Origin: Halohasta salina
GTDB lineage: Archaea > Halobacteriota > Halobacteria > Halobacteriales > Haloferacaceae
DNA: 64,000 nucleotides
Assembly (NCBI RefSeq): GCF_024178165.1
Contig: NZ_JAMZIE010000001.1
Span: forward strand, 186,001-250,000
Direction of reading: 5' to 3'
Under the pieces are notes generated by a model. That model made no database searches. It was not told the origin of the DNA and was given only the letters and a program-made list of their open reading frames with translations. Every line of letters begins with the position of its first letter. Position 1 is the first letter of the stretch. A program made the translations under genes and the position numbers. Positions 1 to 64,000 of the stretch are shown here, piece by piece.

Positions 1-1663
1 CTACGCGAACTTCTTCGCCGACGGCGTCGGCGGCCTCCTGGCGGCGACGGGCCTCGTGTTCGTCTCGTATGCGGGCGTGACGAAGGTCGCCAGCGTCGCC
101 GAGGAGGTCGAGGATCCGGGCCGGAACATTCCGCTGGGGATTCTCGGCTCGCTGGCGTTCACAACCGTCCTCTACGTCGCGGTCGTCACCGTGCTGGTCG
201 GGGTCACCGATCCGGGGAGCGTCGCCGGTTCGCTGACGCCGGTGGCGGTCGCCGCCGAGCAGACCCTCGGGCGGGCGGGTGTCATCGCGGTCATCCTCGC
301 GGCGATCCTCGCGCTGGTGTCGACCGCTAACGCAGGCATCCTCTCGTCGTCGCGGTACCCGTTTGCGATGAGCCGCGACCAGCTCGCCCCGCCGTCGTTG
401 TCGACGGTCAGCGAGCGGTTCGGGACACCCGTTGCCTCGATCACGCTGACAGGAGCCGTCCTCTTGGTGTTGATCGCGTTCGTGCCGATCCTCGATATCG
501 CCAAGCTGGCGAGTGCGTTCCAGATCCTCGTCTTCGGGCTGATCAACGTCGCGTTGATCGCGTTCCGCGAGGGGTCGATGGAGTACGAGCCGGAGTTCAC
601 CTCGCCGCTGTATCCGTGGATGCAGATCTTCGGCGCGATCACCGGCCTGCTGTTGCTCACACAGATGGGGACGGTCGCGCTGATCGGCGCGGTCGCCATC
701 ACGGTCGGGAGTGTCATCTGGTACCTCCTTTACGTGCGGCCGCGAGTCAGCCGCGAGGGGGCCGCAAGCGATGCGATCCGTCGACAGGTCGGTGAAGAGG
801 CCCTCTCGGACGTCGCCGCGCCCGTCGACGGGACCGACGAAATCCTCGTCGCCCTGACCAAAGACGTCGACGAGGCCCGCGAGCGGGCGCTGATCGAACT
901 CGCCGCCGATACCGTCCGACAGGACAACGGCCGGGTGGTCGTCGTCCGCTTCGAGGAGATCCCCGATCAGGCTCCCCTGACCGAGGCGGCGACGATCCAA
1001 TCGGCGACCGACCGCTCGTTCGAAACGCGGGTCGAAGCCCTCGCCGACGACTGTGGGGTCGACATCGAGGCCGACGAGATCGTGAGCCACGACACCAAAC
1101 ACGCCATCGTCAACCTCGCCGACGACCGTGGTGTCGACACGATCGTCGCCGAACACGAACCGCTCCGGCTCCGCTCGCGGATCGTCGGCGACCCCATCGA
1201 CTGGGTCGTCCGCCACGCCCCCTGTGACGTGCTGTTGGTCGACAATCTCGGCTACGACGCTCCCCGGCGGGTCGTCCTCTCGGGAGACGGCGGCCCCTAC
1301 GTCCCGCTGGCGGTGAGCGTCGGCGAGGCGGTCGCCGCCGCCAACGACGGGGCGATCTCGCTGTGGTATCCCACCGACGGTGAGCGAACCGACCAGTACG
1401 AGCAGACGATGGCGGAGTACGAGGCCGAACTCGGCGAGCTGTTGTCGGTGGCGGTGGCTGCCGAACCGCTCCGCACCGACGGCGGCGACCACGCCCTGCC
1501 GGAACTGTTGGTCCGCCGCGGCCCCGACCATCGCCTGCGGACGGCGCTGTTCGACGACCGGCCGACGCTGCCGAGCCCCGGCTGTACGACCGTCACCGTC
1601 TACCCCCACGAATCGCGCCGCCCGCCGCTGTTCCGCCGACTGCTCGAACGGATCGTCTTCTAG
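1..1663 (+). CDS. APC-family amino acid permease fused to UspA domain(s), 5' end outside window
   Basis: The reading frame is open from base 2, so this is the C-terminal ~553 residues of a longer protein. The first ~230 residues are hydrophobic and carry typical APC-superfamily elements: an early 'SYAGVTKVASVAEEVEDPGRNIP' type segment (here written only as the family hallmark, FxSYxGxxxVAxxAEExxxPxRNIP) and several further membrane helices ending near 'WYLLYVRPR'. The remaining ~310 residues are soluble and resemble universal-stress-protein domains: one near-complete domain ('ILVALTKD...', ending 'VVRHAPCDVLLVDNLG') and a second, degenerate one. Such transporter-UspA fusions are common in haloarchaea. 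The substrate is unknown; the family suggests amino acids or polyamines, with the UspA part probably binding a nucleotide to modulate transport. Confidence 0.85.
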   Translation, partial: YANFFADGVGGLLAATGLVFVSYAGVTKVASVAEEVEDPGRNIPLGILGSLAFTTVLYVAVVTVLVGVTDPGSVAGSLTPVAVAAEQTLGRAGVIAVILAAILALVSTANAGILSSSRYPFAMSRDQLAPPSLSTVSERFGTPVASITLTGAVLLVLIAFVPILDIAKLASAFQILVFGLINVALIAFREGSMEYEPEFTSPLYPWMQIFGAITGLLLLTQMGTVALIGAVAITVGSVIWYLLYVRPRVSREGAASDAIRRQVGEEALSDVAAPVDGTDEILVALTKDVDEARERALIELAADTVRQDNGRVVVVRFEEIPDQAPLTEAATIQSATDRSFETRVEALADDCGVDIEADEIVSHDTKHAIVNLADDRGVDTIVAEHEPLRLRSRIVGDPIDWVVRHAPCDVLLVDNLGYDAPRRVVLSGDGGPYVPLAVSVGEAVAAANDGAISLWYPTDGERTDQYEQTMAEYEAELGELLSVAVAAEPLRTDGGDHALPELLVRRGPDHRLRTALFDDRPTLPSPGCTTVTVYPHESRRPPLFRRLLERIVF

Positions 1664-1709
1664 GGGCGCGAAACACCCATATAGCGCTCGCCCCATGATA
1701 CAGTCACAC

Positions 1710-2447
1710 ATGGATCTGCGAGTAAAGGGGACCGTCGCTCCGGACCCGTTTCTGAGTGCGGCCGCGCTGCTGGAAACCGAGTATACACTCTCGCGGCCGG
1801 TCGACGTCCAGATCCGGGAGAACCCCGACGAGCGGACGTGGGCGGCCCACTACGAGGACCGCCACGTCCTCAACATCTCCCGACAGGCCGCCACCAGCGT
1901 GATGGCCCGCGAACTCGCCCTGCATGAGTTCGCCCACATGGCTCGCTACGAACAGCGGCATGCCTCCCACCGCCAGTCGACCGAGGAGGCGCTCTTTCTC
2001 GCACTGGCTGGCAAATCAGTCGAGCGCCGGAAGCTCAGCCACTGCTACCAGATCGCCAACCACATGAAGGACGTCTACGCCGACGACATCACCCTCGAGT
2101 TGGCCCCCGCGACCAAGCTGATCGATTTCTTCGCCGCGAAGCTCGGGACGGCGATCGCCGACCGGCCGGCCGAGGGACCGCCGGACTCGCGGCTCGAAAC
2201 CCCGGGGGCCGACCCTGAGATCACCGCGGTCAACGCTGCCTTCGCCCTCGGACTGCTCGAACGCCACGGGCTGGTCGACAGCAGCCACCGATTGTACGAT
2301 CTCGCGCACGCAGCGGCCGCCAACGCGCCGGCGGTCGACCTCGAAGCGTTCAAAGATCGGTTCAAATCACTCGGCGACGAACCCTCCGAAAGCGAGTACC
2401 GCAAGGCGTTGGTCGACGTGACGCGGGCCTACGCCACCGCCGAGTAG
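1710..2447 (+). CDS. DUF5781-type haloarchaeal protein with an HExxH motif
   Basis: Acidic soluble protein of about 245 residues. It contains 'ALHEFAHMARY', an HExxH arrangement that in other families marks a zinc metalloprotease site, followed by an alpha-helical C-terminal half. From memory it matches the haloarchaeal DUF5781 family, whose function is unknown. I chose the ATG at 1710 ('MDLRVKG') because a 'catatag' TATA-like element lies about 29 bases upstream, which fits leaderless translation; an in-frame ATG at 1695 would add five residues. It follows the permease by 46 bases and precedes the potassium channel by 42, all on the same strand, but no functional link is evident. The protease idea rests on the single motif. 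Confidence 0.7.
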   Translation: MDLRVKGTVAPDPFLSAAALLETEYTLSRPVDVQIRENPDERTWAAHYEDRHVLNISRQAATSVMARELALHEFAHMARYEQRHASHRQSTEEALFLALAGKSVERRKLSHCYQIANHMKDVYADDITLELAPATKLIDFFAAKLGTAIADRPAEGPPDSRLETPGADPEITAVNAAFALGLLERHGLVDSSHRLYDLAHAAAANAPAVDLEAFKDRFKSLGDEPSESEYRKALVDVTRAYATAE

Positions 2448-2489
2448 GCCAAACGGAAGGGCTTTTCGCGGCGAGTGGTATCCGGTGGT

Positions 2490-4127
2490 ATGGGGCAGGT
2501 ACGACGGCGGGCGATCGGCTACGTCATCGGGATCGCGGTGATCATCCTCGTGTCGGCGGTCGCCTACGATGTCGGGAGTCGAACCTACGAGCCCGACTAC
2601 TCGTTTTCGTTCCTCCAGTCGGTGCAGTTCGTCGTCGAGACGTTCACCGCGACCGGCTACGGCTCGCATGCGCCGTGGGAGAGCCCCCAAATGAACGTAT
2701 TGGTGATGCTGCTGGATATCACCGGCGTCGCGCTGTTTTTCGTCGCCCTCCCCGCGGTGTTCCTGCCGGTGTTCCGGCAGGCGCTCTCGACGTCGGCCCC
2801 CACGAGTGCCGACCCGGAACTGGCCGACCACGTGATCATCTGTACCTTCTCCTCGCGGGCCGAGACGCTGATCGACGAGCTGGATGCCGACAGCGTGGAG
2901 TACGTGCTGATCGAGGGCGACCGCGACCGGGCCGACGAACTCTTCGACCGGGGGCTGCCGGTCGTCTACGCCGACCCCGAGTCGGTCGCGGGGCTGGAGG
3001 CGGCCAACGTCGGCTCGGCGCGGGCGATCGTCGCCGACGTCTCCGATCGGGTCGACGCGAGCATCGTACTGGCAGCCCAGGAGGCCAACGACGAGGTGCG
3101 GGTGGTGAGCGTCGTCGAGGACCCCGACCGCGAGCGCTACCACCGACTGGCCGGCGCCGACGCCGTGGTCTCCCCCCGGACGATTCTCGGGGAGAACCTC
3201 GCGGGGAAGCTCACCGCCGCCGCCCGGGCCGATCTGGAGGCCGCCATCGAGATCGGTGACTCGTTTGCGGTCGCCGAAATTCCCATCGACCGTGACGGGC
3301 CGCTGGCGGGGTCGACGCTGGCCGAGAGCGCGATCCACGACCGCTACGGGGCGACGGTCGTCGGCGCGTGGCGCAACGGCGACTTCCAGATGCCGCCCGA
3401 TCCGGAGATGGTCCTCGACACCGGGGTTACGCTGATCGTCACCGGTGAGGAGCCACAGCTCGACCGGCTCGAAAGCGAGGCGACCGCGGCGGTCAGATCG
3501 TTCGGCCGCGGCGAGACCGTCGTCGTCGGCCACGGCGAGGTCGGCGGCATCGTCGCCGACCGACTCGCGGCGGCCGACCTCCCGCATACCGTCGTCGACA
3601 CCGACGATCGGGAGGGCGTCGACGTCGTCGGCGACGGAACCGACCCGGCAGTGCTCGAACGGGCCGGCGTCACCGACGCCCGGTCGGTCGTGTTGGCGCT
3701 GCCCGACGACACCGCCACCGAGTTCGCCACACTGATCGTCCGCGATCTCAACCCCGACGCCGAGATCATCGCCCGCGCCGAGTCGGCCGGCGCGATCAAC
3801 AAAACGTACCGCGCGGGCGCGGAGTACGTCCTCTCGCTGTCGACGGTCAGCGGTCGGGCGATCGCCGAGGAGATCCTCGACGACGAGGAGATCCTCTCGA
3901 TGGACACTCGCATCGAGTGCATTCGGACGCCCGCCCCCGGACTCATCGGCGAGACGCTGGCGGGGGCCGACATCAGGGGACGGACCGGGTCGACGGTCGT
4001 CGCCGTCGAACGCGACGGCGAACTCCACACCGATCTGTCGCCGACGTTCCGGATCGAACACGGCGACGAGTTGGTCGTCGTCGGCACCGATGCATCCGCC
4101 AGCCGGTTTGTCGAACTGTTCGGCTAA
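2490..4127 (+). CDS. Two-TM potassium channel with two RCK (TrkA-N/TrkA-C) modules
   Basis: About 545 residues. TM1 is near residues 9-29, the pore helix and filter follow with 'TATGYG' at residues 53-58 (the TxTGYG potassium signature), and TM2 is near 72-98. No S4 voltage sensor is present, so the topology is MthK-like. The cytoplasmic part holds two RCK units. The first has 'DHVIICTFSSRAETLIDEL' as a modified Rossmann start; the second has 'ETVVVGHGEVGGIVADRL', a clear GxGxxG-type nucleotide fold. Each is followed by a TrkA-C-like beta domain ('TLAESAIHDRYGATVVGAWR' and 'TLAGADIRGRTGSTVVAVER'). Predicted role: ligand-gated K+ flux for ionic homeostasis. An alternative GTG start at 2475 would add five residues; the ATG was preferred. 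Confidence 0.9.
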   Translation: MGQVRRRAIGYVIGIAVIILVSAVAYDVGSRTYEPDYSFSFLQSVQFVVETFTATGYGSHAPWESPQMNVLVMLLDITGVALFFVALPAVFLPVFRQALSTSAPTSADPELADHVIICTFSSRAETLIDELDADSVEYVLIEGDRDRADELFDRGLPVVYADPESVAGLEAANVGSARAIVADVSDRVDASIVLAAQEANDEVRVVSVVEDPDRERYHRLAGADAVVSPRTILGENLAGKLTAAARADLEAAIEIGDSFAVAEIPIDRDGPLAGSTLAESAIHDRYGATVVGAWRNGDFQMPPDPEMVLDTGVTLIVTGEEPQLDRLESEATAAVRSFGRGETVVVGHGEVGGIVADRLAAADLPHTVVDTDDREGVDVVGDGTDPAVLERAGVTDARSVVLALPDDTATEFATLIVRDLNPDAEIIARAESAGAINKTYRAGAEYVLSLSTVSGRAIAEEILDDEEILSMDTRIECIRTPAPGLIGETLAGADIRGRTGSTVVAVERDGELHTDLSPTFRIEHGDELVVVGTDASASRFVELFG

Positions 4128-4134
4128 CCCGTCT

Positions 4135-4153
4135 CCCGCCGGTATTCGGCGGG
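4135..4153. terminator. Stem-loop between convergent genes
   Basis: CCCGCCG, a 5-base loop (gtatt), then CGGCGGG: a perfect 7-bp GC stem filling the 26-base gap between the convergent channel gene (stop 4127) and the surface-protein gene (stop 4154). It could serve as a bidirectional terminator or an mRNA-end stabiliser. There is no T-run, and archaeal termination usually depends on T-runs rather than hairpins. Confidence 0.4.
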
Positions 4154-5380
4154 TTAGATCGTAAACGAGACGGTGTAGGTGGCGGTTTCCTCGGTGCCAT
4201 CGAGGGTAATGTCGGCGGTGTAGTCGCCTTTCTTGGGGTTTTCGACGCCGTCGATCGTCACGATCACCGGGCCGTCGATGTCGGTGTCGTACCGTCCGTC
4301 GAGGTCGAACGTCGCCGTCGACCCCGAGTAGTTGCCCGTGTTGACATCGATCGTGGTCGGCTGATCCTCACCTTGGCGGGTGATCTCGACGGTGACGTCC
4401 TGTTCGGTCAACCCATCGAGGCTCGCCCCCTGGTTGCCGCCGGGGTAGTCGACGGTGATCGTATCGACTTCCCCTTGGTAGTCGATGAAGCCGGTACTCC
4501 ACGTGTGGATCGAACTCGTGTTCTGTTTGGCGGGGTCGAGATCCAGATCCCACTCGCCGCCGACGATGATCTCTCGGGAGACGCTGGTGTCCTCGGTGGC
4601 GACGACGAGGTCGACCGACGGGGCGTCGTCGGTCGACGTCGTGTAGCTGAACGTGTCGCTGTACGAGTCGCCGGCGTCGAGGGCCTTCGTCGTCGACTCC
4701 TCGCCGCTACCGGCGGTGATCGTGATCTCCTGATTGCCGGGGCCGGTACCCGTGTTCGTGATCGTGTAGTCGGCGACGAGATCGTCGCCGACGGTAACCT
4801 CCGACGGCGCGCTGTCGATGGCGGGTTCGTAGAACGCCGCATCGCCGGTGACCCCCATCTCCGCGCTCAGGGTGCGGCTGTCCGTTCCGGTATCGAAAGT
4901 CATCTCCGGCTCGTAAACGCCCGAACCGGGGTTCGTGACTCCCTCGATGGTCACTTTGGCCAGCCCTTCGATGTTGGTGTTGAAGTTCCCCGCGAGATCG
5001 AACGTATCGGTCGACCCCGAATAGCTGCTGTCGACCTTGTTGACCTTGATCTCCTTCAGATCTCCGTCGCCGCTCCGGTCGAGTTCCACGATGACGTCCT
5101 TCTCGGTGAGGCCATCGAGGCTGGTCCCGGCGGGGTAGTCGACGGTGATCGTGTCGACGTCGTCGTCGATAAAGAGGTAGCCGAACTCCCAGACGTGTGT
5201 CGATTCTTGGCCGGCCGAATCCGGGATCAACTCCAGTCTGGTCTCGGTGTCCATCGGGACGACCGTCTGGAAGTTCGCCAGCGCCGACGCCGAGTTCGCG
5301 AAACTCGCCATCGTCCCGCTGAGGGTGAGGCTGATCGTCGCCAACGCGCTCGCGCTGAGAATGAAGTACCGACGTTTCAT
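4154..5380 (-). CDS. Secreted surface protein with duplicated beta module around a CARDB-like domain
   Basis: 408 residues starting with a hydrophobic signal peptide ('MKRRYFILSASALATISLTL', cleavage probably near residue 30). Two homologous ~110-residue modules can be aligned by eye. Module 1 (about residues 62-178) and module 2 (about 290-408) share 'DVDTITVDYP.G', 'SLDGLTE.DV.VE', 'YSGST.TFDL', 'N..DI.G...VTI.GV.NP' and a terminal beta strand. Between them, about residues 190-280, is a CARDB-like Ig domain ('SEVTVGDDLVADYTITNTGTG'). Similar modules occur in many haloarchaeal surface or flagellar-locus-associated proteins. No C-terminal membrane anchor or PGF motif is visible, so it may be released or assembled. 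Function unknown. Confidence 0.75.
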   Translation of the reverse strand: MKRRYFILSASALATISLTLSGTMASFANSASALANFQTVVPMDTETRLELIPDSAGQESTHVWEFGYLFIDDDVDTITVDYPAGTSLDGLTEKDVIVELDRSGDGDLKEIKVNKVDSSYSGSTDTFDLAGNFNTNIEGLAKVTIEGVTNPGSGVYEPEMTFDTGTDSRTLSAEMGVTGDAAFYEPAIDSAPSEVTVGDDLVADYTITNTGTGPGNQEITITAGSGEESTTKALDAGDSYSDTFSYTTSTDDAPSVDLVVATEDTSVSREIIVGGEWDLDLDPAKQNTSSIHTWSTGFIDYQGEVDTITVDYPGGNQGASLDGLTEQDVTVEITRQGEDQPTTIDVNTGNYSGSTATFDLDGRYDTDIDGPVIVTIDGVENPKKGDYTADITLDGTEETATYTVSFTI

Positions 5381-5516
5381 CTATGGCCCCGGCCGTCCCG
5401 CCCCCCGTCGGCAACGAGTGGGTCGACGAGACAGTACTACCAACAAGTAGGAATCACAGATATATCAATATTTGTGTGTGCCGAGAGAGCCGGCGGGAGC
5501 TCCGTGATCGGGCGGC

Positions 5517-6230
5517 TCAGCTCATAAACAGCCGGCGGTCGGCCCGCTCGTGGCGCATTCCCATCACGTCGGCCAGCGGCGCGAACGAACACATCGCTTC
5601 GAGGTCGGCGTCGTGATAGCGGTCGCAGACGGCCTCGATGGTCGGGAACAGCCCCGACAGCGCCGACTGGATCTCGGTGTGGCCGAACCGGCCGAGCCGC
5701 TGGGCGGCTCCCAACAGCCCGGTGACCGTCGAGTAGGCACCGACTAACGCTGCCTCCCGTCGACCGATCCCGGCCCGCTGGCAGAGTAGGCCGAGAATAA
5801 CGGGGTAGTGGCCGGCGGTCTCGCCGGCATCGAGCGCCGCGGCGTACTCCTCGACCAGTTCGTCGCCCGCAGCCCCCTCGAAGGGGCCGTCGGCGTCGGC
5901 CAACAGATCCAGTAGCTTGCCGCCGGCTTTCGTCGAACTCTCCCGAAACTCCGCTGGGAGCGTCGAGGCCGCGAGTCGCTCGTCGGCCGCGAGCACGCCG
6001 TCGAGATCGCCGGCCGCCGCCGACCGGTGGGCGCAGCCGAGCGCCACCGTCTCGGCCGGGCCGACGATCCCCCGGAGGTAGCCTGCCACGAGGTCCGCGA
6101 GGTCGCCGGTGGTCTCGATCCGCCCCTCGTTGAGGTACTGTTCGATCCCGTAGGAGGCGGTGTAGGTCCCCACCGGCAGCATCGAATCCGAGAGCCGCAG
6201 CGCCGTCAGGAACGCCGCCGACTCAGTCAT
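5517..6230 (-). CDS. ureF: Urease accessory protein UreF
   Basis: 237 residues, the usual UreF size. The N-terminus 'ALRLSDSMLPVGTYTASYGIEQYL' matches the family's 'LQLSDSxLPxGxFxxSxGLE' hallmark, followed by the all-helical body and a C-terminal stretch that in characterised UreF forms the UreG/UreD interface ('SALSGLFPTIEAVCDRYHD'). UreF acts with UreD and UreG in the GTP-dependent nickel loading of the urease active site in the cytoplasm. It is the last gene of the operon and overlaps the end of ureE by 8 bases, which suggests translational coupling. Confidence 0.95.
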   Translation of the reverse strand: MTESAAFLTALRLSDSMLPVGTYTASYGIEQYLNEGRIETTGDLADLVAGYLRGIVGPAETVALGCAHRSAAAGDLDGVLAADERLAASTLPAEFRESSTKAGGKLLDLLADADGPFEGAAGDELVEEYAAALDAGETAGHYPVILGLLCQRAGIGRREAALVGAYSTVTGLLGAAQRLGRFGHTEIQSALSGLFPTIEAVCDRYHDADLEAMCSFAPLADVMGMRHERADRRLFMS

Positions 6231-6849
6231 GGCTATGCCCTCCGTCGTGGGAGTGGCTGTGTTCGTGGTCCTCGTCGTGACTGTGGCCGTGGTCGACGTC
6301 CGGTCCGTGATCGCGGCCGTGATCCGCTCCGTGATCGTGGCCGTGACCCGCTCCGTGGTCGTGGTCCGGCGTCGACTCCTCGACGAACCGGTCGGCGTCG
6401 ACGGTTTCGTACCGCGTTTCGGCCCCCTCGGGGAGATACGGCCCGAGCACGTCCTCGATGATCGCCCGGTCGGCTTCGACCGGGATGTACACCGTTCGGT
6501 CCTCGACGGCGATATCCCAGTGTTGGTTGCCGATCCGATGGCCGAGTTCGACCGTGGCCGCGGGCGTCGACTGGGGCAACTCGATCACGAACGCCTCGCG
6601 GGACTCGAAGGCGACGACGACCGCGCGGTCGTCGTCGCAGACGAGGACGTCGCCCGCGGCGAGTTCCGGTTTGTCGACCAGCACGCCGAGGTCGGTCCCG
6701 GTGTCGGTTGCGACGCGGAGCCGGGACTTCCGGCGATCGGCGCTGTCGAGGGTGACGGTTTCGAGGGTACCCGCGGCTTCGTGGGCGGCGATCGCGTCGG
6801 CGAGATCGGGATCGTCGACGTTCCCGACGATGCCGTCGACGCGGATCAT
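6223..6849 (-). CDS. ureE: Urease accessory nickel chaperone UreE with long His/Asp tail
   Basis: 208 residues. The N-terminal peptide-binding domain and the central metal-binding domain ('LGHRIGNQHWDIAVEDRTVYIPVE', which contains the conserved 'GNxHxP/D' region) fit UreE. The C-terminal ~50 residues are extraordinarily histidine-rich: I count 16 His after 'EESTPD', alternating with Asp, Gly and Ser. Such tails bind several Ni2+ ions and act as a store. UreE delivers nickel to UreG for insertion into urease. The gene lies 19 bases after ureD and overlaps ureF. Confidence 0.95.
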   Translation of the reverse strand: MIRVDGIVGNVDDPDLADAIAAHEAAGTLETVTLDSADRRKSRLRVATDTGTDLGVLVDKPELAAGDVLVCDDDRAVVVAFESREAFVIELPQSTPAATVELGHRIGNQHWDIAVEDRTVYIPVEADRAIIEDVLGPYLPEGAETRYETVDADRFVEESTPDHDHGAGHGHDHGADHGRDHGPDVDHGHSHDEDHEHSHSHDGGHSHD

Positions 6850-6868
6850 CGCCGTCCCTCCGATCGTA

Positions 6869-7792
6869 TCATCGCTTTTCCTCCCCGATCGGCGCGCCGA
6901 CGCCGAGCAGTGCCCGTCGGCTCTCGTCCCACGCCGCCTCGATGGCTGCGGTCACGTCGGCACTCCGGTCGCCGAGTACCCGAACTGTGAGGCCGGCGTC
7001 GTCTTTCAAAAGCGATGTGCCGCCGTGAACGTCGGACGCCTCGGCGAGTCGGTCGTGAATCCCGTCTGCGAGCCCATCGAGGTCCTCACAACTGGGTGCG
7101 AAGACGTAGAGCGTGCCGACGACGCCGAACTCGCCGACGGTCGCCGGATCCCGCGGGTCCCGTTCGTCGGGCCGGAGGTCGACCGCGTCCGCACAGACCA
7201 GTGCGTCGTCGACTGAGGCCTCCAGTCGGCTGTGGTAGTGGTCGAAACTGAACGGCTCGTGGTTGGTGAGGCCATTGGGAACGAATACGTCGCCGACGAT
7301 GACCGTCGCGTCGGCGGCCATCTCGACGCTCGTCGTCTGGAGACACCGAGCGTTCTCGTTGAGAATCGTCGGCCCCGGCAGGTATTCGAGATACGCCCCC
7401 GAGTCGGCGACGAGCGTCGCGTCCAGATGGGCGTAGCTGGCCTTCATCGTCTGGACTTTCGTCGCGCTTTGCGTTGTCACGTGTGCGCGCGCACCCGGAC
7501 GAGCCTCGACCGAGAGGGTGTGGCGGTCGCCTTGGGTGACTGCGCCGGTCGGATCCTGCAGGCAGATCGTCGTCAGCCCCGGTGCTGGATCGGAATCGAG
7601 GGTCCCGGTGAGGTGGTAGGGTACCTTCACGTAATCCGACACCAGCCGGGTTGGATTGTCGCCCTCGCGGGCCACCACCAGCTCGGCGACGCCGTTCTTC
7701 CCGTGGCCGAACGCCGGCGACTGTGGCAGGTGTTGCTCGCCGTACTCCCGGAAGGCAGGCGGCACAGGCGGGCTGTCGGTGTTCGTGCTCAC
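6869..7792 (-). CDS. ureD: Urease accessory protein UreD
   Basis: 307 residues, typical for UreD (UreH). Family features include '[16 protein letters not shown]', '[16 protein letters not shown]' (the GGxxxGD-like region), '[13 protein letters not shown]' and '[20 protein letters not shown]' (the conserved 'PxPxIxFxxARxxQ' segment). UreD scaffolds apo-urease and carries nickel from UreG through an internal tunnel. Its ATG overlaps the ureG stop by four bases (ATGA), so the two are probably translationally coupled. Order in the operon: sixth of seven products counted from ureF backwards, i.e. B-C-A-G-D-E-F. Confidence 0.95.
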
Positions 7793-8409
7793 GCGAAGAG
7801 GACACTCCGTTCGATCAGGTCGACGACCTCGTCGATCCCCTCTTCGGTCTTGCAGTTCGTGAAGACCGTCGGCTCCTCGCCGCGGACCCGCTCGGAATCG
7901 CGTTCCATCAGGTCGAGGTCGGCGTCGACGTACGGCGCGAGGTCCTTTTTGTTGATGACGAGCAGGTCGGCCTGCGTGACGCCCGGCCCGCGCTTGGCGG
8001 GAATGTCGTCGCCCTCGGCGACCGAGATGACGAACATGAAGTAGTCCGCCAGTTCGGGATTAAATGTCGCCGCGAGGTTGTCGCCGCCCGATTCGACCAG
8101 TACCACGTCGAGGTCGGGGTGGCGCTCGGTGAACTCGTCGATCTTGGCGAGGTTCATCGAGGGGTCCTCGCGGATCCCGGTGTGTGGACACGCGCCGGTC
8201 TCGACACCGGCGACGAGGTCCTCGGGCAGTCGACCCTCGAACGAGGCCTGTAGCTGCTCGGCGTCGGCCTGGGTCATGATGTCGTTGGCGATCACGCCGA
8301 CGTTGTAGCCAGCGTCGTCGAGCCGCGGGACGAGCCGTTTGACCATCGCCGTCTTTCCCGAGCCGACCGGCCCGCCGAGGCCAACGGTGGCGACGTCTCT
8401 GTGACCCAT
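7789..8409 (-). CDS. ureG: Urease accessory GTPase UreG
   Basis: 206 residues. The P-loop is '[12 protein letters not shown]' near the N-terminus. The metal-binding 'GACPHT' (the CPH motif that holds Ni2+ at the dimer interface) sits in '[18 protein letters not shown]', and '[13 protein letters not shown]' supplies the NKxD guanine-specificity motif. UreG couples GTP hydrolysis to nickel transfer into the UreABC-UreDF complex. Its start overlaps the ureA stop by one base (TGATG). Highly conserved; identification is secure. Confidence 0.97.
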
Positions 8410-8735
8410 CAGTCGAGTTGCTCCGCGCTGTCGGCCCGGATCGGTTCGTGGACCGTCACCAGTTTCGTGCCGTCGGGGAACGTCGGCTCGACCTGCACCA
8501 TGTCGACCATCTCGGGGACACCCTCCATCACGTCCTCCCGACTCAGGAGACTGGTCGCCTCCTTGCGGATCTCGGCGACGCTCATCCCCTCGCGGGCGCG
8601 TTCACAGACCCAATCGGAGATGTAGGCGACCGTCTCGGGATGGTTGAGTTCGATGCCTCTGTCCTTCCGGCGGCGCGCGAGTTCGGCCGCCATGAAGATC
8701 GTGAGTCGTTCGTTGTCCTTTGGTGAGAGTTTCAT
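8409..8735 (-). CDS. ureA: Urease subunit gamma
   Basis: 108 residues, close to the ~100 of bacterial UreA. The hallmark N-terminus '[34 protein letters not shown]' aligns by eye with '[34 protein letters not shown]'; it is followed by '[22 protein letters not shown]' and '[18 protein letters not shown]'. It is the smallest structural subunit of the (UreABC)3 enzyme. Gene order here places it after ureC rather than before ureB, the arrangement I recall from other haloarchaea. The start overlaps the ureC end by four bases. Confidence 0.97.
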
Positions 8736-10444
8736 AGTGTGTACCGCTGTGCGAGTGGGATCTCCTCGGCCGGTTCACAGGTGACGTGTTCGCCGTCGAC
8801 TTCGACCTCGAAGGTTTGGGCGTCGATCTCGATGTCGTCGGGGGCGTAGTCGTTGTGCAGCATATCCGACTTGCCGACCTCCCGCGTGCCCTGAACGGGA
8901 CGGACCGTCGAGTCGAGATCGAGCTCCTCGCCGATGTCGTTCTCGTAGGCGGCCTGACTGACGAACGTCGTGCTCAGGGCGTTTTTCGCTTTGCCGACCG
9001 CGCCCATCCGCGAGCGCTGCATGACGGGCTCGCAGGTCATCAGCGAGCCGTTGGCCTCGCCCATCTCGGAGTGGACCGGGAAGCCGCCCTTGATGACGTA
9101 CTTGGGTTTGATGCCGAAGAACGCCGGCTCCCACAGCACGATGTCGGCCATCTTGCCGACCTCCAGCGAGCCGATGTAGTCGTCGATGCCCGCGACCTTC
9201 GCGGGGTTGAGGGTGTATTTGGCAACGTAGCGCTGAATCCGGCTGTTGTCCGCGCCGGTGCCCTTGTCGGCCGGCAGCGGCCCGCGCTGGGCCTTCATCT
9301 TGTGGGCGGTCTGCCACGTCCGGCAGATGACCTCGGCCATCCGCCCCATCGCCTGGGAGTCGGAGGTCATCATGCTGATCGCGCCCATGTCGTGGAGCAC
9401 GTCTTCTGCAGCGATCGTCTCCGAGCGAATCCGCGACTCGGCAAACGCCACGTCCTCGGGAACGTCCGGATTCAGGTGGTGACAGACCATCACCATATCG
9501 AGGTGTTCGTCGAACGTGTTGGTCGTGTAGGGCATCGAGGGGTTGGTCGACGACGGCAGCATGTGCTCGTGGCCGATGAGTTCGAGCACGTCGGGGGCGT
9601 GACCCCCGCCAGCGCCCTCGATGTGGAAGGTGTGGATCGTCCGGCCGTCGATGGCGTCGAAGGTGTCCTCGACGAACCCTGATTCGTTCAGGGTGTCGGT
9701 GTGGATACAGACCTGGACGTCCTCCTCGTCGGCGACCGTTAGCGCGCTGTCGATCACCGCCGGGGTCGACCCCCAGTCCTCGTGGAGCTTCAACCCGCAG
9801 GCCCCGGCTTCGATCTGCTCCATGATCGGTTCGGGCTGGCTGCTGTTGCCCTTGGCGTAGAACCCGACGTTCATCGGGTACTCCTCGGCGGCCTGGAGGA
9901 ACCGCTTGATGTTCTCGGGGCCGGGCGTACAGGTCGTCGCCCCGCCGCCGTAGCCGCCACCCATCATCGTCGTCACGCCGCTTGCGAGGGCGTGTTCGAA
10001 CAGTTCCTTGCTGTTGAAGTGAACGTGGATGTCGAACGCGCCGGGCGTCGCAATGAGGCCGTCGGCCGGCACCGCGTCGGTGCTCGGGCCGATAATCAGG
10101 TCCTCGTCGACGCCGTCCATCGTATCCGGGTTCCCGGCCTTGCCGAAGCCAGCGACTTCGCCGTTCCGGACGCCGAGATCGCCTTTCCGGACGCCGAGGA
10201 CGGGATCGATGAGGACCACGTTGCTGTAGACCCAGTCGAGGGCTCCCTCGGCCTGGGTGGTCCCCGGCTGCATGCCCATCCCGTCGCGCATCGTCTTGCC
10301 GCCGCCGAAGACCGCCTCGTCACCGTAGGTGGTGTGGTCGGTTTCGATCTCCGCGAGGAGGTTCGTGTCGCCAAGCCGAACCCGGTCGCCCTCCGTGGCG
10401 CCAAAGAGGCTCGTGTAGTTCTCCCGGGAGAGTTCGCGGCTCAT
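8732..10444 (-). CDS. ureC: Urease subunit alpha (catalytic, binuclear nickel)
   Basis: 570 residues, the standard UreC length. All active-site elements are visible: 'FDIHVHFN' (the two HxH nickel ligands), '[10 protein letters not shown]' (the lysine that is carbamylated to bridge the nickels), '[10 protein letters not shown]', '[13 protein letters not shown]', 'VCHHLNP' and the mobile-flap segment with '[18 protein letters not shown]' holding the catalytic His and Arg, then '[10 protein letters not shown]' with the Asp ligand. It hydrolyses urea to ammonia and carbamate in the cytoplasm. It overlaps both neighbours by four bases, indicating one translationally coupled unit. Confidence 0.98.
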
Positions 10445-10824
10445 TCGTCGACCCCCAGATACCCCGCTTCGGCAGCGCGTTCAAGCGCTGCCTCCTTTAC
10501 CTCCTCGTCGTCGAGTGGGCCGTCGACCAGCCCACCCATCCCCTTCATGATCCGGTTGCCGCCGAAGGCCACGAGGTCGACGTCCTCCTCACAGCCGGGC
10601 TCGAACCGGATCGCCGTCCCCGCAGGGATGTCCAGCCGCATCCCGTAGGCGGTTTCGCGGTCGAAATCGAGGGCCGGATTGCACTCGAAGAAGTGGAAAT
10701 GCGAGCCGACCTGCGACGGTCGATCCCCGGTGTTCTCGACGGTGACCGCCGCAGTCTCGCGGTCGGCGTTGATCACGACCGGTTCGTCGTCGGTCAACAG
10801 TTCTCCCGGAACGAGGTCACTCAT
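10441..10824 (-). CDS. ureB: Urease subunit beta; first gene of the urease operon
   Basis: 127 residues. Family features are '[20 protein letters not shown]' at the N-terminus, '[21 protein letters not shown]' (the 'VxNTGDRPIQVGSHxHFxExN' hallmark) and '[17 protein letters not shown]'. It is a structural subunit of urease. As the first gene of the seven-gene operon its upstream region (10825-10985) should hold the promoter; that DNA is clearly more AT-rich than its surroundings. Confidence 0.97.
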
Positions 10825-10857
10825 CGGCGACCACCATCCGTAGTCCCTGTGCCGCTA

Positions 10858-10874
10858 TTGATCAGTTGTATCAA
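10858..10874 (-). promoter_or_regulatory. Inverted repeat upstream of ureB
   Basis: TTGAT, 7 bases, ATCAA: a perfect 5-bp inverted repeat lying 34-50 bases before the ureB start, inside an AT-rich gap (10840-10985) between the urease operon and nikO. It could be an operator, or just part of the promoter. It does not resemble the candidate NikR site at 13661. The arms are short, so chance is possible. Confidence 0.25.
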
Positions 10875-11050
10875 CATAACACGCTCTGATTTGTATAACG
10901 TAAATAAAGTCCTTTCTTTCAGCGTAAATCTGACATTCTAATCGGACAGATGGTAAATTATTAGCAATGAAGCGGACTTGAATTGACTATTTGTCCACTC
11001 GAAGACCGTCGGAAAGGAGTGTGGTGCGAATCCGGCGTCGACAGTCGTCG

Positions 11051-11911
11051 TTAGCGCTGGTCAAGTCGACGGCGAGCTTCCTCGACCGTCAGTGGCACGG
11101 GCTCGTCGCCCTCGAACAGCCGGACGACCTGCGGTGGGCGGAGGTTGCAGTCGGCCAGCAGTTCGGTATCGGTGAGGATCTCCCGGGTCGACCCCGAGGC
11201 GACGACCGAGCCGGTGGCATCGAGTAGCAGCACCCGGTCGGCGAGATGGGGCAACAGTTCGGTGTCGGGCGTCGAGGTGACGAGCGTGACATCGTCTGCC
11301 GAGAGTTCGCCGAGCAGGTCGAGGATCTCGCCGCGGTTGGCCGCGTCGACGTTGCTCAGCGGCTCGTCGAGCAGGAGGACGTCGGGTTCGACGGTCAGCG
11401 CGCTGGCGAGTGCCGCCCGTCGCTGTTCGCCGCCGCTGAGGCGGAACGGCGGCTTCGAAAGGAGTTCAGTCAGCCCGAGGCGCTCGGCGACTGCTTCGAT
11501 TCGACGGTCGACACGCTGCTGTGGTACGTCCTGCTGGGTCGGCCCGTAGGCGAGGTCCTCCCTGACGGTCGGATTGAACAGGTAGTCGGCGGGGTTCTGG
11601 GTGAGCACGCTGAGCCGGTCGCGGATCGAATCGGCGTCAGTCGTCGACCCGAAGTAGCTGACCGACCCCGCGTCGGGCTCGATCAGTCCGCCGAGCAGTT
11701 GGAGCAACGTGGACTTGCCAGCGCCGTTCGGACCCAAGAGTGCGACCCGCTCGCCCTGTTCGATCCGGACGTCGACGCCGTCGAGTGCGGTGGTTCCATC
11801 GGGATAGCTGTAGCGCAGCCCCGTCGCCTCGATGACGGGAGCGGCGTCGACAGCGGCGGCGGTGTCGGCTATCGGATCGGCGGTGGCATCGCCGTCAACG
11901 CCATCGGTCAT
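11051..11911 (-). CDS. nikO: Nickel/cobalt ECF transporter ATPase (NikO/CbiO)
   Basis: 286 residues from the ATG at 11911, which overlaps the nikQ stop. Walker A is 'GPNGAGKSTLLQLL', the signature is 'LSGGEQRRAALASAL', Walker B is 'DVLLLDEPLSNVD', and the Q-loop is 'LTQNPADYLFNPTV', which is typical of the EcfA/CbiO group. It powers the membrane complex NikMNQ. The ~30 residues before 'VIEATGLRYSYPDG' are a low-complexity acidic extension. Placement next to urease and nikR argues for nickel rather than cobalt as the cargo, but sequence alone does not prove this. Confidence 0.88.
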   Translation of the reverse strand: MTDGVDGDATADPIADTAAAVDAAPVIEATGLRYSYPDGTTALDGVDVRIEQGERVALLGPNGAGKSTLLQLLGGLIEPDAGSVSYFGSTTDADSIRDRLSVLTQNPADYLFNPTVREDLAYGPTQQDVPQQRVDRRIEAVAERLGLTELLSKPPFRLSGGEQRRAALASALTVEPDVLLLDEPLSNVDAANRGEILDLLGELSADDVTLVTSTPDTELLPHLADRVLLLDATGSVVASGSTREILTDTELLADCNLRPPQVVRLFEGDEPVPLTVEEARRRLDQR

Positions 11912-12699
11912 GCGATGATCACACCGACGACGGTTGTGAGGACGACCAGCCCGAAGGCGAGGTCGGCCCGGCCGAACCCGGCGGCAGGCCGGTGTGTGGT
12001 CCCTCCGGTCCCCCCACGGGCGCGGGCGGCCCGCCCGACGCGTTCGCCGCGTTCGAGGCTCCGCAGCAGGAACGTCCCGATGAAGTTCCCCGAATCCCGC
12101 CACGTCCGCCGGAGGTCGGGGTCGGTCAGCGTTCGACTCCGGCGGGCCCGGACCATCCGTTCGAGTTCGGCGAAAAACACGAGCAAATACCGGTAGGTGA
12201 TCGCCAACAGGAAAACGGCGAGCCGCGGCACGCGGAGTCGGTCGAACCCCGCCAACAGCGTCGAAAACCGGGTCGTCAACAGCAGCAACGATAGAAAACC
12301 GACGCAGGCAGCCACCCGGACGGTGAACGTCACGACGTAGTCGACGCCCTCGACCGACAGCGGCAGGGCTGCGAACCGTGGGCCCTCCATCAGAACCGCC
12401 TGCGGCGCGACGACAACGGCAGCGACCAGCGGCGGTCCACTGAGTCGACCGAGGAACGTTCGGGCCGGGATGCGGGAGGCCGCCGCCAGACACCCCGCGA
12501 GGCCGACCAAGAGGCCGACAACCCACAGCTCCCGCTGGACGACTGTGACCGCGACCAGCAGCACGATCCCCACGAGCTTCAGACTCGGCGTCACCGCCTG
12601 CAGAAAGCCGTTCCGAGTCGGGAGCTCCTCGGTCAGGAGGAACCACTGGGCACGGGCCGCGATCCCCGCGACGGTTCGGTCGAGCAGATCACTCCGCAT
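11908..12699 (-). CDS. nikQ: Nickel/cobalt ECF transporter transmembrane protein (NikQ/CbiQ)
   Basis: 263 residues with about six hydrophobic segments ('LKLVGIVLLVAVTVVQ', 'WVVGLLVGLAGCLAAA', 'PPLVAAVVVAPQAVLM', 'VAACVGFLSLLLL', and a C-terminal 'LAFGLVVLTTVVGVIIA'). The EcfT-family cytoplasmic region 'LFFAELERMVRARRSRTL' and the later 'VGRAARARGG' carry the Ala-Arg coupling motifs that contact the ATPases. It starts 11 bases inside the end of nikN and overlaps nikO. CbiQ and NikQ are not distinguishable by eye; the name follows the urease context. Confidence 0.88.
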   Translation of the reverse strand: MRSDLLDRTVAGIAARAQWFLLTEELPTRNGFLQAVTPSLKLVGIVLLVAVTVVQRELWVVGLLVGLAGCLAAASRIPARTFLGRLSGPPLVAAVVVAPQAVLMEGPRFAALPLSVEGVDYVVTFTVRVAACVGFLSLLLLTTRFSTLLAGFDRLRVPRLAVFLLAITYRYLLVFFAELERMVRARRSRTLTDPDLRRTWRDSGNFIGTFLLRSLERGERVGRAARARGGTGGTTHRPAAGFGRADLAFGLVVLTTVVGVIIA

Positions 12700-12997
12700 T
12701 CGGTTCGGAGCCGAGTAGTCGACCGATTCCCAGCGCGACGATGAGCGTCAGTGCCGTTCCGACGACCGCCGAAACGAAGGTGCCGGTCGCCGCACCGAGG
12801 CCCGCCACACTGTAGTCGGGGAGAAGGGCGATTCCAACGGCTTCGGCGCTGTCGACCGCACCTGTTGCTTCGGCCGCGTTTTCGAGGGGTTCGGCGTAGC
12901 CGACCGCCCCGGCCGCCCACCCGAAGACGGGCGCGAGCAGCGTCAGGACGACCAAAGCTGCCAACGCACGCGGCAGCCAGTCGGGGAGATGGCTCAC
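12689..12997 (-). CDS. nikN: PDGLE-domain small subunit of the nickel transporter (NikN type)
   Basis: 102 residues: an N-terminal hydrophobic helix, an external loop with 'AVGIALLPDYSVAGLG' (a PDGLE-like motif), and a C-terminal helix. In nickel and cobalt ECF systems this domain is either fused to the C-terminus of the M component or, as here, separate between M and Q. It is needed for metal loading of the M protein. It overlaps nikM by four bases. Confidence 0.8.
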   Translation of the reverse strand: MSHLPDWLPRALAALVVLTLLAPVFGWAAGAVGYAEPLENAAEATGAVDSAEAVGIALLPDYSVAGLGAATGTFVSAVVGTALTLIVALGIGRLLGSEPNAE

Positions 12998-13635
12998 GAG
13001 AGGCTCACCTCCGCGTCAGCGGTCGGTCGGAGATCGGGCCGCGCGTCGGCGAGGTATCGGTAGACAACTGCCGTAATGCCACCCTCGATCAGTCCGAGGA
13101 CGAGGTGGCCGACGCCCATGATCGACAGCGTCGTCAGCAGTTGGTACTCGAAGGCCGACGAGAAACCGAGTTGGAGCCCAGCGGTCAGCGCGCCCGCGGT
13201 GATCCCCAGCCAGCCCGCCGCGAAGGCCGCCCGGAACTCGCCGTAGGGTGCCAGCAGGCGATAGATCCCGTAGCCGACGTACACCTCGACGATGGCCATA
13301 TTGAACACGTTTGCCCCGAGGACCACGAGCCCGCCGTCGCCGAACACCAGTGCCTGAATCGTCACGACGGTCGCCACACACAGCGCGCCGAGGTGGGGTC
13401 CGAGCAGGATGGCCGCAAAGGCCCCACCGACAAAGTGGGCGCTCGTTCCGCCGGGAATAGGCCAGTTGAGCATCTGTGCAGCGAAGATCCCCGCCGCAAC
13501 CACACCCAACAGCGGAGCGCGGCTCTCGGGGACCTCCCGACCGACGCGGCGGGCGGCGAGAGCTAGAATCGCCACCGACAGCACGCCGAACAGCACGGCA
13601 ATCGTTATGTCGACGTATCCGTCCGGAATATGCAT
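12994..13635 (-). CDS. nikM: Nickel/cobalt ECF transporter substrate-binding membrane protein (NikM/CbiM)
   Basis: 213 residues beginning 'MHIPDGYVD', the invariant CbiM/NikM N-terminus whose His2 coordinates the metal after Met removal. Further family features are 'MLNWPIPGGTSAHFVGGAFAAILLGP' with its conserved His, and about seven membrane helices. First gene of nikM-N-Q-O. The start codon is 26 bases from the inverted repeat at 13661-13688, whose 'TATTAT' (minus strand) sits where a leaderless promoter's TATA box should be, suggesting direct repression. Confidence 0.92.
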   Translation of the reverse strand: MHIPDGYVDITIAVLFGVLSVAILALAARRVGREVPESRAPLLGVVAAGIFAAQMLNWPIPGGTSAHFVGGAFAAILLGPHLGALCVATVVTIQALVFGDGGLVVLGANVFNMAIVEVYVGYGIYRLLAPYGEFRAAFAAGWLGITAGALTAGLQLGFSSAFEYQLLTTLSIMGVGHLVLGLIEGGITAVVYRYLADARPDLRPTADAEVSLS

Positions 13636-13660
13636 ACCTGCGGTATATTTCGACCGACGG

Positions 13661-13688
13661 ATAATACTTTGGTATCGTGCAGTATTAT
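13661..13688. promoter_or_regulatory. Candidate NikR operator between nikM and nikR
   Basis: ATAATACT, 12 bases, AGTATTAT: a perfect 8-bp inverted repeat with 20 bases between half-site starts, in the 101-base divergent gap. NikR proteins bind two well-separated palindromic half-sites as tetramers. On the minus strand the proximal arm reads TATTAT at about -26 to -31 from the nikM start, so binding would cover the promoter. A separate 'catacata' TATA-like box for nikR lies at 13703-13710, so the site would sit just upstream of the nikR promoter. Seen directly; assignment to NikR is inference from position and symmetry. Confidence 0.65.
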
Positions 13689-13736
13689 TGGCCCGAAGCA
13701 GCCATACATATGTGTCTCCCGTAAATTGATGGACGT

Positions 13737-14153
13737 ATGACTGACGACATCGGGCGAATCAGCCTCACGCTGCCCTCGGAGATGATCGGCCGCCTCGACG
13801 GCATCGTCGACGACTGGGAGTACGACAGCCGCTCGGAGGCGGTGCGAGACTCCCTGCGGGACTTCTTCGGGACCTACGAGTGGGAGACCGGCGGCGATGG
13901 TCCGTTTCACGGCACCATCGTCGTCGTCCACGACCACCACGTCGACGGACTGGCCGACGACCTCCAGACGATCCAGCACGAGATGGCCGATGTGATCACG
14001 TCGGTCCAACACATCCACCTCTCCCAAGACACCTGTATGGAGACGCTAGTCGTCACCGGCCCCGGCAGCGAGATTACCGACCTCGCAAACCGGCTGCGGG
14101 CGCTCAGCGGCGTCCAACAGGTCAAAGCCATCGTCGTCGACGAACAGCACTGA
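13737..14153 (+). CDS. nikR: Nickel-responsive ribbon-helix-helix regulator NikR
   Basis: 138 residues. The N-terminal ribbon-helix-helix 'GRISLTLPSEMIGRLDGIV' is followed by an ACT-like C-terminal domain with His81, His92, His94 and Cys100. Their spacing (11, 2, 6) equals that of the high-affinity nickel ligands of E. coli NikR (H76, H87, H89, C95). Predicted to repress nikMNQO when nickel is plentiful. The start sits ~27-34 bases after 'catacata', compatible with a leaderless mRNA. Divergent from nikM, adjacent to the urea transporter. Confidence 0.93.
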   Translation: MTDDIGRISLTLPSEMIGRLDGIVDDWEYDSRSEAVRDSLRDFFGTYEWETGGDGPFHGTIVVVHDHHVDGLADDLQTIQHEMADVITSVQHIHLSQDTCMETLVVTGPGSEITDLANRLRALSGVQQVKAIVVDEQH

Positions 14154-14586
14154 CTACCACCTCAACGGGGGTCGACGAGTCCAGCGCGCGAGACCACCGT
14201 GTGTTCCGAGTCGGTGGTCGAACCGGTAACTGTAGCCGCTTTCATCGTTCGGTAGACGCGAGACTGTAAATGTATCTACACTGACAGAAAAACGACAGAT
14301 GCGTCTCATATCTATATATTCAAAACTACTCGGATATAAGTATACGTATATTCGATTTTCAGTCGACAAAAACACAGTAAAACGCAATTTATTGAATATA
14401 TAAGGACATACAAATACCTCACATCCCCCTACGAGAATATATTTTGTTGTACAAATCTGACTGAAAACATTTATATGTGACAGCCATGTGCACCGTTCTG
14501 TCGAATATGAGTAGACAAACGACGTCAAAACGAACTGACCAAGCCGAATATGCACACAATTTTGCTGTTACTGTTAGTGATCGTCA
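14154..14586 (+). promoter_or_regulatory. AT-rich regulatory region and leader upstream of urtA
   Basis: 433 bases with no convincing conventional gene and strikingly AT-rich from about 14270. It contains several TATA-like or palindromic pieces: 'TATACGTATA' (14341-14350, a perfect palindrome), 'gaatatataagg' near 14395 and 'gaatatattttg' near 14432. The best-placed TATA box for urtA is 'TTATAT' at 14471-14476, predicting a transcript start near 14500 and a leader of ~85 bases. That leader holds the short frame 14507-14590. Nitrogen- or nickel-dependent control of urtABCDE probably acts here; no known operator is recognisable to me. Confidence 0.55.
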
Positions 14587-14590
14587 ATGA
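14507..14590 (+). CDS. Possible 27-residue leader peptide overlapping urtA
   Basis: ATG at 14507 opens a 28-codon frame ending in a TGA (14588-14590) that overlaps the urtA ATG (14587) as ATGA. The product would be a small basic peptide beginning 'MSRQTTSKRTDQAEY'. The ATG is 31-36 bases after the TATA box at 14471-14476, so it would be the first start codon on the mRNA. The ATGA overlap is the same arrangement used for coupling inside this operon and the ure operon. Against it: codons near the end (gct gtt act gtt agt gat) are AT-rich, unlike genuine genes here. Confidence 0.35.
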   Translation: MSRQTTSKRTDQAEYAHNFAVTVSDRQ

Positions 14591-15867
14591 ACCCTGATCG
14601 TCTCTCTCGACGCTCGGTTCTGGCGGCAGCTGGGACCGGACTCGGTGTCTCGGTTGCGGGCTGTTCTGGCGGCGGCGGTAGCAGCTCCGAAAGTGACACG
14701 ATCAAGATCGGCGTGCTCGAGGATCGTTCGGGCAACTTCTCGCTGGTCGGCACGCCGAAGTGGCGTGCCAGCAAGCTCGCTATCGAGGAGATCAACGAGA
14801 ACGGCGGGATCATGGGCAAACAGATCGAGCTGTTCGATCCGGACCCCCAGTCCGACAACCAACGCTACCAGCAGCTCACCGAGCGGCTCATCCAGCAGGA
14901 AGAGGTCGACGCGCTGTGGGCGGGCTACTCCTCGGCGACCCGCGAGGCGATCCGCCCGATCATCGATCGGGAGGACCAACTGTACTTCTACACGACCCAG
15001 TACGAGGGCGGCGTCGCCGATGAGAACGTCTTCTGTATGGGGCCGACCGCACGCCAGCAGCTCGGCAGCGTCGTCCCCTACATGATCGAGAACTTCGGGA
15101 CCGACATTTACACGATCGCGGCCGACTACAACTTCGGCCAGCTGTCGGCCGACTGGGTGAAGGTCATCGCCCAGGAGAACGGTGCCTCGGTCAACAACGA
15201 GGAGTTCATTCCGCTATCGAACCAGAACTTCGGGTCGACGATCAGCAATATCCAGGAGGCCGATCCGGACTTCGTGATGGCGATCCTCGTCGGCAACAAC
15301 CACTCGTCGTTCTGGAACCAGCGAACCTCCGCGGGCCTCGACATTCCGATGGGCACCTCGACCGTGATGGCCCAGGGCTACCAGCACAAACGCCTCGATG
15401 CACCCGCTCTCAAAGACGTCTACGGCGGGTTCAATTACATGGAAGAGATCCCGACCGAGCGCAACGAGGATTACGTCAGTCGATACTACGACCGCTGGCC
15501 GGACGCCGGCTACGCCAACGAGGAGTCGGTCAACAACTACTTCTCGATCTACATGTACAAGGAGGCCGTCGAGGAGGCCGGCACGACCGATCAGAAGGCC
15601 GTTCGGGATGTCCTCGAAAGTGGCATGGAGATTACCGGCGACAAATCCCCGGAAGGCGACATCAGCCACCAGGGACCGGTTCACCACATGACACACAACA
15701 TGCGTGTGATGAAGTGTGACGCCGAGCACAACATCACCGTCGAGGACGAACGGCGGATTCCCGAGCAGTTCCTCTCGGAGACCGTCGGCATCGATCTCTC
15801 AGGCAAAGACGACGGGATGGAGAAACAGTTCACGCCGACCGATTACTACGACGCAGCAGGAGAGTAA
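14587..15867 (+). CDS. urtA: Urea ABC transporter substrate-binding lipoprotein UrtA
   Basis: 426 residues. A twin-arginine signal with a lipobox ('SRRSVLAAAGTGLGVSVAGC') predicts Tat export and lipid anchoring, followed by a Ser/Gly linker. The body is a type I periplasmic-binding fold: 'IKIGVLEDRSGNFSLVGTPK', 'ELFDPDPQSDNQRYQQLTERLI', 'ALWAGYSSATREAIRPIIDR' and 'YTTQYEGGVADENVF', which are typical of UrtA/AmiC/FmdD urea- and amide-binding proteins. First gene of urtABCDE. No other substrate is suggested by the adjacent urease and nickel genes. Confidence 0.93.
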   Translation: MNPDRLSRRSVLAAAGTGLGVSVAGCSGGGGSSSESDTIKIGVLEDRSGNFSLVGTPKWRASKLAIEEINENGGIMGKQIELFDPDPQSDNQRYQQLTERLIQQEEVDALWAGYSSATREAIRPIIDREDQLYFYTTQYEGGVADENVFCMGPTARQQLGSVVPYMIENFGTDIYTIAADYNFGQLSADWVKVIAQENGASVNNEEFIPLSNQNFGSTISNIQEADPDFVMAILVGNNHSSFWNQRTSAGLDIPMGTSTVMAQGYQHKRLDAPALKDVYGGFNYMEEIPTERNEDYVSRYYDRWPDAGYANEESVNNYFSIYMYKEAVEEAGTTDQKAVRDVLESGMEITGDKSPEGDISHQGPVHHMTHNMRVMKCDAEHNITVEDERRIPEQFLSETVGIDLSGKDDGMEKQFTPTDYYDAAGE

Positions 15868-15870
15868 CTG

Positions 15871-16824
15871 ATGACATCGGGCCTCGGCGCAACCGGCACG
15901 CCCACCCCTCTCGTCATCGGCGACGTGTTGGGGGCGCTCGACAGCATCGGCGTTCCGGTCCCACAGCTCCTGCAGATGGCCGATAGCATCGCGTTCATCA
16001 TCCTCGCGGCGATCGGACTGACGATCATCTTCGGGATGATGGGCGTGATCAACCTCGCTCACGGCGAGTTCATCATGATGGGTGCCTATATCACGACGCT
16101 GTCGGTCAACGTCGTGGGGCTGCCGCTCCCGGCTGCGATGGTACTCGGCGCGCTCGGCACCGCAGCCTTCGGCGCAATCATCGAACGCACAATCGTCAGA
16201 CAGCTCTACGGTCGACTGCTGGACTCGATGATCGTCACCTTCGGTCTGGGACTGATCTTGACGCAGGGAACCCGGATCATCTTCGGCAACTCCCTGCAGT
16301 CGATCGGCACCCCCTTCGGCAACGTTCCGGGGTACACCTATTCGGGGTACCGCGTGCTGCTGTTGTTCGCAGCGATCGCCGTCCTCATCGGTGCCTACCT
16401 CGTGTTCACTCGCACCGAGTTCGGGATTCGCGCGCGAGCGACGATCCAGGACCCCGAGACCGCCCGCGCGATGGGCGTCGACACCGACCGGATGTACACC
16501 GTCACCTTCGCCATCGGCTCCGGCCTCGCCGGGCTGACCGGCGCGCTGTACGCGCCCTCGGCGACGATCGTCCCCAGTATGGGACAGGCGTTCCTCGTCG
16601 AGTCGTTCGTGACGGTCGTCACCGGTGGGTCGACGGTGTTGCTCGGCACGACGCTGGCCGGTGGCGTCCTCGGCACGATCGACGCGATCTTCTCGAACCT
16701 CTACGGAAACTTCATCGGGCAGATCGCGTTGCTCGTTACAGCCATCATCGTCATCCGACTGCTGCCGGATGGACTGACCGGCCTCGCAAACACAATCCGT
16801 GACAAGCTGGGTGAACGCCAATGA
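15871..16824 (+). CDS. urtB: Urea ABC transporter permease UrtB
   Basis: 317 residues with eight or more membrane helices. 'INLAHGEFIMMGAYI' and 'GIRARATIQDPETARAMGVDTDRMYTVTFAIGSGLAGLTGAL' match the LivH-type permease family; the latter contains the cytoplasmic coupling (EAA-like) loop. Two-base gap after the urtA stop, and the end overlaps urtC by four bases. Forms the membrane channel with UrtC. Confidence 0.93.
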   Translation: MTSGLGATGTPTPLVIGDVLGALDSIGVPVPQLLQMADSIAFIILAAIGLTIIFGMMGVINLAHGEFIMMGAYITTLSVNVVGLPLPAAMVLGALGTAAFGAIIERTIVRQLYGRLLDSMIVTFGLGLILTQGTRIIFGNSLQSIGTPFGNVPGYTYSGYRVLLLFAAIAVLIGAYLVFTRTEFGIRARATIQDPETARAMGVDTDRMYTVTFAIGSGLAGLTGALYAPSATIVPSMGQAFLVESFVTVVTGGSTVLLGTTLAGGVLGTIDAIFSNLYGNFIGQIALLVTAIIVIRLLPDGLTGLANTIRDKLGERQ

Positions 16825-18005
16825 TGGATGTGAGCCTGCCACCACGACTCGGCGGTATCGCCGACAAACTGAACGGCCCGAACACCCTCGGCAACTCGCC
16901 GGCGTTCTGGGCCGCCTTCGCCGTCGGCATGGCCCTGATGGTCGCCTACCCGCTGGTTCAGGGCTCCTACGCAGCGGGACAGACCTCGCTGTTCTTGGTC
17001 TACGGGCTACTCGCGCTGTCGTTGTCGCTCATCTGGGGATACACCGGCATCCTGAGCTTCGGCCAGGTCGCCTTCTTCGGCATCGCCGGCTACACCTACG
17101 CCATCGTGAGCCTCAACCTCGGCGGCGTGTTCGGCCAGACGGTTGCGCTGCCAATCGCCGTCGCGGTCGCGACGCTGTCGGCGTTCGTTCTCGGCTACTT
17201 CATGTTCTACGGTGGGGTGCGGGATGTCTACGTTGCCATCCTCACGCTCGTCGTGACGCTCGTCCTCGAGACGTTCATGGCACAGACTGCGGGTTCCGAG
17301 TGGTCGGTCGGCTCCGTCCAACTCGGCGGCTTCAACGGGATTCCGGGAATCAGAAACTTCGCACTCGGCGTCGAAGGCGCGTCGATCAGCCTCTCTGGGT
17401 CGGGGTTCTACTGGTTCGTGTTGGGGCTGTTGTTGCTCACGTATTTCGGTGCCCGCGTGCTCGTCAACGGCAAGTACGGCTACGCGCTGGTGGCGATCCG
17501 TGAGGACGAGGAGCGAACCGCGATGCTCGGCTACAACGTGAAAAAAGTGAAGCTGGCCGTGTTCACGCTGTCGGGCGCGCTCGCTGGGCTCAGCGGCGTC
17601 CTCTATGCGACGTGGGGCAACTACATGGATCCGAGCGTGTTCACGATCACGTTCGCAACGATCCCCATCGTCTGGGTCACCCTCGGCGGCCGGGAGTCGC
17701 TGCTCGGTGCGATCGTCGGCACGATCATCATCGAGCGGCTCCGGCTGTGGTTCTCGGTCAACGCCTCGGAGTTTGCGATCGTCTTCGTCGGCGTGATCCT
17801 CATGATCTCGGTGCTCGTGCTTCCACGGGGGATCCTCCCGGGCATCAGAGACGTCTACGTATTCTTCGACAAACACGGCGTCCGCGAGGGAATCGACCGC
17901 GGCCGCGAGACAGTCCAGACACGTGTCCGAACACTGTTGGGTTCGGCTGGCGTCGACGTCTCTGAGACCGACACGCCGACCGGCTCGGAGGAGGTGGTCG
18001 AATGA
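16821..18005 (+). CDS. urtC: Urea ABC transporter permease UrtC
   Basis: 394 residues, LivM-type permease. 'LSLIWGYTGILSFGQVAFFGIAGY' is the family's first conserved motif and 'ALVAIREDEERTAMLGYNVKKVKLAVFTLSGALAGLSGVLY' is the EAA-like coupling loop. The C-terminal ~45 residues ('GVREGIDRGRETVQTRVRT...') are a soluble charged tail. Overlaps urtB and urtD by four bases each. Confidence 0.93.
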   Translation: MMDVSLPPRLGGIADKLNGPNTLGNSPAFWAAFAVGMALMVAYPLVQGSYAAGQTSLFLVYGLLALSLSLIWGYTGILSFGQVAFFGIAGYTYAIVSLNLGGVFGQTVALPIAVAVATLSAFVLGYFMFYGGVRDVYVAILTLVVTLVLETFMAQTAGSEWSVGSVQLGGFNGIPGIRNFALGVEGASISLSGSGFYWFVLGLLLLTYFGARVLVNGKYGYALVAIREDEERTAMLGYNVKKVKLAVFTLSGALAGLSGVLYATWGNYMDPSVFTITFATIPIVWVTLGGRESLLGAIVGTIIIERLRLWFSVNASEFAIVFVGVILMISVLVLPRGILPGIRDVYVFFDKHGVREGIDRGRETVQTRVRTLLGSAGVDVSETDTPTGSEEVVE

Positions 18006-18775
18006 GCACTCCGGAGGACATCAACGTCAGACAGAAGCCGGCGGTCGCCGCGACCGGCGGCGGGACCGAGACGATACTCGCGACCAAACAGCTCACCAAG
18101 AAGTTCGGCGGCCTCACAGCCACCGATAGTGTCGACTTCAGCGTCGAACGGGGTGAGCTCCGCTGTCTGATCGGCCCCAACGGGGCCGGGAAATCCACCC
18201 TGCTGGAGTTGATCACCGGCCAGCTGTCGCCCACCGAGGGCGACATCTACTTCGACGGTCACGACCTGACCGATATGGAGCCACACGAGCGAATGGACGC
18301 TGGGATCAGCGTCAAGTTCCAGTCGCCACACATCTACGAGAGCCTCTCGGTCGCCCAGAACCTCCGGGTGCCGCTTGAACGGACCGACCGGGATATCGAG
18401 GAGGTCCTCGAGAAGACGCTCGACCGGATTTCGTTGTCCGAGAAGGCCGACGAGCCGGCAAGCGACCTCTCCCACGGCGAGAAACAGCGCCTCGAAATCG
18501 GGATGGCAATCACGCTCGACCCGACGTTCATGCTGCTTGACGAGCCAGTCGCCGGGATGTCCGTGGACGAAACGGCCGACATCGCCGAGCTGATCCGCTC
18601 GCTGCACGACGACGGGATGACGTTCCTCGTCGTCGAACACGACATGGAGTTCGTCCGCAAGATCTCCGAGCAGGTGACGGTCCTCAATCAGGGGTCGATC
18701 CTCCGACAGGGACCCATCGAGGAGATCGAGAGCGACGAGGAGGTCCGTCGGATCTACCTGGGTGAGAACGCATGA
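18002..18775 (+). CDS. urtD: Urea ABC transporter ATPase UrtD
   Basis: 257 residues. Walker A is 'GPNGAGKSTLLELITG', the signature is 'DLSHGEKQRLEIGMAI' (the SHGEKQ/WLEI type typical of UrtD), Walker B is 'FMLLDEPVAGMS' and the H-loop is 'LVVEHDMEFV'. A ~28-residue N-terminal extension precedes the ABC fold ('ILATKQLTKKFGGLTATDSV'). LivG-like group. Overlaps both neighbours. Confidence 0.94.
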   Translation: MSTPEDINVRQKPAVAATGGGTETILATKQLTKKFGGLTATDSVDFSVERGELRCLIGPNGAGKSTLLELITGQLSPTEGDIYFDGHDLTDMEPHERMDAGISVKFQSPHIYESLSVAQNLRVPLERTDRDIEEVLEKTLDRISLSEKADEPASDLSHGEKQRLEIGMAITLDPTFMLLDEPVAGMSVDETADIAELIRSLHDDGMTFLVVEHDMEFVRKISEQVTVLNQGSILRQGPIEEIESDEEVRRIYLGENA

Positions 18776-19470
18776 GTCTCGACATCACCGGCCTGAACGC
18801 CGGCTACGACGGCACCCCAATCCTCAGGGACGTAGAGTTCAGCGTCGACGACGGCGAAATCGTCGGGATCGTCGGCCGCAACGGCGTCGGCAAGACGACG
18901 CTATTGAAAGCGATCATGGGGCTGCTCGAACCCGAGACCGGACGCATCCGGTACGGCGGCGAAGAGCTGACGACGATGGGGGCCGACGAACATGCCCAAC
19001 TCGGGATCGGCTACGTCCCACAGGGCCGTGACGTGTTCCCCGACCTGACCGTCAGGGAGAACCTCTTGGTCGGCGAGTCCGTCGGCCGTGACGACGAAAC
19101 GCGGTACGAACAGGTGTATGAGTACTTCCCGATCCTCGAAGAGCGCGCCGACCAGAAGGCGGGCACGATGAGCGGTGGCCAACAGCAGATGCTCGCTATC
19201 GGCCGCGCGCTGGTCGGCGACCCCGACCTGCTGTTGGTCGACGAGCCCTCGGAGGGTGTCCAACCGTCGATCGTCCAGTCGATCACCGAGGACCTCCGAG
19301 CGATCAGCGACGAGTTCGGCACGACGATCCTCTTCGTCGAGCAGAACTTGTCCGTGATTCAAGGGCTGGCCGATCGGTGTTACGCAATCGACCACGGGAA
19401 GATCGTCGACGAACTCGACGGCGACGCACTGGCCGACCGCGGCCAGCTCGAAGAGTATCTCGTCGTCTAG
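18772..19470 (+). CDS. urtE: Urea ABC transporter ATPase UrtE
   Basis: 232 residues, the LivF-like partner. Walker A is 'GRNGVGKTTLLKAIMG', the signature is 'MSGGQQQMLAIGRAL', and Walker B continues into 'LLLVDEPSEGVQPSIVQSI', the 'EPxEGxQPSI' wording I associate with UrtE rather than branched-chain amino-acid ATPases (which normally read 'EPSLGLAP'). This is the clearest internal evidence that the operon transports urea. Last gene of the operon; a T-run follows at 19507. Confidence 0.95.
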   Translation: MSLDITGLNAGYDGTPILRDVEFSVDDGEIVGIVGRNGVGKTTLLKAIMGLLEPETGRIRYGGEELTTMGADEHAQLGIGYVPQGRDVFPDLTVRENLLVGESVGRDDETRYEQVYEYFPILEERADQKAGTMSGGQQQMLAIGRALVGDPDLLLVDEPSEGVQPSIVQSITEDLRAISDEFGTTILFVEQNLSVIQGLADRCYAIDHGKIVDELDGDALADRGQLEEYLVV

Positions 19471-19506
19471 TCCGGCCCCGTTTCATCTGCTGTTCGGCCG
19501 TTCTCG

Positions 19507-19511
19507 TTTTT
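19507..19511 (+). terminator. T-run after urtE
   Basis: TTTTT preceded by a GC-rich segment, 37 bases after the urtE stop. Oligo-T runs are the usual archaeal termination signal. It is short, and a 'ttttatac' TATA-like reading overlaps it. Confidence 0.35.
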
Positions 19512-19555
19512 ATACAGTCCACATACCTATTTTCTCAGTCAAAGGACCAGCATAA

Positions 19556-19630
19556 TGGGCCCTGTCGGATTCGAACCAACGACCACCGAGTTATGAGCTC
19601 GGCGCTCTAACCGGACTAAGCTAAGGGCCC
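19556..19630 (-). tRNA. tRNA with anticodon CAU (Ile2 or elongator Met)
   Basis: Read on the minus strand: a 7-bp acceptor GGGCCCT/AGGGCCC with discriminator A, D-arm 'GCTTAGTCCGGTTAGAGC', a 5-bp anticodon stem CCGAG/CTCGG around loop CTCATAA, variable TGGTC, and a T-arm with loop TTCGAAT. No CCA is encoded. Haloarchaeal elongator tRNA-Met usually carries an intron and this gene has none, and the GGGCC acceptor resembles archaeal tRNA-Ile2, in which C34 becomes agmatidine. I therefore lean towards Ile2, without proof. Confidence 0.9.
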
Positions 19631-19835
19631 TTAAACCGAAATACCGGCTAGTCCCATATGAGGCTGTCGACACGCCGTGCGTAGACGGGGACCCACCGTT
19701 CAGTCGACCACCGGTCCAGCAGTCGGCTCGGCACCAACAGCCCCCGCGACCGAGGCTCAACCGTGCCGAGACGACCACAGCCGCGACAGTTGGCACTCGG
19801 AGCCGACGCTCCTCGTGAATTGTTCCGAGAGAAGA

Positions 19836-19908
19836 CGCCGTCGCCAGGGCTCGAACCTGGGACCACCTCGTTAACAGCGAGGTGCTCTACCATCTGAGCT
19901 ACGACGGC
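19836..19908 (-). tRNA. tRNA-Asn (anticodon GUU)
   Basis: Minus strand: acceptor GCCGTCG/CGACGGC with discriminator G, D-arm 'GCTCAGATGGTAGAGC', anticodon stem CCTCG/CGAGG around loop CTGTTAA (anticodon GTT), T-loop TTCGAGC. 73 nt, no intron and no encoded CCA. A 'TATTAAA' box lies about 30 bases upstream (19937-19943), on the side facing the CCA-adding enzyme gene. Confidence 0.95.
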
Positions 19909-19936
19909 CCAACGCAACCAAAGGTAGTCGGATGCA

Positions 19937-19943
19937 TTTAATA
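19937..19943. promoter_or_regulatory. Shared TATA-like box between tRNA-Asn and cca
   Basis: TTTAATA (TATTAAA on the other strand). It is ~30 bases from the 5' end of tRNA-Asn (minus) and 32-38 bases before an ATG at 19975 on the plus strand. It may serve either or both directions; only position supports it. Confidence 0.35.
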
Positions 19944-20007
19944 GGGCTTTCGTTTTCCACCCGACGGAAGCGACATGCTTTCACACGCCGTCGCGCAATC
20001 CGGCTGT

Positions 20008-21372
20008 ATGAGTAGTCTCGACGACGTGTTGTCGACGGTCCACGAGCGGGTTACCCCGACGGCCGACGAGCGCCGGCGGCTGTCGGCGACGGCCGACCGG
20101 CTGATCGCCCGCGCCGAGAAGGCCATCGACGACCGCGACCTCGCGGCCGACGTGCTCCAAGTCGGCTCGACCGCCCGCGGGACGTGGCTCGCTGGCGACC
20201 GCGATATCGACCTCTTCGTCCGGTTCCCGCCGGATCTCCCACGGGAAGACCTCGAAACCCATGGGTTAGCGATCGGCCACGACGTCCTCCCCGAAGGCCA
20301 TCAGGAGTACGCCGAACACCCCTACGTCAAAGGCGAAGTCGACGGCTTCGACGTCGACTGCGTTCCCTGCTACCGCGTCGACTCGGCGACCGACATCCGG
20401 TCGGCGGTCGACCGCACGCCGTTCCACACCCAGTACCTTGATGCCCGGATCGACGACGAGCTCGCCGGCGACGTTCGGGTGTTCAAACGCTTCCTCAAGG
20501 GGATCGGGGCCTACGGCAGCGACCTCAAGACCCGCGGTTTTTCGGGCTATCTCGCCGAGCTGCTGGTCGTCGAGTACGGCGGCCTCAAACCGCTGTTGGA
20601 GGCGGCCGCCGACTGGTCGACGCCCGTCGAGTTCGATCCCGAGGACCACGGCACCACGACGTTCGACGACCCGCTGGTCGTAATCGATCCGACCGATCCC
20701 GACCGTAACGTGGCCGCCGTCTGTGCGGCCGAGAACGTTGCCCGGCTCCAACACTACGCCCGCGAGCTGCTGGCCGACCCCGATCTCGCGCTGTTCTTCC
20801 CGCCCGATCGGGAGCCCCTGTCCGTCGACGCGGTCCGCGAGCGGTTGGCTGACCGGGCGACGACACCGCTTGCGATCGGGTTCGAGACGCCCGATATCGT
20901 CGACGATCAGCTCTACCCACAGCTCGACAAATCCCTCGCCGGGATCGAGTCGGGGCTCGAAAACCACGGCTTCGAGGTCTTTCGGTCGGCGCGGTTGGTC
21001 GGCGACGACGGCGGGACGGCACTTCTGCTCGTGGAGTTGTCGACCGCCGAACTCCCGGCGGTCGAACGCCACGAGGGGCCCCCGGTGTCGGTCCGCGAGC
21101 ACGCCACCGGCTTCTACGAGACCTACGTCGACGACGAGTCGTGTGTCGGGCCGTTCCTCGATGGCGACCGCTACGTGGTCGAACGGCCACGGGAGTGGAC
21201 CGACGCCGCCGCCTATCTCGACAGCGATGCGATCTTCGAGGTCGGCCTCGGCGTCCACGTCGAAAGCGCGCTCGAAGACGGCTACGACCTGCTGGTCGGC
21301 AGCGAGGCGGTGGCCGAACTGGTCGACACCCTCGGCGCGTGCCTGACCGACTATCTCGACCCACGGCCCTGA
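20008..21372 (+). CDS. cca: Archaeal (class I) CCA-adding tRNA nucleotidyltransferase
   Basis: About 454 residues. The nucleotidyltransferase core is near the N-terminus: 'VGSTARGTWLAGDRDIDLFV', which contains the GS and DxD catalytic motifs, with the third carboxylate in 'GFDVDCVPCYRV'. 'VFKRFLKGIGAYGSDLKTRGFSGYLAELL' is highly conserved in archaeal CCA enzymes. It adds or repairs the 3' CCA of tRNAs, relevant here because neither neighbouring tRNA gene encodes CCA. I chose ATG 20008 ('MSSLDDVLST') because family members begin about there; an in-frame ATG at 19975 would add 11 residues and is closer to the TATA box. Confidence 0.93.
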   Translation: MSSLDDVLSTVHERVTPTADERRRLSATADRLIARAEKAIDDRDLAADVLQVGSTARGTWLAGDRDIDLFVRFPPDLPREDLETHGLAIGHDVLPEGHQEYAEHPYVKGEVDGFDVDCVPCYRVDSATDIRSAVDRTPFHTQYLDARIDDELAGDVRVFKRFLKGIGAYGSDLKTRGFSGYLAELLVVEYGGLKPLLEAAADWSTPVEFDPEDHGTTTFDDPLVVIDPTDPDRNVAAVCAAENVARLQHYARELLADPDLALFFPPDREPLSVDAVRERLADRATTPLAIGFETPDIVDDQLYPQLDKSLAGIESGLENHGFEVFRSARLVGDDGGTALLLVELSTAELPAVERHEGPPVSVREHATGFYETYVDDESCVGPFLDGDRYVVERPREWTDAAAYLDSDAIFEVGLGVHVESALEDGYDLLVGSEAVAELVDTLGACLTDYLDPRP

Positions 21373-21399
21373 TATCCGATTCTGTGGGTCGACGCCGGT

Positions 21400-21723
21400 C
21401 TACATCCGGTAGCGGTTCGAGTCGTCGAGCGACGGGAGGCTGTCGCCACCGGTCATCTCGTCGTAGGTCATCCCGCTCAGGTACTCGTCGTAGGTCACGT
21501 CGTACCCCGACCGGAGATGGAAGTCGAGATCGCCGGAGTCGACGGTCTGCCGATACAGCAGGTGGACGCCACGGCGGATGAGTTCCGCGGGGTCGTCGGT
21601 CTCGAAGGCAGCCGCCAGCATGGCGAGTTCGTTTTTCGTCTCCCGATCCAGCGAGACGACGAACTCGTCGTCGAGTGAGCTGTACTCGTCGGTGATGTCC
21701 TCGGTCAGTTCGTCGAGACTCAT
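21400..21723 (-). CDS. Small acidic hypothetical protein
   Basis: 107 residues from the ATG at 21723 ('MSLDELTEDITDEY'). The middle part 'FVVSLDRETKNELAMLAAAFETDDPAELIRRGVHLLYRQT' looks like a strand followed by two helices, reminiscent of a ribbon-helix-helix (Arc/CopG) fold but without a clear basic strand. The C-terminal third is acidic and Tyr/Ser-rich. Divergent from mutY (86 bases apart) and convergent with cca (27 bases). Function unknown. Confidence 0.6.
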   Translation of the reverse strand: MSLDELTEDITDEYSSLDDEFVVSLDRETKNELAMLAAAFETDDPAELIRRGVHLLYRQTVDSGDLDFHLRSGYDVTYDEYLSGMTYDEMTGGDSLPSLDDSNRYRM

Positions 21724-21808
21724 ACCGGCGTCTGGGCCAGCAGACGGAAACGCGTTGCTGTTCGGCTGGATCAGCACCCCTAAACCGCCCGCGTGCGGAG
21801 CGTCGACA

Positions 21809-22738
21809 ATGAGCGATTCGGGCGCAGACGGCGAGGGAGCCCTCCGGGACGACGACACTCTCGATGCGATCCGGTCGGCCCTGATCGAGTGGTACGAGAC
21901 CGACCACCGCGAGTATCCGTGGCGGCAGACCGACGACCCCTACGCGATTCTCGTCTCGGAGATCATGAGCCAGCAGACCCAACTCGACCGGGTGGTTGCG
22001 GCGTGGGACGACTTCCTCGAGGAGTGGCCCACCGTCGAGGCGCTGGCCGACGCCGCCCGCGGCGACGTAGTATCATTCTGGAGCGACCACAGCCTCGGCT
22101 ACAACAATCGCGCCAAGTATCTCCACGAGGCCGCCACGCAGGTCGTCGACGAATACGACGGCCAGTTCCCCGAGACGCCCGACGAACTGCAGGAACTGAT
22201 GGGTGTCGGCCCCTACACCGCCAACGCCGTCGCTTCGTTCGCGTTCAACAACGGCGACGCCGTGGTCGACACCAACGTCAAACGCGTGCTGTATCGCGCC
22301 TTCGGGGTTCCGGACGACGATGCGGCTTTCGAGACTGCCGCGGCCGACCTCATGCCCGCGGGGCGCTCGCGGGTCTGGAACAACGCGATCATGGAACTCG
22401 GCGGGGTTGCCTGCGAGAAGACGCCGACGTGTGACACCGCGGGCTGTCCGTGGCGCGAGTGGTGTCACGCCTACGAGTCGGGCGATTTCACCGCGCCGGA
22501 CGTCCCGACGCAGCCGAGTTTCGAGGGCAGTCGACGACAGATGCGCGGGCGGGTGATCCGGACGCTCGGCGAGTACGACGAACTGACACTCGACGAACTG
22601 GGGCCGCGGGTCCGGGTCGACTACGGCGGCGAGACTGGCGAGGCGTGGCTTCGCGAGCTACTCGCCGACCTACGGGACGACGGACTCGTAGAGATTGATG
22701 CCGACAGCGAGCCGACCGTCGTCCGCCTCCAGTCGTGA
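21809..22738 (+). CDS. mutY: A/G-specific adenine DNA glycosylase (MutY family)
   Basis: About 309 residues. The catalytic Glu lies in 'ILVSEIMSQQTQ', the helix-hairpin-helix in 'LMGVGPYTANAVASFAF', the catalytic Asp in 'AVVDTNVKRVLYR', and the cluster cysteines in 'CEKTPTCDTAGCPWREWC' for a 4Fe-4S cluster. It removes adenine opposite oxidised guanine, useful for a sunlight-exposed halophile. The C-terminal ~70 residues form a winged-helix-like domain rather than the bacterial NUDIX-like one. The Cys spacing (5, 4, 5) differs slightly from the bacterial 6, 2, 5. Confidence 0.92.
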   Translation: MSDSGADGEGALRDDDTLDAIRSALIEWYETDHREYPWRQTDDPYAILVSEIMSQQTQLDRVVAAWDDFLEEWPTVEALADAARGDVVSFWSDHSLGYNNRAKYLHEAATQVVDEYDGQFPETPDELQELMGVGPYTANAVASFAFNNGDAVVDTNVKRVLYRAFGVPDDDAAFETAAADLMPAGRSRVWNNAIMELGGVACEKTPTCDTAGCPWREWCHAYESGDFTAPDVPTQPSFEGSRRQMRGRVIRTLGEYDELTLDELGPRVRVDYGGETGEAWLRELLADLRDDGLVEIDADSEPTVVRLQS

Positions 22739-22785
22739 CGGTTGGGAGGTAGCTTTACATAGATCTCTTAGTTAGTAGGCGTATA

Positions 22786-23193
22786 ATGGTCAAGTCGACA
22801 GTCCGGTTTTCGGATGCGGTAATGGACCGGGTCGAGGAGTTGGTCGAGGGGGAGACGTTTTCGAGCAAATCCGAGTTCCAGCGGTTTGCCGTCGAGTTCG
22901 TCCTCTCGGAGATCGACGACTACGAGCCCGAGATGCTGGATTTCGACGACGTTCGCGACGAGGTGTTCCCGGATGACTCGGCGTTTACTGATGAGGGGGT
23001 CCCCGAACCGGGCGCGGAGTTCTACCAGATCGCCGCCCGCGTCCGGCAGTTTGCCATCCGCGGCGAGATCGAGACCGCTCACGACCTGATCGACACCCAT
23101 TATCCGGCGACCGATCCCCGAAGCCTGCTACTCGACGACATCGTCGAAACCTACCGGACGCCGGAGGGCGGACAGTCCGCCGCCCAAGAGTAA
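22786..23193 (+). CDS. Ribbon-helix-helix (CopG-like) DNA-binding protein
   Basis: 135 residues. The first ~45 are a clear ribbon-helix-helix: basic strand 'MVKSTVRFSDAVMDRVEELV', then 'SSKSEFQRFAVEFVLSEI'. The rest is an acidic region and a helical C-terminus ('FYQIAARVRQFAIRGEIETAHDLIDTHYP') of unknown role, presumably dimerisation or ligand sensing. It recalls the long haloarchaeal CdrL-type RHH regulators, but no ftsZ2 or cdrS is nearby, so I do not name it. Start from ATG 22786, directly after an AT-rich promoter-like stretch. Confidence 0.8.
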   Translation: MVKSTVRFSDAVMDRVEELVEGETFSSKSEFQRFAVEFVLSEIDDYEPEMLDFDDVRDEVFPDDSAFTDEGVPEPGAEFYQIAARVRQFAIRGEIETAHDLIDTHYPATDPRSLLLDDIVETYRTPEGGQSAAQE

Positions 23194-23253
23194 CGCTCGG
23201 CGCGCAGCCCTCTGTCGACTGACCTTTTTGTTCCGTCTCTCCATTGCACACGC

Positions 23254-23832
23254 ATGTCCGAGATACACGTCGTCGCCCTCGTGGGGAGCCTCCGAGAGGG
23301 GAGTTACACGCGTCTCGCAACGAACCGCGCCCTGCAGGGCGTCGACGCCGCTGGCGGCCGCGGCGAACTGCTCGACCTCCGGGAGTACGACCTCCCGCCG
23401 CTCAACACCGACCGCGACGAACCGGGCGACAGCCAGCGACTCGTCGACCGCGTCGGGACGGCCGACGCGATCATCCTCGCCAGCCCGATGTACCATGGCT
23501 CGTACTCCGGGGTCCTGAAGAACGCCATCGACTACTGTGGGTTCGACGAGTTCGAGGGGAAAACCGTCGGCCTCCTTGCGGTGTCGGGCGGCTCGTTCCC
23601 CATCACGACGCTCGAACACCTCCGGTCGGTCTGTCGGGCCCTCGACAGCTGGGTACTCCCCCATCAGGCAGCGGTTCCGAACGTCGGCTCGGCGTTCGAA
23701 AACGGCGAGTTCGTCGACGAAGGGACCGAAAAACGGGTCGACACCCTCGGCCGGCGCGTCGTCGAGTACGCCGATATCGAACCCGATCCGGCTACGTTCG
23801 AGAGCGGCCAAAACGAGGGCGCCGACGACTGA
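23254..23832 (+). CDS. NADPH-dependent FMN reductase-like flavoprotein
   Basis: 192 residues with a flavodoxin-like fold. Flavin phosphate loop 'VGSLREGSYTRLA', then 'ILASPMYHGSYSGVLKNAIDYC' (the 'SPxYxxSxxGxLKNAID' hallmark) and 'GKTVGLLAVSGG'. It probably transfers electrons from NAD(P)H to FMN or quinone-like acceptors in the cytoplasm. The C-terminal ~20 residues are acidic and disordered. Convergent with birA, six bases apart. Confidence 0.88.
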   Translation: MSEIHVVALVGSLREGSYTRLATNRALQGVDAAGGRGELLDLREYDLPPLNTDRDEPGDSQRLVDRVGTADAIILASPMYHGSYSGVLKNAIDYCGFDEFEGKTVGLLAVSGGSFPITTLEHLRSVCRALDSWVLPHQAAVPNVGSAFENGEFVDEGTEKRVDTLGRRVVEYADIEPDPATFESGQNEGADD

Positions 23833-23838
23833 ACGACC

Positions 23839-24780
23839 TCACTGCGGCCGCAGATGTTCGCAGTCGCCCGCGTGGACGACTTCCGTGCCGGCTTCGGTCT
23901 CGACGACGAGCCCGCCGGGGAACTCGACGTCGACGGCCTCGCCTTCGACAACCCGGTTCGGTAGCTCGACCCGGACGTTTTGGCCGAGCGTCGAACTGTA
24001 GGCTCGCCACCGATCCAACACGGCATCGGGGTCCGCAAGCAGGTCGTGCAGCGATTCGAGGAGCCGCTGGACGAAGACGCGGCGGTCGACGTCGCCGCCG
24101 CACTCGGCTCGGAGCGTCGTCGCGCCATCCGGCAGCGTCTCGGCGTCGATGTTGGCGTTGACGCCGATGCCAGCGATGAGCCACGAGACGCGGTCGGCCT
24201 CGCCCTCCATCTCGGTGAGGATTCCGGCCAGCTTGCGGCCGCCGCGTTCGCCCGTCTCGCCGACCAACACGTCGTTGGGCCATTTGAGGTGGGCGTCGAC
24301 GCCCGCCTCCCGACAGGCGCTCGCCGTCGCCACGCCAGCCGCGAGCGCCACCAGCGGGACGTGGGCCGCAGGCAGGTCGGGCTGGATGACGACCGAACAC
24401 CAGACGCCGCCGCTGGGGGCGGTCCACGACCGGTCGAGTCGGCCTCGGCTCCCGGTCTGTTCGTCGGCGACGACGGCCGTGTCGACTGCCCCCGCATCAG
24501 CCAACTCGCGGGCGCGGTTGTTCGTACTGTCGACTGCGTCGTGATACTCGACGGTGTACGGCGCATCAAGCCCGAACTCGATGGCGGCTTCGCCGTAGTC
24601 GGGGACGTCGGTGATCGCGTAGCCGTCATCGGTGCTCTCGATTTCGAACCCCTCCTCGCGGAGCGCCTCGACCTGTTTCCAGACCGCGGCCCGCGAGACT
24701 CCGAGCCGCTCGGCCAGCTCCGGTCCGCCGACCGGCCCCGCCTCGAAAGCCGACAGCAGCGCACGGCGTGTCTCGTTCAT
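23839..24780 (-). CDS. birA: Biotin-[acetyl-CoA-carboxylase] ligase with N-terminal HTH (BirA)
   Basis: 313 residues. Residues ~1-60 are a winged helix ('[27 protein letters not shown]') that in bacterial BirA binds the biotin operator. The ligase domain has '[24 protein letters not shown]' (biotinoyl-AMP loop, GRGRxGRxW type), '[26 protein letters not shown]' and 'IGVNANID'. It biotinylates carboxyl-carrier proteins and may repress biotin genes. No biotin synthesis genes are visible in the window. Confidence 0.93.
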
Positions 24781-24848
24781 TGTCGCCAGTAGTCACTCCA
24801 TCCCAAAGAGCCGTCGGATACAAAGCCACGCCCTTCCTACGAACGCCC

Positions 24849-25847
24849 ATGATTACGTTTCTCGCTGGCGGCACAGGGACGCCGAAGCTGTTGGCCGGTG
24901 CCACAGCCGTGTTCGATCCCGACGGGCTCACCGTCGTCGGCAACACCGGCGACGACATCGAACTCGGCGGCCTGTTGGTCTGTCCCGACCTCGATACCGT
25001 CCTCTTCCACGAGGGAGGTGTTCTCGACACCGAGCGATGGTGGGGGATCGACGACGACAGCCACGAGACCAACGCCGAACTCCACCGGCTGGCCGAGTCA
25101 GCCGACCTCGACACCGGGCCGCGATACCTCCCGCCCCGTAAGCAGACACAGGGTCGACCCATCGCCCGTTGGCGACGGTTCTCGGGGATCGCGGAGTTCA
25201 TGACTATCGGCGACCGTGACCGGGCGGTCCACATCACGCGAACGAGTCTGCTTGATGAGGGGAAGACGCTCACCGAGGCTACCCAGATTCTCGCCGACGC
25301 CTTCGACGTCGACCTCACACTGTTGCCGATGAGCGACGATCCCGTTGCGACCATCGTGTCGACCGACGAAGGGCCGATCCATTTCCAGGAGTACTGGCTC
25401 GACAAAGCCGACAGAGAGGTTACCGGTATCGAGTTCCGGGGGGCCGACGAGGCCAAGCCGACGAACCAGGTCCTCGACGCGCTCGACGCCCCGGTCGTCA
25501 TCGGCCCCTCGAACCCCGTGACGAGCATCGGCCCGATGCTCGCCGTGCCGGGCATCGAGGCGGCACTGGAACGGACCCCCGTCGTTGCGGTCTCGCCGTT
25601 CATCGAAGACGAGGTGTTCTCGGGACCCGCGGCAGAGCTCATGGCGGGCACGGGACGCGAGCCGAGCACGCAGGGCGTCGCCGACGCCTACCCGTTCGTC
25701 GACGCCTTCGTTCTCGACACCGACGACGGCACCGACCTCGACCGTCCGGTCGTCCGAACCGACACGACGATCGACGACGAGGCCGACAGCAGACGCGTGA
25801 TGGGGGCCGTGCTCGACGCGCTGGCGGAGTTGGGGATCGACGTATGA
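24849..25847 (+). CDS. cofD: 2-phospho-L-lactate transferase (CofD)
   Basis: 332 residues. '[17 protein letters not shown]' binds the guanylyl donor and '[25 protein letters not shown]' carries the conserved acidic residues that hold Mg2+ and Fo. CofD joins a lactyl(2)diphospho-5'-guanosine-type donor to Fo to make F420-0, the redox cofactor used by haloarchaeal oxidoreductases. Heads a tight operon of four genes, each overlapping the next by four bases. Confidence 0.95.
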
Positions 25848-26638
25848 GCAGGGAGCAGTCGACCGACAGACGGCGAGACAGCCAGTGTCTACCGTTCGAG
25901 CCACGACTGGCGCTGGCGAGTCTCAGCGGTGAGGCCGACGCCGCGTGGGCGGCCGCGGGGGCCGACCTCGCGGGGGCGGCCTTTGTAGGTGGGATCGCCC
26001 TCGACGAGCCGAGCCGCGAGGCCGCACGGGCGCTCGTCGACCGCGATCGTCGGGAGTTCCTCCCTGACGATCCGCTCGACTTCGTTAGCGACCAGCTAAC
26101 GGCGCTCGACGACGTGGCGATCCAGCCGGGCGTCAACGTCAGGGCGACGACGGTCGACCCGATCCATGAGGCCGCAGCGATCTGTGCGGCTCACGACGCG
26201 ATACTGGAGATCAATGCCCACTGTCGACAACCCGAACTCCGCGAGATCGGTTGTGGCGAAACGCTGCTCGGTGATAGCAACCGCCTAACGAAGTACGTCG
26301 AGGCGGCGGCCGCCGAGGGGGCGGCGGTGAGCGTCAAAGTTCGCGCCGAGGTTCCGGATGTCGATCTCCCGATCGTCGCCCGGCGAGTCGAGGCCGCCGG
26401 TGCCGACGCCATCCACGTCGACGCGATGGACTCCGAGGCCGTAATCGGGGACGTTGCGGCCGCGACCGACCTGTTCGTGATCGCCAACAACGAGGTTCGG
26501 GACCGCGAGAGCGTCCGGGAGTATCTCGACTACGGGGCTGACGCGGTGAGTGTCGGTCGACCGAGCCGAGAACCGACCGGCCCCGTGATGCGGCGGGTCG
26601 CCGCCGCAGTCGAGGAGTGGGAGGCTCCGATCCAATGA
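25844..26638 (+). CDS. Dihydrouridine-synthase-like TIM-barrel protein
   Basis: 264 residues, ATGA-overlapping cofD. The sequence has a flavin-dependent TIM-barrel look: '[22 protein letters not shown]' (compare the Dus 'NxGCP' loop), '[34 protein letters not shown]' and '[27 protein letters not shown]'. It fits an archaeal NifR3/Dus-related family, but the catalytic Cys environment is not the standard one, so a tRNA-dihydrouridine activity is uncertain. Its lasting company with cofD, a CitG-like gene and DUF447 suggests a cofactor-related job. Confidence 0.7.
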
Positions 26639-27507
26639 GTCGCCCGGACGATAGCGGCGGCCGCTCCACGGCTGAAAACGCCCAACTCGCGCTGTTGCTC
26701 GAAGTCGCGGGAACGCCCAAACCGGGCAACGTCGACCGTCACCGTGACCTCGATGACCTCCGATTCGAACAGTTCGTGGCTGGTGCAGTCGGAGCCCGCG
26801 ACGGGCTCGACCGTGCCGCCGACGGCGACCCGGTCGGCGCGGCCTTCGAGCAGGCCGTCGACGGAATGTCAAACCAAGAGGGCGGCAACACCCAGTTCGG
26901 CTGTCTGTTGTTGCTCGTGCCACTAATAAGAGCTGCCGCAGACGGGTCGCTCACTCCCGAGGGTGTGCGGTCTGTCGTCGAGTCGACGACGGTCGACGAC
27001 GCCGTCGGCTTCTATCGAGCCTTCGAACACGTCGACGTCGCGGTCGGTGACCCGCCACCAGAGGCCGACGAACTCGACGTCTGTCGAGGGAGCGACGCCG
27101 CCGAGGCGCTCCGTAGGCGAAGCCTAACGCTGTACGACATCATGGCGTTGTCGGCCGATCCCGACGGCCGGATCGGCGATGGCAACGCCCGCGAGTGGGT
27201 CTCGGGCTTCGAGCGCACGTTTCGGGCTGCCGACCGGCTGCTGGCCGACGAGGGGCCAGTGGGCGACCGCACTGCGCGCGTCTTCCTCGATCTGCTCGCC
27301 GAGGAGCCCGATACGCTCGTCGCCACCAACCACGGCGAGGCCACTGCCCGCGAGGTTTCGGCGCGGGCGGCCGCGGTCGACGGCGACCTCGATGCTGCCG
27401 AGGGACTCGCCGACGAGTTCGTCGAGGCGGGGTACAACCCGGGGACGACCGCAGATATTACCGCGGCGGCGCTGTTTGTCGCACTCCAACGGGGGCTTGA
27501 GGTATGA
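26635..27507 (+). CDS. Triphosphoribosyl-dephospho-CoA synthase (CitG/MdcB)-like protein
   Basis: 290 residues, overlapping the preceding gene by four bases. 'LEVAGTPKPGNVDRHRDLDD' matches the CitG-family 'EVxxxPKPGLVD' motif and 'GGNTQFGCLLLLVPLI' the later Asn/Thr-rich motif; the fold should be all-helical. In bacteria CitG builds the citrate-lyase prosthetic group from ATP and dephospho-CoA. Haloarchaea lack citrate lyase as far as I know, so the archaeal branch probably transfers a nucleotide-derived group to something else. Substrate unknown. Confidence 0.75.
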   Translation: MSRPDDSGGRSTAENAQLALLLEVAGTPKPGNVDRHRDLDDLRFEQFVAGAVGARDGLDRAADGDPVGAAFEQAVDGMSNQEGGNTQFGCLLLLVPLIRAAADGSLTPEGVRSVVESTTVDDAVGFYRAFEHVDVAVGDPPPEADELDVCRGSDAAEALRRRSLTLYDIMALSADPDGRIGDGNAREWVSGFERTFRAADRLLADEGPVGDRTARVFLDLLAEEPDTLVATNHGEATAREVSARAAAVDGDLDAAEGLADEFVEAGYNPGTTADITAAALFVALQRGLEV

Positions 27508-28100
27508 GCGACACACACGACTGGCCGGTCGAGCTCCGTGGCGTCACCGAGTCGATCGTCGCCACGCTCGGCCCCAACGACCTGTGGAACATGGCCGCTC
27601 TCGGCCTGCATGCGCCCGACGAGCCGGACGAACCGGTGACGGCGACGACGTGGGGCAACACCCGAACCAAGCGTAACTTCCACCGGCAGGGCGGTGGTGT
27701 CGTTCAGTTCACGGCCGATCCGCGGGAGTTCGTCGACGCCGCGGTAACGATCCGCGAGGACGGCGAGCCGTTGTTGCCGAACGCCGACGCGTGGGTCGAA
27801 ATCGAGGCCACGTCGGTCGACAGTGGCACCGATGGCGGCACCGAGTGGGAGCGATGGGAACTCCAACCGACTGCGGCGGGAACCGCCGAGAGTAGTCGGC
27901 CACTAACTATCAACCGGGGGTTTTACGCGGTGATCGATGCCACCGTCGCGGCCTCGCGGCTCGACGTACCGAGCTTCGACACCGACCAACTTGTCGAGCG
28001 GCTTCGGTATTTCGAGGAAACGGTCGAGAAGTGCGGTGGCCCCCGAGAGCGGGAGGCGTTCGCCACGCTGAGCAGCGAGACCGGGTGGCGGGAGTACTGA
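27504..28100 (+). CDS. DUF447-family putative flavin-binding protein
   Basis: 198 residues, overlapping the CitG-like gene by four bases. 'VTATTWGNTRTKRNFHRQGGGVVQFTADPREFVDAAV' is the conserved DUF447 core, an FMN-binding split-barrel fold in solved homologues, followed by a C-terminal helix pair ('TDQLVERLRYFEETVEKCGGPRER'). Function is undescribed. Its place as the fourth gene of the cofD operon suggests a linked role in a pterin, flavin or F420 context. Confidence 0.75.
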   Translation: MSDTHDWPVELRGVTESIVATLGPNDLWNMAALGLHAPDEPDEPVTATTWGNTRTKRNFHRQGGGVVQFTADPREFVDAAVTIREDGEPLLPNADAWVEIEATSVDSGTDGGTEWERWELQPTAAGTAESSRPLTINRGFYAVIDATVAASRLDVPSFDTDQLVERLRYFEETVEKCGGPREREAFATLSSETGWREY

Positions 28101-28145
28101 GGACGGAACGAATCGTTTTAGTGTCGCTCGGACCGAGATGGCCGT

Positions 28146-28331
28146 ATGGCAATCAAACCGAAGTACGTCAAACAGCTCGCAACGACCCTCCTCGAACGGT
28201 ATCCCGAGGCGTTCAACACCGATTTCGACACCAACAAGGAAAACGTCGCCAAACTCACCACCGTCGACTCGAAGGGCGTCCGCAACCGGGTCGCCGGATA
28301 CATCACGCGAAAGAAAGCCGCAACGGTCTGA
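28146..28331 (+). CDS. rps17e: Ribosomal protein S17e (eS17)
   Basis: 61 residues, the normal archaeal length. 'MAIKPKYVKQLATTLLERYP' and 'FNTDFDTNKENVAKLT', then 'RNRVAGYITRK', are the eS17 hallmarks. A structural component of the archaeal 30S subunit without a bacterial counterpart. It starts 45 bases after DUF447 with its own short upstream 'cgttttagtg' element, and ends 39 bases before the convergent flavoprotein gene. Confidence 0.95.
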   Translation: MAIKPKYVKQLATTLLERYPEAFNTDFDTNKENVAKLTTVDSKGVRNRVAGYITRKKAATV

Positions 28332-28370
28332 TTTTCGGACGCGACTCGCCGAACCACGCTCACACACCAC

Positions 28371-29762
28371 TCAGTAGACGTAGTCGTCGGCAGTGAGCTG
28401 GGTGTAACCGTTCTTTTTGAGCGACCGTTTCTGTTTTTTGTAGTTGTACAGTACTTTTGCGCCGGAGAGCCCCGAGCGAAGCGTACTCGCTTTGAGCAGG
28501 TCTGGCCCGTCGGCCGCCAGCATCCCGCGAACTGATTTAAACGTTCGATCCCAGTCGCTCGGTCCGTAGTCGCGGCAGAGTTCGGCGAAGGTGACGTTCC
28601 GGAGCAGTTCGTCGCCGATCGTCTCCTGCCACCGGACGTTGTAGCTCGATAGGTCGCCGTCGGCGGCCAGCTCGCCCGCGATGGCTCCGGTCCGGACCGC
28701 GACGTGATCGCCACCCTCGTGGAACGCTGAGGTCGTCCCCATCGCGCCGCCAGCGACCGCGATGCCGGCCTCGACTGGCGACTCGATCGGTTTGGTCGAC
28801 GAAATGCTGTAGGTCTCGGTCCCGCCGCGCTTGCCGCGGTCTTCGACCAGCGGGAAGTCGGTCTCGATGTCGTACTCGTCGCCCCACTGCCATTCGAGGA
28901 GTCGGCGGATGTAGGTCGACCCCTGTGGGATACTGTCGTCTTCCGGTCGAAGGAGTTTGTACTCGTCTCGGTCCTCGACAGCGTCGATGTCGAGGCCGAT
29001 GGGCATCGTCAGCCCGACCCGGCAGACGCGGTTGTCGTTCGGAAACACCCACGGATAGGCGGTGTGACCGGGCATGACGCCCCACCAGAACGTGATCGCC
29101 GTTTTGAGTTCCTCGAAGACCGCTTCGGGGAACTCTCGGTACTCCTGATAGGCGATGTGGTTGGCTTTCGGCGAAGCGAGGATGTCGGAGGCTTTCGATC
29201 CATCCGGGAGATACTCGTCGAGAACGCCGTTGGTGACCGTTCGCTGTGGGCCGTCGGCGAGAATCAGGAAATCGGCCCCGATTTCGTCGCCGTTTGCCAG
29301 CGAGACGACGTGACGCGGTTCGCCGGTACCATCCGCATCGGGATCGGTGTCGACACCCGTTACTCTCACCTTGAGTCGGTACTCCGCGCCCGCCGATTCG
29401 GCGCGCTCCCGCAGCCAGTCGTCGAACCGCGCGCGGTTGAACGTATAGCCGAAGTGATCATAGGAGGAATCGATACCGGTACTCGTGAGCGTACAGGACT
29501 CGGTCGGCCCGACGAACTCCGCCCGATCGAGCTGCTGGAGGAGGACGTCGTCGGGGAACTCCGCTGGGTGGATGTCCATGATGTCGACCCAGTAGTCGAG
29601 GATCCCTGCCGCGTCAGTCGAGTCCGGGCCGAGTCCATCGCGGTCGGCCCGCGGGACGCCCTTCTCGAAGACGACCGCGGAGGCACCGCCGCTGACGGCC
29701 GCGTGAGCCGCTGCGGTGCCGGCTGGCCCGCCACCGACGATAGCCACGTCTACGCGTTCCAT
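28371..29762 (-). CDS. Geranylgeranyl-reductase-family FAD-dependent oxidoreductase
   Basis: 463 residues. The FAD Rossmann motif 'VAIVGGGPAGTAAAHAA' starts at residue 6; a second motif 'ADFLILADGPQRTVTNGVL' follows, then 'GIAVAGGAMGTTSAFHEGGDHVAVRTGAIAG', the late FAD-binding GD-like region seen in the digeranylgeranylglycerophospholipid reductase family. It may saturate isoprenoid chains of archaeal lipids or of a quinone. The upstream 'tttaata' ~25-30 bases before the ATG fits a leaderless promoter. The exact substrate cannot be told by eye; haloarchaea carry several paralogues. Confidence 0.8.
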   Translation of the reverse strand: MERVDVAIVGGGPAGTAAAHAAVSGGASAVVFEKGVPRADRDGLGPDSTDAAGILDYWVDIMDIHPAEFPDDVLLQQLDRAEFVGPTESCTLTSTGIDSSYDHFGYTFNRARFDDWLRERAESAGAEYRLKVRVTGVDTDPDADGTGEPRHVVSLANGDEIGADFLILADGPQRTVTNGVLDEYLPDGSKASDILASPKANHIAYQEYREFPEAVFEELKTAITFWWGVMPGHTAYPWVFPNDNRVCRVGLTMPIGLDIDAVEDRDEYKLLRPEDDSIPQGSTYIRRLLEWQWGDEYDIETDFPLVEDRGKRGGTETYSISSTKPIESPVEAGIAVAGGAMGTTSAFHEGGDHVAVRTGAIAGELAADGDLSSYNVRWQETIGDELLRNVTFAELCRDYGPSDWDRTFKSVRGMLAADGPDLLKASTLRSGLSGAKVLYNYKKQKRSLKKNGYTQLTADDYVY

Positions 29763-29860
29763 ACCGAATACCCCGCCGAGTCGGTATTAAACCCACTGAA
29801 CTATCGGTCCGTATCTGGGCGGTAGGTAGTGACTACTCACCGCTACGGATCGGAAGGCGG

Positions 29861-29867
29861 TATATAA
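29861..29867 (+). promoter_or_regulatory. TATA box for the LOV-like gene
   Basis: TATATAA, 21-27 bases before the ATG at 29888. It overlaps the in-frame ATG at 29867, which is why the later start was preferred. The typical haloarchaeal leaderless layout. Confidence 0.55.
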
Positions 29868-29887
29868 TGTCGTCCCGTAGACGGTGT

Positions 29888-30415
29888 ATGTCCGCCGACG
29901 CCGAGCTTCGTCGACTGTTCGAGACCCACGCCGCATCGGACGGCCCACTGATCGATTCGATGGACGTCGTCGAGACAGTCGCCGACACGCTGGGACGGAT
30001 CCGCACCGCGGCCGGCCCGGAGGCCCACCACGGCGAGGACGCTCCCCTGTCGTGGAATACCCCGGCGATGGACGACGCACCGGTCGGCGTGACGATTTCG
30101 GGGCCGGCCTATCGGGACAACCCGATCTACTACGCCAACGCGGCCTTCGAGGAGATTACTGGCTACGACGAGGCCGACGTCCTCGGCGAGAACCTCCGAC
30201 TCCTCCAGGGATCCGGGACCGCCAGTGCCCCGGTAGCGGATCTCCACGAAGCGATCGATATCTGGGCCCCGGTCGTCGTCGACCTCCGCAACTATCGGCA
30301 GGACGGCACGCCGTTTCGGAACCACCTCGCGATCGCGCCGATCCCCGACGAGACGGGGACGATCAGCAACTGGGTCGGCCTCCAAGAGGACGTGACCGAC
30401 AGTCGGGGCCTCTAG
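29888..30415 (+). CDS. Short LOV-like PAS protein lacking the adduct-forming cysteine
   Basis: 175 residues: an N-terminal helical region (1-60) and a single PAS/LOV domain (about 61-171). The LOV signature 'GxNCRFLQ' reads 'GENLRLLQ' (residues 100-107), so Leu103 replaces the photoactive Cys. The flavin-contacting positions of that motif (Asn102, Arg104, Gln107) and the later Asn135, Asn145 and Gln166 are kept ('NYRQDGTPFRN', 'VGLQEDVT'). A flavin could therefore still bind, giving a redox or photoreduction sensor. No output domain is attached. Start chosen from the TATA box at 29861. Confidence 0.8.
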   Translation: MSADAELRRLFETHAASDGPLIDSMDVVETVADTLGRIRTAAGPEAHHGEDAPLSWNTPAMDDAPVGVTISGPAYRDNPIYYANAAFEEITGYDEADVLGENLRLLQGSGTASAPVADLHEAIDIWAPVVVDLRNYRQDGTPFRNHLAIAPIPDETGTISNWVGLQEDVTDSRGL

Positions 30416-30629
30416 GGCTGACGGCCTCGAACGTCTCGGCGGTGACGACGGACCTCGGCCGGTCGCCAACGACCAGCGCCTCGCTGTCGACGCTGGCTTC
30501 CGTCCCGCGCGGTTTTCCATGGGATCGAACTCCACGCCGACCCCGAGTGGTTCCGTTCGATGCCACTCGACGGGGACAGCCACATTCGGCGAGCCTTACA
30601 CTCATATGGGTGGCAGCGAACAGTCGGCT

Positions 30630-31580
30630 ATGAGCCAACTGGAGATAGCAGTGCTCCGCCAGAAAATCCACGGCCTGTCGGCCGTCGACTACGCGAGCGC
30701 GCTCCGGGCTCGGCTGCCGGACGTCGAGGTCACCGTCGGCCGGACGCCCGCCGAGGAGCGTGACCTGATCGAGTCGGCCCCGATCGTCACCGGGTTTTCG
30801 ATGACGCCCGCCGAGGTCGAGGCTGCCGCGAACATGGACCTGTTCGCCTGCGTCTATGCGGGTGTGGGTCACCTCGATCTCGACGTCTTCGAGGCCAACG
30901 GGACCGCCGTCACCAACGCCTCGGGCGTCCACGGGCCGAATATTTCGGAGTACGTCCTCGGGGCGATCCTCTCGTTCGTCCGGGGGTTCAAGCGGGCGTG
31001 GCGACAGGCCGAGCGCAACGAGTGGCGCTCCTACCCCGCCCGTGAACTGCAGGGTAGCACTGTCACCGTCGTCGGCCTCGGTGCGATCGGGCAGGCGGTC
31101 GTCGACCGACTCGACCCATTCGGCGTCGAGACCATCGGCGTCCGGTATACCCCGGAGAAGGGCGGGCCGACCGACGAAGTACTGGGGTTCGACGAGATTC
31201 ACGACGCGTTGGCCCGGACCGACTTCCTCGTGCTGGCGTGTCCACTGACCGACGAAACCGAGGGCCTGATCGACAGCGAGGCCTTGCTGACGCTGCCGAC
31301 CGACGCGTTCATGGTAAATATCGCCCGTGGCGGCGTGGTCGACACCGACGACCTCGTGTCGGCAATGCAAGCCAACCGGATCGCCGGCGCGACCCTCGAC
31401 GTCACTGACCCGGAACCGCTGCCGAACGACCACCCGCTGTGGGATCTCGACTCGGTCTCGATCACACCCCACAACGCGGGCCACACCCCCGACTACTACG
31501 AGCGACTCGCCGATATCTTGGCGACGAACGTCGACCGCTATCGCCGGGGCGAAACCGACTACGAAAACCGGGTCGTTTAG
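30630..31580 (+). CDS. D-2-hydroxyacid dehydrogenase
   Basis: 316 residues from the ATG at 30630. The NAD-binding motif is 'VTVVGLGAIGQAVVDRL'; 'VNIARGGVVDTDDLVSAM' carries the catalytic Arg, 'DVTDPEPLPNDHPLW' the Glu region and 'SITPHNAGHTPDY' the catalytic His. Family members reduce 2-keto acids or oxidise 3-phosphoglycerate-like substrates. No ACT domain, so not a full-length SerA. Its 3' end overlaps the convergent CBS gene by four bases. Substrate unknown. Confidence 0.88.
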   Translation: MSQLEIAVLRQKIHGLSAVDYASALRARLPDVEVTVGRTPAEERDLIESAPIVTGFSMTPAEVEAAANMDLFACVYAGVGHLDLDVFEANGTAVTNASGVHGPNISEYVLGAILSFVRGFKRAWRQAERNEWRSYPARELQGSTVTVVGLGAIGQAVVDRLDPFGVETIGVRYTPEKGGPTDEVLGFDEIHDALARTDFLVLACPLTDETEGLIDSEALLTLPTDAFMVNIARGGVVDTDDLVSAMQANRIAGATLDVTDPEPLPNDHPLWDLDSVSITPHNAGHTPDYYERLADILATNVDRYRRGETDYENRVV

Positions 31581-31978
31581 GCGGGCTGGGGCACTTCGAC
31601 CGTCGCCAGATAGGAGGTCAGATCCGTCGTCGTCAGCATGCCGACGACCCCGGCCTCGTCGTCGACAACGGGGATGTGATGGATGCCGTTGTCGATCATC
31701 GTTCCGGCCACGTCGTTGATCGAATCGTTCGCGGTCGCGGTCGTCACGTCGGTGCTCATGTAGTCGCCTACCGTCGCCTCGGCGGCGGTGTCGTCGGCAG
31801 TGATCCGGACGAAGTCGGTCGTCGTCAGAATGCCGACCACGGCGTTGTCGTCGTCGACCACCACGAGCGACCCGATATCCTCGTCGAGCAGTCTCGTTGC
31901 GGCCTCCCGTACTGGCGTCTCCCGTCGTACCGTCTCGACCGGCGAGGTCATCAACCGGCCCACGAATATGTCTGCCAT
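31577..31978 (-). CDS. Two-CBS-domain protein
   Basis: 133 residues forming one Bateman module: CBS1 from 'IFVGRLMTSPVETVRRETPVREAATRLLDEDIGSLVVVDDDNAVVGILTTTDF' (family hallmark) and CBS2 from 'TVGDYMSTDVTTATANDSINDVAGTMIDNGIHHIPVVDDE' to 'GMLTTTDLTSYL'. Such stand-alone modules bind adenosyl nucleotides (AMP, ATP, SAM) and regulate partners; no partner is indicated. Convergent overlap with the dehydrogenase gene. Confidence 0.9.
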   Translation of the reverse strand: MADIFVGRLMTSPVETVRRETPVREAATRLLDEDIGSLVVVDDDNAVVGILTTTDFVRITADDTAAEATVGDYMSTDVTTATANDSINDVAGTMIDNGIHHIPVVDDEAGVVGMLTTTDLTSYLATVEVPQPA

Positions 31979-32098
31979 ACAGTGTGATACCTATACACAT
32001 ACAAAAACCTTGGTCCCGGACGAAAAGACGGCGTGCTGTCGACTCGTGTTCAGTTTCGACCCGCAGAAACAGTTTCGAGTGGCCAGTCGTCGACCGGG

Positions 32099-33139
32099 TT
32101 AGATCCAGCCTTCTTCGACCAGCAGTTCACCGTTCAGCAGGCTGGCACCGGCCGCGCCGCGGATGGTGTTGTGGGCCAGACAGTTGTACTTGATCCCGGA
32201 GTCGGTCTGTTCGACCCCTCCGGCGGAGATCTGCATCCCGTTTTCGCGCTCGCGGTCGAGGCGGGGCTGCGGGCGGTACATTTCCTCGTCGCCGAAGACG
32301 TGGATGAGTTGGTCGGGGGCACTCGGGAGGTCGACGCCGGGGTACTCCCGCATCGCCTCGCGGGCCTCCTCGGCGGTCGGCTCGTCTGCGAGGTCGACGA
32401 ACAGACTTTCGAGGTGGCCGTCGAGGGTCGGAATCCGGTTACAGGAGGCGTTGACCGTCGAGTCGTGGAGGCTGAGTTCGCCGCCGTCGAAGCTGCCCAG
32501 CAGCTTGCGGGACTCGGTCTCCATCTTCGGCGCTTCGCCGCCGATGTGGGGGATCGCGTTGTCGATGATCTCCATCGAGGTGACCCCGGAGTAGCCCGCC
32601 CCGGAGACGGCCTGCAGCGTGGTGACGTCGACGCGTTCGAGGCCGAACTCGTCGAGGGCCGCCAGCGTCGGGACCATCGTGATCGTCGAACAGTTGGGGT
32701 TCTTAATGAGTGCGCCGTCCCAGCCGCGGTTGTCGCGCTGGACTTCGATCAGCCCGAGGTGGTCGGGGTTGATCTCCGGAATCGTCAGCGGCACGTCCTC
32801 GGCCATCCGGTCGTTCGAGGAGTTCGAGGAGATGACGTAGCCCGCTTCGAGGAACTGGGGTTCGACCTCCGCGGCGACCCCGGAGGGCAGCGAGGAAAAC
32901 AGGAGGTCGACGTCGTCGGAGACATCGTCGGGCGTCGTTGCGCCGACTTCCATTGCGGCGATTTCGTCGGGAATCTGGGTTTCGACCCGCCACTTGGCCG
33001 CCTCGCGGTAGGTTTGTCCGGCGCTCGATTCGCTCGCGGTCAGGGCGGCGATCTCGAACGTGGGATGCCCGTCGAGCAGCTGAATGAACCGCTGTCCGAC
33101 CGCGCCCGTCGCTCCGAGAATGCCTACTTGTACTGCCAT
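32099..33139 (-). CDS. asd: Aspartate-semialdehyde dehydrogenase
   Basis: 346 residues. NADP motif 'VGILGATGAVGQRFIQLL', catalytic Cys in 'LIKNPNCSTITMVPTLAAL', and 'QAVSGAGYSGVTSMEIIDNAIP' typical of the archaeal/fungal branch. It converts aspartyl phosphate to the semialdehyde for lysine, threonine and methionine. I chose 'MAVQVGILG' at 33139; an in-frame upstream ATG (33166) would add nine residues. A strong palindrome-flanked TATA box lies ~130 bases upstream (33263-33284). Confidence 0.93.
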   Translation of the reverse strand: MAVQVGILGATGAVGQRFIQLLDGHPTFEIAALTASESSAGQTYREAAKWRVETQIPDEIAAMEVGATTPDDVSDDVDLLFSSLPSGVAAEVEPQFLEAGYVISSNSSNDRMAEDVPLTIPEINPDHLGLIEVQRDNRGWDGALIKNPNCSTITMVPTLAALDEFGLERVDVTTLQAVSGAGYSGVTSMEIIDNAIPHIGGEAPKMETESRKLLGSFDGGELSLHDSTVNASCNRIPTLDGHLESLFVDLADEPTAEEAREAMREYPGVDLPSAPDQLIHVFGDEEMYRPQPRLDRERENGMQISAGGVEQTDSGIKYNCLAHNTIRGAAGASLLNGELLVEEGWI

Positions 33140-33262
33140 TACCGTGGGGTGCAGTCTCATACACATAAGTGGGTCGGATTGCCGGTAGGTTCTCGAACAA
33201 TCAGGACAAACACGGCCGCTGTCGGCGAAACTCGATCGGAACTGTCAGCCTATTTTGGCCAC

Positions 33263-33284
33263 AGTAGTATATAAAAGAACTACT
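33263..33284 (-). promoter_or_regulatory. TATA box enclosed in an inverted repeat, upstream of asd
   Basis: AGTAGT, 10 bases (atataaaaga), ACTACT. Read on the minus strand the spacer is TCTTTTATAT, an excellent archaeal TATA box directed at asd. Predicted transcript start is near 33240, giving a leader of about 100 bases if translation begins at 33139. Perfect 6-bp arms around the box suggest an operator that would compete with TBP. Confidence 0.4.
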
Positions 33285-33365
33285 CACTGTCGCCGCGTCG
33301 TGTTTGTCTATCTCCGCCCCCGTTTCGGTTAGTGTTTGTAAATTCAGCCGTGATGCGTTGGTGGT

Positions 33366-33458
33366 CGTCGACGGCTGATCGCTCGGACGGCAGGCCTACA
33401 TCGCTGGCCGGGGTCGACCTGCGTGCCGTGGTCCCCGGCGGCGTCCGCCTCTGTTTGG
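33366..33458. repeat. Dispersed ~90-base repeat, copy A
   Basis: Shares long blocks with copy B at 35329-35428: gtcgacggc, cgctcggacgg.aggc.ta.atcgctggcc, ggtcgacctgcgtgcc and gtccccggcgg, with small indels between. Both copies are non-coding as far as I can see and in the same orientation, about 2 kb apart, flanking the antiporter and a lipoprotein gene. Confidence 0.7.
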
Positions 33459-33479
33459 TCCGTGGGTCAACTGCCGCCG

Positions 33480-34487
33480 TTAGATCTCCCGGACAGTTTC
33501 GATCGCCCCGATCGATTCGAGCGTCATCCAGACCAGAAACAGGACGTACAGCCCCAGAAAGCCGTAGGCCTCCGGGTCGGTGAGTTCGAGGTCGGTTCGA
33601 GTAAAGACGATGAACACGAGCGTCGCAAACGCGAGGAATCCCATCGTCGGAATCGCCGCCAGAAAGTTGATCGTCGCCGACCCCGCCAGCAGGACGCCGA
33701 CCGGAATCGCAACGAGGAGATTGAACGTGTTGCTCCCGAGGACGTTCGTCAGGCTCGTCACGCTGTCGTCGTTCTGGGCGGCACGAACGGAGACGAAGGC
33801 GTCGGGAAGGCTCGTCCCGGCGGCGATAACGGTCAGCCCCCATAGGAAACTCGGCGTCTCGAAGATGTCGCCGAACGTGAGCGCCGCGCGAATGAGTCCC
33901 TCGACGCCGACGGTGATCACGAGCAGCGCGACCGCGAGGACACCCCACTCCCGGTGAGCGTCGACGTCCACCGCGCCCGTCGAGACGTGGTCGCTGGCGT
34001 CCTGCTGGTGGAGGAAGATGTAGACGCCGTAGGTCGCCAGCGGGAGGATCGCGAGTTCAGGTGTGAGAATCGCCGCGCTGTTGGTGCCGCCGGGGACGTA
34101 GGTCGCCCCGAGCGCGAAGACGATAAAGAGCACGAGGACGCTGATGATGTAGAACTGGGCGTCCTTATGGATGAGGCTCCGCGTGGCCTCCAGTTCGTCG
34201 GTAGCGAGTGCCGAGGCTGCCGGGATCACGAGGAGGTTGAAGATGGCGCTGCCGACGATCGCGCCCACACCGAGGGCGAACTCGCCGTGGACGAGGGTGC
34301 TGATCACGACCGAACTGAGTTCGGGGAAACTGGAGCCGACCGCAACGACTACCGCGCCGTGGACCGCCACCGGCAGGCCGTAGTACCGACTGAGCCGAGC
34401 GGCGGCCCGCTCGAAGTGGGTGCTGCCCTTCCAGATGACGGCGACGGCGACCGTAGCCAGCAGAAGCGCGGCGAGGAGTCCGACCAT
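33480..34487 (-). CDS. Ca2+/cation antiporter (CaCA superfamily, YrbG-like)
   Basis: 335 residues, about ten membrane helices in two inverted halves. Alpha-1 repeat: 'VVVAVGSSFPELSSVVIS...GAIVGSAIFNLL'. Alpha-2 repeat: 'LTVIAAGTSLPDAFVSVRAAQN..SVTSLTNVLGSNTFNLLVAI'. Each carries the conserved Glu or Asp that binds the cation (E in SSFPE, D in TSLPD). Predicted to exchange Ca2+ (or K+) for Na+ or H+ across the cytoplasmic membrane. Alpha-2 uses Asp where many family members have Glu. Confidence 0.88.
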   Translation of the reverse strand: MVGLLAALLLATVAVAVIWKGSTHFERAAARLSRYYGLPVAVHGAVVVAVGSSFPELSSVVISTLVHGEFALGVGAIVGSAIFNLLVIPAASALATDELEATRSLIHKDAQFYIISVLVLFIVFALGATYVPGGTNSAAILTPELAILPLATYGVYIFLHQQDASDHVSTGAVDVDAHREWGVLAVALLVITVGVEGLIRAALTFGDIFETPSFLWGLTVIAAGTSLPDAFVSVRAAQNDDSVTSLTNVLGSNTFNLLVAIPVGVLLAGSATINFLAAIPTMGFLAFATLVFIVFTRTDLELTDPEAYGFLGLYVLFLVWMTLESIGAIETVREI

Positions 34488-34658
34488 TGCCTACCCCTTG
34501 TCGACACGGGCTAAAAACGAGTTTCATTCAAAAGTGAGACGATGCAACGATCACGGCCCCCGGTGTTACGTACCTTCCTTCGGGAGATACGTGTTACATG
34601 GACGGTCACGAACTCCTCGACCCTGCCACGGTGAGCGGCGTCACCGAAACCGAGACAG

Positions 34659-34666
34659 TATATATT
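34659..34666 (+). promoter_or_regulatory. TATA box for the lipoprotein gene at 34690
   Basis: TATATATT, 24-31 bases before the ATG at 34690, consistent with leaderless transcription. Confidence 0.5.
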
Positions 34667-34689
34667 CCAACAGGTATAGTCGGTTTGTA

Positions 34690-35217
34690 ATGCGCCTCCG
34701 CTCGATTGTCGTGATCCTGCTCGTCCTCCTTGCAGGCTGTACCGCACCGCAGGCCGACGAGCCACCTGCACCAGCCGGCACCGACGTGAGCGTCACGCTA
34801 TCGAACGAGCACACCGCGACCTACACTGTCACCGTACACGCGATCCCACCCGACGCCGAGGGGATCGAACTCACCTACGAAAACGGGTCGACACGCACTT
34901 TCGACGGCCCGATTGAGGACCTGCCGTCCGACTGGCCCCGGAACGTGACGGCACTCTCGGTCGACGGCAACGATCGGTACGCCGAGACGGTGAGGCTCGC
35001 CCCGAACCGGGGCGTCGGGCTGACGCTGGAAGCGGTCCCGCCGGGGTCGGCGGTCGTCTACATCGTCCACTCGGAGGCGGGGCCCCGGGCGACCCACGGT
35101 CCGGGCATCGTTCAGTGTGGGCCGAACAACGGCAGCGCCGACCTCACGGTGCGGATTCTGGCCGACGGCTCGCTGGACAGTCGACTCTCGTGTGCCGGTG
35201 ACATGGCCGTCTCCTGA
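34690..35217 (+). CDS. Putative secreted lipoprotein, unknown function
   Basis: 175 residues. A short Sec-type signal ends in a lipobox ('VILLVLLAGCTAP'), followed by a Pro-rich linker and a beta-rich domain beginning 'DVSVTLSNEHTATYTVTVHAIP', resembling an Ig-like or carboxypeptidase-regulatory-like sandwich. Two cysteines near the C-terminus ('IVQCGPNNGS', 'SRLSCAGD') may form a disulphide. Probably anchored outside the cell. Neighbours give no clue. Confidence 0.75.
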   Translation: MRLRSIVVILLVLLAGCTAPQADEPPAPAGTDVSVTLSNEHTATYTVTVHAIPPDAEGIELTYENGSTRTFDGPIEDLPSDWPRNVTALSVDGNDRYAETVRLAPNRGVGLTLEAVPPGSAVVYIVHSEAGPRATHGPGIVQCGPNNGSADLTVRILADGSLDSRLSCAGDMAVS

Positions 35218-35328
35218 ATCGATCACACACGGCTCAGCCGCGTGTACTCTCGGCGACGTTCTCGACCGGTTCCACGAGACGCGGCTCTCTGGACTGCGAC
35301 CCCCAGTTGCCGCCGGTCAGCGTTGAGA

Positions 35329-35428
35329 CGGTCGACGGCACCCGTTCGCTCGGACGGAAGGCGTAAATCGCTGGCCGGCCGAGGTCGACCTGCGTGCCCT
35401 AGTCCCCGGCGGAGTACTCCTCTTTGGG
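35329..35428. repeat. Dispersed ~90-base repeat, copy B
   Basis: Same-orientation counterpart of 33366-33458; see that entry for the shared blocks. Copy B has an extra 'ggcc' after 'ctggcc' (making a GGCCGGCC palindrome) and a three-base insertion near its left end. No transposase and no target duplications are visible. Confidence 0.7.
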
Positions 35429-35716
35429 AGCGATGATCGACCGGAGAACCCAGGCACGCGACATACGGTCCGCTGTCGACCGCGACCGACAGCCGCCCGG
35501 CACGAGGGTTTCCCGACCGACACGGCATGCCGCCGACAGGATGAGGTCGGACGTTAGTGTTCCGGGCGACATTTTCCGACGTTACACGGAGGCCGTCCCC
35601 ATCCTGCGCAGACCAACGGATGCATGAATCGCCACTTCAGATACGAACGATTGACAGTCGTCGACGTCGGATCGAAGCCTCGGCGTAGCGCCGTGTTCGG
35701 ATCAAGATCATTCCTT

Positions 35717-35739
35717 CAATCGGAACACGGATTGCAATC
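35717..35739. promoter_or_regulatory. Inverted repeat upstream of the SHOCT/permease unit
   Basis: CAATC, 8 bases, GATTG, continuing into the 10-base palindrome GATTGCAATC. It lies 110-132 bases before the SHOCT gene, next to an AT-rich 'taagtattt' TATA-like stretch. It could be the operator of a metal-responsive regulator, by analogy with other metal-handling operons. Confidence 0.3.
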
Positions 35740-35848
35740 TAAGTATTTGAACGGTATTCGCTTCGGTATCGTAAGGGAAACGACAGTGAACGATGCACCC
35801 GTTCGTTTAGAGTAGGGTCGCGTTCTGACGCGGCTCTAGGATCCGATC

Positions 35849-36208
35849 ATGACCTCCAAGACAACCGACCGACAACTCGTCTGGATCGTCCTCGCAATCG
35901 TTGCCGCTCTGATCATTGTTCCCCTGTTCGGCATGCTGTGGGCCGGACCGATGATGGGCGGGATGTGGGGTACCGGCATGTGGGGGACGAATGGCATGTC
36001 TGGCTGGATGCTCATCGTTGGCGTGGGCATGCCGCTCCTCCTTTTTGCCGTCATTGTCGGGGCCGTCTCCCTCGGCTATCGAGCGATGCGCAACCGGGAC
36101 GGCGAAGCCGACCCTGCAGTCCAAGAGCTCCGGGCTGCCTACGCACGTGGCGACCTGAGCGACGAGGAGTACGAACGACGGCGGGACCGACTCGAAACCG
36201 AACCGTAG
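35849..36208 (+). CDS. SHOCT-domain membrane protein with Met/Gly-rich loop
   Basis: 119 residues: two membrane helices ('IVLAIVAALIIVPLFGML' and 'MLIVGVGMPLLLFAVIVGAVSL') separated by a loop very rich in Met, Gly and Trp ('GPMMGGMWGTGMWG'), then a C-terminal SHOCT motif ('VQELRAAYARGDLSDEEYERRRDRL'). Met-rich extracellular loops often bind Cu(I). It is seven bases upstream of the permease gene and surely co-transcribed, so a shared role in metal handling is likely but unproven. Confidence 0.8.
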   Translation: MTSKTTDRQLVWIVLAIVAALIIVPLFGMLWAGPMMGGMWGTGMWGTNGMSGWMLIVGVGMPLLLFAVIVGAVSLGYRAMRNRDGEADPAVQELRAAYARGDLSDEEYERRRDRLETEP

Positions 36209-36215
36209 TCCGCCG

Positions 36216-37604
36216 ATGTTAGCACCACTGGGACCGGCGGTCGCCGAGGCCCTGCGGATCGGGATCGGCTTCCTCTGGACAGCGGCCTGGGCGATCATCA
36301 TGGGATTAGTGATCACCAGTCTCGTTCAGGTCTACGTCTCGAAAGAGCGAATGGCTGCCGTGCTCGGAGACGATGACGTAGCCGGTGTCACGAAGGCCAC
36401 GCTGTTCGGCGCTGCCAGCAGCGGCTGTAGCTTCGGTGCGGTCGCCATCGGAAAGGGGCTTTTCAAAAAGGGTGCCCACGTCGTGAACGTCCTCGCGTTC
36501 ATGTTCGCCTCGACGAACCTCATCGTCGAACTCGGCTTGATGATCCTAATCTTGTTGGGCAGGGAGTTCCTCGTCGCCGAACTACTCGGCGGGCTCGTCC
36601 TCATCGCAGTGATGACGGTGATCGTCGACCTGACGCTTCCAGAAACCCTCTTTGAGGAGGTTCGCACCGAACTGAATCAGCGAGAGCACGACCACGGCGT
36701 GACCGAGGATCCGACCTGTGGGATGGAAGGGACCGACGAGTATTCGCTCGTCACCGACGGTGGCGAGACCCTGAAATTCTGTTCGGAGGGCTGTATGGAG
36801 ACCTATCAGCAGGAACTGGCCAGCCGTGGTGGGTGGCGAGACGAACTCGTCTCGTGGGGCGGCTGGTACAAGGTTGGCAACCAGTATCGAAAGGAGTGGT
36901 CGATGCTCTACACGGACGTGATAGCAGGCTTTCTGATCTCCGGGTTCGTCATCGTGTTCGTCCCACAGTGGGTTTGGAACACGCTCTTTCTCCGTGGCGA
37001 CGGCCTGCTCGTCAGCGCCGAGAACGCGATCATGGGCGTGGCTATCGCCGTCATCAGCTTCGTCGGTAGTATGGGAAACGTCCCGTTCGCCGTCGCGCTC
37101 TGGGGTGGCGGTGTGAGCTTCGCCGGTGTGATCGCCTTCGTCTATGCCGACCTCATTACAGTCCCCGTGCTGAACGTCTACCGGAAGTACTACGGCTGGG
37201 GTGTGATGCTGTACATCCTCGGCGTGTTCTTCGTGACGATGGCGTTCACGGGGTTTCTCATGGAGCAACTGTTCGATCTGTTGGGTATCGTCCCCAATCT
37301 CGCCGGGGGCATGACTGCGAGCGAGCAGACCTATTTCGAACTGAACTACACGTTCTACCTCAACCTGATCGCGTTCGCACTCTCGGGATTCCTGCTCTAC
37401 GTCTACCGGCGCGGTCTGGGAGCCCCCGGACAGTACCGGGATCCAGTCTGTGGAATGCGGACCGACGGGGATAGTCCAACCGTCACCCACGGTGGTGAAA
37501 CCTACTACTTCTGTTCGATGACGTGTCAGCGTGCCTTTGAGGAAACACCCGAAGAGTTCGCTATGATCGATCCAGTTATTTCAGGTACTCACGATCACCA
37601 GTGA
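36216..37604 (+). CDS. COG0701-type permease with two YHS metal-binding domains
   Basis: 462 residues. N-terminal membrane half (about 1-150) with 'LFGAASSGCSFGAVAIGKGLF' (the permease family's S-C-S motif region), then YHS domain 1 (about 165-200: 'DPTCGM...LKFCSEGCMETY'), a second membrane half (about 225-400, 'FVGSMGNVPFAVALWGGGVSFAG') and YHS domain 2 at the C-terminus ('RDPVCGM...YYFCSMTCQRAF'). YHS domains bind copper or other soft metals. Predicted role: metal or metalloid export, with the YHS domains delivering the ion. A double-YHS arrangement inside the permease is unusual to me. Confidence 0.82.
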   Translation: MLAPLGPAVAEALRIGIGFLWTAAWAIIMGLVITSLVQVYVSKERMAAVLGDDDVAGVTKATLFGAASSGCSFGAVAIGKGLFKKGAHVVNVLAFMFASTNLIVELGLMILILLGREFLVAELLGGLVLIAVMTVIVDLTLPETLFEEVRTELNQREHDHGVTEDPTCGMEGTDEYSLVTDGGETLKFCSEGCMETYQQELASRGGWRDELVSWGGWYKVGNQYRKEWSMLYTDVIAGFLISGFVIVFVPQWVWNTLFLRGDGLLVSAENAIMGVAIAVISFVGSMGNVPFAVALWGGGVSFAGVIAFVYADLITVPVLNVYRKYYGWGVMLYILGVFFVTMAFTGFLMEQLFDLLGIVPNLAGGMTASEQTYFELNYTFYLNLIAFALSGFLLYVYRRGLGAPGQYRDPVCGMRTDGDSPTVTHGGETYYFCSMTCQRAFEETPEEFAMIDPVISGTHDHQ

Positions 37605-37702
37605 TTTGGGTTACTGGGAGTGTTTGAGGGCCCAACGGACCGCCACGAGTCCGGCGGTCGACACGTGTCTATTACTGTCGCCCGTTCGAGCAGTGATACA
37701 CG

Positions 37703-38752
37703 ATGTTGTACGACCACGTCGCTGCCCTCGAACTCCGGATCGACGACTACGACCTCGAATACCACGAGCGGGAGACCTCCAGTGACTTCACACGAGCGTC
37801 GACAGTGGTCAGCTTGTACGGTGACGGCGAGGTCGGGCGTGGTGAGGACGTGACCTACGACACCGATCCACACGAGACGCTTCGAGACCGACCAGCGGAG
37901 TTCCCTATTACGGGAGCAGATACCGTCGACGAGTTTTCCGAGCAGATCTCGGAGATCGATCTCTTTGTCGGGGACGAACCGGGCCAGTCGATCTACCGCA
38001 ACTACCGACAGTGGGCCTTCGAGAGCGCCGCACTCGACCTCGCACTCAGACAGGCCGACACGAACCTCGCCGACCGTCTCGGTCGTACGTACGATCCGGT
38101 TCGGTTCGTCGTGAGCACGCGACTGGGGGAGCCACCGACCGGAGATCGGGTGGTCGACTGGCTCGACCGAAACGACGAGCTGGAGTTCAAACTCGACCCG
38201 ACATCGGAGTGGACGCCCGCGGTCATCGAGCGGCTCGCGTCGACCGACGCCGTCCGAACACTGGACCTCAAAGGACAGTACCACGGGACGACGGTCGATC
38301 AGCCTGCCGACCCGGACCTCTATGAGCGAATCATCGAAGGCTTTCCCGAGGCACTCATCGAAGACCCGGAACTGACCCCGGAGACACGGCCGCTGTTCGA
38401 GGGCCACGAAGCACGTGTCACGTGGGATTACCCGATTCGCGGCGTCGAGACGATCGAAGAGCTCCCGTGGGAACCGGCGTGGCTCAACATCAAACCCTCC
38501 CGGTTCGGGTCGGTCCAGTCGCTGTTCGACACCATCGAGTACTGCCGCGACCACGGGATCCGGCTGTTCGGCGGCGGCCAGTTCGAACTCGACGTCGGAC
38601 GCCAACACATCCACGCGATCGCCTCACTGTTCTACCCCGACGCACCGAACGACGTGGCACCGAGAGCCTACAACGACCCGGATCCGAGCGCTGCACTGCC
38701 GACGAGCCCACTTGCCCCGCCGGAGACACCCCGAGGGCTCTCGTGGAACTAA
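37703..38752 (+). CDS. Enolase-superfamily protein (mandelate racemase/OSBS-like)
   Basis: 349 residues. 'YRNYRQWAFESAALDLALRQA' is the conserved N-terminal to barrel junction; metal ligands are suggested in 'LDLKGQY', 'LIEDPEL' and 'TWDYPIRG', and the catalytic Lys in 'LNIKPSRFGS', followed by 'LFGGGQFELDVGR'. The K-x-K acid/base motif of true mandelate racemases is not clear ('EFKLDPT'). Enzyme class likely a dehydratase, epimerase or o-succinylbenzoate synthase; substrate unknown. The start follows a region with no clear promoter. Confidence 0.78.
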   Translation: MLYDHVAALELRIDDYDLEYHERETSSDFTRASTVVSLYGDGEVGRGEDVTYDTDPHETLRDRPAEFPITGADTVDEFSEQISEIDLFVGDEPGQSIYRNYRQWAFESAALDLALRQADTNLADRLGRTYDPVRFVVSTRLGEPPTGDRVVDWLDRNDELEFKLDPTSEWTPAVIERLASTDAVRTLDLKGQYHGTTVDQPADPDLYERIIEGFPEALIEDPELTPETRPLFEGHEARVTWDYPIRGVETIEELPWEPAWLNIKPSRFGSVQSLFDTIEYCRDHGIRLFGGGQFELDVGRQHIHAIASLFYPDAPNDVAPRAYNDPDPSAALPTSPLAPPETPRGLSWN

Positions 38753-38897
38753 CGACGACCCGTCGTCGACCCCAGCGGGAGCCAGCGGAGCGTCGACACA
38801 GCGCTCTGGGTATCGGTTTGCCGTTTCCAGCGGGGCCGATTTCGGGGATCACGCCGGCGAACACAACCGCTTTTTGTCCGGCATCCGTACGTTCAGT

Positions 38898-39587
38898 ATG
38901 GTCGTTCCGTTGGAGATGGGGTGGCGGCAGCTGTTGTTCGAAAACTGGCCGGTCGACCCCGAGGTGGTAGACGCCCACCTCCCTGCGGGGTTGGAGCCCG
39001 ACACCTACGACGGGGCGGCGTGGCTCTCGGTCGTCCCCTTCACGAACGTGGCGGTCCGCCCGAAAGGATTTCCCCGGCAGCTCGGCATCCGGCTACCCGA
39101 ACTCAACCTCCGGACGTACGTCACCCGCGACGGCGTCCCCAGCGTCTACTTCTTCAGTCTCGACGCACAGGGGGTCGTCAGCGTGCTCGGTGCGCGGCTG
39201 TTCCAGCATCTCCCGTACTACTACGCCCGGATCTCCTTAGAGTGGGCCGACGGTCGGGTCGACTTCCGGAGCCGGCGACTCCATCCCGGCGACCGGCCGG
39301 CGGGCTACGCGGCGCGCTACTGGCCGACCGGCGAGCCGTTTGCGGCTCCCGAAGACCCCTTCGGCGAGTTCCTCGTCGAACGCTACCGGTTCTACACGCA
39401 GGCTCCCGATGGCTCGATCCGGTACAGCGACGTCGACCACGAGCCGTGGACGCTCTATCCCGCCGCGGCCGACGTCGAGACCAACACGCTGCTGGAAGCC
39501 AACGGCTTCGCCGAACCCGACGCCGAACCGGTGTACTACTACAGCCCCGGCGTCGATGTAGCCGCCTCCCGGAGCCGGCGACAGTAA
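38898..39587 (+). CDS. YqjF-like DUF2071 protein
   Basis: 229 residues from the ATG at 38898. 'MGWRQLLFENWPVDPEVVDAHLPAGLEPDTYDGAAWLSVVPFTNVAVRP' is the DUF2071 hallmark; 'LNLRTYVTRDGVPSVYFFSLDA' and 'LPYYYARISLEWADG' follow. The family is widespread in bacteria and haloarchaea with no established biochemistry. A longer upstream frame exists, but homologous sequence begins at this Met. Confidence 0.85.
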   Translation: MVVPLEMGWRQLLFENWPVDPEVVDAHLPAGLEPDTYDGAAWLSVVPFTNVAVRPKGFPRQLGIRLPELNLRTYVTRDGVPSVYFFSLDAQGVVSVLGARLFQHLPYYYARISLEWADGRVDFRSRRLHPGDRPAGYAARYWPTGEPFAAPEDPFGEFLVERYRFYTQAPDGSIRYSDVDHEPWTLYPAAADVETNTLLEANGFAEPDAEPVYYYSPGVDVAASRSRRQ

Positions 39588-39677
39588 GCCGTACGGCGGG
39601 GATGCGGCCGGATTCGACCGCCGTGTAGCGGTGCAACAACGTTCAATACCCCCGGTGGTGTACACACACGTTGGACT

Positions 39678-40814
39678 ATGGATATCACTGATATTGTTAT
39701 GACTGAGTTCGTCGAAGTCGGCGTCGACGAACGGCTTGCGAAGGTGCGGGCACGGTTCGAGGAGGAGAACCCACGTGGGGTCATCGTTACCGACGACGGT
39801 GACTACGAGGGCGTTATCGGGGAGTCGGAGCTGGTGAAATCCCGGATCCAGGACGACACCAAAGCGAGCGTCCTGATGACCTCCGCCCCGCGGGTCGACA
39901 ACCACGAGGACGTCCGGGAGGTCGCCCGGCTGCTGGTCGAGGGTGACGTCCGGATCGCCCCCGTCTTCCGCGGGGAGACGCTGGCGGGGATCATCACGAC
40001 CGACGCCATCCTGCAGGCGGTCATCGAGAACCTCGATGCGCTGGTCGTCGACCAGCTGTACACCGAAGACGTCGTCAGTGTCTCGGCGAAATCCAGCGTC
40101 GGTCAGGCGATCAACCGGCTCCGGGAACACGGCATCTCGCGGCTGCCGGTGGTCGACGCCGACGGGCGACTCGACGGCGTACTCACGACCCACGACATCG
40201 TCGACTTCGTCGTCCGGGACCACGAGCGCCAACACAAAGGTGACCGAAGCGGCGACAACGACCGCATGCTCGATCTCCCCGTCGAGAACCTGATGTCGAG
40301 TCCGGTCCTCACCGCCAACCCCGACGAAAGCGTCCGGACGGCCGTCGAGCGCATGTTCGACAACGACGTCTCCGGGCTGGTCGTCGCCGGCGACGACGGC
40401 GGCATCGAGGGGATCGTCACCAAAACCGACGTCATGCGTGCGCTGACGTTCACCGAAGAGGAGACGATGGACGTCCAGATCACCAACGTCGAACTGCTGG
40501 ATACCATCTCGCGGCAGGAGATCGTCGACTCGATCACGCAGGTGGTCGACAAATACCAGGAGATGAACGTGATGCACGCCCACGTTCGGTTCCACGAACA
40601 CAAAGAGAAGCTCCGCGGCACCCCGCTGATTCAGGCCCAGATCCGGCTGCGGACCAGCCACGGCCAGCTCGCGGGCTCGGGCGAGGGGTACGGCGCGAAC
40701 CACGCCTTCCACGTCGCCCTCGACAAGCTCGAACGCAACGTCCTCGAACTGAAAGGGATCAACGCCGACAAGGAGTACCGCGGCCAGCTCCTCCGGAAGC
40801 TCAACGAGATCTAG
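39678..40814 (+). CDS. Four-CBS protein with C-terminal hibernation-factor-like domain
   Basis: 378 residues: four CBS motifs (about 1-62, 65-127, 129-192 and 205-262), forming two Bateman modules, with conserved 'GVLTTHDIVDFVV' and 'GIVTKTDVMRAL' ends. The last ~110 residues ('VQITNVELLDTISRQEIVDSI..VVDKYQEMNVMHAHVRFHEH...') are basic/His-containing and, with alternating strands and a C-terminal helix, resemble the S30AE/HPF fold of ribosome-hibernation factors. That would link adenylate sensing to ribosome silencing; it is a pattern judgement, not an alignment result. Start near 'actatgg' at 39678. Confidence 0.8.
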   Translation: MDITDIVMTEFVEVGVDERLAKVRARFEEENPRGVIVTDDGDYEGVIGESELVKSRIQDDTKASVLMTSAPRVDNHEDVREVARLLVEGDVRIAPVFRGETLAGIITTDAILQAVIENLDALVVDQLYTEDVVSVSAKSSVGQAINRLREHGISRLPVVDADGRLDGVLTTHDIVDFVVRDHERQHKGDRSGDNDRMLDLPVENLMSSPVLTANPDESVRTAVERMFDNDVSGLVVAGDDGGIEGIVTKTDVMRALTFTEEETMDVQITNVELLDTISRQEIVDSITQVVDKYQEMNVMHAHVRFHEHKEKLRGTPLIQAQIRLRTSHGQLAGSGEGYGANHAFHVALDKLERNVLELKGINADKEYRGQLLRKLNEI

Positions 40815-40936
40815 CCGGCCTCGGCAGTCCTTCTCGCCGACACCTTTCGTTTCTCGTCGTTCGGAATTTCCACCGGTTACGTGTGTGAACCGTCCACTTC
40901 GTCATGTTTTTGACTACAGACAGTCAATACGGCTCT

Positions 40937-41782
40937 ATGAGCGCAGACGAGGACAAGTATCCCGCGGAGTCCGGGCGGCGACGGTTCGTCAAGGGGGTTG
41001 TCGGTGGAGCGGCACTCGCCGGTGTGGGCGCAACCGGCGCAGTGAGCATCAACACACTGACGACCTCCTCCGGCGCGGGTGGGGGCCCGGTCGAAGCGAT
41101 GGTGATCGAGCGTACCGACGGTCCCGCGCCGCGCGGAATGCCGCAGATCCCGATCGAGATCGACGACGAGGGGTTCATCAAGGGCATCTGGCCAGAAATC
41201 CAGACCGAAACGGTCGAAGGTGTCGAAGTCGAAATCGCTCGTCAGGATATGCCCGGCGATGTCACCTACTCTCAGGAGTGGTTCCAGTACTGCGGGCTGG
41301 AGTCGAACAACGGGCTCGATCCGGGCCACGATTCGGACAACTACTTCGTCACTGATCCGGGTGCGGGCTACGAGTGGCAGGCGGACAAATCCGAGGGCGA
41401 CCGGTTCAACATCTCGGAGTTCGACGACTACACCGAGTGGGACGCCGAAAGCGGGATCGGCGATCCCGGCGTCGGCAAGCCCGGGCAGGCGATCTGGCGC
41501 TCGGAGGACTCCGAGAACCCACTGCCGGTGATGCTCCTCCGATCCGAAACCATCGAAGAGGCAGCCCAAGACAACGAGTGGCTGCAGGCCAGCACCGATC
41601 AGGGTGTCATTGCGTGGCTCAACAAGTGTACCCACTTCTGCTGTGTGCCGAGCTACAAGACGGCCGGTGACGCGCCAAAGTACGACGCCGCCAACGACGT
41701 CTACTGCCAGTGTCACCAGTCGGTGTACGACCCCTTCTCGATCGTGAGTGCGCTTTATATCGCTCGGCCGCGCACGGAGTAG
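40937..41782 (+). CDS. Tat-exported Rieske 2Fe-2S protein
   Basis: 281 residues. An N-terminal Tat signal anchor ('GRRRFVKGVVGGAALAGVGATGAV') is followed by a long insertion-rich domain and Rieske boxes 'CTHFCCVPSYK' and 'CQCHQSVYDPFS', which keep both His, both cluster Cys and both disulphide Cys. The canonical Gly in box 1 is Cys here and box 2 has Q for P and G, as I recall from haloarchaeal Rieske proteins. It should pass electrons from quinol to a copper protein outside the membrane. No cytochrome b gene is adjacent. ATG 40937 chosen; 40904 would add 11 residues. Confidence 0.88.
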   Translation: MSADEDKYPAESGRRRFVKGVVGGAALAGVGATGAVSINTLTTSSGAGGGPVEAMVIERTDGPAPRGMPQIPIEIDDEGFIKGIWPEIQTETVEGVEVEIARQDMPGDVTYSQEWFQYCGLESNNGLDPGHDSDNYFVTDPGAGYEWQADKSEGDRFNISEFDDYTEWDAESGIGDPGVGKPGQAIWRSEDSENPLPVMLLRSETIEEAAQDNEWLQASTDQGVIAWLNKCTHFCCVPSYKTAGDAPKYDAANDVYCQCHQSVYDPFSIVSALYIARPRTE

Positions 41783-41824
41783 GTTCCCCCTCGGCTTTTT
41801 GATTCTGCTACCCCGAGTAGCCCC

Positions 41825-42175
41825 ATGGCCGATTCAACCGGATTCGAGACGGAACTCGACCGCGCCCGGAGCCTGCTCGACGCCGACGATCTCACTGCCG
41901 TCCACGTCGGCGTTATCCACGATGATCGGACGGTCGACACCGTCGCCTCCCGTCGAACGGGCGGCGAGTCGGAGGCGGAACTGCTGGCGATCTCGCTGTT
42001 GGCGACCCACATCCGCGCGGTCGCTGCCGAGGCCGGTGCCGACTACGAGACGGTCGCCGCCGACGCCGCCGCCGTCGCCGCCCAACTCGAATCGCTCCCG
42101 GTCGACCCGCCTGCCGACGTGGGCGACGAGGAGGCCTCGACCGGATCATCCGACGGCAGCGACGCCGACGGCTGA
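41825..42175 (+). CDS. Small acidic hypothetical protein
   Basis: 116 residues. 'LTAVHVGVIHDDRTVDTVASRR..GESEAELLAISLLATHIRAVAAEAG' suggests a beta-hairpin followed by helices; the last 30 residues are acidic and disordered. Codon use and strongly acidic composition fit a real haloarchaeal gene. It lies 42 bases after the Rieske gene. Function unknown. Confidence 0.6.
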   Translation: MADSTGFETELDRARSLLDADDLTAVHVGVIHDDRTVDTVASRRTGGESEAELLAISLLATHIRAVAAEAGADYETVAADAAAVAAQLESLPVDPPADVGDEEASTGSSDGSDADG

Positions 42176-42184
42176 GGCCACCGG

Positions 42185-42394
42185 TCAGCTATCGGCGTCG
42201 CCGGCCGACCGATACCGCCACAGCAGCCCGAGACCAACGAGGCCGGTCGTCCAGACCACCGCCAGTTGGATGTCCACCAGCAACCGGTTCAACTGGGTCG
42301 ACCGGATGACGACCGCTATCGCCGAGAGTCCGGCGACCCCACCGAGACACAGCGTCAGGAAAACCACGGTATCCCGAACCACATACCGGTTCAT
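42185..42394 (-). CDS. Small two-helix membrane protein
   Basis: 69 residues with two hydrophobic segments ('TVVFLTLCLGGVAGLSAIAVVI' and 'LAVVWTTGLVGLGLLW'), a basic loop between them and a basic tail. Convergent with the preceding small gene, nine bases apart. Unknown function; supported only by the convincing hydrophobic pattern. Confidence 0.55.
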   Translation of the reverse strand: MNRYVVRDTVVFLTLCLGGVAGLSAIAVVIRSTQLNRLLVDIQLAVVWTTGLVGLGLLWRYRSAGDADS

Positions 42395-42520
42395 TTCCCC
42401 GCAAGTCTCCCTACCGCGGTCGTTGTTATATCGGAGCTACTGGCTAGCCGACGATTGTATCCAGTGACTACCGATCGGCCGGCAGTTCGTATTCGGTGGC
42501 TACCGACGGGTATGGGCTGC

Positions 42521-44431
42521 CTACTCGCCGCCGAACCGGTAGCCGGGGACCGATCGACAGCGGTCCGGTAGCTTCGCGGCGGCCTCTCGGAGTTCGTCGA
42601 CGGCTGATCGTTCCAGTCGGTCGGAAGCGACCAGCAGCTCGACCGGCTGCTCGCCCAGCGGGACGAACTCCATGCCGAGCCGTTCGGCCGTCGACCGGAG
42701 GCCGAGACCGGCGTCACCCCGGTCGTCGTCGACCCGGCGGGCCGGGGTCTCGACCGCATCGACCGCCGATTCGAAGCCCGCGATCGCCTCGACGATGTCG
42801 TGTCGGGAGACGCCCCGATCGTCGGCCAGCGCCGCGACCGCATTCGAGAGGCTCGTCCGGAGTCCCGAGGCCGTCCCGCGGTTGACGAGCCGGAGGTCGC
42901 GGTCGACGAGGTCGGCGAGCCCCGAGACGTCGGCGGGGTTGCCGGCGGGGACGACCAGCCCCCACTCGCGGTGCCACCGGGCGACAGAGACGGCATCGAC
43001 GTCGTCGGCTGGGCCGGCGACGACCGCGAAATCCGGCAATCCATCGCGGAGCCGCGCCAGCCCTGCCCGGCTGCCGTAGGGGAGGTACCGCGGCGTGTCG
43101 AGGGCATCGAGGAGTCGGTCGACGGCGGGGTCGTCCTCGCCGATCCCCAGCAGCGACGGGGGGCTGACGTCCGCCGAGAACAGCCGGACGGTTACCGACT
43201 CGCCGGCAGACAGGTAGTCGGTATCCGGGTCGATCGGGACCACGCCGTCGGCGGCGACGAGGCTGGTGGTCGCCCCCGATCCCTTGTCGACCGGGTAGAC
43301 GAGCCGGCGTTCGCCAGCGTCGGCGACCCCGACTGCAAGCAGCCGGAGCCGTCCGCTCTCCGAGCGGGCCTCGACGGCCAACTCGCCGTCGATGGTGGCG
43401 CTCGCGGGCTCGGGGCGGCCGGCGGCCTCGCGGATCGCCGGCGCGACGAACATCCGGAAGATCGTCAGCGCCGAGACCGGGTAGCCCGGCAGCCCGATGT
43501 AGGCCGACTGCCCGCCGTCGGCGCGGTTGAGCCGGCCGACGAGCATCGGTTTGCCGGGTTTGACCGACACCCCGTGGCACAGCAGCTCACCCCTGTCTTC
43601 GATCACCTCGTAGATCACGTCGACCGCGCTCGCAGAGGTCGACCCCGAGGAGACCACCAGATCACACTCCTCGGCGGCCGTGCGGAGCAGCCGTTCCAAC
43701 TCCTCGTAGTCGTCACCGGCGTGGGGGTAGACGACCGGTTCGCCGCCGGCGGCCTCGACGCCCGCGGCGATACTGTTGCTGTTGACGTCGTAGATCTCCC
43801 CGCGGCTGCTGTCGAGGTCTTCGCCCGGCCGAACGAGTTCCTCGCCCGTCGAGACGATCCCGACCCTCGGGGCGGCCCGCACCGGCACCGCGTCGACGCC
43901 GAGCGCCGACAGCAGCCCGATCTCCCGGGGCGTCAGCCGGCGGCCCGCACCGAGGGCCCGCGAGCCGGCGGCGATGTCGGCTCCCGCGGTCATCACGTTG
44001 TCGCCCGGGGCGACCGCATCGCGGATCTCGATCGTCGTCCCGTCGTCGACCTCGATCTCTTCGGTCCGCTCGACGACCACCACCGCGTCGGCCCCCTCGG
44101 GGAGGACTGCGCCCGTCGAGACCTCGGCGCACTCGCCGGGGTCGACGGTCACCGTGGGAGCCTCGCCGGCGTGGACCGCGCCGGCCAGCGCCAGCCGCTC
44201 GGGGGCCGCCTCGCCCGCCCCGAACGTATCGCGGGCCCGGACGGCATAGCCGTCCATCGACGCCCGGTCGAACCCCGGCACGTCGACCTCCGCGTCGACG
44301 CGCTCGGCAAGCACCCGGCCGCGGGCCGCCCGGAGGTCGACCGTCTCGGTGCCGCCGCCGAGTGCGAGCCCGTCGATCGCTGCCCGAACCTCCTCCGGGT
44401 CGGCCAGCGTGCGGAACTCCTTGCGGCTCAT
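42521..44431 (-). CDS. moeA: MoeA-like molybdopterin enzyme fused to a substrate-binding-like domain
   Basis: 636 residues. Residues ~1-400 are MoeA: 'GFDRASMDGYAVRARDTFGAG', 'AVLPEGADAVVVVERTEEI', 'VVSSGSTSAS' and 'LGLPGYPVSALTIFRMFV'. Residues ~430-636 resemble a periplasmic-binding-protein fold ('LVVPAGNPADVSGLADLVDRDLRLVNRGTASGLR', the 'FxNRxxGSGTR' motif), a known MoeA-linked domain thought to sense molybdate or substrate. MoeA inserts molybdate into adenylylated molybdopterin. The start at 44431 follows the tandem repeat at the gene junction; the longer upstream frame contains repeat DNA. Confidence 0.87.
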   Translation of the reverse strand: MSRKEFRTLADPEEVRAAIDGLALGGGTETVDLRAARGRVLAERVDAEVDVPGFDRASMDGYAVRARDTFGAGEAAPERLALAGAVHAGEAPTVTVDPGECAEVSTGAVLPEGADAVVVVERTEEIEVDDGTTIEIRDAVAPGDNVMTAGADIAAGSRALGAGRRLTPREIGLLSALGVDAVPVRAAPRVGIVSTGEELVRPGEDLDSSRGEIYDVNSNSIAAGVEAAGGEPVVYPHAGDDYEELERLLRTAAEECDLVVSSGSTSASAVDVIYEVIEDRGELLCHGVSVKPGKPMLVGRLNRADGGQSAYIGLPGYPVSALTIFRMFVAPAIREAAGRPEPASATIDGELAVEARSESGRLRLLAVGVADAGERRLVYPVDKGSGATTSLVAADGVVPIDPDTDYLSAGESVTVRLFSADVSPPSLLGIGEDDPAVDRLLDALDTPRYLPYGSRAGLARLRDGLPDFAVVAGPADDVDAVSVARWHREWGLVVPAGNPADVSGLADLVDRDLRLVNRGTASGLRTSLSNAVAALADDRGVSRHDIVEAIAGFESAVDAVETPARRVDDDRGDAGLGLRSTAERLGMEFVPLGEQPVELLVASDRLERSAVDELREAAAKLPDRCRSVPGYRFGGE

Positions 44432-44490
44432 GGCTTCGCCTCCCATCTCCGGAGGCTCATGACTTTGCCTCCCCATGTCCGGAGGCTCAT
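44432..44490 (-). repeat. 30-base tandem repeat at the junction of the two moeA genes
   Basis: Minus strand: ATGAGCCTCCGGACATGGGG... (30 nt, 44461-44490) then a 29-nt near-copy (44432-44460), with partial further copies on both sides: each unit carries '(GT/GC)CATGAGCC'. Three ATGs result (44490, 44460, 44431). The original ATGA overlap of the two genes seems to have been duplicated so that the genes are now separated by 55 bases. Confidence 0.7.
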
Positions 44491-45710
44491 GACTTCGCCT
44501 CCCAGTCTTCCACTGCGACGCGGTCGCCGGCGGCGTACCCCTCCCGGTCCTCGGGGACGACGACCCAGCCGTCGGTCAGCGCGACGCTGGATAACACCCC
44601 GGCCCCGCCGGTCCGGGTCGGGGTGGCGATGAGTTCGCCGTCCTCGTGGTCGACTGCGACGCGGGCGAACGTCCGGGTGCCGGGCTCGCTGGGGAGCTTC
44701 CGTGCGAGGGTCGCCGCCCGACTCGGCAGGGGGTCGATCGGGAGGTGGCCCATCCGTTTGAGTGCCGGCCGGAGCAGTTGGACCGCCCCGACCAGACAGG
44801 AGACGGGATACCCCGGCAGCATGATCACCGGCGTCGACTCGACGACGCCGAACCCGACCGGGTGGCCGGGTTTGATACCGACACCGTGGACCAGCAGCTC
44901 CCCGAGGTCGTCGATTACCTCCGGTAGCAGGTCCCGCTGGCCGACCGACGAACCGCCGGTCGTGACGATGATGTCCTTGGTGAGGTCCCGCTGGATCGCT
45001 GCCCGGAGCGCCGACTCGTCGTCGGTGACGATGTTCCGGTAGGTCGCCTCGCCACCCCAGCGGGTGACCTGCCGGGCGACGGTCAGCCCGTTGGTCTCGA
45101 TGACTTCCCCCGGCTCGGGGTCGGCCTCGACGAGTTCCTCGCCGGTCGGGATCACGCCGACGGTCGGCTGCTCGTATACCTCGACCTCCCAGCGGCCGAC
45201 CGACCGCAGCAGGCCGAGATCCGAGGGCCGCAACCGGTGGCCCGGCTCGTAGAGCGGCTGGCCCGCGGCGACGTCTTCGCCGGTCTCGCCGACGTTCTCG
45301 CCGGCGGCGACCGGCTGTCTGACCGCGACCTGTTCGGCCTTGTCGTCGACCTGCTCGATTTTGACGACCGCGTCGGCCCCGTCGGGGAGTTCGCTGCCGG
45401 TGTGGACCCGGCTGGCAGCGCCGGGGTCGACTCCTGCGGTCCGGGGGACGGGTTCCAGCAGCGCCGGGGCGTGTCTGTCGGCCCCGAAGGTGTCTGCGGC
45501 CCGAACGGCGTAGCCGTCCATCGCCGCCCGATCGTAGCCCGGTACGGGATCGTCGGCGGTAACGGTGGTCCCAACGGCGCGGCCGTCGGCCATCCGAAGC
45601 GGGAGCTGCTCGGTTCGGTCGTGGGGAGCGACCGTCTCCAGAAGTCGCTGTCGGGCGGTCGACAGCCGAGTTCGATCCTTGAACCCGGAGTGTCGTCTCT
45701 CGTCTGCCAT
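44487..45710 (-). CDS. moeA: Molybdopterin molybdenumtransferase MoeA
   Basis: 407 residues, standard MoeA length. 'VPGYDRAAMDGYAVRAADTFGAD', 'SELPDGADAVVKIEQVDD', 'IVTTGGSSVGQRDLLPEVI' and 'IMLPGYPVSCLVGAVQLLRPAL' are the family motifs, including the PGxPxS segment binding molybdopterin. First gene of the two-gene operon with the fusion paralogue. Both products act at the final metal insertion step; division of labour (Mo versus W) is a possibility only. Confidence 0.92.
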   Translation of the reverse strand: MADERRHSGFKDRTRLSTARQRLLETVAPHDRTEQLPLRMADGRAVGTTVTADDPVPGYDRAAMDGYAVRAADTFGADRHAPALLEPVPRTAGVDPGAASRVHTGSELPDGADAVVKIEQVDDKAEQVAVRQPVAAGENVGETGEDVAAGQPLYEPGHRLRPSDLGLLRSVGRWEVEVYEQPTVGVIPTGEELVEADPEPGEVIETNGLTVARQVTRWGGEATYRNIVTDDESALRAAIQRDLTKDIIVTTGGSSVGQRDLLPEVIDDLGELLVHGVGIKPGHPVGFGVVESTPVIMLPGYPVSCLVGAVQLLRPALKRMGHLPIDPLPSRAATLARKLPSEPGTRTFARVAVDHEDGELIATPTRTGGAGVLSSVALTDGWVVVPEDREGYAAGDRVAVEDWEAKS

Positions 45711-45841
45711 ACCCTCCGTTTCGTCGCCGGACCCATAAGCCCGCGCGGTATCGCCACCGCGGCCGGTCGCTGCCCGCCACGGCCGTCCATTGCCCGCGAC
45801 CGACCGCGGGGTTTTTCGACCTCGCGTTCATACGTTTGAGT

Positions 45842-46204
45842 ATGTCTCCACTGCGTGATGCGCTTCGGGAGCTCCCCGATGCGGTGTTCGCGGACCTGTT
45901 GGAATCGGACGACGCCTACCGGCTCGTGCTCGACGTGCCGGGCGTGACCGCTGACACCGCCGACATCTTCGTCGACGGGAGCCGGCTGACCATCGAGGCT
46001 CGCCGGGAGAAGGATACCCCCGAGGCGTTCCGCTACGTCCGGGAGGACCGACCGCTGTTCCTCGACGCCGAGCTCCCGATCCCCCCGGAAGCCGACGGCG
46101 ACGACGCGCGTGCCGCGGTCGACCGCGGCGTCCTCGAGATCACGCTGCCGAAAACCGACGACGGGTCCGGGCAACCCATCCCGATCGACGACGCCGCGGA
46201 GTAG
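45842..46204 (+). CDS. Hsp20/alpha-crystallin small heat-shock protein
   Basis: About 120 residues. The alpha-crystallin core is 'YRLVLDVPGVTADTADIFVDGSRLTIEARRE' and 'FLDAELPIPPEADGDDARAAVDRGVLEITLPKTD' (the 'A-x-x-x-n-GVL' motif). ATP-independent holdase that binds unfolding proteins. A TTG six bases upstream is another possible start; ATG 45842 preferred. Stop codon directly abuts the GTG of the next gene. Confidence 0.9.
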   Translation: MSPLRDALRELPDAVFADLLESDDAYRLVLDVPGVTADTADIFVDGSRLTIEARREKDTPEAFRYVREDRPLFLDAELPIPPEADGDDARAAVDRGVLEITLPKTDDGSGQPIPIDDAAE

Positions 46205-47881
46205 GTGGTCACTCTGGTCTCTCTCCGCGCCTACTGGCGATTCGTCGTCGTCTTTTATCGCTTTTCGCCGCTGTTGTTCGCCTACCTTCGGGACCGCAAG
46301 CGGTTCCTCGTGTTCGGTCGGTCGAGACGCGTCACCACCGAGACCCAACTCGAACGCGCCGAGGTCCTGCTGGATACCCTGCTCACGCTGGGTCCGACGT
46401 TCATCAAGCTCGGCCAACTGCTGTCGACCCGTCCCGACATCCTCCCGAAGGCCTACATCGACGTGCTGTCGAGCCTGCAGGACGACGTGCCGCCGGCCCC
46501 GTGGGCCGAGTCGAAACAAGTCATTGAGGCCGAACTCGGGCCGGTCGAGGAGGTCTTCGACGAGTTCGACACCGAGCCGATCAGCGGGGCGAGCCTCGGG
46601 CAGGTGTATCTCGCGGTCTACGAGGGCGAGCAAGTAGCGGTCAAGATCCGTCGCCCCAACATCGAGTCGCTGGTCGAGGCCGACCTCCGGGTGCTGCGCT
46701 GGTCGGTGCCGATCCTCGTGCGGTTCCTCGGGGAGGGCCGAGCCTTCTCGCTGGACAACCTCACCGAGGAGTTCGCCAAGACGATCCGTCAGGAGATGGA
46801 TTACAGCCGCGAGCGTGACATCCTCGAAGAGATCCGCGGCAACTTCGGCGAGAATCGCGACATCCAGATCCCCCAACCGGTCGACGACGCCTGCGGGCCA
46901 CGGGTCCTGACGATGGAGTACCTGCCGGGCACCAAGATCACCGACATCGAGACCCTCGACGAGTTGGGGATCGACCGCACCGAACTGGCGACCAAACTCC
47001 AGCGGATCTACCTCCAGATGATCATTCAGGACGGCGTCTTTCACGCCGACCCCCACCCCGGCAATCTGGCGGTCGCGGAGGACGGGACGATCATCTTCTA
47101 CGACTTCGGGATGTCCAGCACGGTCGACCCCTTCATCCAGGAGAAGATCGTCGACTTCTATATCGCCGTCGCCAACCAAGATATCGACGCCATCCTCGAT
47201 ACGCTGGTCGACATGGGGACACTCAGCCCCACGGCCGACCGACAGGTAATGGGCGACGTGATGGAACTCGCGATCGCCGACGCTCGCGGCGACGATATCG
47301 AGCAGTACCGGGTCAACCAGATCATCGAGCAGGTCGAGTCGACGATCTACGAGTTCCCGCTCCGACTCCCCCGGAACCTCGCGCTCGTGTTACGGGTGGC
47401 GACGGTCGTCGAGGGAGTCTGTGTCACCCTCGATGAGGATTTCGACTTCATCTCGGTGGCCACCGACTACCTCTCGGAGGAGGGCTACCGCGAGGAGACG
47501 GCCAAGCGGCTGTTCGAAGAGGGCGGCCAGCAGGTCCAACGCACTGCTCAAGCGCTGTTTACCGTGCCGCCGAAGCTCGAACGCGTCCTCGATACGGTCG
47601 AACGGGAGAACCTCACGGTCAACGTTCAGATCGACGACGAAAACCACGTGCTGGACAAGCTCGCCAAGCGGATCTCCTACTCGATCATCGTCGCCGTCGG
47701 GCTGCTGTCGGCGTCGATCATCTACGCGTTCACAAACGAGTGGCGGATCTCGCTTGCGATCCTCGGACTGACGGTGCCGATGGTGTTTTTCCTCTACCGG
47801 TCGTTCAAGGAGCCTCGCGGGCTTCGCGCCCGGCCGCAGTTCACCCGGCAGAGCCTCCGGGAGCGTCGCGGCGACGACTGA
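46205..47881 (+). CDS. UbiB/ABC1-family atypical kinase
   Basis: 558 residues, GTG start immediately after the hsp20 stop. 'GPTFIKLGQLLSTRPDILP' is the invariant KxGQ element; 'ISGASLGQVYLAVYEGEQVAVKI' is the Ala-rich nucleotide loop, 'EMDYSRERD', 'DGVFHADPHPGNLAV' the catalytic region and 'IIFYDFGMSS' the DFG. Two C-terminal hydrophobic helices. In other organisms UbiB-type kinases extract or organise lipid quinone precursors. Substrate here unknown; the abutment with hsp20 suggests joint expression. Confidence 0.92.
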   Translation: MVTLVSLRAYWRFVVVFYRFSPLLFAYLRDRKRFLVFGRSRRVTTETQLERAEVLLDTLLTLGPTFIKLGQLLSTRPDILPKAYIDVLSSLQDDVPPAPWAESKQVIEAELGPVEEVFDEFDTEPISGASLGQVYLAVYEGEQVAVKIRRPNIESLVEADLRVLRWSVPILVRFLGEGRAFSLDNLTEEFAKTIRQEMDYSRERDILEEIRGNFGENRDIQIPQPVDDACGPRVLTMEYLPGTKITDIETLDELGIDRTELATKLQRIYLQMIIQDGVFHADPHPGNLAVAEDGTIIFYDFGMSSTVDPFIQEKIVDFYIAVANQDIDAILDTLVDMGTLSPTADRQVMGDVMELAIADARGDDIEQYRVNQIIEQVESTIYEFPLRLPRNLALVLRVATVVEGVCVTLDEDFDFISVATDYLSEEGYREETAKRLFEEGGQQVQRTAQALFTVPPKLERVLDTVERENLTVNVQIDDENHVLDKLAKRISYSIIVAVGLLSASIIYAFTNEWRISLAILGLTVPMVFFLYRSFKEPRGLRARPQFTRQSLRERRGDD

Positions 47882-47920
47882 CGGCCGGTTTTATTAGTTC
47901 GGCGCTCGGTTTGCAGACGC

Positions 47921-48613
47921 ATGATGCGGGGCGTTCGCCGGTTCGTCGACCGACGGCTCGATCCGACTACGGTGGTCGTCTGGCTGCTCGTCTTCGGCGG
48001 GATCTACGCGGTCACGCGGAACCTCGCGCTCCTCGCCGGACTCCTCACAGCCGTGGTCGTGACCGAGGCCGTCGACGTCCTCGACACCCATCCGGACGTC
48101 GACGAGCGCTGGGTAAAAGTCGGGTTGAGCGGGGTCCTGCTGATGGCTAGCAGCGTCTGGCTCTACGGCGAGTTCGAAACCCCACCCGCCGATCGCACGC
48201 TGTGGCTGCCGGCGGTCGCGATCGTCGGGAGTCTCTGGGTGGTGTTGGACGCCCGCGCCGATTTCGTCGAGGGGCGACAGTTCGCCGACCCCGAGGCCGT
48301 CGACGATCTCGATTCCGGCGAGGCGATGGTCGTCCTGCAGCACATCCAACTCGTTGCGCGGTCGCTCGCCGAGGAGCCCAAGACCGTCGAGGAACTCGCC
48401 GTCGACTGCGATCTTACCGTCTCACGGGTCCACGAGGCGATCGAGCTCGGGAGCCGTGACGACACGATCTATCCGATCGACCCCGCTGCCGACGAGCCGC
48501 GGTACGCGCTGGACGACCGGAAGGTAGGAACCAGCGGCGTCGGTCGACTGGCTGCCGGCGGCCTCAGTCGCCTCTTCGGTCGGCTGTTGCGGCCGTTCGT
48601 CGGCCTGTTCTAA
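47921..48613 (+). CDS. Membrane protein with winged-helix-like C-terminal region
   Basis: 230 residues. About four membrane segments in the first 115 residues ('TTVVVWLLVFGGIYAV', 'LALLAGLLTAVVV', 'VGLSGVLLMASSVWLY', 'WLPAVAIVGSLWVVL'), then a soluble region with 'VVLQHIQLVARSLAEEPKTVEELAVDCDLTVSRVHEAIELG', which looks like a winged helix-turn-helix. Possibly a membrane-tethered regulator. A 'ttttatta' TATA-like element sits ~30 bases upstream. Unrecognised family. Confidence 0.7.
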   Translation: MMRGVRRFVDRRLDPTTVVVWLLVFGGIYAVTRNLALLAGLLTAVVVTEAVDVLDTHPDVDERWVKVGLSGVLLMASSVWLYGEFETPPADRTLWLPAVAIVGSLWVVLDARADFVEGRQFADPEAVDDLDSGEAMVVLQHIQLVARSLAEEPKTVEELAVDCDLTVSRVHEAIELGSRDDTIYPIDPAADEPRYALDDRKVGTSGVGRLAAGGLSRLFGRLLRPFVGLF

Positions 48614-48615
48614 CC

Positions 48616-49989
48616 TCACCGCTTGCCGAGTGCCTCCTCGAAGACGCGCTGGGCGCGCTCGTAGGCCGCGTTCCGGTCGACGATCGGTTCGTCGTATTCA
48701 GGTGCCAACTCCTGTCGCTCCGCAGTCGAGAGGGTCGGCCAGTCGACGACCTTCCCCGCCGCCACCCCACGAAGTTCCGGCACGTACTCTTTGACGTACA
48801 CCGCGTCGTCGTCGTACTTCGCCATCTGCGCCACCGGATCGAAGATGCGCACGTCGACCGTATCAGTGCCCGTAGAGGCGATCCACTGCCAGTTGGCGCT
48901 GTTGTTGGCCGGGTCGTGGTCGACCAGTTTTTCGGCGAAGTAGTCGGCACCCTCTCGCCAGTCGACCAGCAGGTGTTTGGTCAGAAACGAGGCGACGTTC
49001 TGCCGCGGGCGGTTGTGAATATACCCTTCCTGATCGAGTTGGCGCATCCCGGCGTCGACCAGCGGGTAGCCCGTCTCGCCGCGTTTCCATGCCGCAAACG
49101 CCTCGGGGTCGTTCCGCCACGCGATGGGGTTCGGGATCTCCTTGTAGTTCTCGGTGGGGAGCGCCGGGTTGTTGTACAGCAGGTGGTAGTTCTGCTCGCG
49201 CCACGAGAGTTCGTAGCGGAACTTCTCGATGTTCCGCCGCTCGCTGTCGCTGCTGGCGGCGTCGTACCGCTCGGTCGCGTCGGCCCACAGCTCACGAACC
49301 CCGATCATTCCGGCCGCAATATAGGGCGAGAGCCGCGAGACCGCGCCGACGGGCTGGTCGACCGCGGCGGCCATCTCGTCGCGCGTGTCGTTGTACGTCT
49401 CGATCCCGTCGGCGAGGAACTGGTCGTACCGCGCTCTTGCGGCGGCGTGGCCCGCTTCGGGCAGCTCGATGTCGGCCTCGACTTCGGGAATCGTGGTGTC
49501 GTCGGTCACCTCGGCGAGGGCCTCGCTGTCCGGTGCCGCCGCGGGCGTCGGTTTTGCGACGGCCTGCCAGTCGTTGTAAAACTGGCTGTGGCTCGGATAC
49601 CGAGGCGCCAGCGCCGCGGGGTCGACCAGCGTGAGATCGGTCACTGCCTCGGTCGACAGCGCCTCGTCGACTTGCCGCTGGCGCTCGCGGCGGTGGGGTC
49701 GATAGTGACGGTTGTAGTAGACGCGGTCGGCGTCGTACTTCGCGGCGATGTCGTCGAGCACTGCGGCCGGCGTGCCCTCGCGGACGAGCAACTCCGAACC
49801 CAACTCACGGTAGCGGGCCCTGAGCCGTCGAAGGCCACGCAGTAGAAACGCCCGCTGTCGCGTCCCGAGTCGCTCGCGGAAGTCGGGGTCGACGACCGCT
49901 ACCGGAAGCGTGGTGTCGTCGGCCGCTGCCCGGGCAAGCCCCCGGTTGTCGGGAATCCTGAGATCCCGCCGGTGCCAGAAGAGGTGCAT
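48616..49989 (-). CDS. phr: Deoxyribodipyrimidine photolyase
   Basis: 457 residues from 'MHLFWHRRDLRIPDNRGL', the class I photolyase/cryptochrome start. 'RLSPYIAAGMIGVRELW', 'WREQNYHLLYNNP', 'GYPLVDAGMRQLDQEGYIHNRPRQNVASFLTKHLLVDWREGADYF' (hallmark) and 'NNSANWQWIASTGTD' with 'RIFDPVAQMAKYD' are FAD- and DNA-binding elements. Uses light to split cyclobutane dimers. Divergent from the lipoprotein gene at 50096. Confidence 0.93.
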   Translation of the reverse strand: MHLFWHRRDLRIPDNRGLARAAADDTTLPVAVVDPDFRERLGTRQRAFLLRGLRRLRARYRELGSELLVREGTPAAVLDDIAAKYDADRVYYNRHYRPHRRERQRQVDEALSTEAVTDLTLVDPAALAPRYPSHSQFYNDWQAVAKPTPAAAPDSEALAEVTDDTTIPEVEADIELPEAGHAAARARYDQFLADGIETYNDTRDEMAAAVDQPVGAVSRLSPYIAAGMIGVRELWADATERYDAASSDSERRNIEKFRYELSWREQNYHLLYNNPALPTENYKEIPNPIAWRNDPEAFAAWKRGETGYPLVDAGMRQLDQEGYIHNRPRQNVASFLTKHLLVDWREGADYFAEKLVDHDPANNSANWQWIASTGTDTVDVRIFDPVAQMAKYDDDAVYVKEYVPELRGVAAGKVVDWPTLSTAERQELAPEYDEPIVDRNAAYERAQRVFEEALGKR

Positions 49990-50095
49990 ACCGTACGGTG
50001 GGGCCGGAGGGTCATGAGTGGTCGGCTCCGGCGGCTGTGCGAACCGGATCAGCGACCGGACGAGCTTTTTCCGAGTGGGGGCCGTGGCGGTCCGT

Positions 50096-50635
50096 ATGAC
50101 ACGTCGTGTGGGCCGGTCGCGCCGACGCGTCGTCGCTGCCGTCGGGTTCGTCGCGGTGGGCCCACTCGCCGGCTGTGCCGACACCGACTCGTCGACCGCC
50201 AGCGAGACGTCGACTGACGCCGACTCGTCGACCCCCGATGACGCGGCGTCGACCGAGGCCGACGACCTCGACCTCCGGGAGGCCAACGTCACCGACGTTA
50301 CGGTGACCGACGACGGCGAGGACGTCGAGTTCAGTGTCGAACTCTATCACGACGACGACGGCGAGGACGGCTATGCCGACTGGTGGCAAATCGAGCGGCG
50401 CGACGGGACGCGACTTGGCCGCCGTGACCTCGCTCACGCCAACTCGACGGCCCCGTTCACACGCTCCGAGACGGTCGACGTACCGGGCGACGTCGACTGT
50501 GTCGTCGTTCGTGGCCACGACCGGACCCACGGTTACGGCGGGCGGGCGATGCTCGTCACGCTCGATTCGGGGGCGACCCAGGCGGTCGACCAAGGCTCCG
50601 AGCCCGACTCCTTCGAGGGCGTCGACTGTCCCTAA
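50096..50635 (+). CDS. Putative secreted lipoprotein with Asp/Ser-rich linker
   Basis: 179 residues from ATG 50096. A basic N-terminus with twin arginines ('RRVGRSRRRVVAAVGFVAVGPLAGC') ends in a lipobox, followed by a very acidic Ser/Thr/Asp linker and a globular domain ('VTVTDDGEDVEFSVELYHDDDGEDGYADWW...') with two Cys. Its stop codon directly abuts that of the convergent protease gene. Function unknown. Confidence 0.75.
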   Translation: MTRRVGRSRRRVVAAVGFVAVGPLAGCADTDSSTASETSTDADSSTPDDAASTEADDLDLREANVTDVTVTDDGEDVEFSVELYHDDDGEDGYADWWQIERRDGTRLGRRDLAHANSTAPFTRSETVDVPGDVDCVVVRGHDRTHGYGGRAMLVTLDSGATQAVDQGSEPDSFEGVDCP

Positions 50636-51865
50636 CTAGTAGATGTCGACCCCGAGGCTGTCGAGCACCGATCCGACGAACACCGCCCGCCGTAGCGGCC
50701 CGTCTTCGCGGGTGCCGAGGTGGACTCCCGCGACGAGATACCCCCCGTCGGTCGGCAGCAAGTAGGGCCCTCCGGAGTCGCCGCCGCCGCTGTGAATGTC
50801 GACGTCGAGTTCGCGGTAGCCGTTGTCGAACGTCCGGAGTTCGGTGAGTGTCCCCTCACATCGACCGGTGACCGCCCCCTGCCGGTAGATCGGCCGCTCC
50901 TCGGCGAGTGCGGTTTCGAGCAGCTCCCAGCTTGCAGTTCCCACGATCGGCCGCTCGGTGTAGCTGTCGCCGCCGGGTTCGGCGAGATACCGGCTCGGGT
51001 AGGTGTCGGTGTCGACCGCGGCAGCGGCGGCGTCGACTTCGGGGTCGTCGCGCCAGCCGACGGCGTGACACCGGCCGATGGCGTGAGGCCGTCGAGATTG
51101 GTAGAGCCGATCGCCGCGGATGTCGGCGGCGTCGGCGACCGTCCGACTCCGGAAGGTGTGGGCGGTCGTCACCACCACCGCCCGGCCGGCCCGGAGCCCG
51201 CGGAACCCCGTCGAGGCGATCTCGCCGAGCGCTTCGCTCCGGACGGCCGCCCCCATGGCGATCCCCTGCGAGCGGTACTGGGCGTCGGCGAACCGTCCGA
51301 TGCTGTCGACACACGCCCGTTCCGGGCTGATAGTGGGTCGGTCTCGAACCCGAATTTCGACCCCCGAAAGCCCCTCGGGAAGCCGATCGGCCGCCGCCGA
51401 CCGGACCGCCGACGCGACCGAGTCGACGCCGGCGGCCACCCGGTCGGTGTCGACCCCCTCGGGACAGTCGACGAACAGCCGCAGCCCATCGTCGGCGTAC
51501 TGGATACTGATTCCCACCGCTCCCACGTCGGCCGCCGTGCTGGCGGCCGAGTCGGCGTCGACGGACAACTCGGTGTCGAGATCGGCTACGTGGGCGCGAA
51601 GTTCGTCGACCAGCCCGCGCCCGGCGTCGACTGCGGCGGCGGTTGCGGCGTTGATCGCTGTCGTCTCGATCTCGTAGTCGGGTGACTCCTCGGGCCGGCT
51701 GCCGTCGTCGTACCGGGCCTGATCGACGACCCGATGGCCGCGCCGGATCCGGACCATCGACCCGTCTGCGGCCGACTCACCAACGGTCGATCCACGACTG
51801 ACGCCGGCGACCAGCGGCAGACTACCGGCTCCGAGAATCGTACGAAGGAACGCTCGGCGGTTCAT
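50636..51865 (-). CDS. Tat-exported trypsin-like serine protease homologue
   Basis: 409 residues. An N-terminal Tat signal ('MNRRAFLRTILGAGSLPLVAG') is followed by a ~200-residue region of unclear fold and a chymotrypsin-like domain: 'VVVTTAHTF' (the TAAH-type His motif) and 'IHSGGGDSGGPYLL' (the GDSGGP Ser motif with oxyanion Gly). A candidate catalytic Asp lies between them but is not certain. Probably cell-associated or secreted. Fully convergent (zero bases) with the lipoprotein gene. Confidence 0.8.
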   Translation of the reverse strand: MNRRAFLRTILGAGSLPLVAGVSRGSTVGESAADGSMVRIRRGHRVVDQARYDDGSRPEESPDYEIETTAINAATAAAVDAGRGLVDELRAHVADLDTELSVDADSAASTAADVGAVGISIQYADDGLRLFVDCPEGVDTDRVAAGVDSVASAVRSAAADRLPEGLSGVEIRVRDRPTISPERACVDSIGRFADAQYRSQGIAMGAAVRSEALGEIASTGFRGLRAGRAVVVTTAHTFRSRTVADAADIRGDRLYQSRRPHAIGRCHAVGWRDDPEVDAAAAAVDTDTYPSRYLAEPGGDSYTERPIVGTASWELLETALAEERPIYRQGAVTGRCEGTLTELRTFDNGYRELDVDIHSGGGDSGGPYLLPTDGGYLVAGVHLGTREDGPLRRAVFVGSVLDSLGVDIY

Positions 51866-51878
51866 GTCGAGTAGCTGG

Positions 51879-51911
51879 CGATAGCTACCACGACGTTGCC
51901 AATAGCTATCG
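51879..51911 (-). promoter_or_regulatory. 9-bp inverted repeat before the protease gene
   Basis: CGATAGCTA, 15 bases, TAGCTATCG: perfect 9-bp arms located 14-46 bases before the protease start, covering where its promoter should lie. A good operator candidate. Confidence 0.45.
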
Positions 51912-51912
51912 T

Positions 51913-51944
51913 TGGCCCCGACCGAGAGTGTCGACTCGGGGCCA
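51913..51944. terminator. GC-rich stem-loop
   Basis: TGGCCCCGA, 14 bases, TCGGGGCCA: perfect 9-bp arms. Directly next to the operator-like repeat at 51879; lies downstream of the symporter gene (minus strand) so it may end that transcript. No T-run. Confidence 0.35.
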
Positions 51945-51962
51945 CCGGTCGCAGTGATCCGT

Positions 51963-51981
51963 CGGTAGTCGACGACTACCG
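51963..51981. terminator. Near-perfect palindrome after the symporter gene
   Basis: CGGTAGTCG, one base, CGACTACCG, 16 bases downstream of the symporter stop codon. Either a transcript-end hairpin or a dimer-protein binding site. Confidence 0.35.
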
Positions 51982-51996
51982 GCCGGTAGGCGGCGT

Positions 51997-53499
51997 CTAA
52001 TCTGCGCTGACGACGAGTCGGCTGTCGTCCTCGTCGGCGGTCGGGCTCGTCAGCGCCGAGACGCTGACGGTCAGCAGCGCGCCGAGTGTCATCCCGGCGA
52101 GGGCGACGTCCCAGCCAGCGTAGGTTCTGGCGAACAGCGGGACCGTCGACCCCGCGATGTCGACCGGGACCGTGGGAACGAATACGTGGGCGAGATACAG
52201 CAGTTGGCTCCCTGCAATGCCGGCGAGGATGCCGTTTCGGGTCGTGCCACGCCAGTAGAGCGCGACCAGCACGGGCAGGGTCAACTGGGCGAAGCCGCCG
52301 AAGGCGGTGCTTCCGACCTCAATCAGCGTTCCCGGCCGGCTGAGGCTGGCGAGGAACGACGCGGTCGCAAAAATCGCCACCCCGCCGCGGGCGAGCCACG
52401 CCTCGCGGGCCTCGCTCAGCGTCGGGTCGACGAACGGGCGGTAGAGGTCCCGGATGAAATACGACGAGCCCGATAGTAGCATCGAATCCGACGAGGACAT
52501 CATCGCCGCCAGCGCGCCTGCGATGACCAGCGCGGCGAACCAGACGGGAGTGTACTCCGAGAGCAAGACCGGGAGGACGTTCTCGCCCGCCGGGACGTCG
52601 ATCCCGAGGCCGGCGGCCCACGTCCCCAGCAGGAACGTCGGAACGAACAGCAGGAGGACGAGCACCGGCCAGAGCGCAAAGGATCGCTTGAGCACGCGGT
52701 CGGAGCCCGCGACGAAGAACCGCTGGTTGATCTGGGGGAACATCGTGACGCCGAAGGCGATCACCACCGCCGTCGAGATGATATACGCGGGCGTGTAGAA
52801 CTCGCTGCCGAGTGCGAGGAACTCGGGGTTGGTCGACCCGAGAGCGTCGGTCGCCGCCGCCGGGCCGCCGACCGCGCCGAGGACCCAGGCGAGGGCGATC
52901 CAGGTCACCGACAGCATGAACAGCCCCTGGATCGTGTCGGTCCACGCCACACCGCGCATCCCCGCGATCACGACATAGAGGATCATAAACGCCGTAATCA
53001 GCGCTGCGCCGGCCCAGTAGGGCAGTGCCCCGCCGGTCAGCCCCGCCAGCGCCTCGCCCGCGCCCATCTGCTGGAGCATCACGTAGGGGAACAGCCAAAA
53101 GAGGCTGATGGCTGCGACCAGTCCACGGAGTCCGGTCGACCCGAAGCGATCGCCCAACATCTCCGAGAGGGTCACATACCCCTGTCTGCGGCCGACGAGC
53201 CACTGTTTGTAGCCGATGAGATACCACAGGATGGCGAACAGGATCCCATCCATGACCCCCATAACGAGGATCCACTCGGGACCCTGCGCGTAGGCGATGT
53301 TCGGGCCGGCGAAGAAGGTAAACGCCGACAGCAGCGTGGCGAAGGTCGTAAACAGCAACACCAACGTCCCGATCGAGCGATCGGCCAGATAGTAGTCCTC
53401 GGCGACGTTGCTGGTCAGCCGGTAGGCGACGAGTCCGACCCCCAGTGCGACGACGAGGTAGCCGACGACGATCCCGAGTTGGAGGCTCAGCTCAGACAT
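51997..53499 (-). CDS. Sodium:solute symporter (SSS family)
   Basis: 500 residues and about 13 membrane helices. 'YYLADRSIGTLVLLFTTFATLLSAFTFFAGPNIAYAQGPEW' is typical of the SSS N-terminal core, 'LRGLVAAISLFWLFPYVMLQQMGAGEAL', 'GMRGVAWTDTIQGLFML' and 'AAMMSSSDSMLLSGSSYFIRDLY' carry the sodium-site Ser/Asp residues. Likely imports an organic solute (e.g. pantothenate, proline or monocarboxylate) with Na+. Its start overlaps the DUF3311 gene by eight bases. Confidence 0.9.
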   Translation of the reverse strand: MSELSLQLGIVVGYLVVALGVGLVAYRLTSNVAEDYYLADRSIGTLVLLFTTFATLLSAFTFFAGPNIAYAQGPEWILVMGVMDGILFAILWYLIGYKQWLVGRRQGYVTLSEMLGDRFGSTGLRGLVAAISLFWLFPYVMLQQMGAGEALAGLTGGALPYWAGAALITAFMILYVVIAGMRGVAWTDTIQGLFMLSVTWIALAWVLGAVGGPAAATDALGSTNPEFLALGSEFYTPAYIISTAVVIAFGVTMFPQINQRFFVAGSDRVLKRSFALWPVLVLLLFVPTFLLGTWAAGLGIDVPAGENVLPVLLSEYTPVWFAALVIAGALAAMMSSSDSMLLSGSSYFIRDLYRPFVDPTLSEAREAWLARGGVAIFATASFLASLSRPGTLIEVGSTAFGGFAQLTLPVLVALYWRGTTRNGILAGIAGSQLLYLAHVFVPTVPVDIAGSTVPLFARTYAGWDVALAGMTLGALLTVSVSALTSPTADEDDSRLVVSAD

Positions 53500-53707
53500 C
53501 GCCGACCCCCATATATCGGTCCCAGTCGGTACGGGCGAAAAGCGAGAACACGAGGCTCGCGAGTACCATCCAGCCGATGTGCCACCAGAGCCAGATCGGC
53601 ACCCCGGCGGCCGTCCGGGCGTCGCCCCACAGGAACCACGGGACCGAAAGGACGACCAGTACACAGGCAGTCACCACCCACAGCAGCGATCGAAGGCGTC
53701 CGGTCAT
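53492..53707 (-). CDS. DUF3311 small membrane protein, SSS partner
   Basis: 71 residues with two membrane helices ('LLWVVTACVLVVLSVPWFLW' and 'WLWWHIGWMVLASLVFSLFA'). DUF3311 proteins are regularly encoded immediately before SSS symporters, so a small accessory subunit is inferred. ATG 53707 chosen over a GTG at 53713. 'ctttagg' ~30 bases upstream may be its TATA box. Confidence 0.82.
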   Translation of the reverse strand: MTGRLRSLLWVVTACVLVVLSVPWFLWGDARTAAGVPIWLWWHIGWMVLASLVFSLFARTDWDRYMGVGDV

Positions 53708-53765
53708 TACCACAGTTAGCCGACAGCCGAACCTAAAGATTACTAATTACACTCGGAGTAGTTGA

Positions 53766-53786
53766 TTGAAGGAATTATTTCTTCAA
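53766..53786. promoter_or_regulatory. Inverted repeat upstream of dnaG and the symporter unit
   Basis: TTGAAG, 9 bases (gaattattt), CTTCAA. Lies in the divergent gap between DUF3311/symporter and dnaG, 60 bases from the DUF3311 start and 45 before the dnaG TATA box. Confidence 0.3.
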
Positions 53787-53830
53787 CTTGGGCCGTCGAC
53801 GCCCGACGACAGCTATTTGTTTCCGTGGTA

Positions 53831-53897
53831 TTTATAAGCAGTATCACCACTGCCGCGGACCGTTCTCTCGGACGATACGGTCGGCATCTCGGAGGGG
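53831..53897 (+). promoter_or_regulatory. dnaG TATA box and Shine-Dalgarno leader
   Basis: TTTATAAG at 53831-53838 predicts a transcript start near 53862, hence a leader of ~45 bases. GGAGGGG at 53891-53897 is nine bases before the ATG and pairs with the anti-SD end of 16S rRNA. This is notable because most genes here look leaderless. Confidence 0.55.
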
Positions 53898-53906
53898 AAC
53901 GATATC

Positions 53907-55310
53907 ATGGACGATACAGCAAAATATCTCATTCACGCCCGGATCGCCGCCGACGGCGTCGTCGAACGGAGCGACGTCGTCGGTGCGGTGTTCGGCCAGA
54001 CCGAGGGCCTGCTGGGCGAGGAGTTGGATCTCCGGGACCTCCAGCAGTCCTCGAAAGTCGGTCGCATCGACGTCGAAATCAGCTCGGAGAACGGCCAGTC
54101 GTTCGGCGAGCTCACGATCGCCACCAGTCTCGATAAGGCCGAGACGGCCGTCCTCGGTGCCTCGTTGGAGACCATCGAACGGGTCGGCCCCTGTCGGGCC
54201 TCGATCGAGGTCACCTCCATCGAGGACGTGCGAGCGGCCAAACGCCGCGCGGTCGTCGACCGCGCCAAGGAATTGTTGGCGACAGCCTTCGAGGAGACGG
54301 CCGTCGACAGCGAGGACATTCTGGCCGACGTCAGACAGTCCGTCGAGGTCGCCGACATCGACGAGTACGCCGGGCTGCCGGCGGGGCCGAGCGCCGAGAG
54401 CTCCGATGCGATCATCGTCGTCGAGGGGCGGGCCGACGTGCTCCAACTGCTCGACTACGGGATCAAAAACGCCATCGGCGTCGAGGGAACCAACGTCCCC
54501 GAGGCGGTCGCGGACCTGACCGCCGAGCGGACGACGACCGCCTTCGTCGACGGCGACCGGGGCGGCGAGCTGATCCTCCGGGAACTGTTGCAGGTCGGCG
54601 ACGTCGACTACGTCGTCTTCGCACCCGCGGGCCGGTCGGTCGAAGACCTCTCGCGGGGTGAGGTCCACTCGCTGCTCCGCGAGAAGATCGCCGCCGACCG
54701 GCTCGGCGACACTCGAAACCTCCGGGAGACGATCACCGGTCTCGTCGAGACCGGCACCACCGAGCCACCGGCGTCGACCGACGACTCGATCGGTGCTGAG
54801 GAGGCGTCGTCGCCGACCGAAGTCGAGGTGATCCCGACCGGCTCGACCGAGACGACCGAGACGACCGATACCGAGCCGTCGACGCCCACCCATGAGCCTG
54901 CGGGTGACGGCGACGATGCCACCGCCGACGCGACGGTCGACGACACCGCGTCGGAGCCGGCAGGCGAAGCCGACGGGGACGCCGCGTCGCCGCCGACGCT
55001 TCGGAGTCATCTCCGGGCGATCATCGACGGCTCGACCGGCACCGCCCGCCTGCTGGGATCGTCCTTCGAACTCCTCGACGAGGTCGACCCCGACGAGCTC
55101 GTTGCGGCGATCGAGGCCGCCGACGAGCCGTTTGCGGCGGTCATCGACGGCGAACTCACACAGCGCCAGCTCGACGTGGCCGCCCAGTGTGGACTGGACC
55201 ACGTCGTCGCCCGGTCGACCGGCGAGTTCGTCAAACAGCCGGTCGGCACTCGCGTGTTGACCGCCGACCAGCTCCGGGCGGCCGATCCCGACCTCGAAGC
55301 CGAGGTCTAA
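53907..55310 (+). CDS. dnaG: Archaeal DnaG primase-like protein
   Basis: 467 residues. 'DDTAKYLIHARIAADGVVERSDVVGAVFGQTEGLLGEELDLRDLQ' is the archaeal DnaG N-terminus; the TOPRIM domain has 'AIIVVEGRADVLQLLDYGIKNAIGVEG' and 'TTAFVDGDRGGELILRELL'. A very acidic, low-complexity insertion (about 275-350, rich in Glu, Thr, Ser and Pro) precedes the C-terminal domain. Archaeal DnaG associates with the exosome and may also prime DNA. Has a Shine-Dalgarno sequence. Confidence 0.93.
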   Translation: MDDTAKYLIHARIAADGVVERSDVVGAVFGQTEGLLGEELDLRDLQQSSKVGRIDVEISSENGQSFGELTIATSLDKAETAVLGASLETIERVGPCRASIEVTSIEDVRAAKRRAVVDRAKELLATAFEETAVDSEDILADVRQSVEVADIDEYAGLPAGPSAESSDAIIVVEGRADVLQLLDYGIKNAIGVEGTNVPEAVADLTAERTTTAFVDGDRGGELILRELLQVGDVDYVVFAPAGRSVEDLSRGEVHSLLREKIAADRLGDTRNLRETITGLVETGTTEPPASTDDSIGAEEASSPTEVEVIPTGSTETTETTDTEPSTPTHEPAGDGDDATADATVDDTASEPAGEADGDAASPPTLRSHLRAIIDGSTGTARLLGSSFELLDEVDPDELVAAIEAADEPFAAVIDGELTQRQLDVAAQCGLDHVVARSTGEFVKQPVGTRVLTADQLRAADPDLEAEV

Positions 55311-55330
55311 CTGCCCTCGGTAGGCGTCGA

Positions 55331-55795
55331 CTACTCTTCTGACTGGTCTGATCCGGGACAGTATCGCAGCGTTAGGCAGTCACTACCGTCGAACCGATCG
55401 GCCGACCGCCCGGTTTCGACGAAGCCGAACTCCTCGTAGAGCGACCGCGCCGGCTCGTTGTCGGCGGCCACGTGGACCGTGACCGCGTCGGCGTCGCCGC
55501 AGGCCGTTGCCAGCAGCGCCCTCGCCCGTCCCTCGCGGCGAAAGCGTGGGTCGACGGCGAGTTCGGCGACATGGGTCGGGTCGCTGCCGACCGCCAGCAG
55601 GTAGCCGACCGGTCGGTCGTCGGCAGTCGGCGAGACGAGCAGTGTAGCGGTACGGATCGGCAGCGACTCCGAGCGCTCGGCGAGCGCCGTCGACAACAGC
55701 TCGGGGCTCGGTTCGATGAGCAGCGACTGGAGTCTGCGGAGTGCGGCGGCGTCGGCCGGTCGAGCCGGCCGAACGAGGGAATAATCGGGGGCCAT
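55331..55795 (-). CDS. GNAT-family N-acetyltransferase
   Basis: 154 residues. 'VGYLLAVGSDPTHVAELAVDPRFRREGRARALLATA' carries the acetyl-CoA-binding Q/RxxGxG/A loop (here RRxGRA), and 'VTVHVAADNEPARSLYEEFGFVETGR' is the RimI-like C-terminal motif. Could acetylate a protein N-terminus or a small molecule. Its start overlaps the DUF92 stop by one base (TGATG), so it is co-translated with it. Confidence 0.88.
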   Translation of the reverse strand: MAPDYSLVRPARPADAAALRRLQSLLIEPSPELLSTALAERSESLPIRTATLLVSPTADDRPVGYLLAVGSDPTHVAELAVDPRFRREGRARALLATACGDADAVTVHVAADNEPARSLYEEFGFVETGRSADRFDGSDCLTLRYCPGSDQSEE

Positions 55796-57108
55796 CAGAG
55801 CAGCCAGACCGCGAGGCCGGCGCTGGCCAGTCCGCCGGTGAGGGTGGCGAGAAAGTTGACCCACTGGTTGCCGAGCCGGCCGCCTTCGAGCGTCGCCCCC
55901 AGCAGGCTGTCGACGGTGATCCCAAGGAGGCCGCCGCCGGCGACCACCGCGGCGGCGGGCCACGTCAGCCCCAGCGGGAGGACCGCCGTCGACAGCAGGC
56001 CGGTGAGGACGACGCCGGTGAGGCCGGCGAGTTCGCCCTGCCAGGTGACCGCGCCGTCGGTGCCGGGATCGACGGGTTCGAGCGTCGTGATCAGCCGCGG
56101 GTCGTCGAACAGGCCGCCGATCTCGCTTGAGAGGGTATCGCCGAGGGCGGTCGCAAGCGAGCCACAGAACGCGAAGAGGAAGCCGGCCGCCAGCGGGCCC
56201 GTGCCGTCGACCACGGCGAAGCCGAGGACGGCGACGAGTGCGACTGCCGCGTTCGCGAGGACGTTGCCGGTGCCGCGGGCCCCGTCGTTGCCTTCGGCGA
56301 CCCCACGGGCTTCCTTGTCGCCGTAGCGGAACTTCGAGGAGAGCCCGCCGATCCCGAAGAAGGCGATCAGCACCGCGAACCAGCCGAAGCCGCCGAGGAC
56401 GATCGTCAACACGCCCAACAGGACGCCGGTCAACATCCCCGACACCGAGGCGGTCCCCAGCCCGTAGGAGACCCCCCCGAGGAACACCGTCACCGCCAGC
56501 GCCGCCAGCAGTTCGGCCGTCGGGATCGCAGCGACGAGTTCGGCGAACAGCCAGCCGACGAGGCCGACCGAGAGCAACACCAGCGGGTCGTCCTGCTCGT
56601 AGAGCAACTCCCGGAGGAGCGCGGCGATCAGCGCCCCGACGATCGCGAGGAACGTTATCACGGGCCACTCGATCGGGGTCGACCCCTGTAGGTCGACTAG
56701 CACGTGGCCGCCGATCCCGGCCAGGAAGCCGGTCGCCACGAACCCCGCGACGACGAAAAACGGCTCGTCGGTGTACCGCCGGACGAGTTCGGTGCCGAGG
56801 TTGCCGAAGCCGAGGATCAACACCGTCGAGACGAAGACGCCGGTCGGCAGCGGCGTCGTCGGGACGGTCGCCAGCAAGGCCAGCGCCGCTGCCGCCAACG
56901 AGAAGCCGGCCAACCCGTTGAGCCGGCGATCCTCCCAATCGCCGGGACGGGCGAACAGTTCGAACAGCGGCCCATCGGAGATCGCCAGCGCCGCCGCAAG
57001 CGCGATGGCGGCGAACGGGATCGCCGCCGCCGACCCGAGCACCGGGGCCGCCAGCGCGAGGCTGGAGACGGCCGCGAATCCGCCAGCGCGTCGGAGCCGG
57101 TCTGTCAC
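55795..57108 (-). CDS. DUF92 integral membrane protein
   Basis: About 437 residues with 11-13 membrane helices. The C-terminal half carries the DUF92 hallmarks 'SSKFRYGDKEARGVAEGNDGARGTGNVLANA', 'FCGSLATALGDTLSSEIGGL' and 'GGLLGITVDSLLGATLEG'. DUF92/VTE6-like members in plants act as phytyl-phosphate kinases, and this one neighbours two prenyl-chain genes, so an isoprenoid phosphate role is possible. The GTG start (57108) is chosen because upstream frame is not membrane-like; 'gttaagtg' lies ~30 bases before it. Confidence 0.82.
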   Translation of the reverse strand: MTDRLRRAGGFAAVSSLALAAPVLGSAAAIPFAAIALAAALAISDGPLFELFARPGDWEDRRLNGLAGFSLAAAALALLATVPTTPLPTGVFVSTVLILGFGNLGTELVRRYTDEPFFVVAGFVATGFLAGIGGHVLVDLQGSTPIEWPVITFLAIVGALIAALLRELLYEQDDPLVLLSVGLVGWLFAELVAAIPTAELLAALAVTVFLGGVSYGLGTASVSGMLTGVLLGVLTIVLGGFGWFAVLIAFFGIGGLSSKFRYGDKEARGVAEGNDGARGTGNVLANAAVALVAVLGFAVVDGTGPLAAGFLFAFCGSLATALGDTLSSEIGGLFDDPRLITTLEPVDPGTDGAVTWQGELAGLTGVVLTGLLSTAVLPLGLTWPAAAVVAGGGLLGITVDSLLGATLEGGRLGNQWVNFLATLTGGLASAGLAVWLL

Positions 57109-57213
57109 ACCACGGGGTATCTCCGAGACGCACTTAACGGTCCCGACATGCGGAAACGCCCTGTGATACGGTGACAACGGACTTTTGTAGCCGGCCGGCC
57201 GAACGGACAGCCA

Positions 57214-57819
57214 GTGCTGTACGATACCTACCTCGCCGTTCGGCTCCGACGGCACGCGGGAGAGGCCCCGCGCCACGTCGCAGTCGTACTCACCGAGCGT
57301 GACCTGCTCGAACAGGGGGCCTACGATACGCTGGCGGCCTTCTTCGAGTGGGCCGTCGAGTTCGGAGCCGAGCGGGTCACCGTCTCGGTCAGCGTCCTCG
57401 ACGAGGCGGTGGTGCCGACCCTGCGCCGGGAGCTCGCCGAGCTTGATGCCCCGCTCCCGCTGGCGGTCAGAACACCCGGCGACACCGAAACCGTCGACGA
57501 GCCGATCGGGATCTCGATCGGCCTCGGCGGCAAACGCGAGTTCACCGAGACCGTCCGGCAGCTCGCGGCGGCCGTCGACGACGGCGAACTCACTCCCGCG
57601 GAGATCGAGACCGAACACATCGACGACCGGCTCGTCTTCCGGGCAGAACCCGATCTCGTACTCAAAACAGGGGCCGAGCGGCTCTCGGATTTCATGATCT
57701 GGCAGTCGGTGTACTCGGAGCTGTACTTCACCGACGTCAACTGGCGGGACTTCCGCAAGCGGGACTACCTGCGGGCGCTGCTGGATTACGCCGACCGCCA
57801 GCGCCGGTTCGGCACCTGA
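57214..57819 (+). CDS. Degenerate cis-prenyltransferase paralogue (NgBR-like)
   Basis: 201 residues, GTG start. The C-terminal two thirds follow the UppS pattern: 'GISIGLGGKREFTETVRQLAAAVDDGELTPAEIE' aligns with 'VALAYGGRNELLRATREIAAAVDDGELAPEAI' of the neighbouring enzyme, and 'LVLKTGAERLSDFMIWQSVYSELYFTDVNWRDF' with 'IRTGGDERTSNFLPW...YFCAPYWPEF'. But the catalytic 'DGNRR' is 'TERDL' here, and 'RTGG' is 'KTGA', so it is unlikely to catalyse on its own. It may be a regulatory subunit, as NgBR/Nus1 is for eukaryotic dehydrodolichyl synthase. Confidence 0.75.
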   Translation: MLYDTYLAVRLRRHAGEAPRHVAVVLTERDLLEQGAYDTLAAFFEWAVEFGAERVTVSVSVLDEAVVPTLRRELAELDAPLPLAVRTPGDTETVDEPIGISIGLGGKREFTETVRQLAAAVDDGELTPAEIETEHIDDRLVFRAEPDLVLKTGAERLSDFMIWQSVYSELYFTDVNWRDFRKRDYLRALLDYADRQRRFGT

Positions 57820-57877
57820 AGCGGGTCGACGGGCCGATCGCCGCCGGCAGTCCCTGCCCCACGGCCCTCTCGGCTCG

Positions 57878-58849
57878 TCAGTCGGCCGACTCGGTGCTGC
57901 CGCCGGCGAGATCGGCGTCGGTGTCAGCGAGTTCGGCGTCGGTGTCGGCGAGTTCGGCGTCCAGCGTTTCGGCGGCCGACCGCGGAAGCTGGTCCCGGAG
58001 CCGGCCGGCCACCCGGCGGGCCTCGTCGAGTTCGAGGCTGCCGAGCGCCCGGACGAGGGCGGCCGCGCGGTCGACCTTGCTCTGTTGCCACGATTCCTCG
58101 CGGGACTCGTAGGTCCGGATCCCACGGAGGAAGTCGACTTTCGAGAACTCCGGCCAGTAGGGCGCACAGAAGTAGACTGCCGCCTCGTTACCGTTGGCGT
58201 GCCACGGCAGGAAGTTCGAGGTGCGTTCGTCGCCCCCCGTGCGAATGATGAGGTCGACGTCCCGCACCGGCTGGCGGTAGAGGTGGGATTCGACCGTCTC
58301 GACGTCGATCGCCTCGGGTGCGAGCTCGCCGTCGTCGACGGCTGCGGCGATCTCCCGTGTGGCCCGGAGCAGTTCGTTGCGGCCGCCGTAGGCCAGCGCG
58401 ACGTTGAGCCGGAAGCGGTCGTAGTCGGCGGTTTCGGCCTCGGCGTAGGCGATGGCCTCCCGGACCCGCTCGGGAAGCCGGTCGATCTCGCCGAGCGCGC
58501 GGATGTCGACCTCCCGGTCGTGGAGCCGGTCGCTGTCGGCGAGTTCGTAGAGCTTCCGCGTGATCATGTCGAACAGCGGCTCGTTTTCCACCGCCGGGCG
58601 GTCGAAGTTCTCCGTCGAGAACGTATACAGCGTCAGCTCCTTGATCCCGAGGTCGTCACACCAATCGAGGACCTGTTCGGAGGTTTCGGCCCCGGCGCGG
58701 TGGCCCTCGGGCGCAGCCCCGCCCTGTTTGCGCGCATAGCGCCGGTTGCCGTCCTGAATGATGGCGACGTGTGTCGGCCCGTCGCCGATCTCCCGCCGGA
58801 GGAGGCGCTCGTAGGTCTGCTGGAGTCGTCGGCTCGCCCACGAATACAT
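57878..58849 (-). CDS. uppS: cis-Prenyltransferase (undecaprenyl/polyprenyl diphosphate synthase)
   Basis: 323 residues. 'HVAIIQDGNRRYARKQG' contains the catalytic Asp and Arg; 'LTLYTFSTENFDRP', 'LNVALAYGGRNEL' and 'LIIRTGGDERTSNFLPWHANGNEAAVYF' complete the family pattern. It builds long-chain polyprenyl (dolichol-type) phosphate carriers for glycosylation. A C-terminal repetitive acidic tail ('LADTDAELADTDADLAGG') is extra. Convergent with the degenerate paralogue. Confidence 0.93.
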   Translation of the reverse strand: MYSWASRRLQQTYERLLRREIGDGPTHVAIIQDGNRRYARKQGGAAPEGHRAGAETSEQVLDWCDDLGIKELTLYTFSTENFDRPAVENEPLFDMITRKLYELADSDRLHDREVDIRALGEIDRLPERVREAIAYAEAETADYDRFRLNVALAYGGRNELLRATREIAAAVDDGELAPEAIDVETVESHLYRQPVRDVDLIIRTGGDERTSNFLPWHANGNEAAVYFCAPYWPEFSKVDFLRGIRTYESREESWQQSKVDRAAALVRALGSLELDEARRVAGRLRDQLPRSAAETLDAELADTDAELADTDADLAGGSTESAD

Positions 58850-58947
58850 CTACGAAGGGATAACTACCTGATAGTATGTGTCTCTTTTTATTCGTTGCAG
58901 TGACAAAAAACGTGATAGATCGGTGCGGTCGACCGTGACAGCCGGGG

Positions 58948-58966
58948 TCGCTCCGTTCGGGAGCGA
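58948..58966 (-). terminator. Stem-loop directly after icd
   Basis: TCGCTCC, 5 bases, GGAGCGA: perfect 7-bp stem touching the icd stop codon (58967) on its 3' side (minus strand). A T-run on the minus strand lies further on (58904-58909). Candidate transcript end for icd. Confidence 0.4.
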
Positions 58967-60229
<1,263 letters not shown>

Positions 60230-60461
60230 AGACGGTCACGAATTTTCAGGGGTGGGTAAAAGTCCTGCCGTTCTCCGCGTGGTGGCCATTCCCACTGGTA
60301 ATACGGCCGCGAGAGACGCCTTCCCCCGATAATCCGCCGGAGCGATCGACGCAGTGAGTCGCCTGGAGCGGGCGGACGTATCGGCGGCCGACCCGATACT
60401 GTTTCTCGGGCGATAATTCACCCCGGATGGTTAAGTCACTCCACACGATAAATAATGAGGT

Positions 60462-60803
60462 ATGACCGCATCAGCAGCCGACGTCTCCGCCGTCGACGAC
60501 GGGGTCTACCGGACGACGTTCGACCCGTCCGTTCGGGATCCCTGTCTGGCGGTCGTCGAGGCGATCGAGGCGGCCACCGACGGCGAGCTGCCGGTTCTCG
60601 CCGAGAGCATCGATCCGGACACCCTCGTTCGGCTCTTCGAGTCGACCGCCTCGGAGTCGTGGATGATGAACTTCCAGCACGGGACGGTCGAGGTCACCGT
60701 CTGGGGGACCGGCCGGATCCACGTCGATACGGGATCAGTTGGCGATGCTCCGGGAACGGTCGACGACGCTTCGGCGTCGAGCGGGGCCGGGCCGACCTCC
60801 TGA
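60462..60803 (+). CDS. HalOD1-domain protein
   Basis: 113 residues. 'LAVVEAIEAATDGELPVLAESIDPDTLVRLFESTASESWMMNFQHGTVEVTVWGTGRI' matches the HalOD1 output-domain pattern (an alpha/beta domain often attached to haloarchaeal signalling proteins). Stand-alone members are common. The tail is Ser/Ala/Gly-rich. Begins with ATG near 'gataaataatgaggtatg', so the AT-rich stretch just before is probably the promoter. Confidence 0.8.
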   Translation: MTASAADVSAVDDGVYRTTFDPSVRDPCLAVVEAIEAATDGELPVLAESIDPDTLVRLFESTASESWMMNFQHGTVEVTVWGTGRIHVDTGSVGDAPGTVDDASASSGAGPTS

Positions 60804-60881
60804 CCGTCCCGGCGGCGGTCGGCCGTTGGCCGGATCCAGCGGTCGGAACCTCTTTGTCGACGACCGGCCAACCGAGCAGGT

Positions 60882-61787
60882 ATGAGCAGTGGATCCCTCG
60901 ATGAGACGGCAGTCGACAGCTACCGTGAGGCCGGCGAAATCCTCGCCGAGACGATGACCGAGGCCCGCGAGATGATCGAGCCGGGGGTCACGCAACTCGA
61001 GGTCGCCGAGTACGCCGAGGACATGATCCGGGAGGCCGGGGCGGGACTCGCCTTCCCGGTCAACATCTCGGTCGACGAGGAAGCCTCCCACGCGACGCCG
61101 GCCCGCGATGACGACACCGAGTTCGGCGACGAGATGATCTGTCTCGACATCGGCGTCCACGTCGACGGCTACATCGCCGACGCCGCCGTGACCGTCGACT
61201 TCACCGGCAACGACGAACTCGTCGAGGCCTCGGAACAGGCCCTCGAAGCCGCCGTCGAGGCCGCCGGCCCCGGCGTCGAGGTCGGGAAAATCGGGGCGGA
61301 GATCGAGTCGGTGATCGACGGCTACGGCTACACGCCGATCTACAATCTGACGGGCCACGGCGTCGAGCGCTACGACGCCCACACCGGTCCGAGCGTGCCG
61401 AACCGGGCGGTCGACCGGAGCGTCGAACTCGAAGTCGGCCAGGCGATCGCCATCGAACCCTTCGCGACCGACGGCCGCGGCAAGGTCGGCGAGGGGTCGA
61501 CCGAGGAAATCTACGAGCAGGTCGCCGACGGCAGCGTTCGTGATCGCCGGGCCCGGCAGCTCCTCGAGGAGCTATCCCAGTTCGACGATCTACCGTTTGC
61601 CGCCCGGTGGCTCGACAACTCGCGGTCGGAGATGGCCCTCCGGCGGCTCAAGATGGCCGACGTCGTCAAGGGGTATCCCGTGCTCAAAGAGGACGACGGC
61701 CGGCTGATCAGTCAGGCCGAACACACGCTGTTAATTACCGACGACGGCTGTGAGGTTACGACCGCCGGCATTCACGGCTTCGACTGA
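60882..61787 (+). CDS. map: Methionine aminopeptidase, type II
   Basis: 301 residues. Metal ligands: two Asp in 'ICLDIGVHVDGYIADAAVTVDF', His in 'NLTGHGVERYDAHTGPSVPN', Glu in 'AIAIEPFATDGRG' and Glu in 'AEHTLLITDDG'. The type II insertion (about 190-250) is present. Removes the initiator Met from nascent chains. Starts 78 bases after the HalOD1 gene. Confidence 0.95.
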   Translation: MSSGSLDETAVDSYREAGEILAETMTEAREMIEPGVTQLEVAEYAEDMIREAGAGLAFPVNISVDEEASHATPARDDDTEFGDEMICLDIGVHVDGYIADAAVTVDFTGNDELVEASEQALEAAVEAAGPGVEVGKIGAEIESVIDGYGYTPIYNLTGHGVERYDAHTGPSVPNRAVDRSVELEVGQAIAIEPFATDGRGKVGEGSTEEIYEQVADGSVRDRRARQLLEELSQFDDLPFAARWLDNSRSEMALRRLKMADVVKGYPVLKEDDGRLISQAEHTLLITDDGCEVTTAGIHGFD

Positions 61788-61804
61788 CGTCGTTGCGGCA
61801 CCGC

Positions 61805-62005
61805 TCACGCGTTGTTCATCCGTAACGTCGTCTCCGCGCCGCAGTCGACACAGCGGGTAACCCGGTAGGGCTCCCGGGAGAACTCCGCGTTTTCGGGTTT
61901 CTGGCTCTCGGTGCGGATCTCGACGCGGACGGCGTGAGGCGTCTCACGGCCACACTGCGAACAGTACTCGACGGTGTTGTCCGGGGTGGAGGGCGTCGTG
62001 GCCAT
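61805..62005 (-). CDS. Small zinc-ribbon protein (DUF7835-like)
   Basis: 66 residues with two CxxC knuckles: 'EYCSQCGRETPHAV' and 'TRCVDCGAETTLRM'. The spacing (about 35 residues) suits one zinc ribbon. Haloarchaea carry many such small zinc proteins of uncertain function. ATG 62005 preferred; the frame extends a little upstream. Convergent with map (17 bases). Confidence 0.78.
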   Translation of the reverse strand: MATTPSTPDNTVEYCSQCGRETPHAVRVEIRTESQKPENAEFSREPYRVTRCVDCGAETTLRMNNA

Positions 62006-62093
62006 ATGGCCGCAGGTAGGCCGCACACGGGAATAAAACCAGTATCCGACAATCCTGAATGTTCGGTCGGTGATCAGTCAGTAGTCACTGCCT

Positions 62094-62130
62094 AACGGAC
62101 ATGACTATACGTTCTTAGTGGCTGTCCGTT
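62094..62130. promoter_or_regulatory. Inverted repeat around the HIT-gene promoter
   Basis: AACGGACA, 21 bases, TGTCCGTT: perfect 8-bp arms enclosing 'actatac' (62104-62110), a TATA-like box 24-30 bases before the HIT gene ATG (62134). A dimeric regulator bound here would block TBP. Confidence 0.4.
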
Positions 62131-62133
62131 CGT

Positions 62134-62679
62134 ATGGACCAGATCTTCGCCCCGTGGCGGATCGACTGGGTCGAGCGCGACGACAAGAACGCCGACCTCG
62201 ATGGCTGTCCCTTCTGCGTACTGCCGCAACGGGACGCCGACCGGTCGAACCTCGTCGTCGCCGAAAGCGACGCCGCGTTCGTCCTGCTCAACAACTATCC
62301 CTACAATCCCGGCCACGCGATGGTAATCCCGCGTCGACACGTCGGCAGCTACGAGGACCTCACCGAAGCCGAACTGTTGGACCACGCCCGGCTCAAACAG
62401 GTCACGCTCCGCGCGCTGGATGCGGGTCTCCATCCCGACGGGGTCAATACGGGCATGAACCTCGGCGAGGGTGCCGGTGGCTCGATCGGCGACCACATCC
62501 ACACCCACATCGTCCCGCGCTGGAGGGGCGACACCAACTTCATGCCGGTGGTCGGTGAGACGAACGTCATCGTCGAGGCCGTCGACGACACCTACGAGCG
62601 ACTCCACGAGGGGTTCGCCGCCCAGCCCGAAGCGGTCAGTGACGACCCCGAATCGGCCGTCGAGATCGCCTTCGAGTAA
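62134..62679 (+). CDS. HIT-family hydrolase
   Basis: 181 residues. The HIT motif is 'GDHIHTHIVPRW' (HxHxHxx). A Cys pair near the N-terminus, 'GCPFCVLPQ', suggests zinc binding, as in the Fhit/archaeal HIT branch with an N-terminal CxxC. 'LLNNYPYNPGHAMVIPRRHVGSYEDLTEAE' is the conserved nucleotide-binding segment. Likely hydrolyses dinucleoside polyphosphates or adenylylated compounds. Confidence 0.92.
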   Translation: MDQIFAPWRIDWVERDDKNADLDGCPFCVLPQRDADRSNLVVAESDAAFVLLNNYPYNPGHAMVIPRRHVGSYEDLTEAELLDHARLKQVTLRALDAGLHPDGVNTGMNLGEGAGGSIGDHIHTHIVPRWRGDTNFMPVVGETNVIVEAVDDTYERLHEGFAAQPEAVSDDPESAVEIAFE

Positions 62680-62721
62680 CGAGACCTGCCGACTTTTAGG
62701 CGGCCACACGAATTCTCAGGC

Positions 62722-63567
62722 ATGGAGGAGCTACAGACGCCCGTTCTCGACAACCATCTGCATCTCGACCCCAAGCGGGGCCGCGGGATGGAGGCAGTCG
62801 AGGAGTTCGCCCGCCTCGGCGGCACCCACCTGTTGATCGTCAACCAACCGTCGTGGAAACTCGGCGTCGACTCGACGGACCCGGAGGATTTCAGACCGGT
62901 GTTCGAGACCACTATCGGGATCGTCGAGGAGGCAACCGACCACCTGCCGGGCCGGGCGTGGCCAATCCTCGGGGCCCATCCGGGGCTGATCAGTCGGCTC
63001 GTCGAGGATCGCGGCTGTTCGCCCGCCGAGGCCCGCGACTGCATGCAGGGCGTGCTCGATATCGCTGCCGACTACGTCCGCGAGGGGAAGGCCCTCGGCC
63101 TCAAATCGGGTCGACCACATTACGACGTAAGCGACGCGGTGTGGGACGCCTCGAACGACGTGATGAAACACGCCTTCGAGCTGGGAGCGGAGGTCGACTG
63201 TGCGGTCCAGCTCCACACCGAGGCCAGCGAGGACCTCACCGAGGTCGCCGAGTGGGCCGAAGATCGCGGGCTCCCCGCCCACCGGGTCGTCAAACACTAC
63301 GCTGGCGGGCGGCTCGCCGGCCCGACGCCGAGCGTGATGAGCAACAAAGACTGGATCGAGACCGCCGCCGAGTCGGGCGAGCCGTTCCTGATGGAGACCG
63401 ACTTCATCGACGATCCCGACCGACCCGGTGCGGTTCTGGGCCCGAAGACGGTCCCACGGCGCGTGCGGTGGCTCCACGAGCAGGGGTACGATGAGGCGAT
63501 CCGGAGGGCCCACGTCGAGATCCCCGAGCGCGTCTACGGGATCGACACCGAGTCGACGCTCTCGTGA
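62722..63567 (+). CDS. TatD-like metal-dependent hydrolase
   Basis: 281 residues. 'LDNHLHLDPKRGRGMEAVEEF' carries the HxH metal ligands, 'PILGAHPGL' and 'AVQLHTEASEDLTEVAEWAE' further ligands, 'HRVVKHYAGG' a His and 'FLMETDFIDDP' the acidic residue. Archaeal TatD-related amidohydrolases; possible nuclease activity or another amidohydrolase substrate. Follows the HIT gene by 42 bases on the same strand. Confidence 0.85.
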   Translation: MEELQTPVLDNHLHLDPKRGRGMEAVEEFARLGGTHLLIVNQPSWKLGVDSTDPEDFRPVFETTIGIVEEATDHLPGRAWPILGAHPGLISRLVEDRGCSPAEARDCMQGVLDIAADYVREGKALGLKSGRPHYDVSDAVWDASNDVMKHAFELGAEVDCAVQLHTEASEDLTEVAEWAEDRGLPAHRVVKHYAGGRLAGPTPSVMSNKDWIETAAESGEPFLMETDFIDDPDRPGAVLGPKTVPRRVRWLHEQGYDEAIRRAHVEIPERVYGIDTESTLS

Positions 63568-63578
63568 GTTGCTTCGGC

Positions 63579-64000
63579 TTACTGTTCGACGATGATCGCA
63601 CCGCGCATGCCGATCGATTTGTGTGGGAGACTGGCGTACCTGTAGACGCCGGGTTCGTCGAACGTGTGTTCGAAGGTCGCGTCGGCGTCGCTTGTCAGCT
63701 CTCCGGAGTCGATGTCGCGTTCCTCGAAGCTGATCGTCGCCGTGGGGCTTTCGGCGCTCCATTCCCACGTCACGGTCGTGTCGGGTGATATCCGGAGCAC
63801 TACAGGCGCGAACGCCAAGCTGCCGCCGTTGCCATCAGCACCGACAGTGATCGATGCGGTCTCGGCGTCGGTTCGGTCGGTGATTTCGCCATCGAAGTTG
63901 CTGCTGTGGACGACCCATTCGTCGACCGTCTCGTAGCCGGTCGACGGCGGCTCGTCGACCACGACGAGCCCTTTCATCCCGTCGTCCCGATCCGGCTCCG
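63579..64000 (-). CDS. Tandem halocyanin-like protein with degenerate last domain, 5' part outside window
   Basis: The frame is open to the right edge of the window, so the N-terminus is missing. The first visible residues ('..DDGMKGLVVVDEPP') look like the end of a normal halocyanin domain (GMKGxVVV). A second domain of ~125 residues follows and ends 'YASLPHKSIGMRGAIIVEQ'. In canonical halocyanins this reads 'Y-x-C-x-P-H'; here the type-1 copper Cys is Ser, and the earlier His region ('GHNV') reads 'SPTATISF'. This domain probably cannot bind copper. Confidence 0.8.
   Translation of the reverse strand, partial: EPDRDDGMKGLVVVDEPPSTGYETVDEWVVHSSNFDGEITDRTDAETASITVGADGNGGSLAFAPVVLRISPDTTVTWEWSAESPTATISFEERDIDSGELTSDADATFEHTFDEPGVYRYASLPHKSIGMRGAIIVEQ

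Follow-up and report, generated by a model that had tools for sequence, protein, structure and literature searches.

Complementary motifs in two convergent haloarchaeal cis-prenyltransferase homologues point to a two-subunit enzyme

We examined a convergent pair of cis-prenyltransferase (cPT) homologues in the window, by which we mean the whole 64,000-nucleotide stretch of Halohasta salina DNA that was analysed. One gene, here called A, encodes a seemingly dead homologue with a putative NgBR/NUS1-like role, and the other, B, encodes a predicted catalytic, DHDDS-like subunit of the type annotated uppS. We consider it highly likely, with a probability of about 90%, that the two products are subunits of a single heteromeric cPT, which would make the long polyprenyl diphosphate needed for dolichyl phosphate, the glycosyl-carrier lipid of archaea. 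This reading draws on complementary motifs, co-occurrence, synteny, orthology and predicted folds, and from these we infer complex formation, catalysis with a tail supplied in trans, and the identity of the product. The initial annotation had raised an NgBR-like archaeal two-subunit enzyme as a hypothetical case. Reciprocal motif loss, near-universal co-occurrence, convergent adjacency maintained in many families and orthology to MM_0618/MM_1083 all support the idea, but the enzyme class is not hypothetical, since an archaeal two-subunit cPT has already been reported in Methanosarcina. What is new here is the phylum-wide ancestry of the pair, the complementary split of its motifs and its conserved DUF92 neighbour.

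Results

The two genes lie side by side and converge. Gene A (57214..57819, + strand) encodes 201 aa from a GTG start, gene B (57878..58849, - strand) encodes 323 aa from an ATG start, and their stop codons are separated by 58 bp of intergenic DNA (57820..57877). Both proteins match the Pfam family PF01255: the match of B spans the domain (2e-68, profile positions 1-216), that of A profile positions 118-219 only (3.1e-24). Aligned directly, they share 28% identity (E = 6e-20). The initial annotation had described neighbouring convergent cPT homologues at this locus, and its coordinates were right. On the other side of A, and divergent from it, lies a gene for a DUF92 membrane protein (55795..57108, - strand; PF01940/TIGR00297, PF01940 match 6.5e-52), with a probable GTG start at 57108.

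Gene A has no counterparts of E. coli UPPS Asp26, Gly27, Asn28, Arg30, Arg39, His43, Ser71, Asn74, Trp75 and Arg77. At the DGNRR site, aligned to D26-R30 of the E. coli enzyme, it carries a degenerate P-loop region, HVAVVLTERDLLEQ (residues 21-34; 57274..57315, + strand), in which D26 is replaced by T27, G27 by E28, N28 by R29 and R30 by L31. R39 and H43 are deleted, S71 corresponds to V61 and N74 to E64, and R77 is absent. These losses, which include one deleted helix, imply that the diphosphate-binding loop and the allylic pocket are wholly gone. The loss of the DGNRR Asp and Arg had been recognized in the initial annotation, correctly but with some understatement, as the Arg39/His43 helix and the Ser71-Arg77 pocket have disappeared too. 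It had likewise named the Arg of the RTGG motif as lost; in the segment KTGAERLSDF (residues 151-160; 57664..57693, + strand), which aligns with RTGGxRxSNF, this residue is indeed Lys (R194 to K151), and the loss holds in haloarchaea, with the Arg retained in 15/36 A sequences across the phylum.

What A does retain is the latter half of the fold, including Gly147, Gly196, Phe204, Trp207, Tyr211, Glu213, Phe216 and Asp218 (E. coli UPPS numbering), as well as R200 (R156 in A) and S202 (S158). The final residues of the protein correspond to Arg239, Arg241, Arg242, Phe243 and Gly244 of the E. coli enzyme, that is, to the RXG tail (RRFG). This tail, R195-QRRFG-T201, with R198-F199-G200 as the RXG motif (57796..57816, + strand), is one of the best-conserved parts of A: across 52 diverse sequences there is no variation at R195, R197 and G200 and hardly any at R198, and mean column entropy is 0.85 bits in the tail versus 2.07-2.48 over residues 35-97. 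DGN is found in none of 110 A orthologues, of which 107 end in a C-terminal RXG and three in KXG. The AF2 model of A (pLDDT 87, pTM 0.84) has the UPPS fold (Foldseek, E 1.3e-12), and this, together with the PF01255 match to the C-terminal half, bears out the earlier remark that A keeps much of the cPT fold. We did not find an NgBR-type N-terminal transmembrane segment in A, whose start, VLYDTYLAVRLRRH, forms a short, charged helix that leads straight into the first strand.

Gene B has all of its catalytic residues, namely D33-G-N-R-R37, H50, S78, E80, N81, R84, R203, R209 and S211. The DGNRR catalytic P-loop (residues 33-37; 58739..58753, - strand) is invariant in the B alignment, as are R203, R209 and S211. 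In place of an RXG tail, the protein ends in a helical extension (residues 237-319; 57893..58141, - strand), which the AF2 model (pLDDT 91.2) resolves into helices at 237-270, 274-285 and 290-319; the best Foldseek match of this model is DHDDS (6w2l_A, 3.1e-21). Among 97 B sequences no conserved RXG was present, the five pattern matches being scattered in variable tails. At three B loci the DGNxR frame is not intact, owing to a contig end in two cases and a frameshift in one. The genome to which the window belongs (G000) contains a second B-type gene (C25:82344-83009 / L148:6255-7226), which has neither an RXG nor an A of its own and resides near transposases. If active, the product of this second gene would need to use the same lone A as B does, much as Rer2 and Srt1 share Nus1 in yeast.

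The split of the motifs between A and B, which the initial annotation did not contain, is the strongest sequence evidence that we obtained. The reciprocal pattern, with [RK]xG and no DGN in A and with DGNxR in B, was present in 91 of the 94 genomes that have both genes; in the remaining three, truncation or a frameshift has broken the B frame. Since in known enzymes the RXG tail reaches over from the other subunit of the dimer to complete the active site, the presence of this tail in A and its lack in B back the two-subunit reading. The divergence of A correlates with that of B (r = 0.94), as is expected from shared phylogeny alone.

Across the phylum, A was detected in 292 of 296 genomes (E <= 1e-33) and B in about 291, full-length B being judged from the best E-values of the phylum-wide search. 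Four genomes lack A at this cut-off: two of one genus without any cPT match, and two from family f20, of which the one inspected (G250) does have a strongly diverged A. A full-length B match is missing in five, namely the two cPT-less genomes and three drafts (G365, G386 and G408). No genome with B and without an A-type gene was seen among the 296. Within the class, 241 of 242 genomes have at least two PF01255 genes; the exception (G072) is an assembly of ~120 contigs with a weak A-type match only. Among 30 non-haloarchaeal genomes from ~20 families, all 30 gave an A-type match, and all gave a full-length B except G408, in which the gene is broken. Co-occurrence of the two genes in haloarchaea, which the initial annotation had proposed to check, is essentially universal, and frequent loss of one gene was not seen.

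The two cPT-less genomes (G248 and G256, both drafts of family f18) have kept DUF92 and may have lost both subunits jointly. In a family of Methanosarcina-like genomes, one A gene (G384:C1:2055464-2056108) has a single TAG inside the match, possibly reflecting pyrrolysine or a sequencing error.

B was convergent with A inside the fetched stretch at 67 of 81 haloarchaeal loci (window included), at 38 of these within 200 bp, while 14 of the 81 had no B inside the fetched stretch and 15 more had a gap of > 1.5 kb. Of the 30 other loci, 11 show the same arrangement, frequently with the two genes abutting or overlapping. Its occurrence in both sets suggests that the convergent pair probably predates the haloarchaea, though it has often been separated since, as in Methanosarcinaceae. 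DUF92 lies divergently beside A at 70 of the 81 haloarchaeal loci and at 12 of the 30 others, and it is single-copy in 35/35 genomes checked, the cPT-less G248 and G256 among them. The plant phytyl-phosphate kinase VTE6 belongs to DUF92. As of 2016, the late part of the archaeal pathway to dolichyl phosphate was described as unknown (PMC5088576). Taken together, these two points make a role of DUF92 in the same pathway a lead. The presence of DUF92 in two genomes without cPT makes its link to A positional and weakens that lead, and we therefore did not adopt DUF92 as a committed polyprenol-phosphate kinase partner.

Profile searches against PDB placed B closest to human DHDDS (9.5e-73), above the bacterial homodimers. 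The A profile matches human NUS1/NgBR over positions 13-201, to the last residue (3.5e-11), with bacterial UppS scoring higher; the best 80 matches to A in our contig search were all haloarchaeal. In a maximum-likelihood tree of 83 sequences, A and B form separate clades (support 100/99 and 97/91), each with haloarchaea and Methanosarcinaceae, and MM_0014-like paralogues form a third. The only A sequence outside the A clade is L143, on an extreme long branch. This gene (L143:4083-4577, genome G250 of family f20) is extremely diverged and short, with an open frame of 164 aa, and still ends in RRFG. The third paralogue of G442 is a close relative of MM_0014 (7caq; 3.8e-137), and its last residues, DITLGG, form the tail known from MM_0014. 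As the third Methanosarcina paralogue is of the MM_0014 type, A and B would, by elimination, be the orthologues of MM_0618/MM_1083. These two proteins of Methanosarcina mazei are described in PMC8131916 as a heteromeric cPT with C45-50 products, likely serving the glycosyl-carrier lipid; the original heteromer report is Emi et al. 2019, BBRC 520:291 (ref 15 in PMC8904820). A heteromeric cPT from haloarchaea did not turn up in our literature search.

Discussion

How might the two proteins work together? In the human enzyme, NgBR extends its RXG tail over the dimer interface to enter the active site of DHDDS, and the DHDDS/NgBR complex has a ~400-fold higher activity than DHDDS by itself (PMC7573591). 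By analogy, B would supply the catalytic pocket (DGNRR, His50, Ser78-Arg84 and Arg203/Arg209) and bind the allylic and IPP diphosphates. A, presumably unable to bind substrate, would dimerise with B, and its RXG tail would reach across the interface into the active site of B, as NgBR does with DHDDS. With a helical extension at its C-terminus, B itself seems unable to provide such a tail. The motifs are divided just as in the human complex, which makes a tail supplied in trans the most likely mechanism for A/B.

The lack of an RXG in B alone is no proof that it needs a partner, since MM_0014, which has no RXG and ends in TLGG, is active as a homodimer (PMC8131916). B, with its full set of catalytic residues, could in principle be an RXG-independent homodimer of this kind, leaving A as a pseudo-enzyme that serves some unrelated purpose or only regulates. 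We regard this as improbable: B has a helical extension and no TLGG-type substitute tail, A has conserved its RXG tail although it has no pocket for that tail to serve, B was never seen without an A-type gene, and the Methanosarcina orthologues are reported as a heteromer. Nor do we take B, or A, for a homodimeric archaeal cPT of the MM_0014 type: both fall outside the MM_0014-like clade, and neither ends in TLGG, A having RRFG and B a helical tail at the C-terminus.

Less probable still is that A has become a separate, neofunctionalised cPT with a different prenyl or phosphate substrate. Such a role might be read from the ITERDLLE segment at its P-loop site, which is nearly invariant in 81 haloarchaeal A sequences (TERDLLE standing in the place of the P-loop), and from the partly retained K/R194, R200, S202 and E213 region. 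The P-loop replacement is, however, not conserved outside haloarchaea, the D26 position across the phylum being T in 18 of 36 sequences, S in 7 and A in 5. The R39/H43 helix is deleted in all A sequences aligned, and it is the C-terminal half and the tail that are best conserved. The loss of catalytic motifs would also be expected of a functionless, decaying duplicate kept by chance, an explanation to which we give almost no credence, because nearly every genome of the phylum keeps A, whose reading frame is intact and some of whose residues never vary. This conservation contradicts the view of A as a pseudogene.

The two-subunit reading changes how these genes would be interpreted. By homology, haloarchaeal B would be taken for a stand-alone UppS and A for a second synthase, whereas here they would constitute one enzyme, a distinction that matters for any reconstitution or knockout of the haloarchaeal dolichyl phosphate pathway. 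The two-subunit design appears near-universal in a whole archaeal phylum, and A/B would be an analogue, without the membrane anchor, of the disease-linked DHDDS/NgBR complex. The pair also makes the evolutionary origin of DHDDS/NgBR testable. That the human complex was inherited from a single ancient archaeal split into catalytic and tail-donating subunits, and was not an independent eukaryotic invention, is conceivable and, in our estimate, rather unlikely.

Among known systems, the closest by tree and elimination is MM_0618/MM_1083 of M. mazei, which would share with A/B an RXG-less catalytic subunit, a dead RXG subunit and a presumed role in glycosyl-carrier lipid synthesis. Emi and colleagues reportedly found almost no activity for either M. 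mazei protein alone. The two genes are not linked in the Methanosarcinaceae genomes that we examined, which often have a third paralogue of the MM_0014 type, whereas haloarchaea mostly have the convergent pair beside DUF92. Bacterial homodimeric UppS, such as E. coli UPPS, has the same fold and chemistry but carries DGN and RRFG on one chain, unlike the A/B pair, in which the DGN and RXG motifs are divided between two proteins; we rejected a homodimeric UppS for A or B, as neither has DGNxR and RXG on the same chain. The human complex resembles the pair in its division of labour: DHDDS, like B, has no RXG and bears a helical C-terminal extension, and NgBR, like A, is dead and ends in a C-terminal RXG. 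It differs in the N-terminal membrane segment of NgBR, absent from A, and in its C85-100 product, archaeal carriers being shorter.
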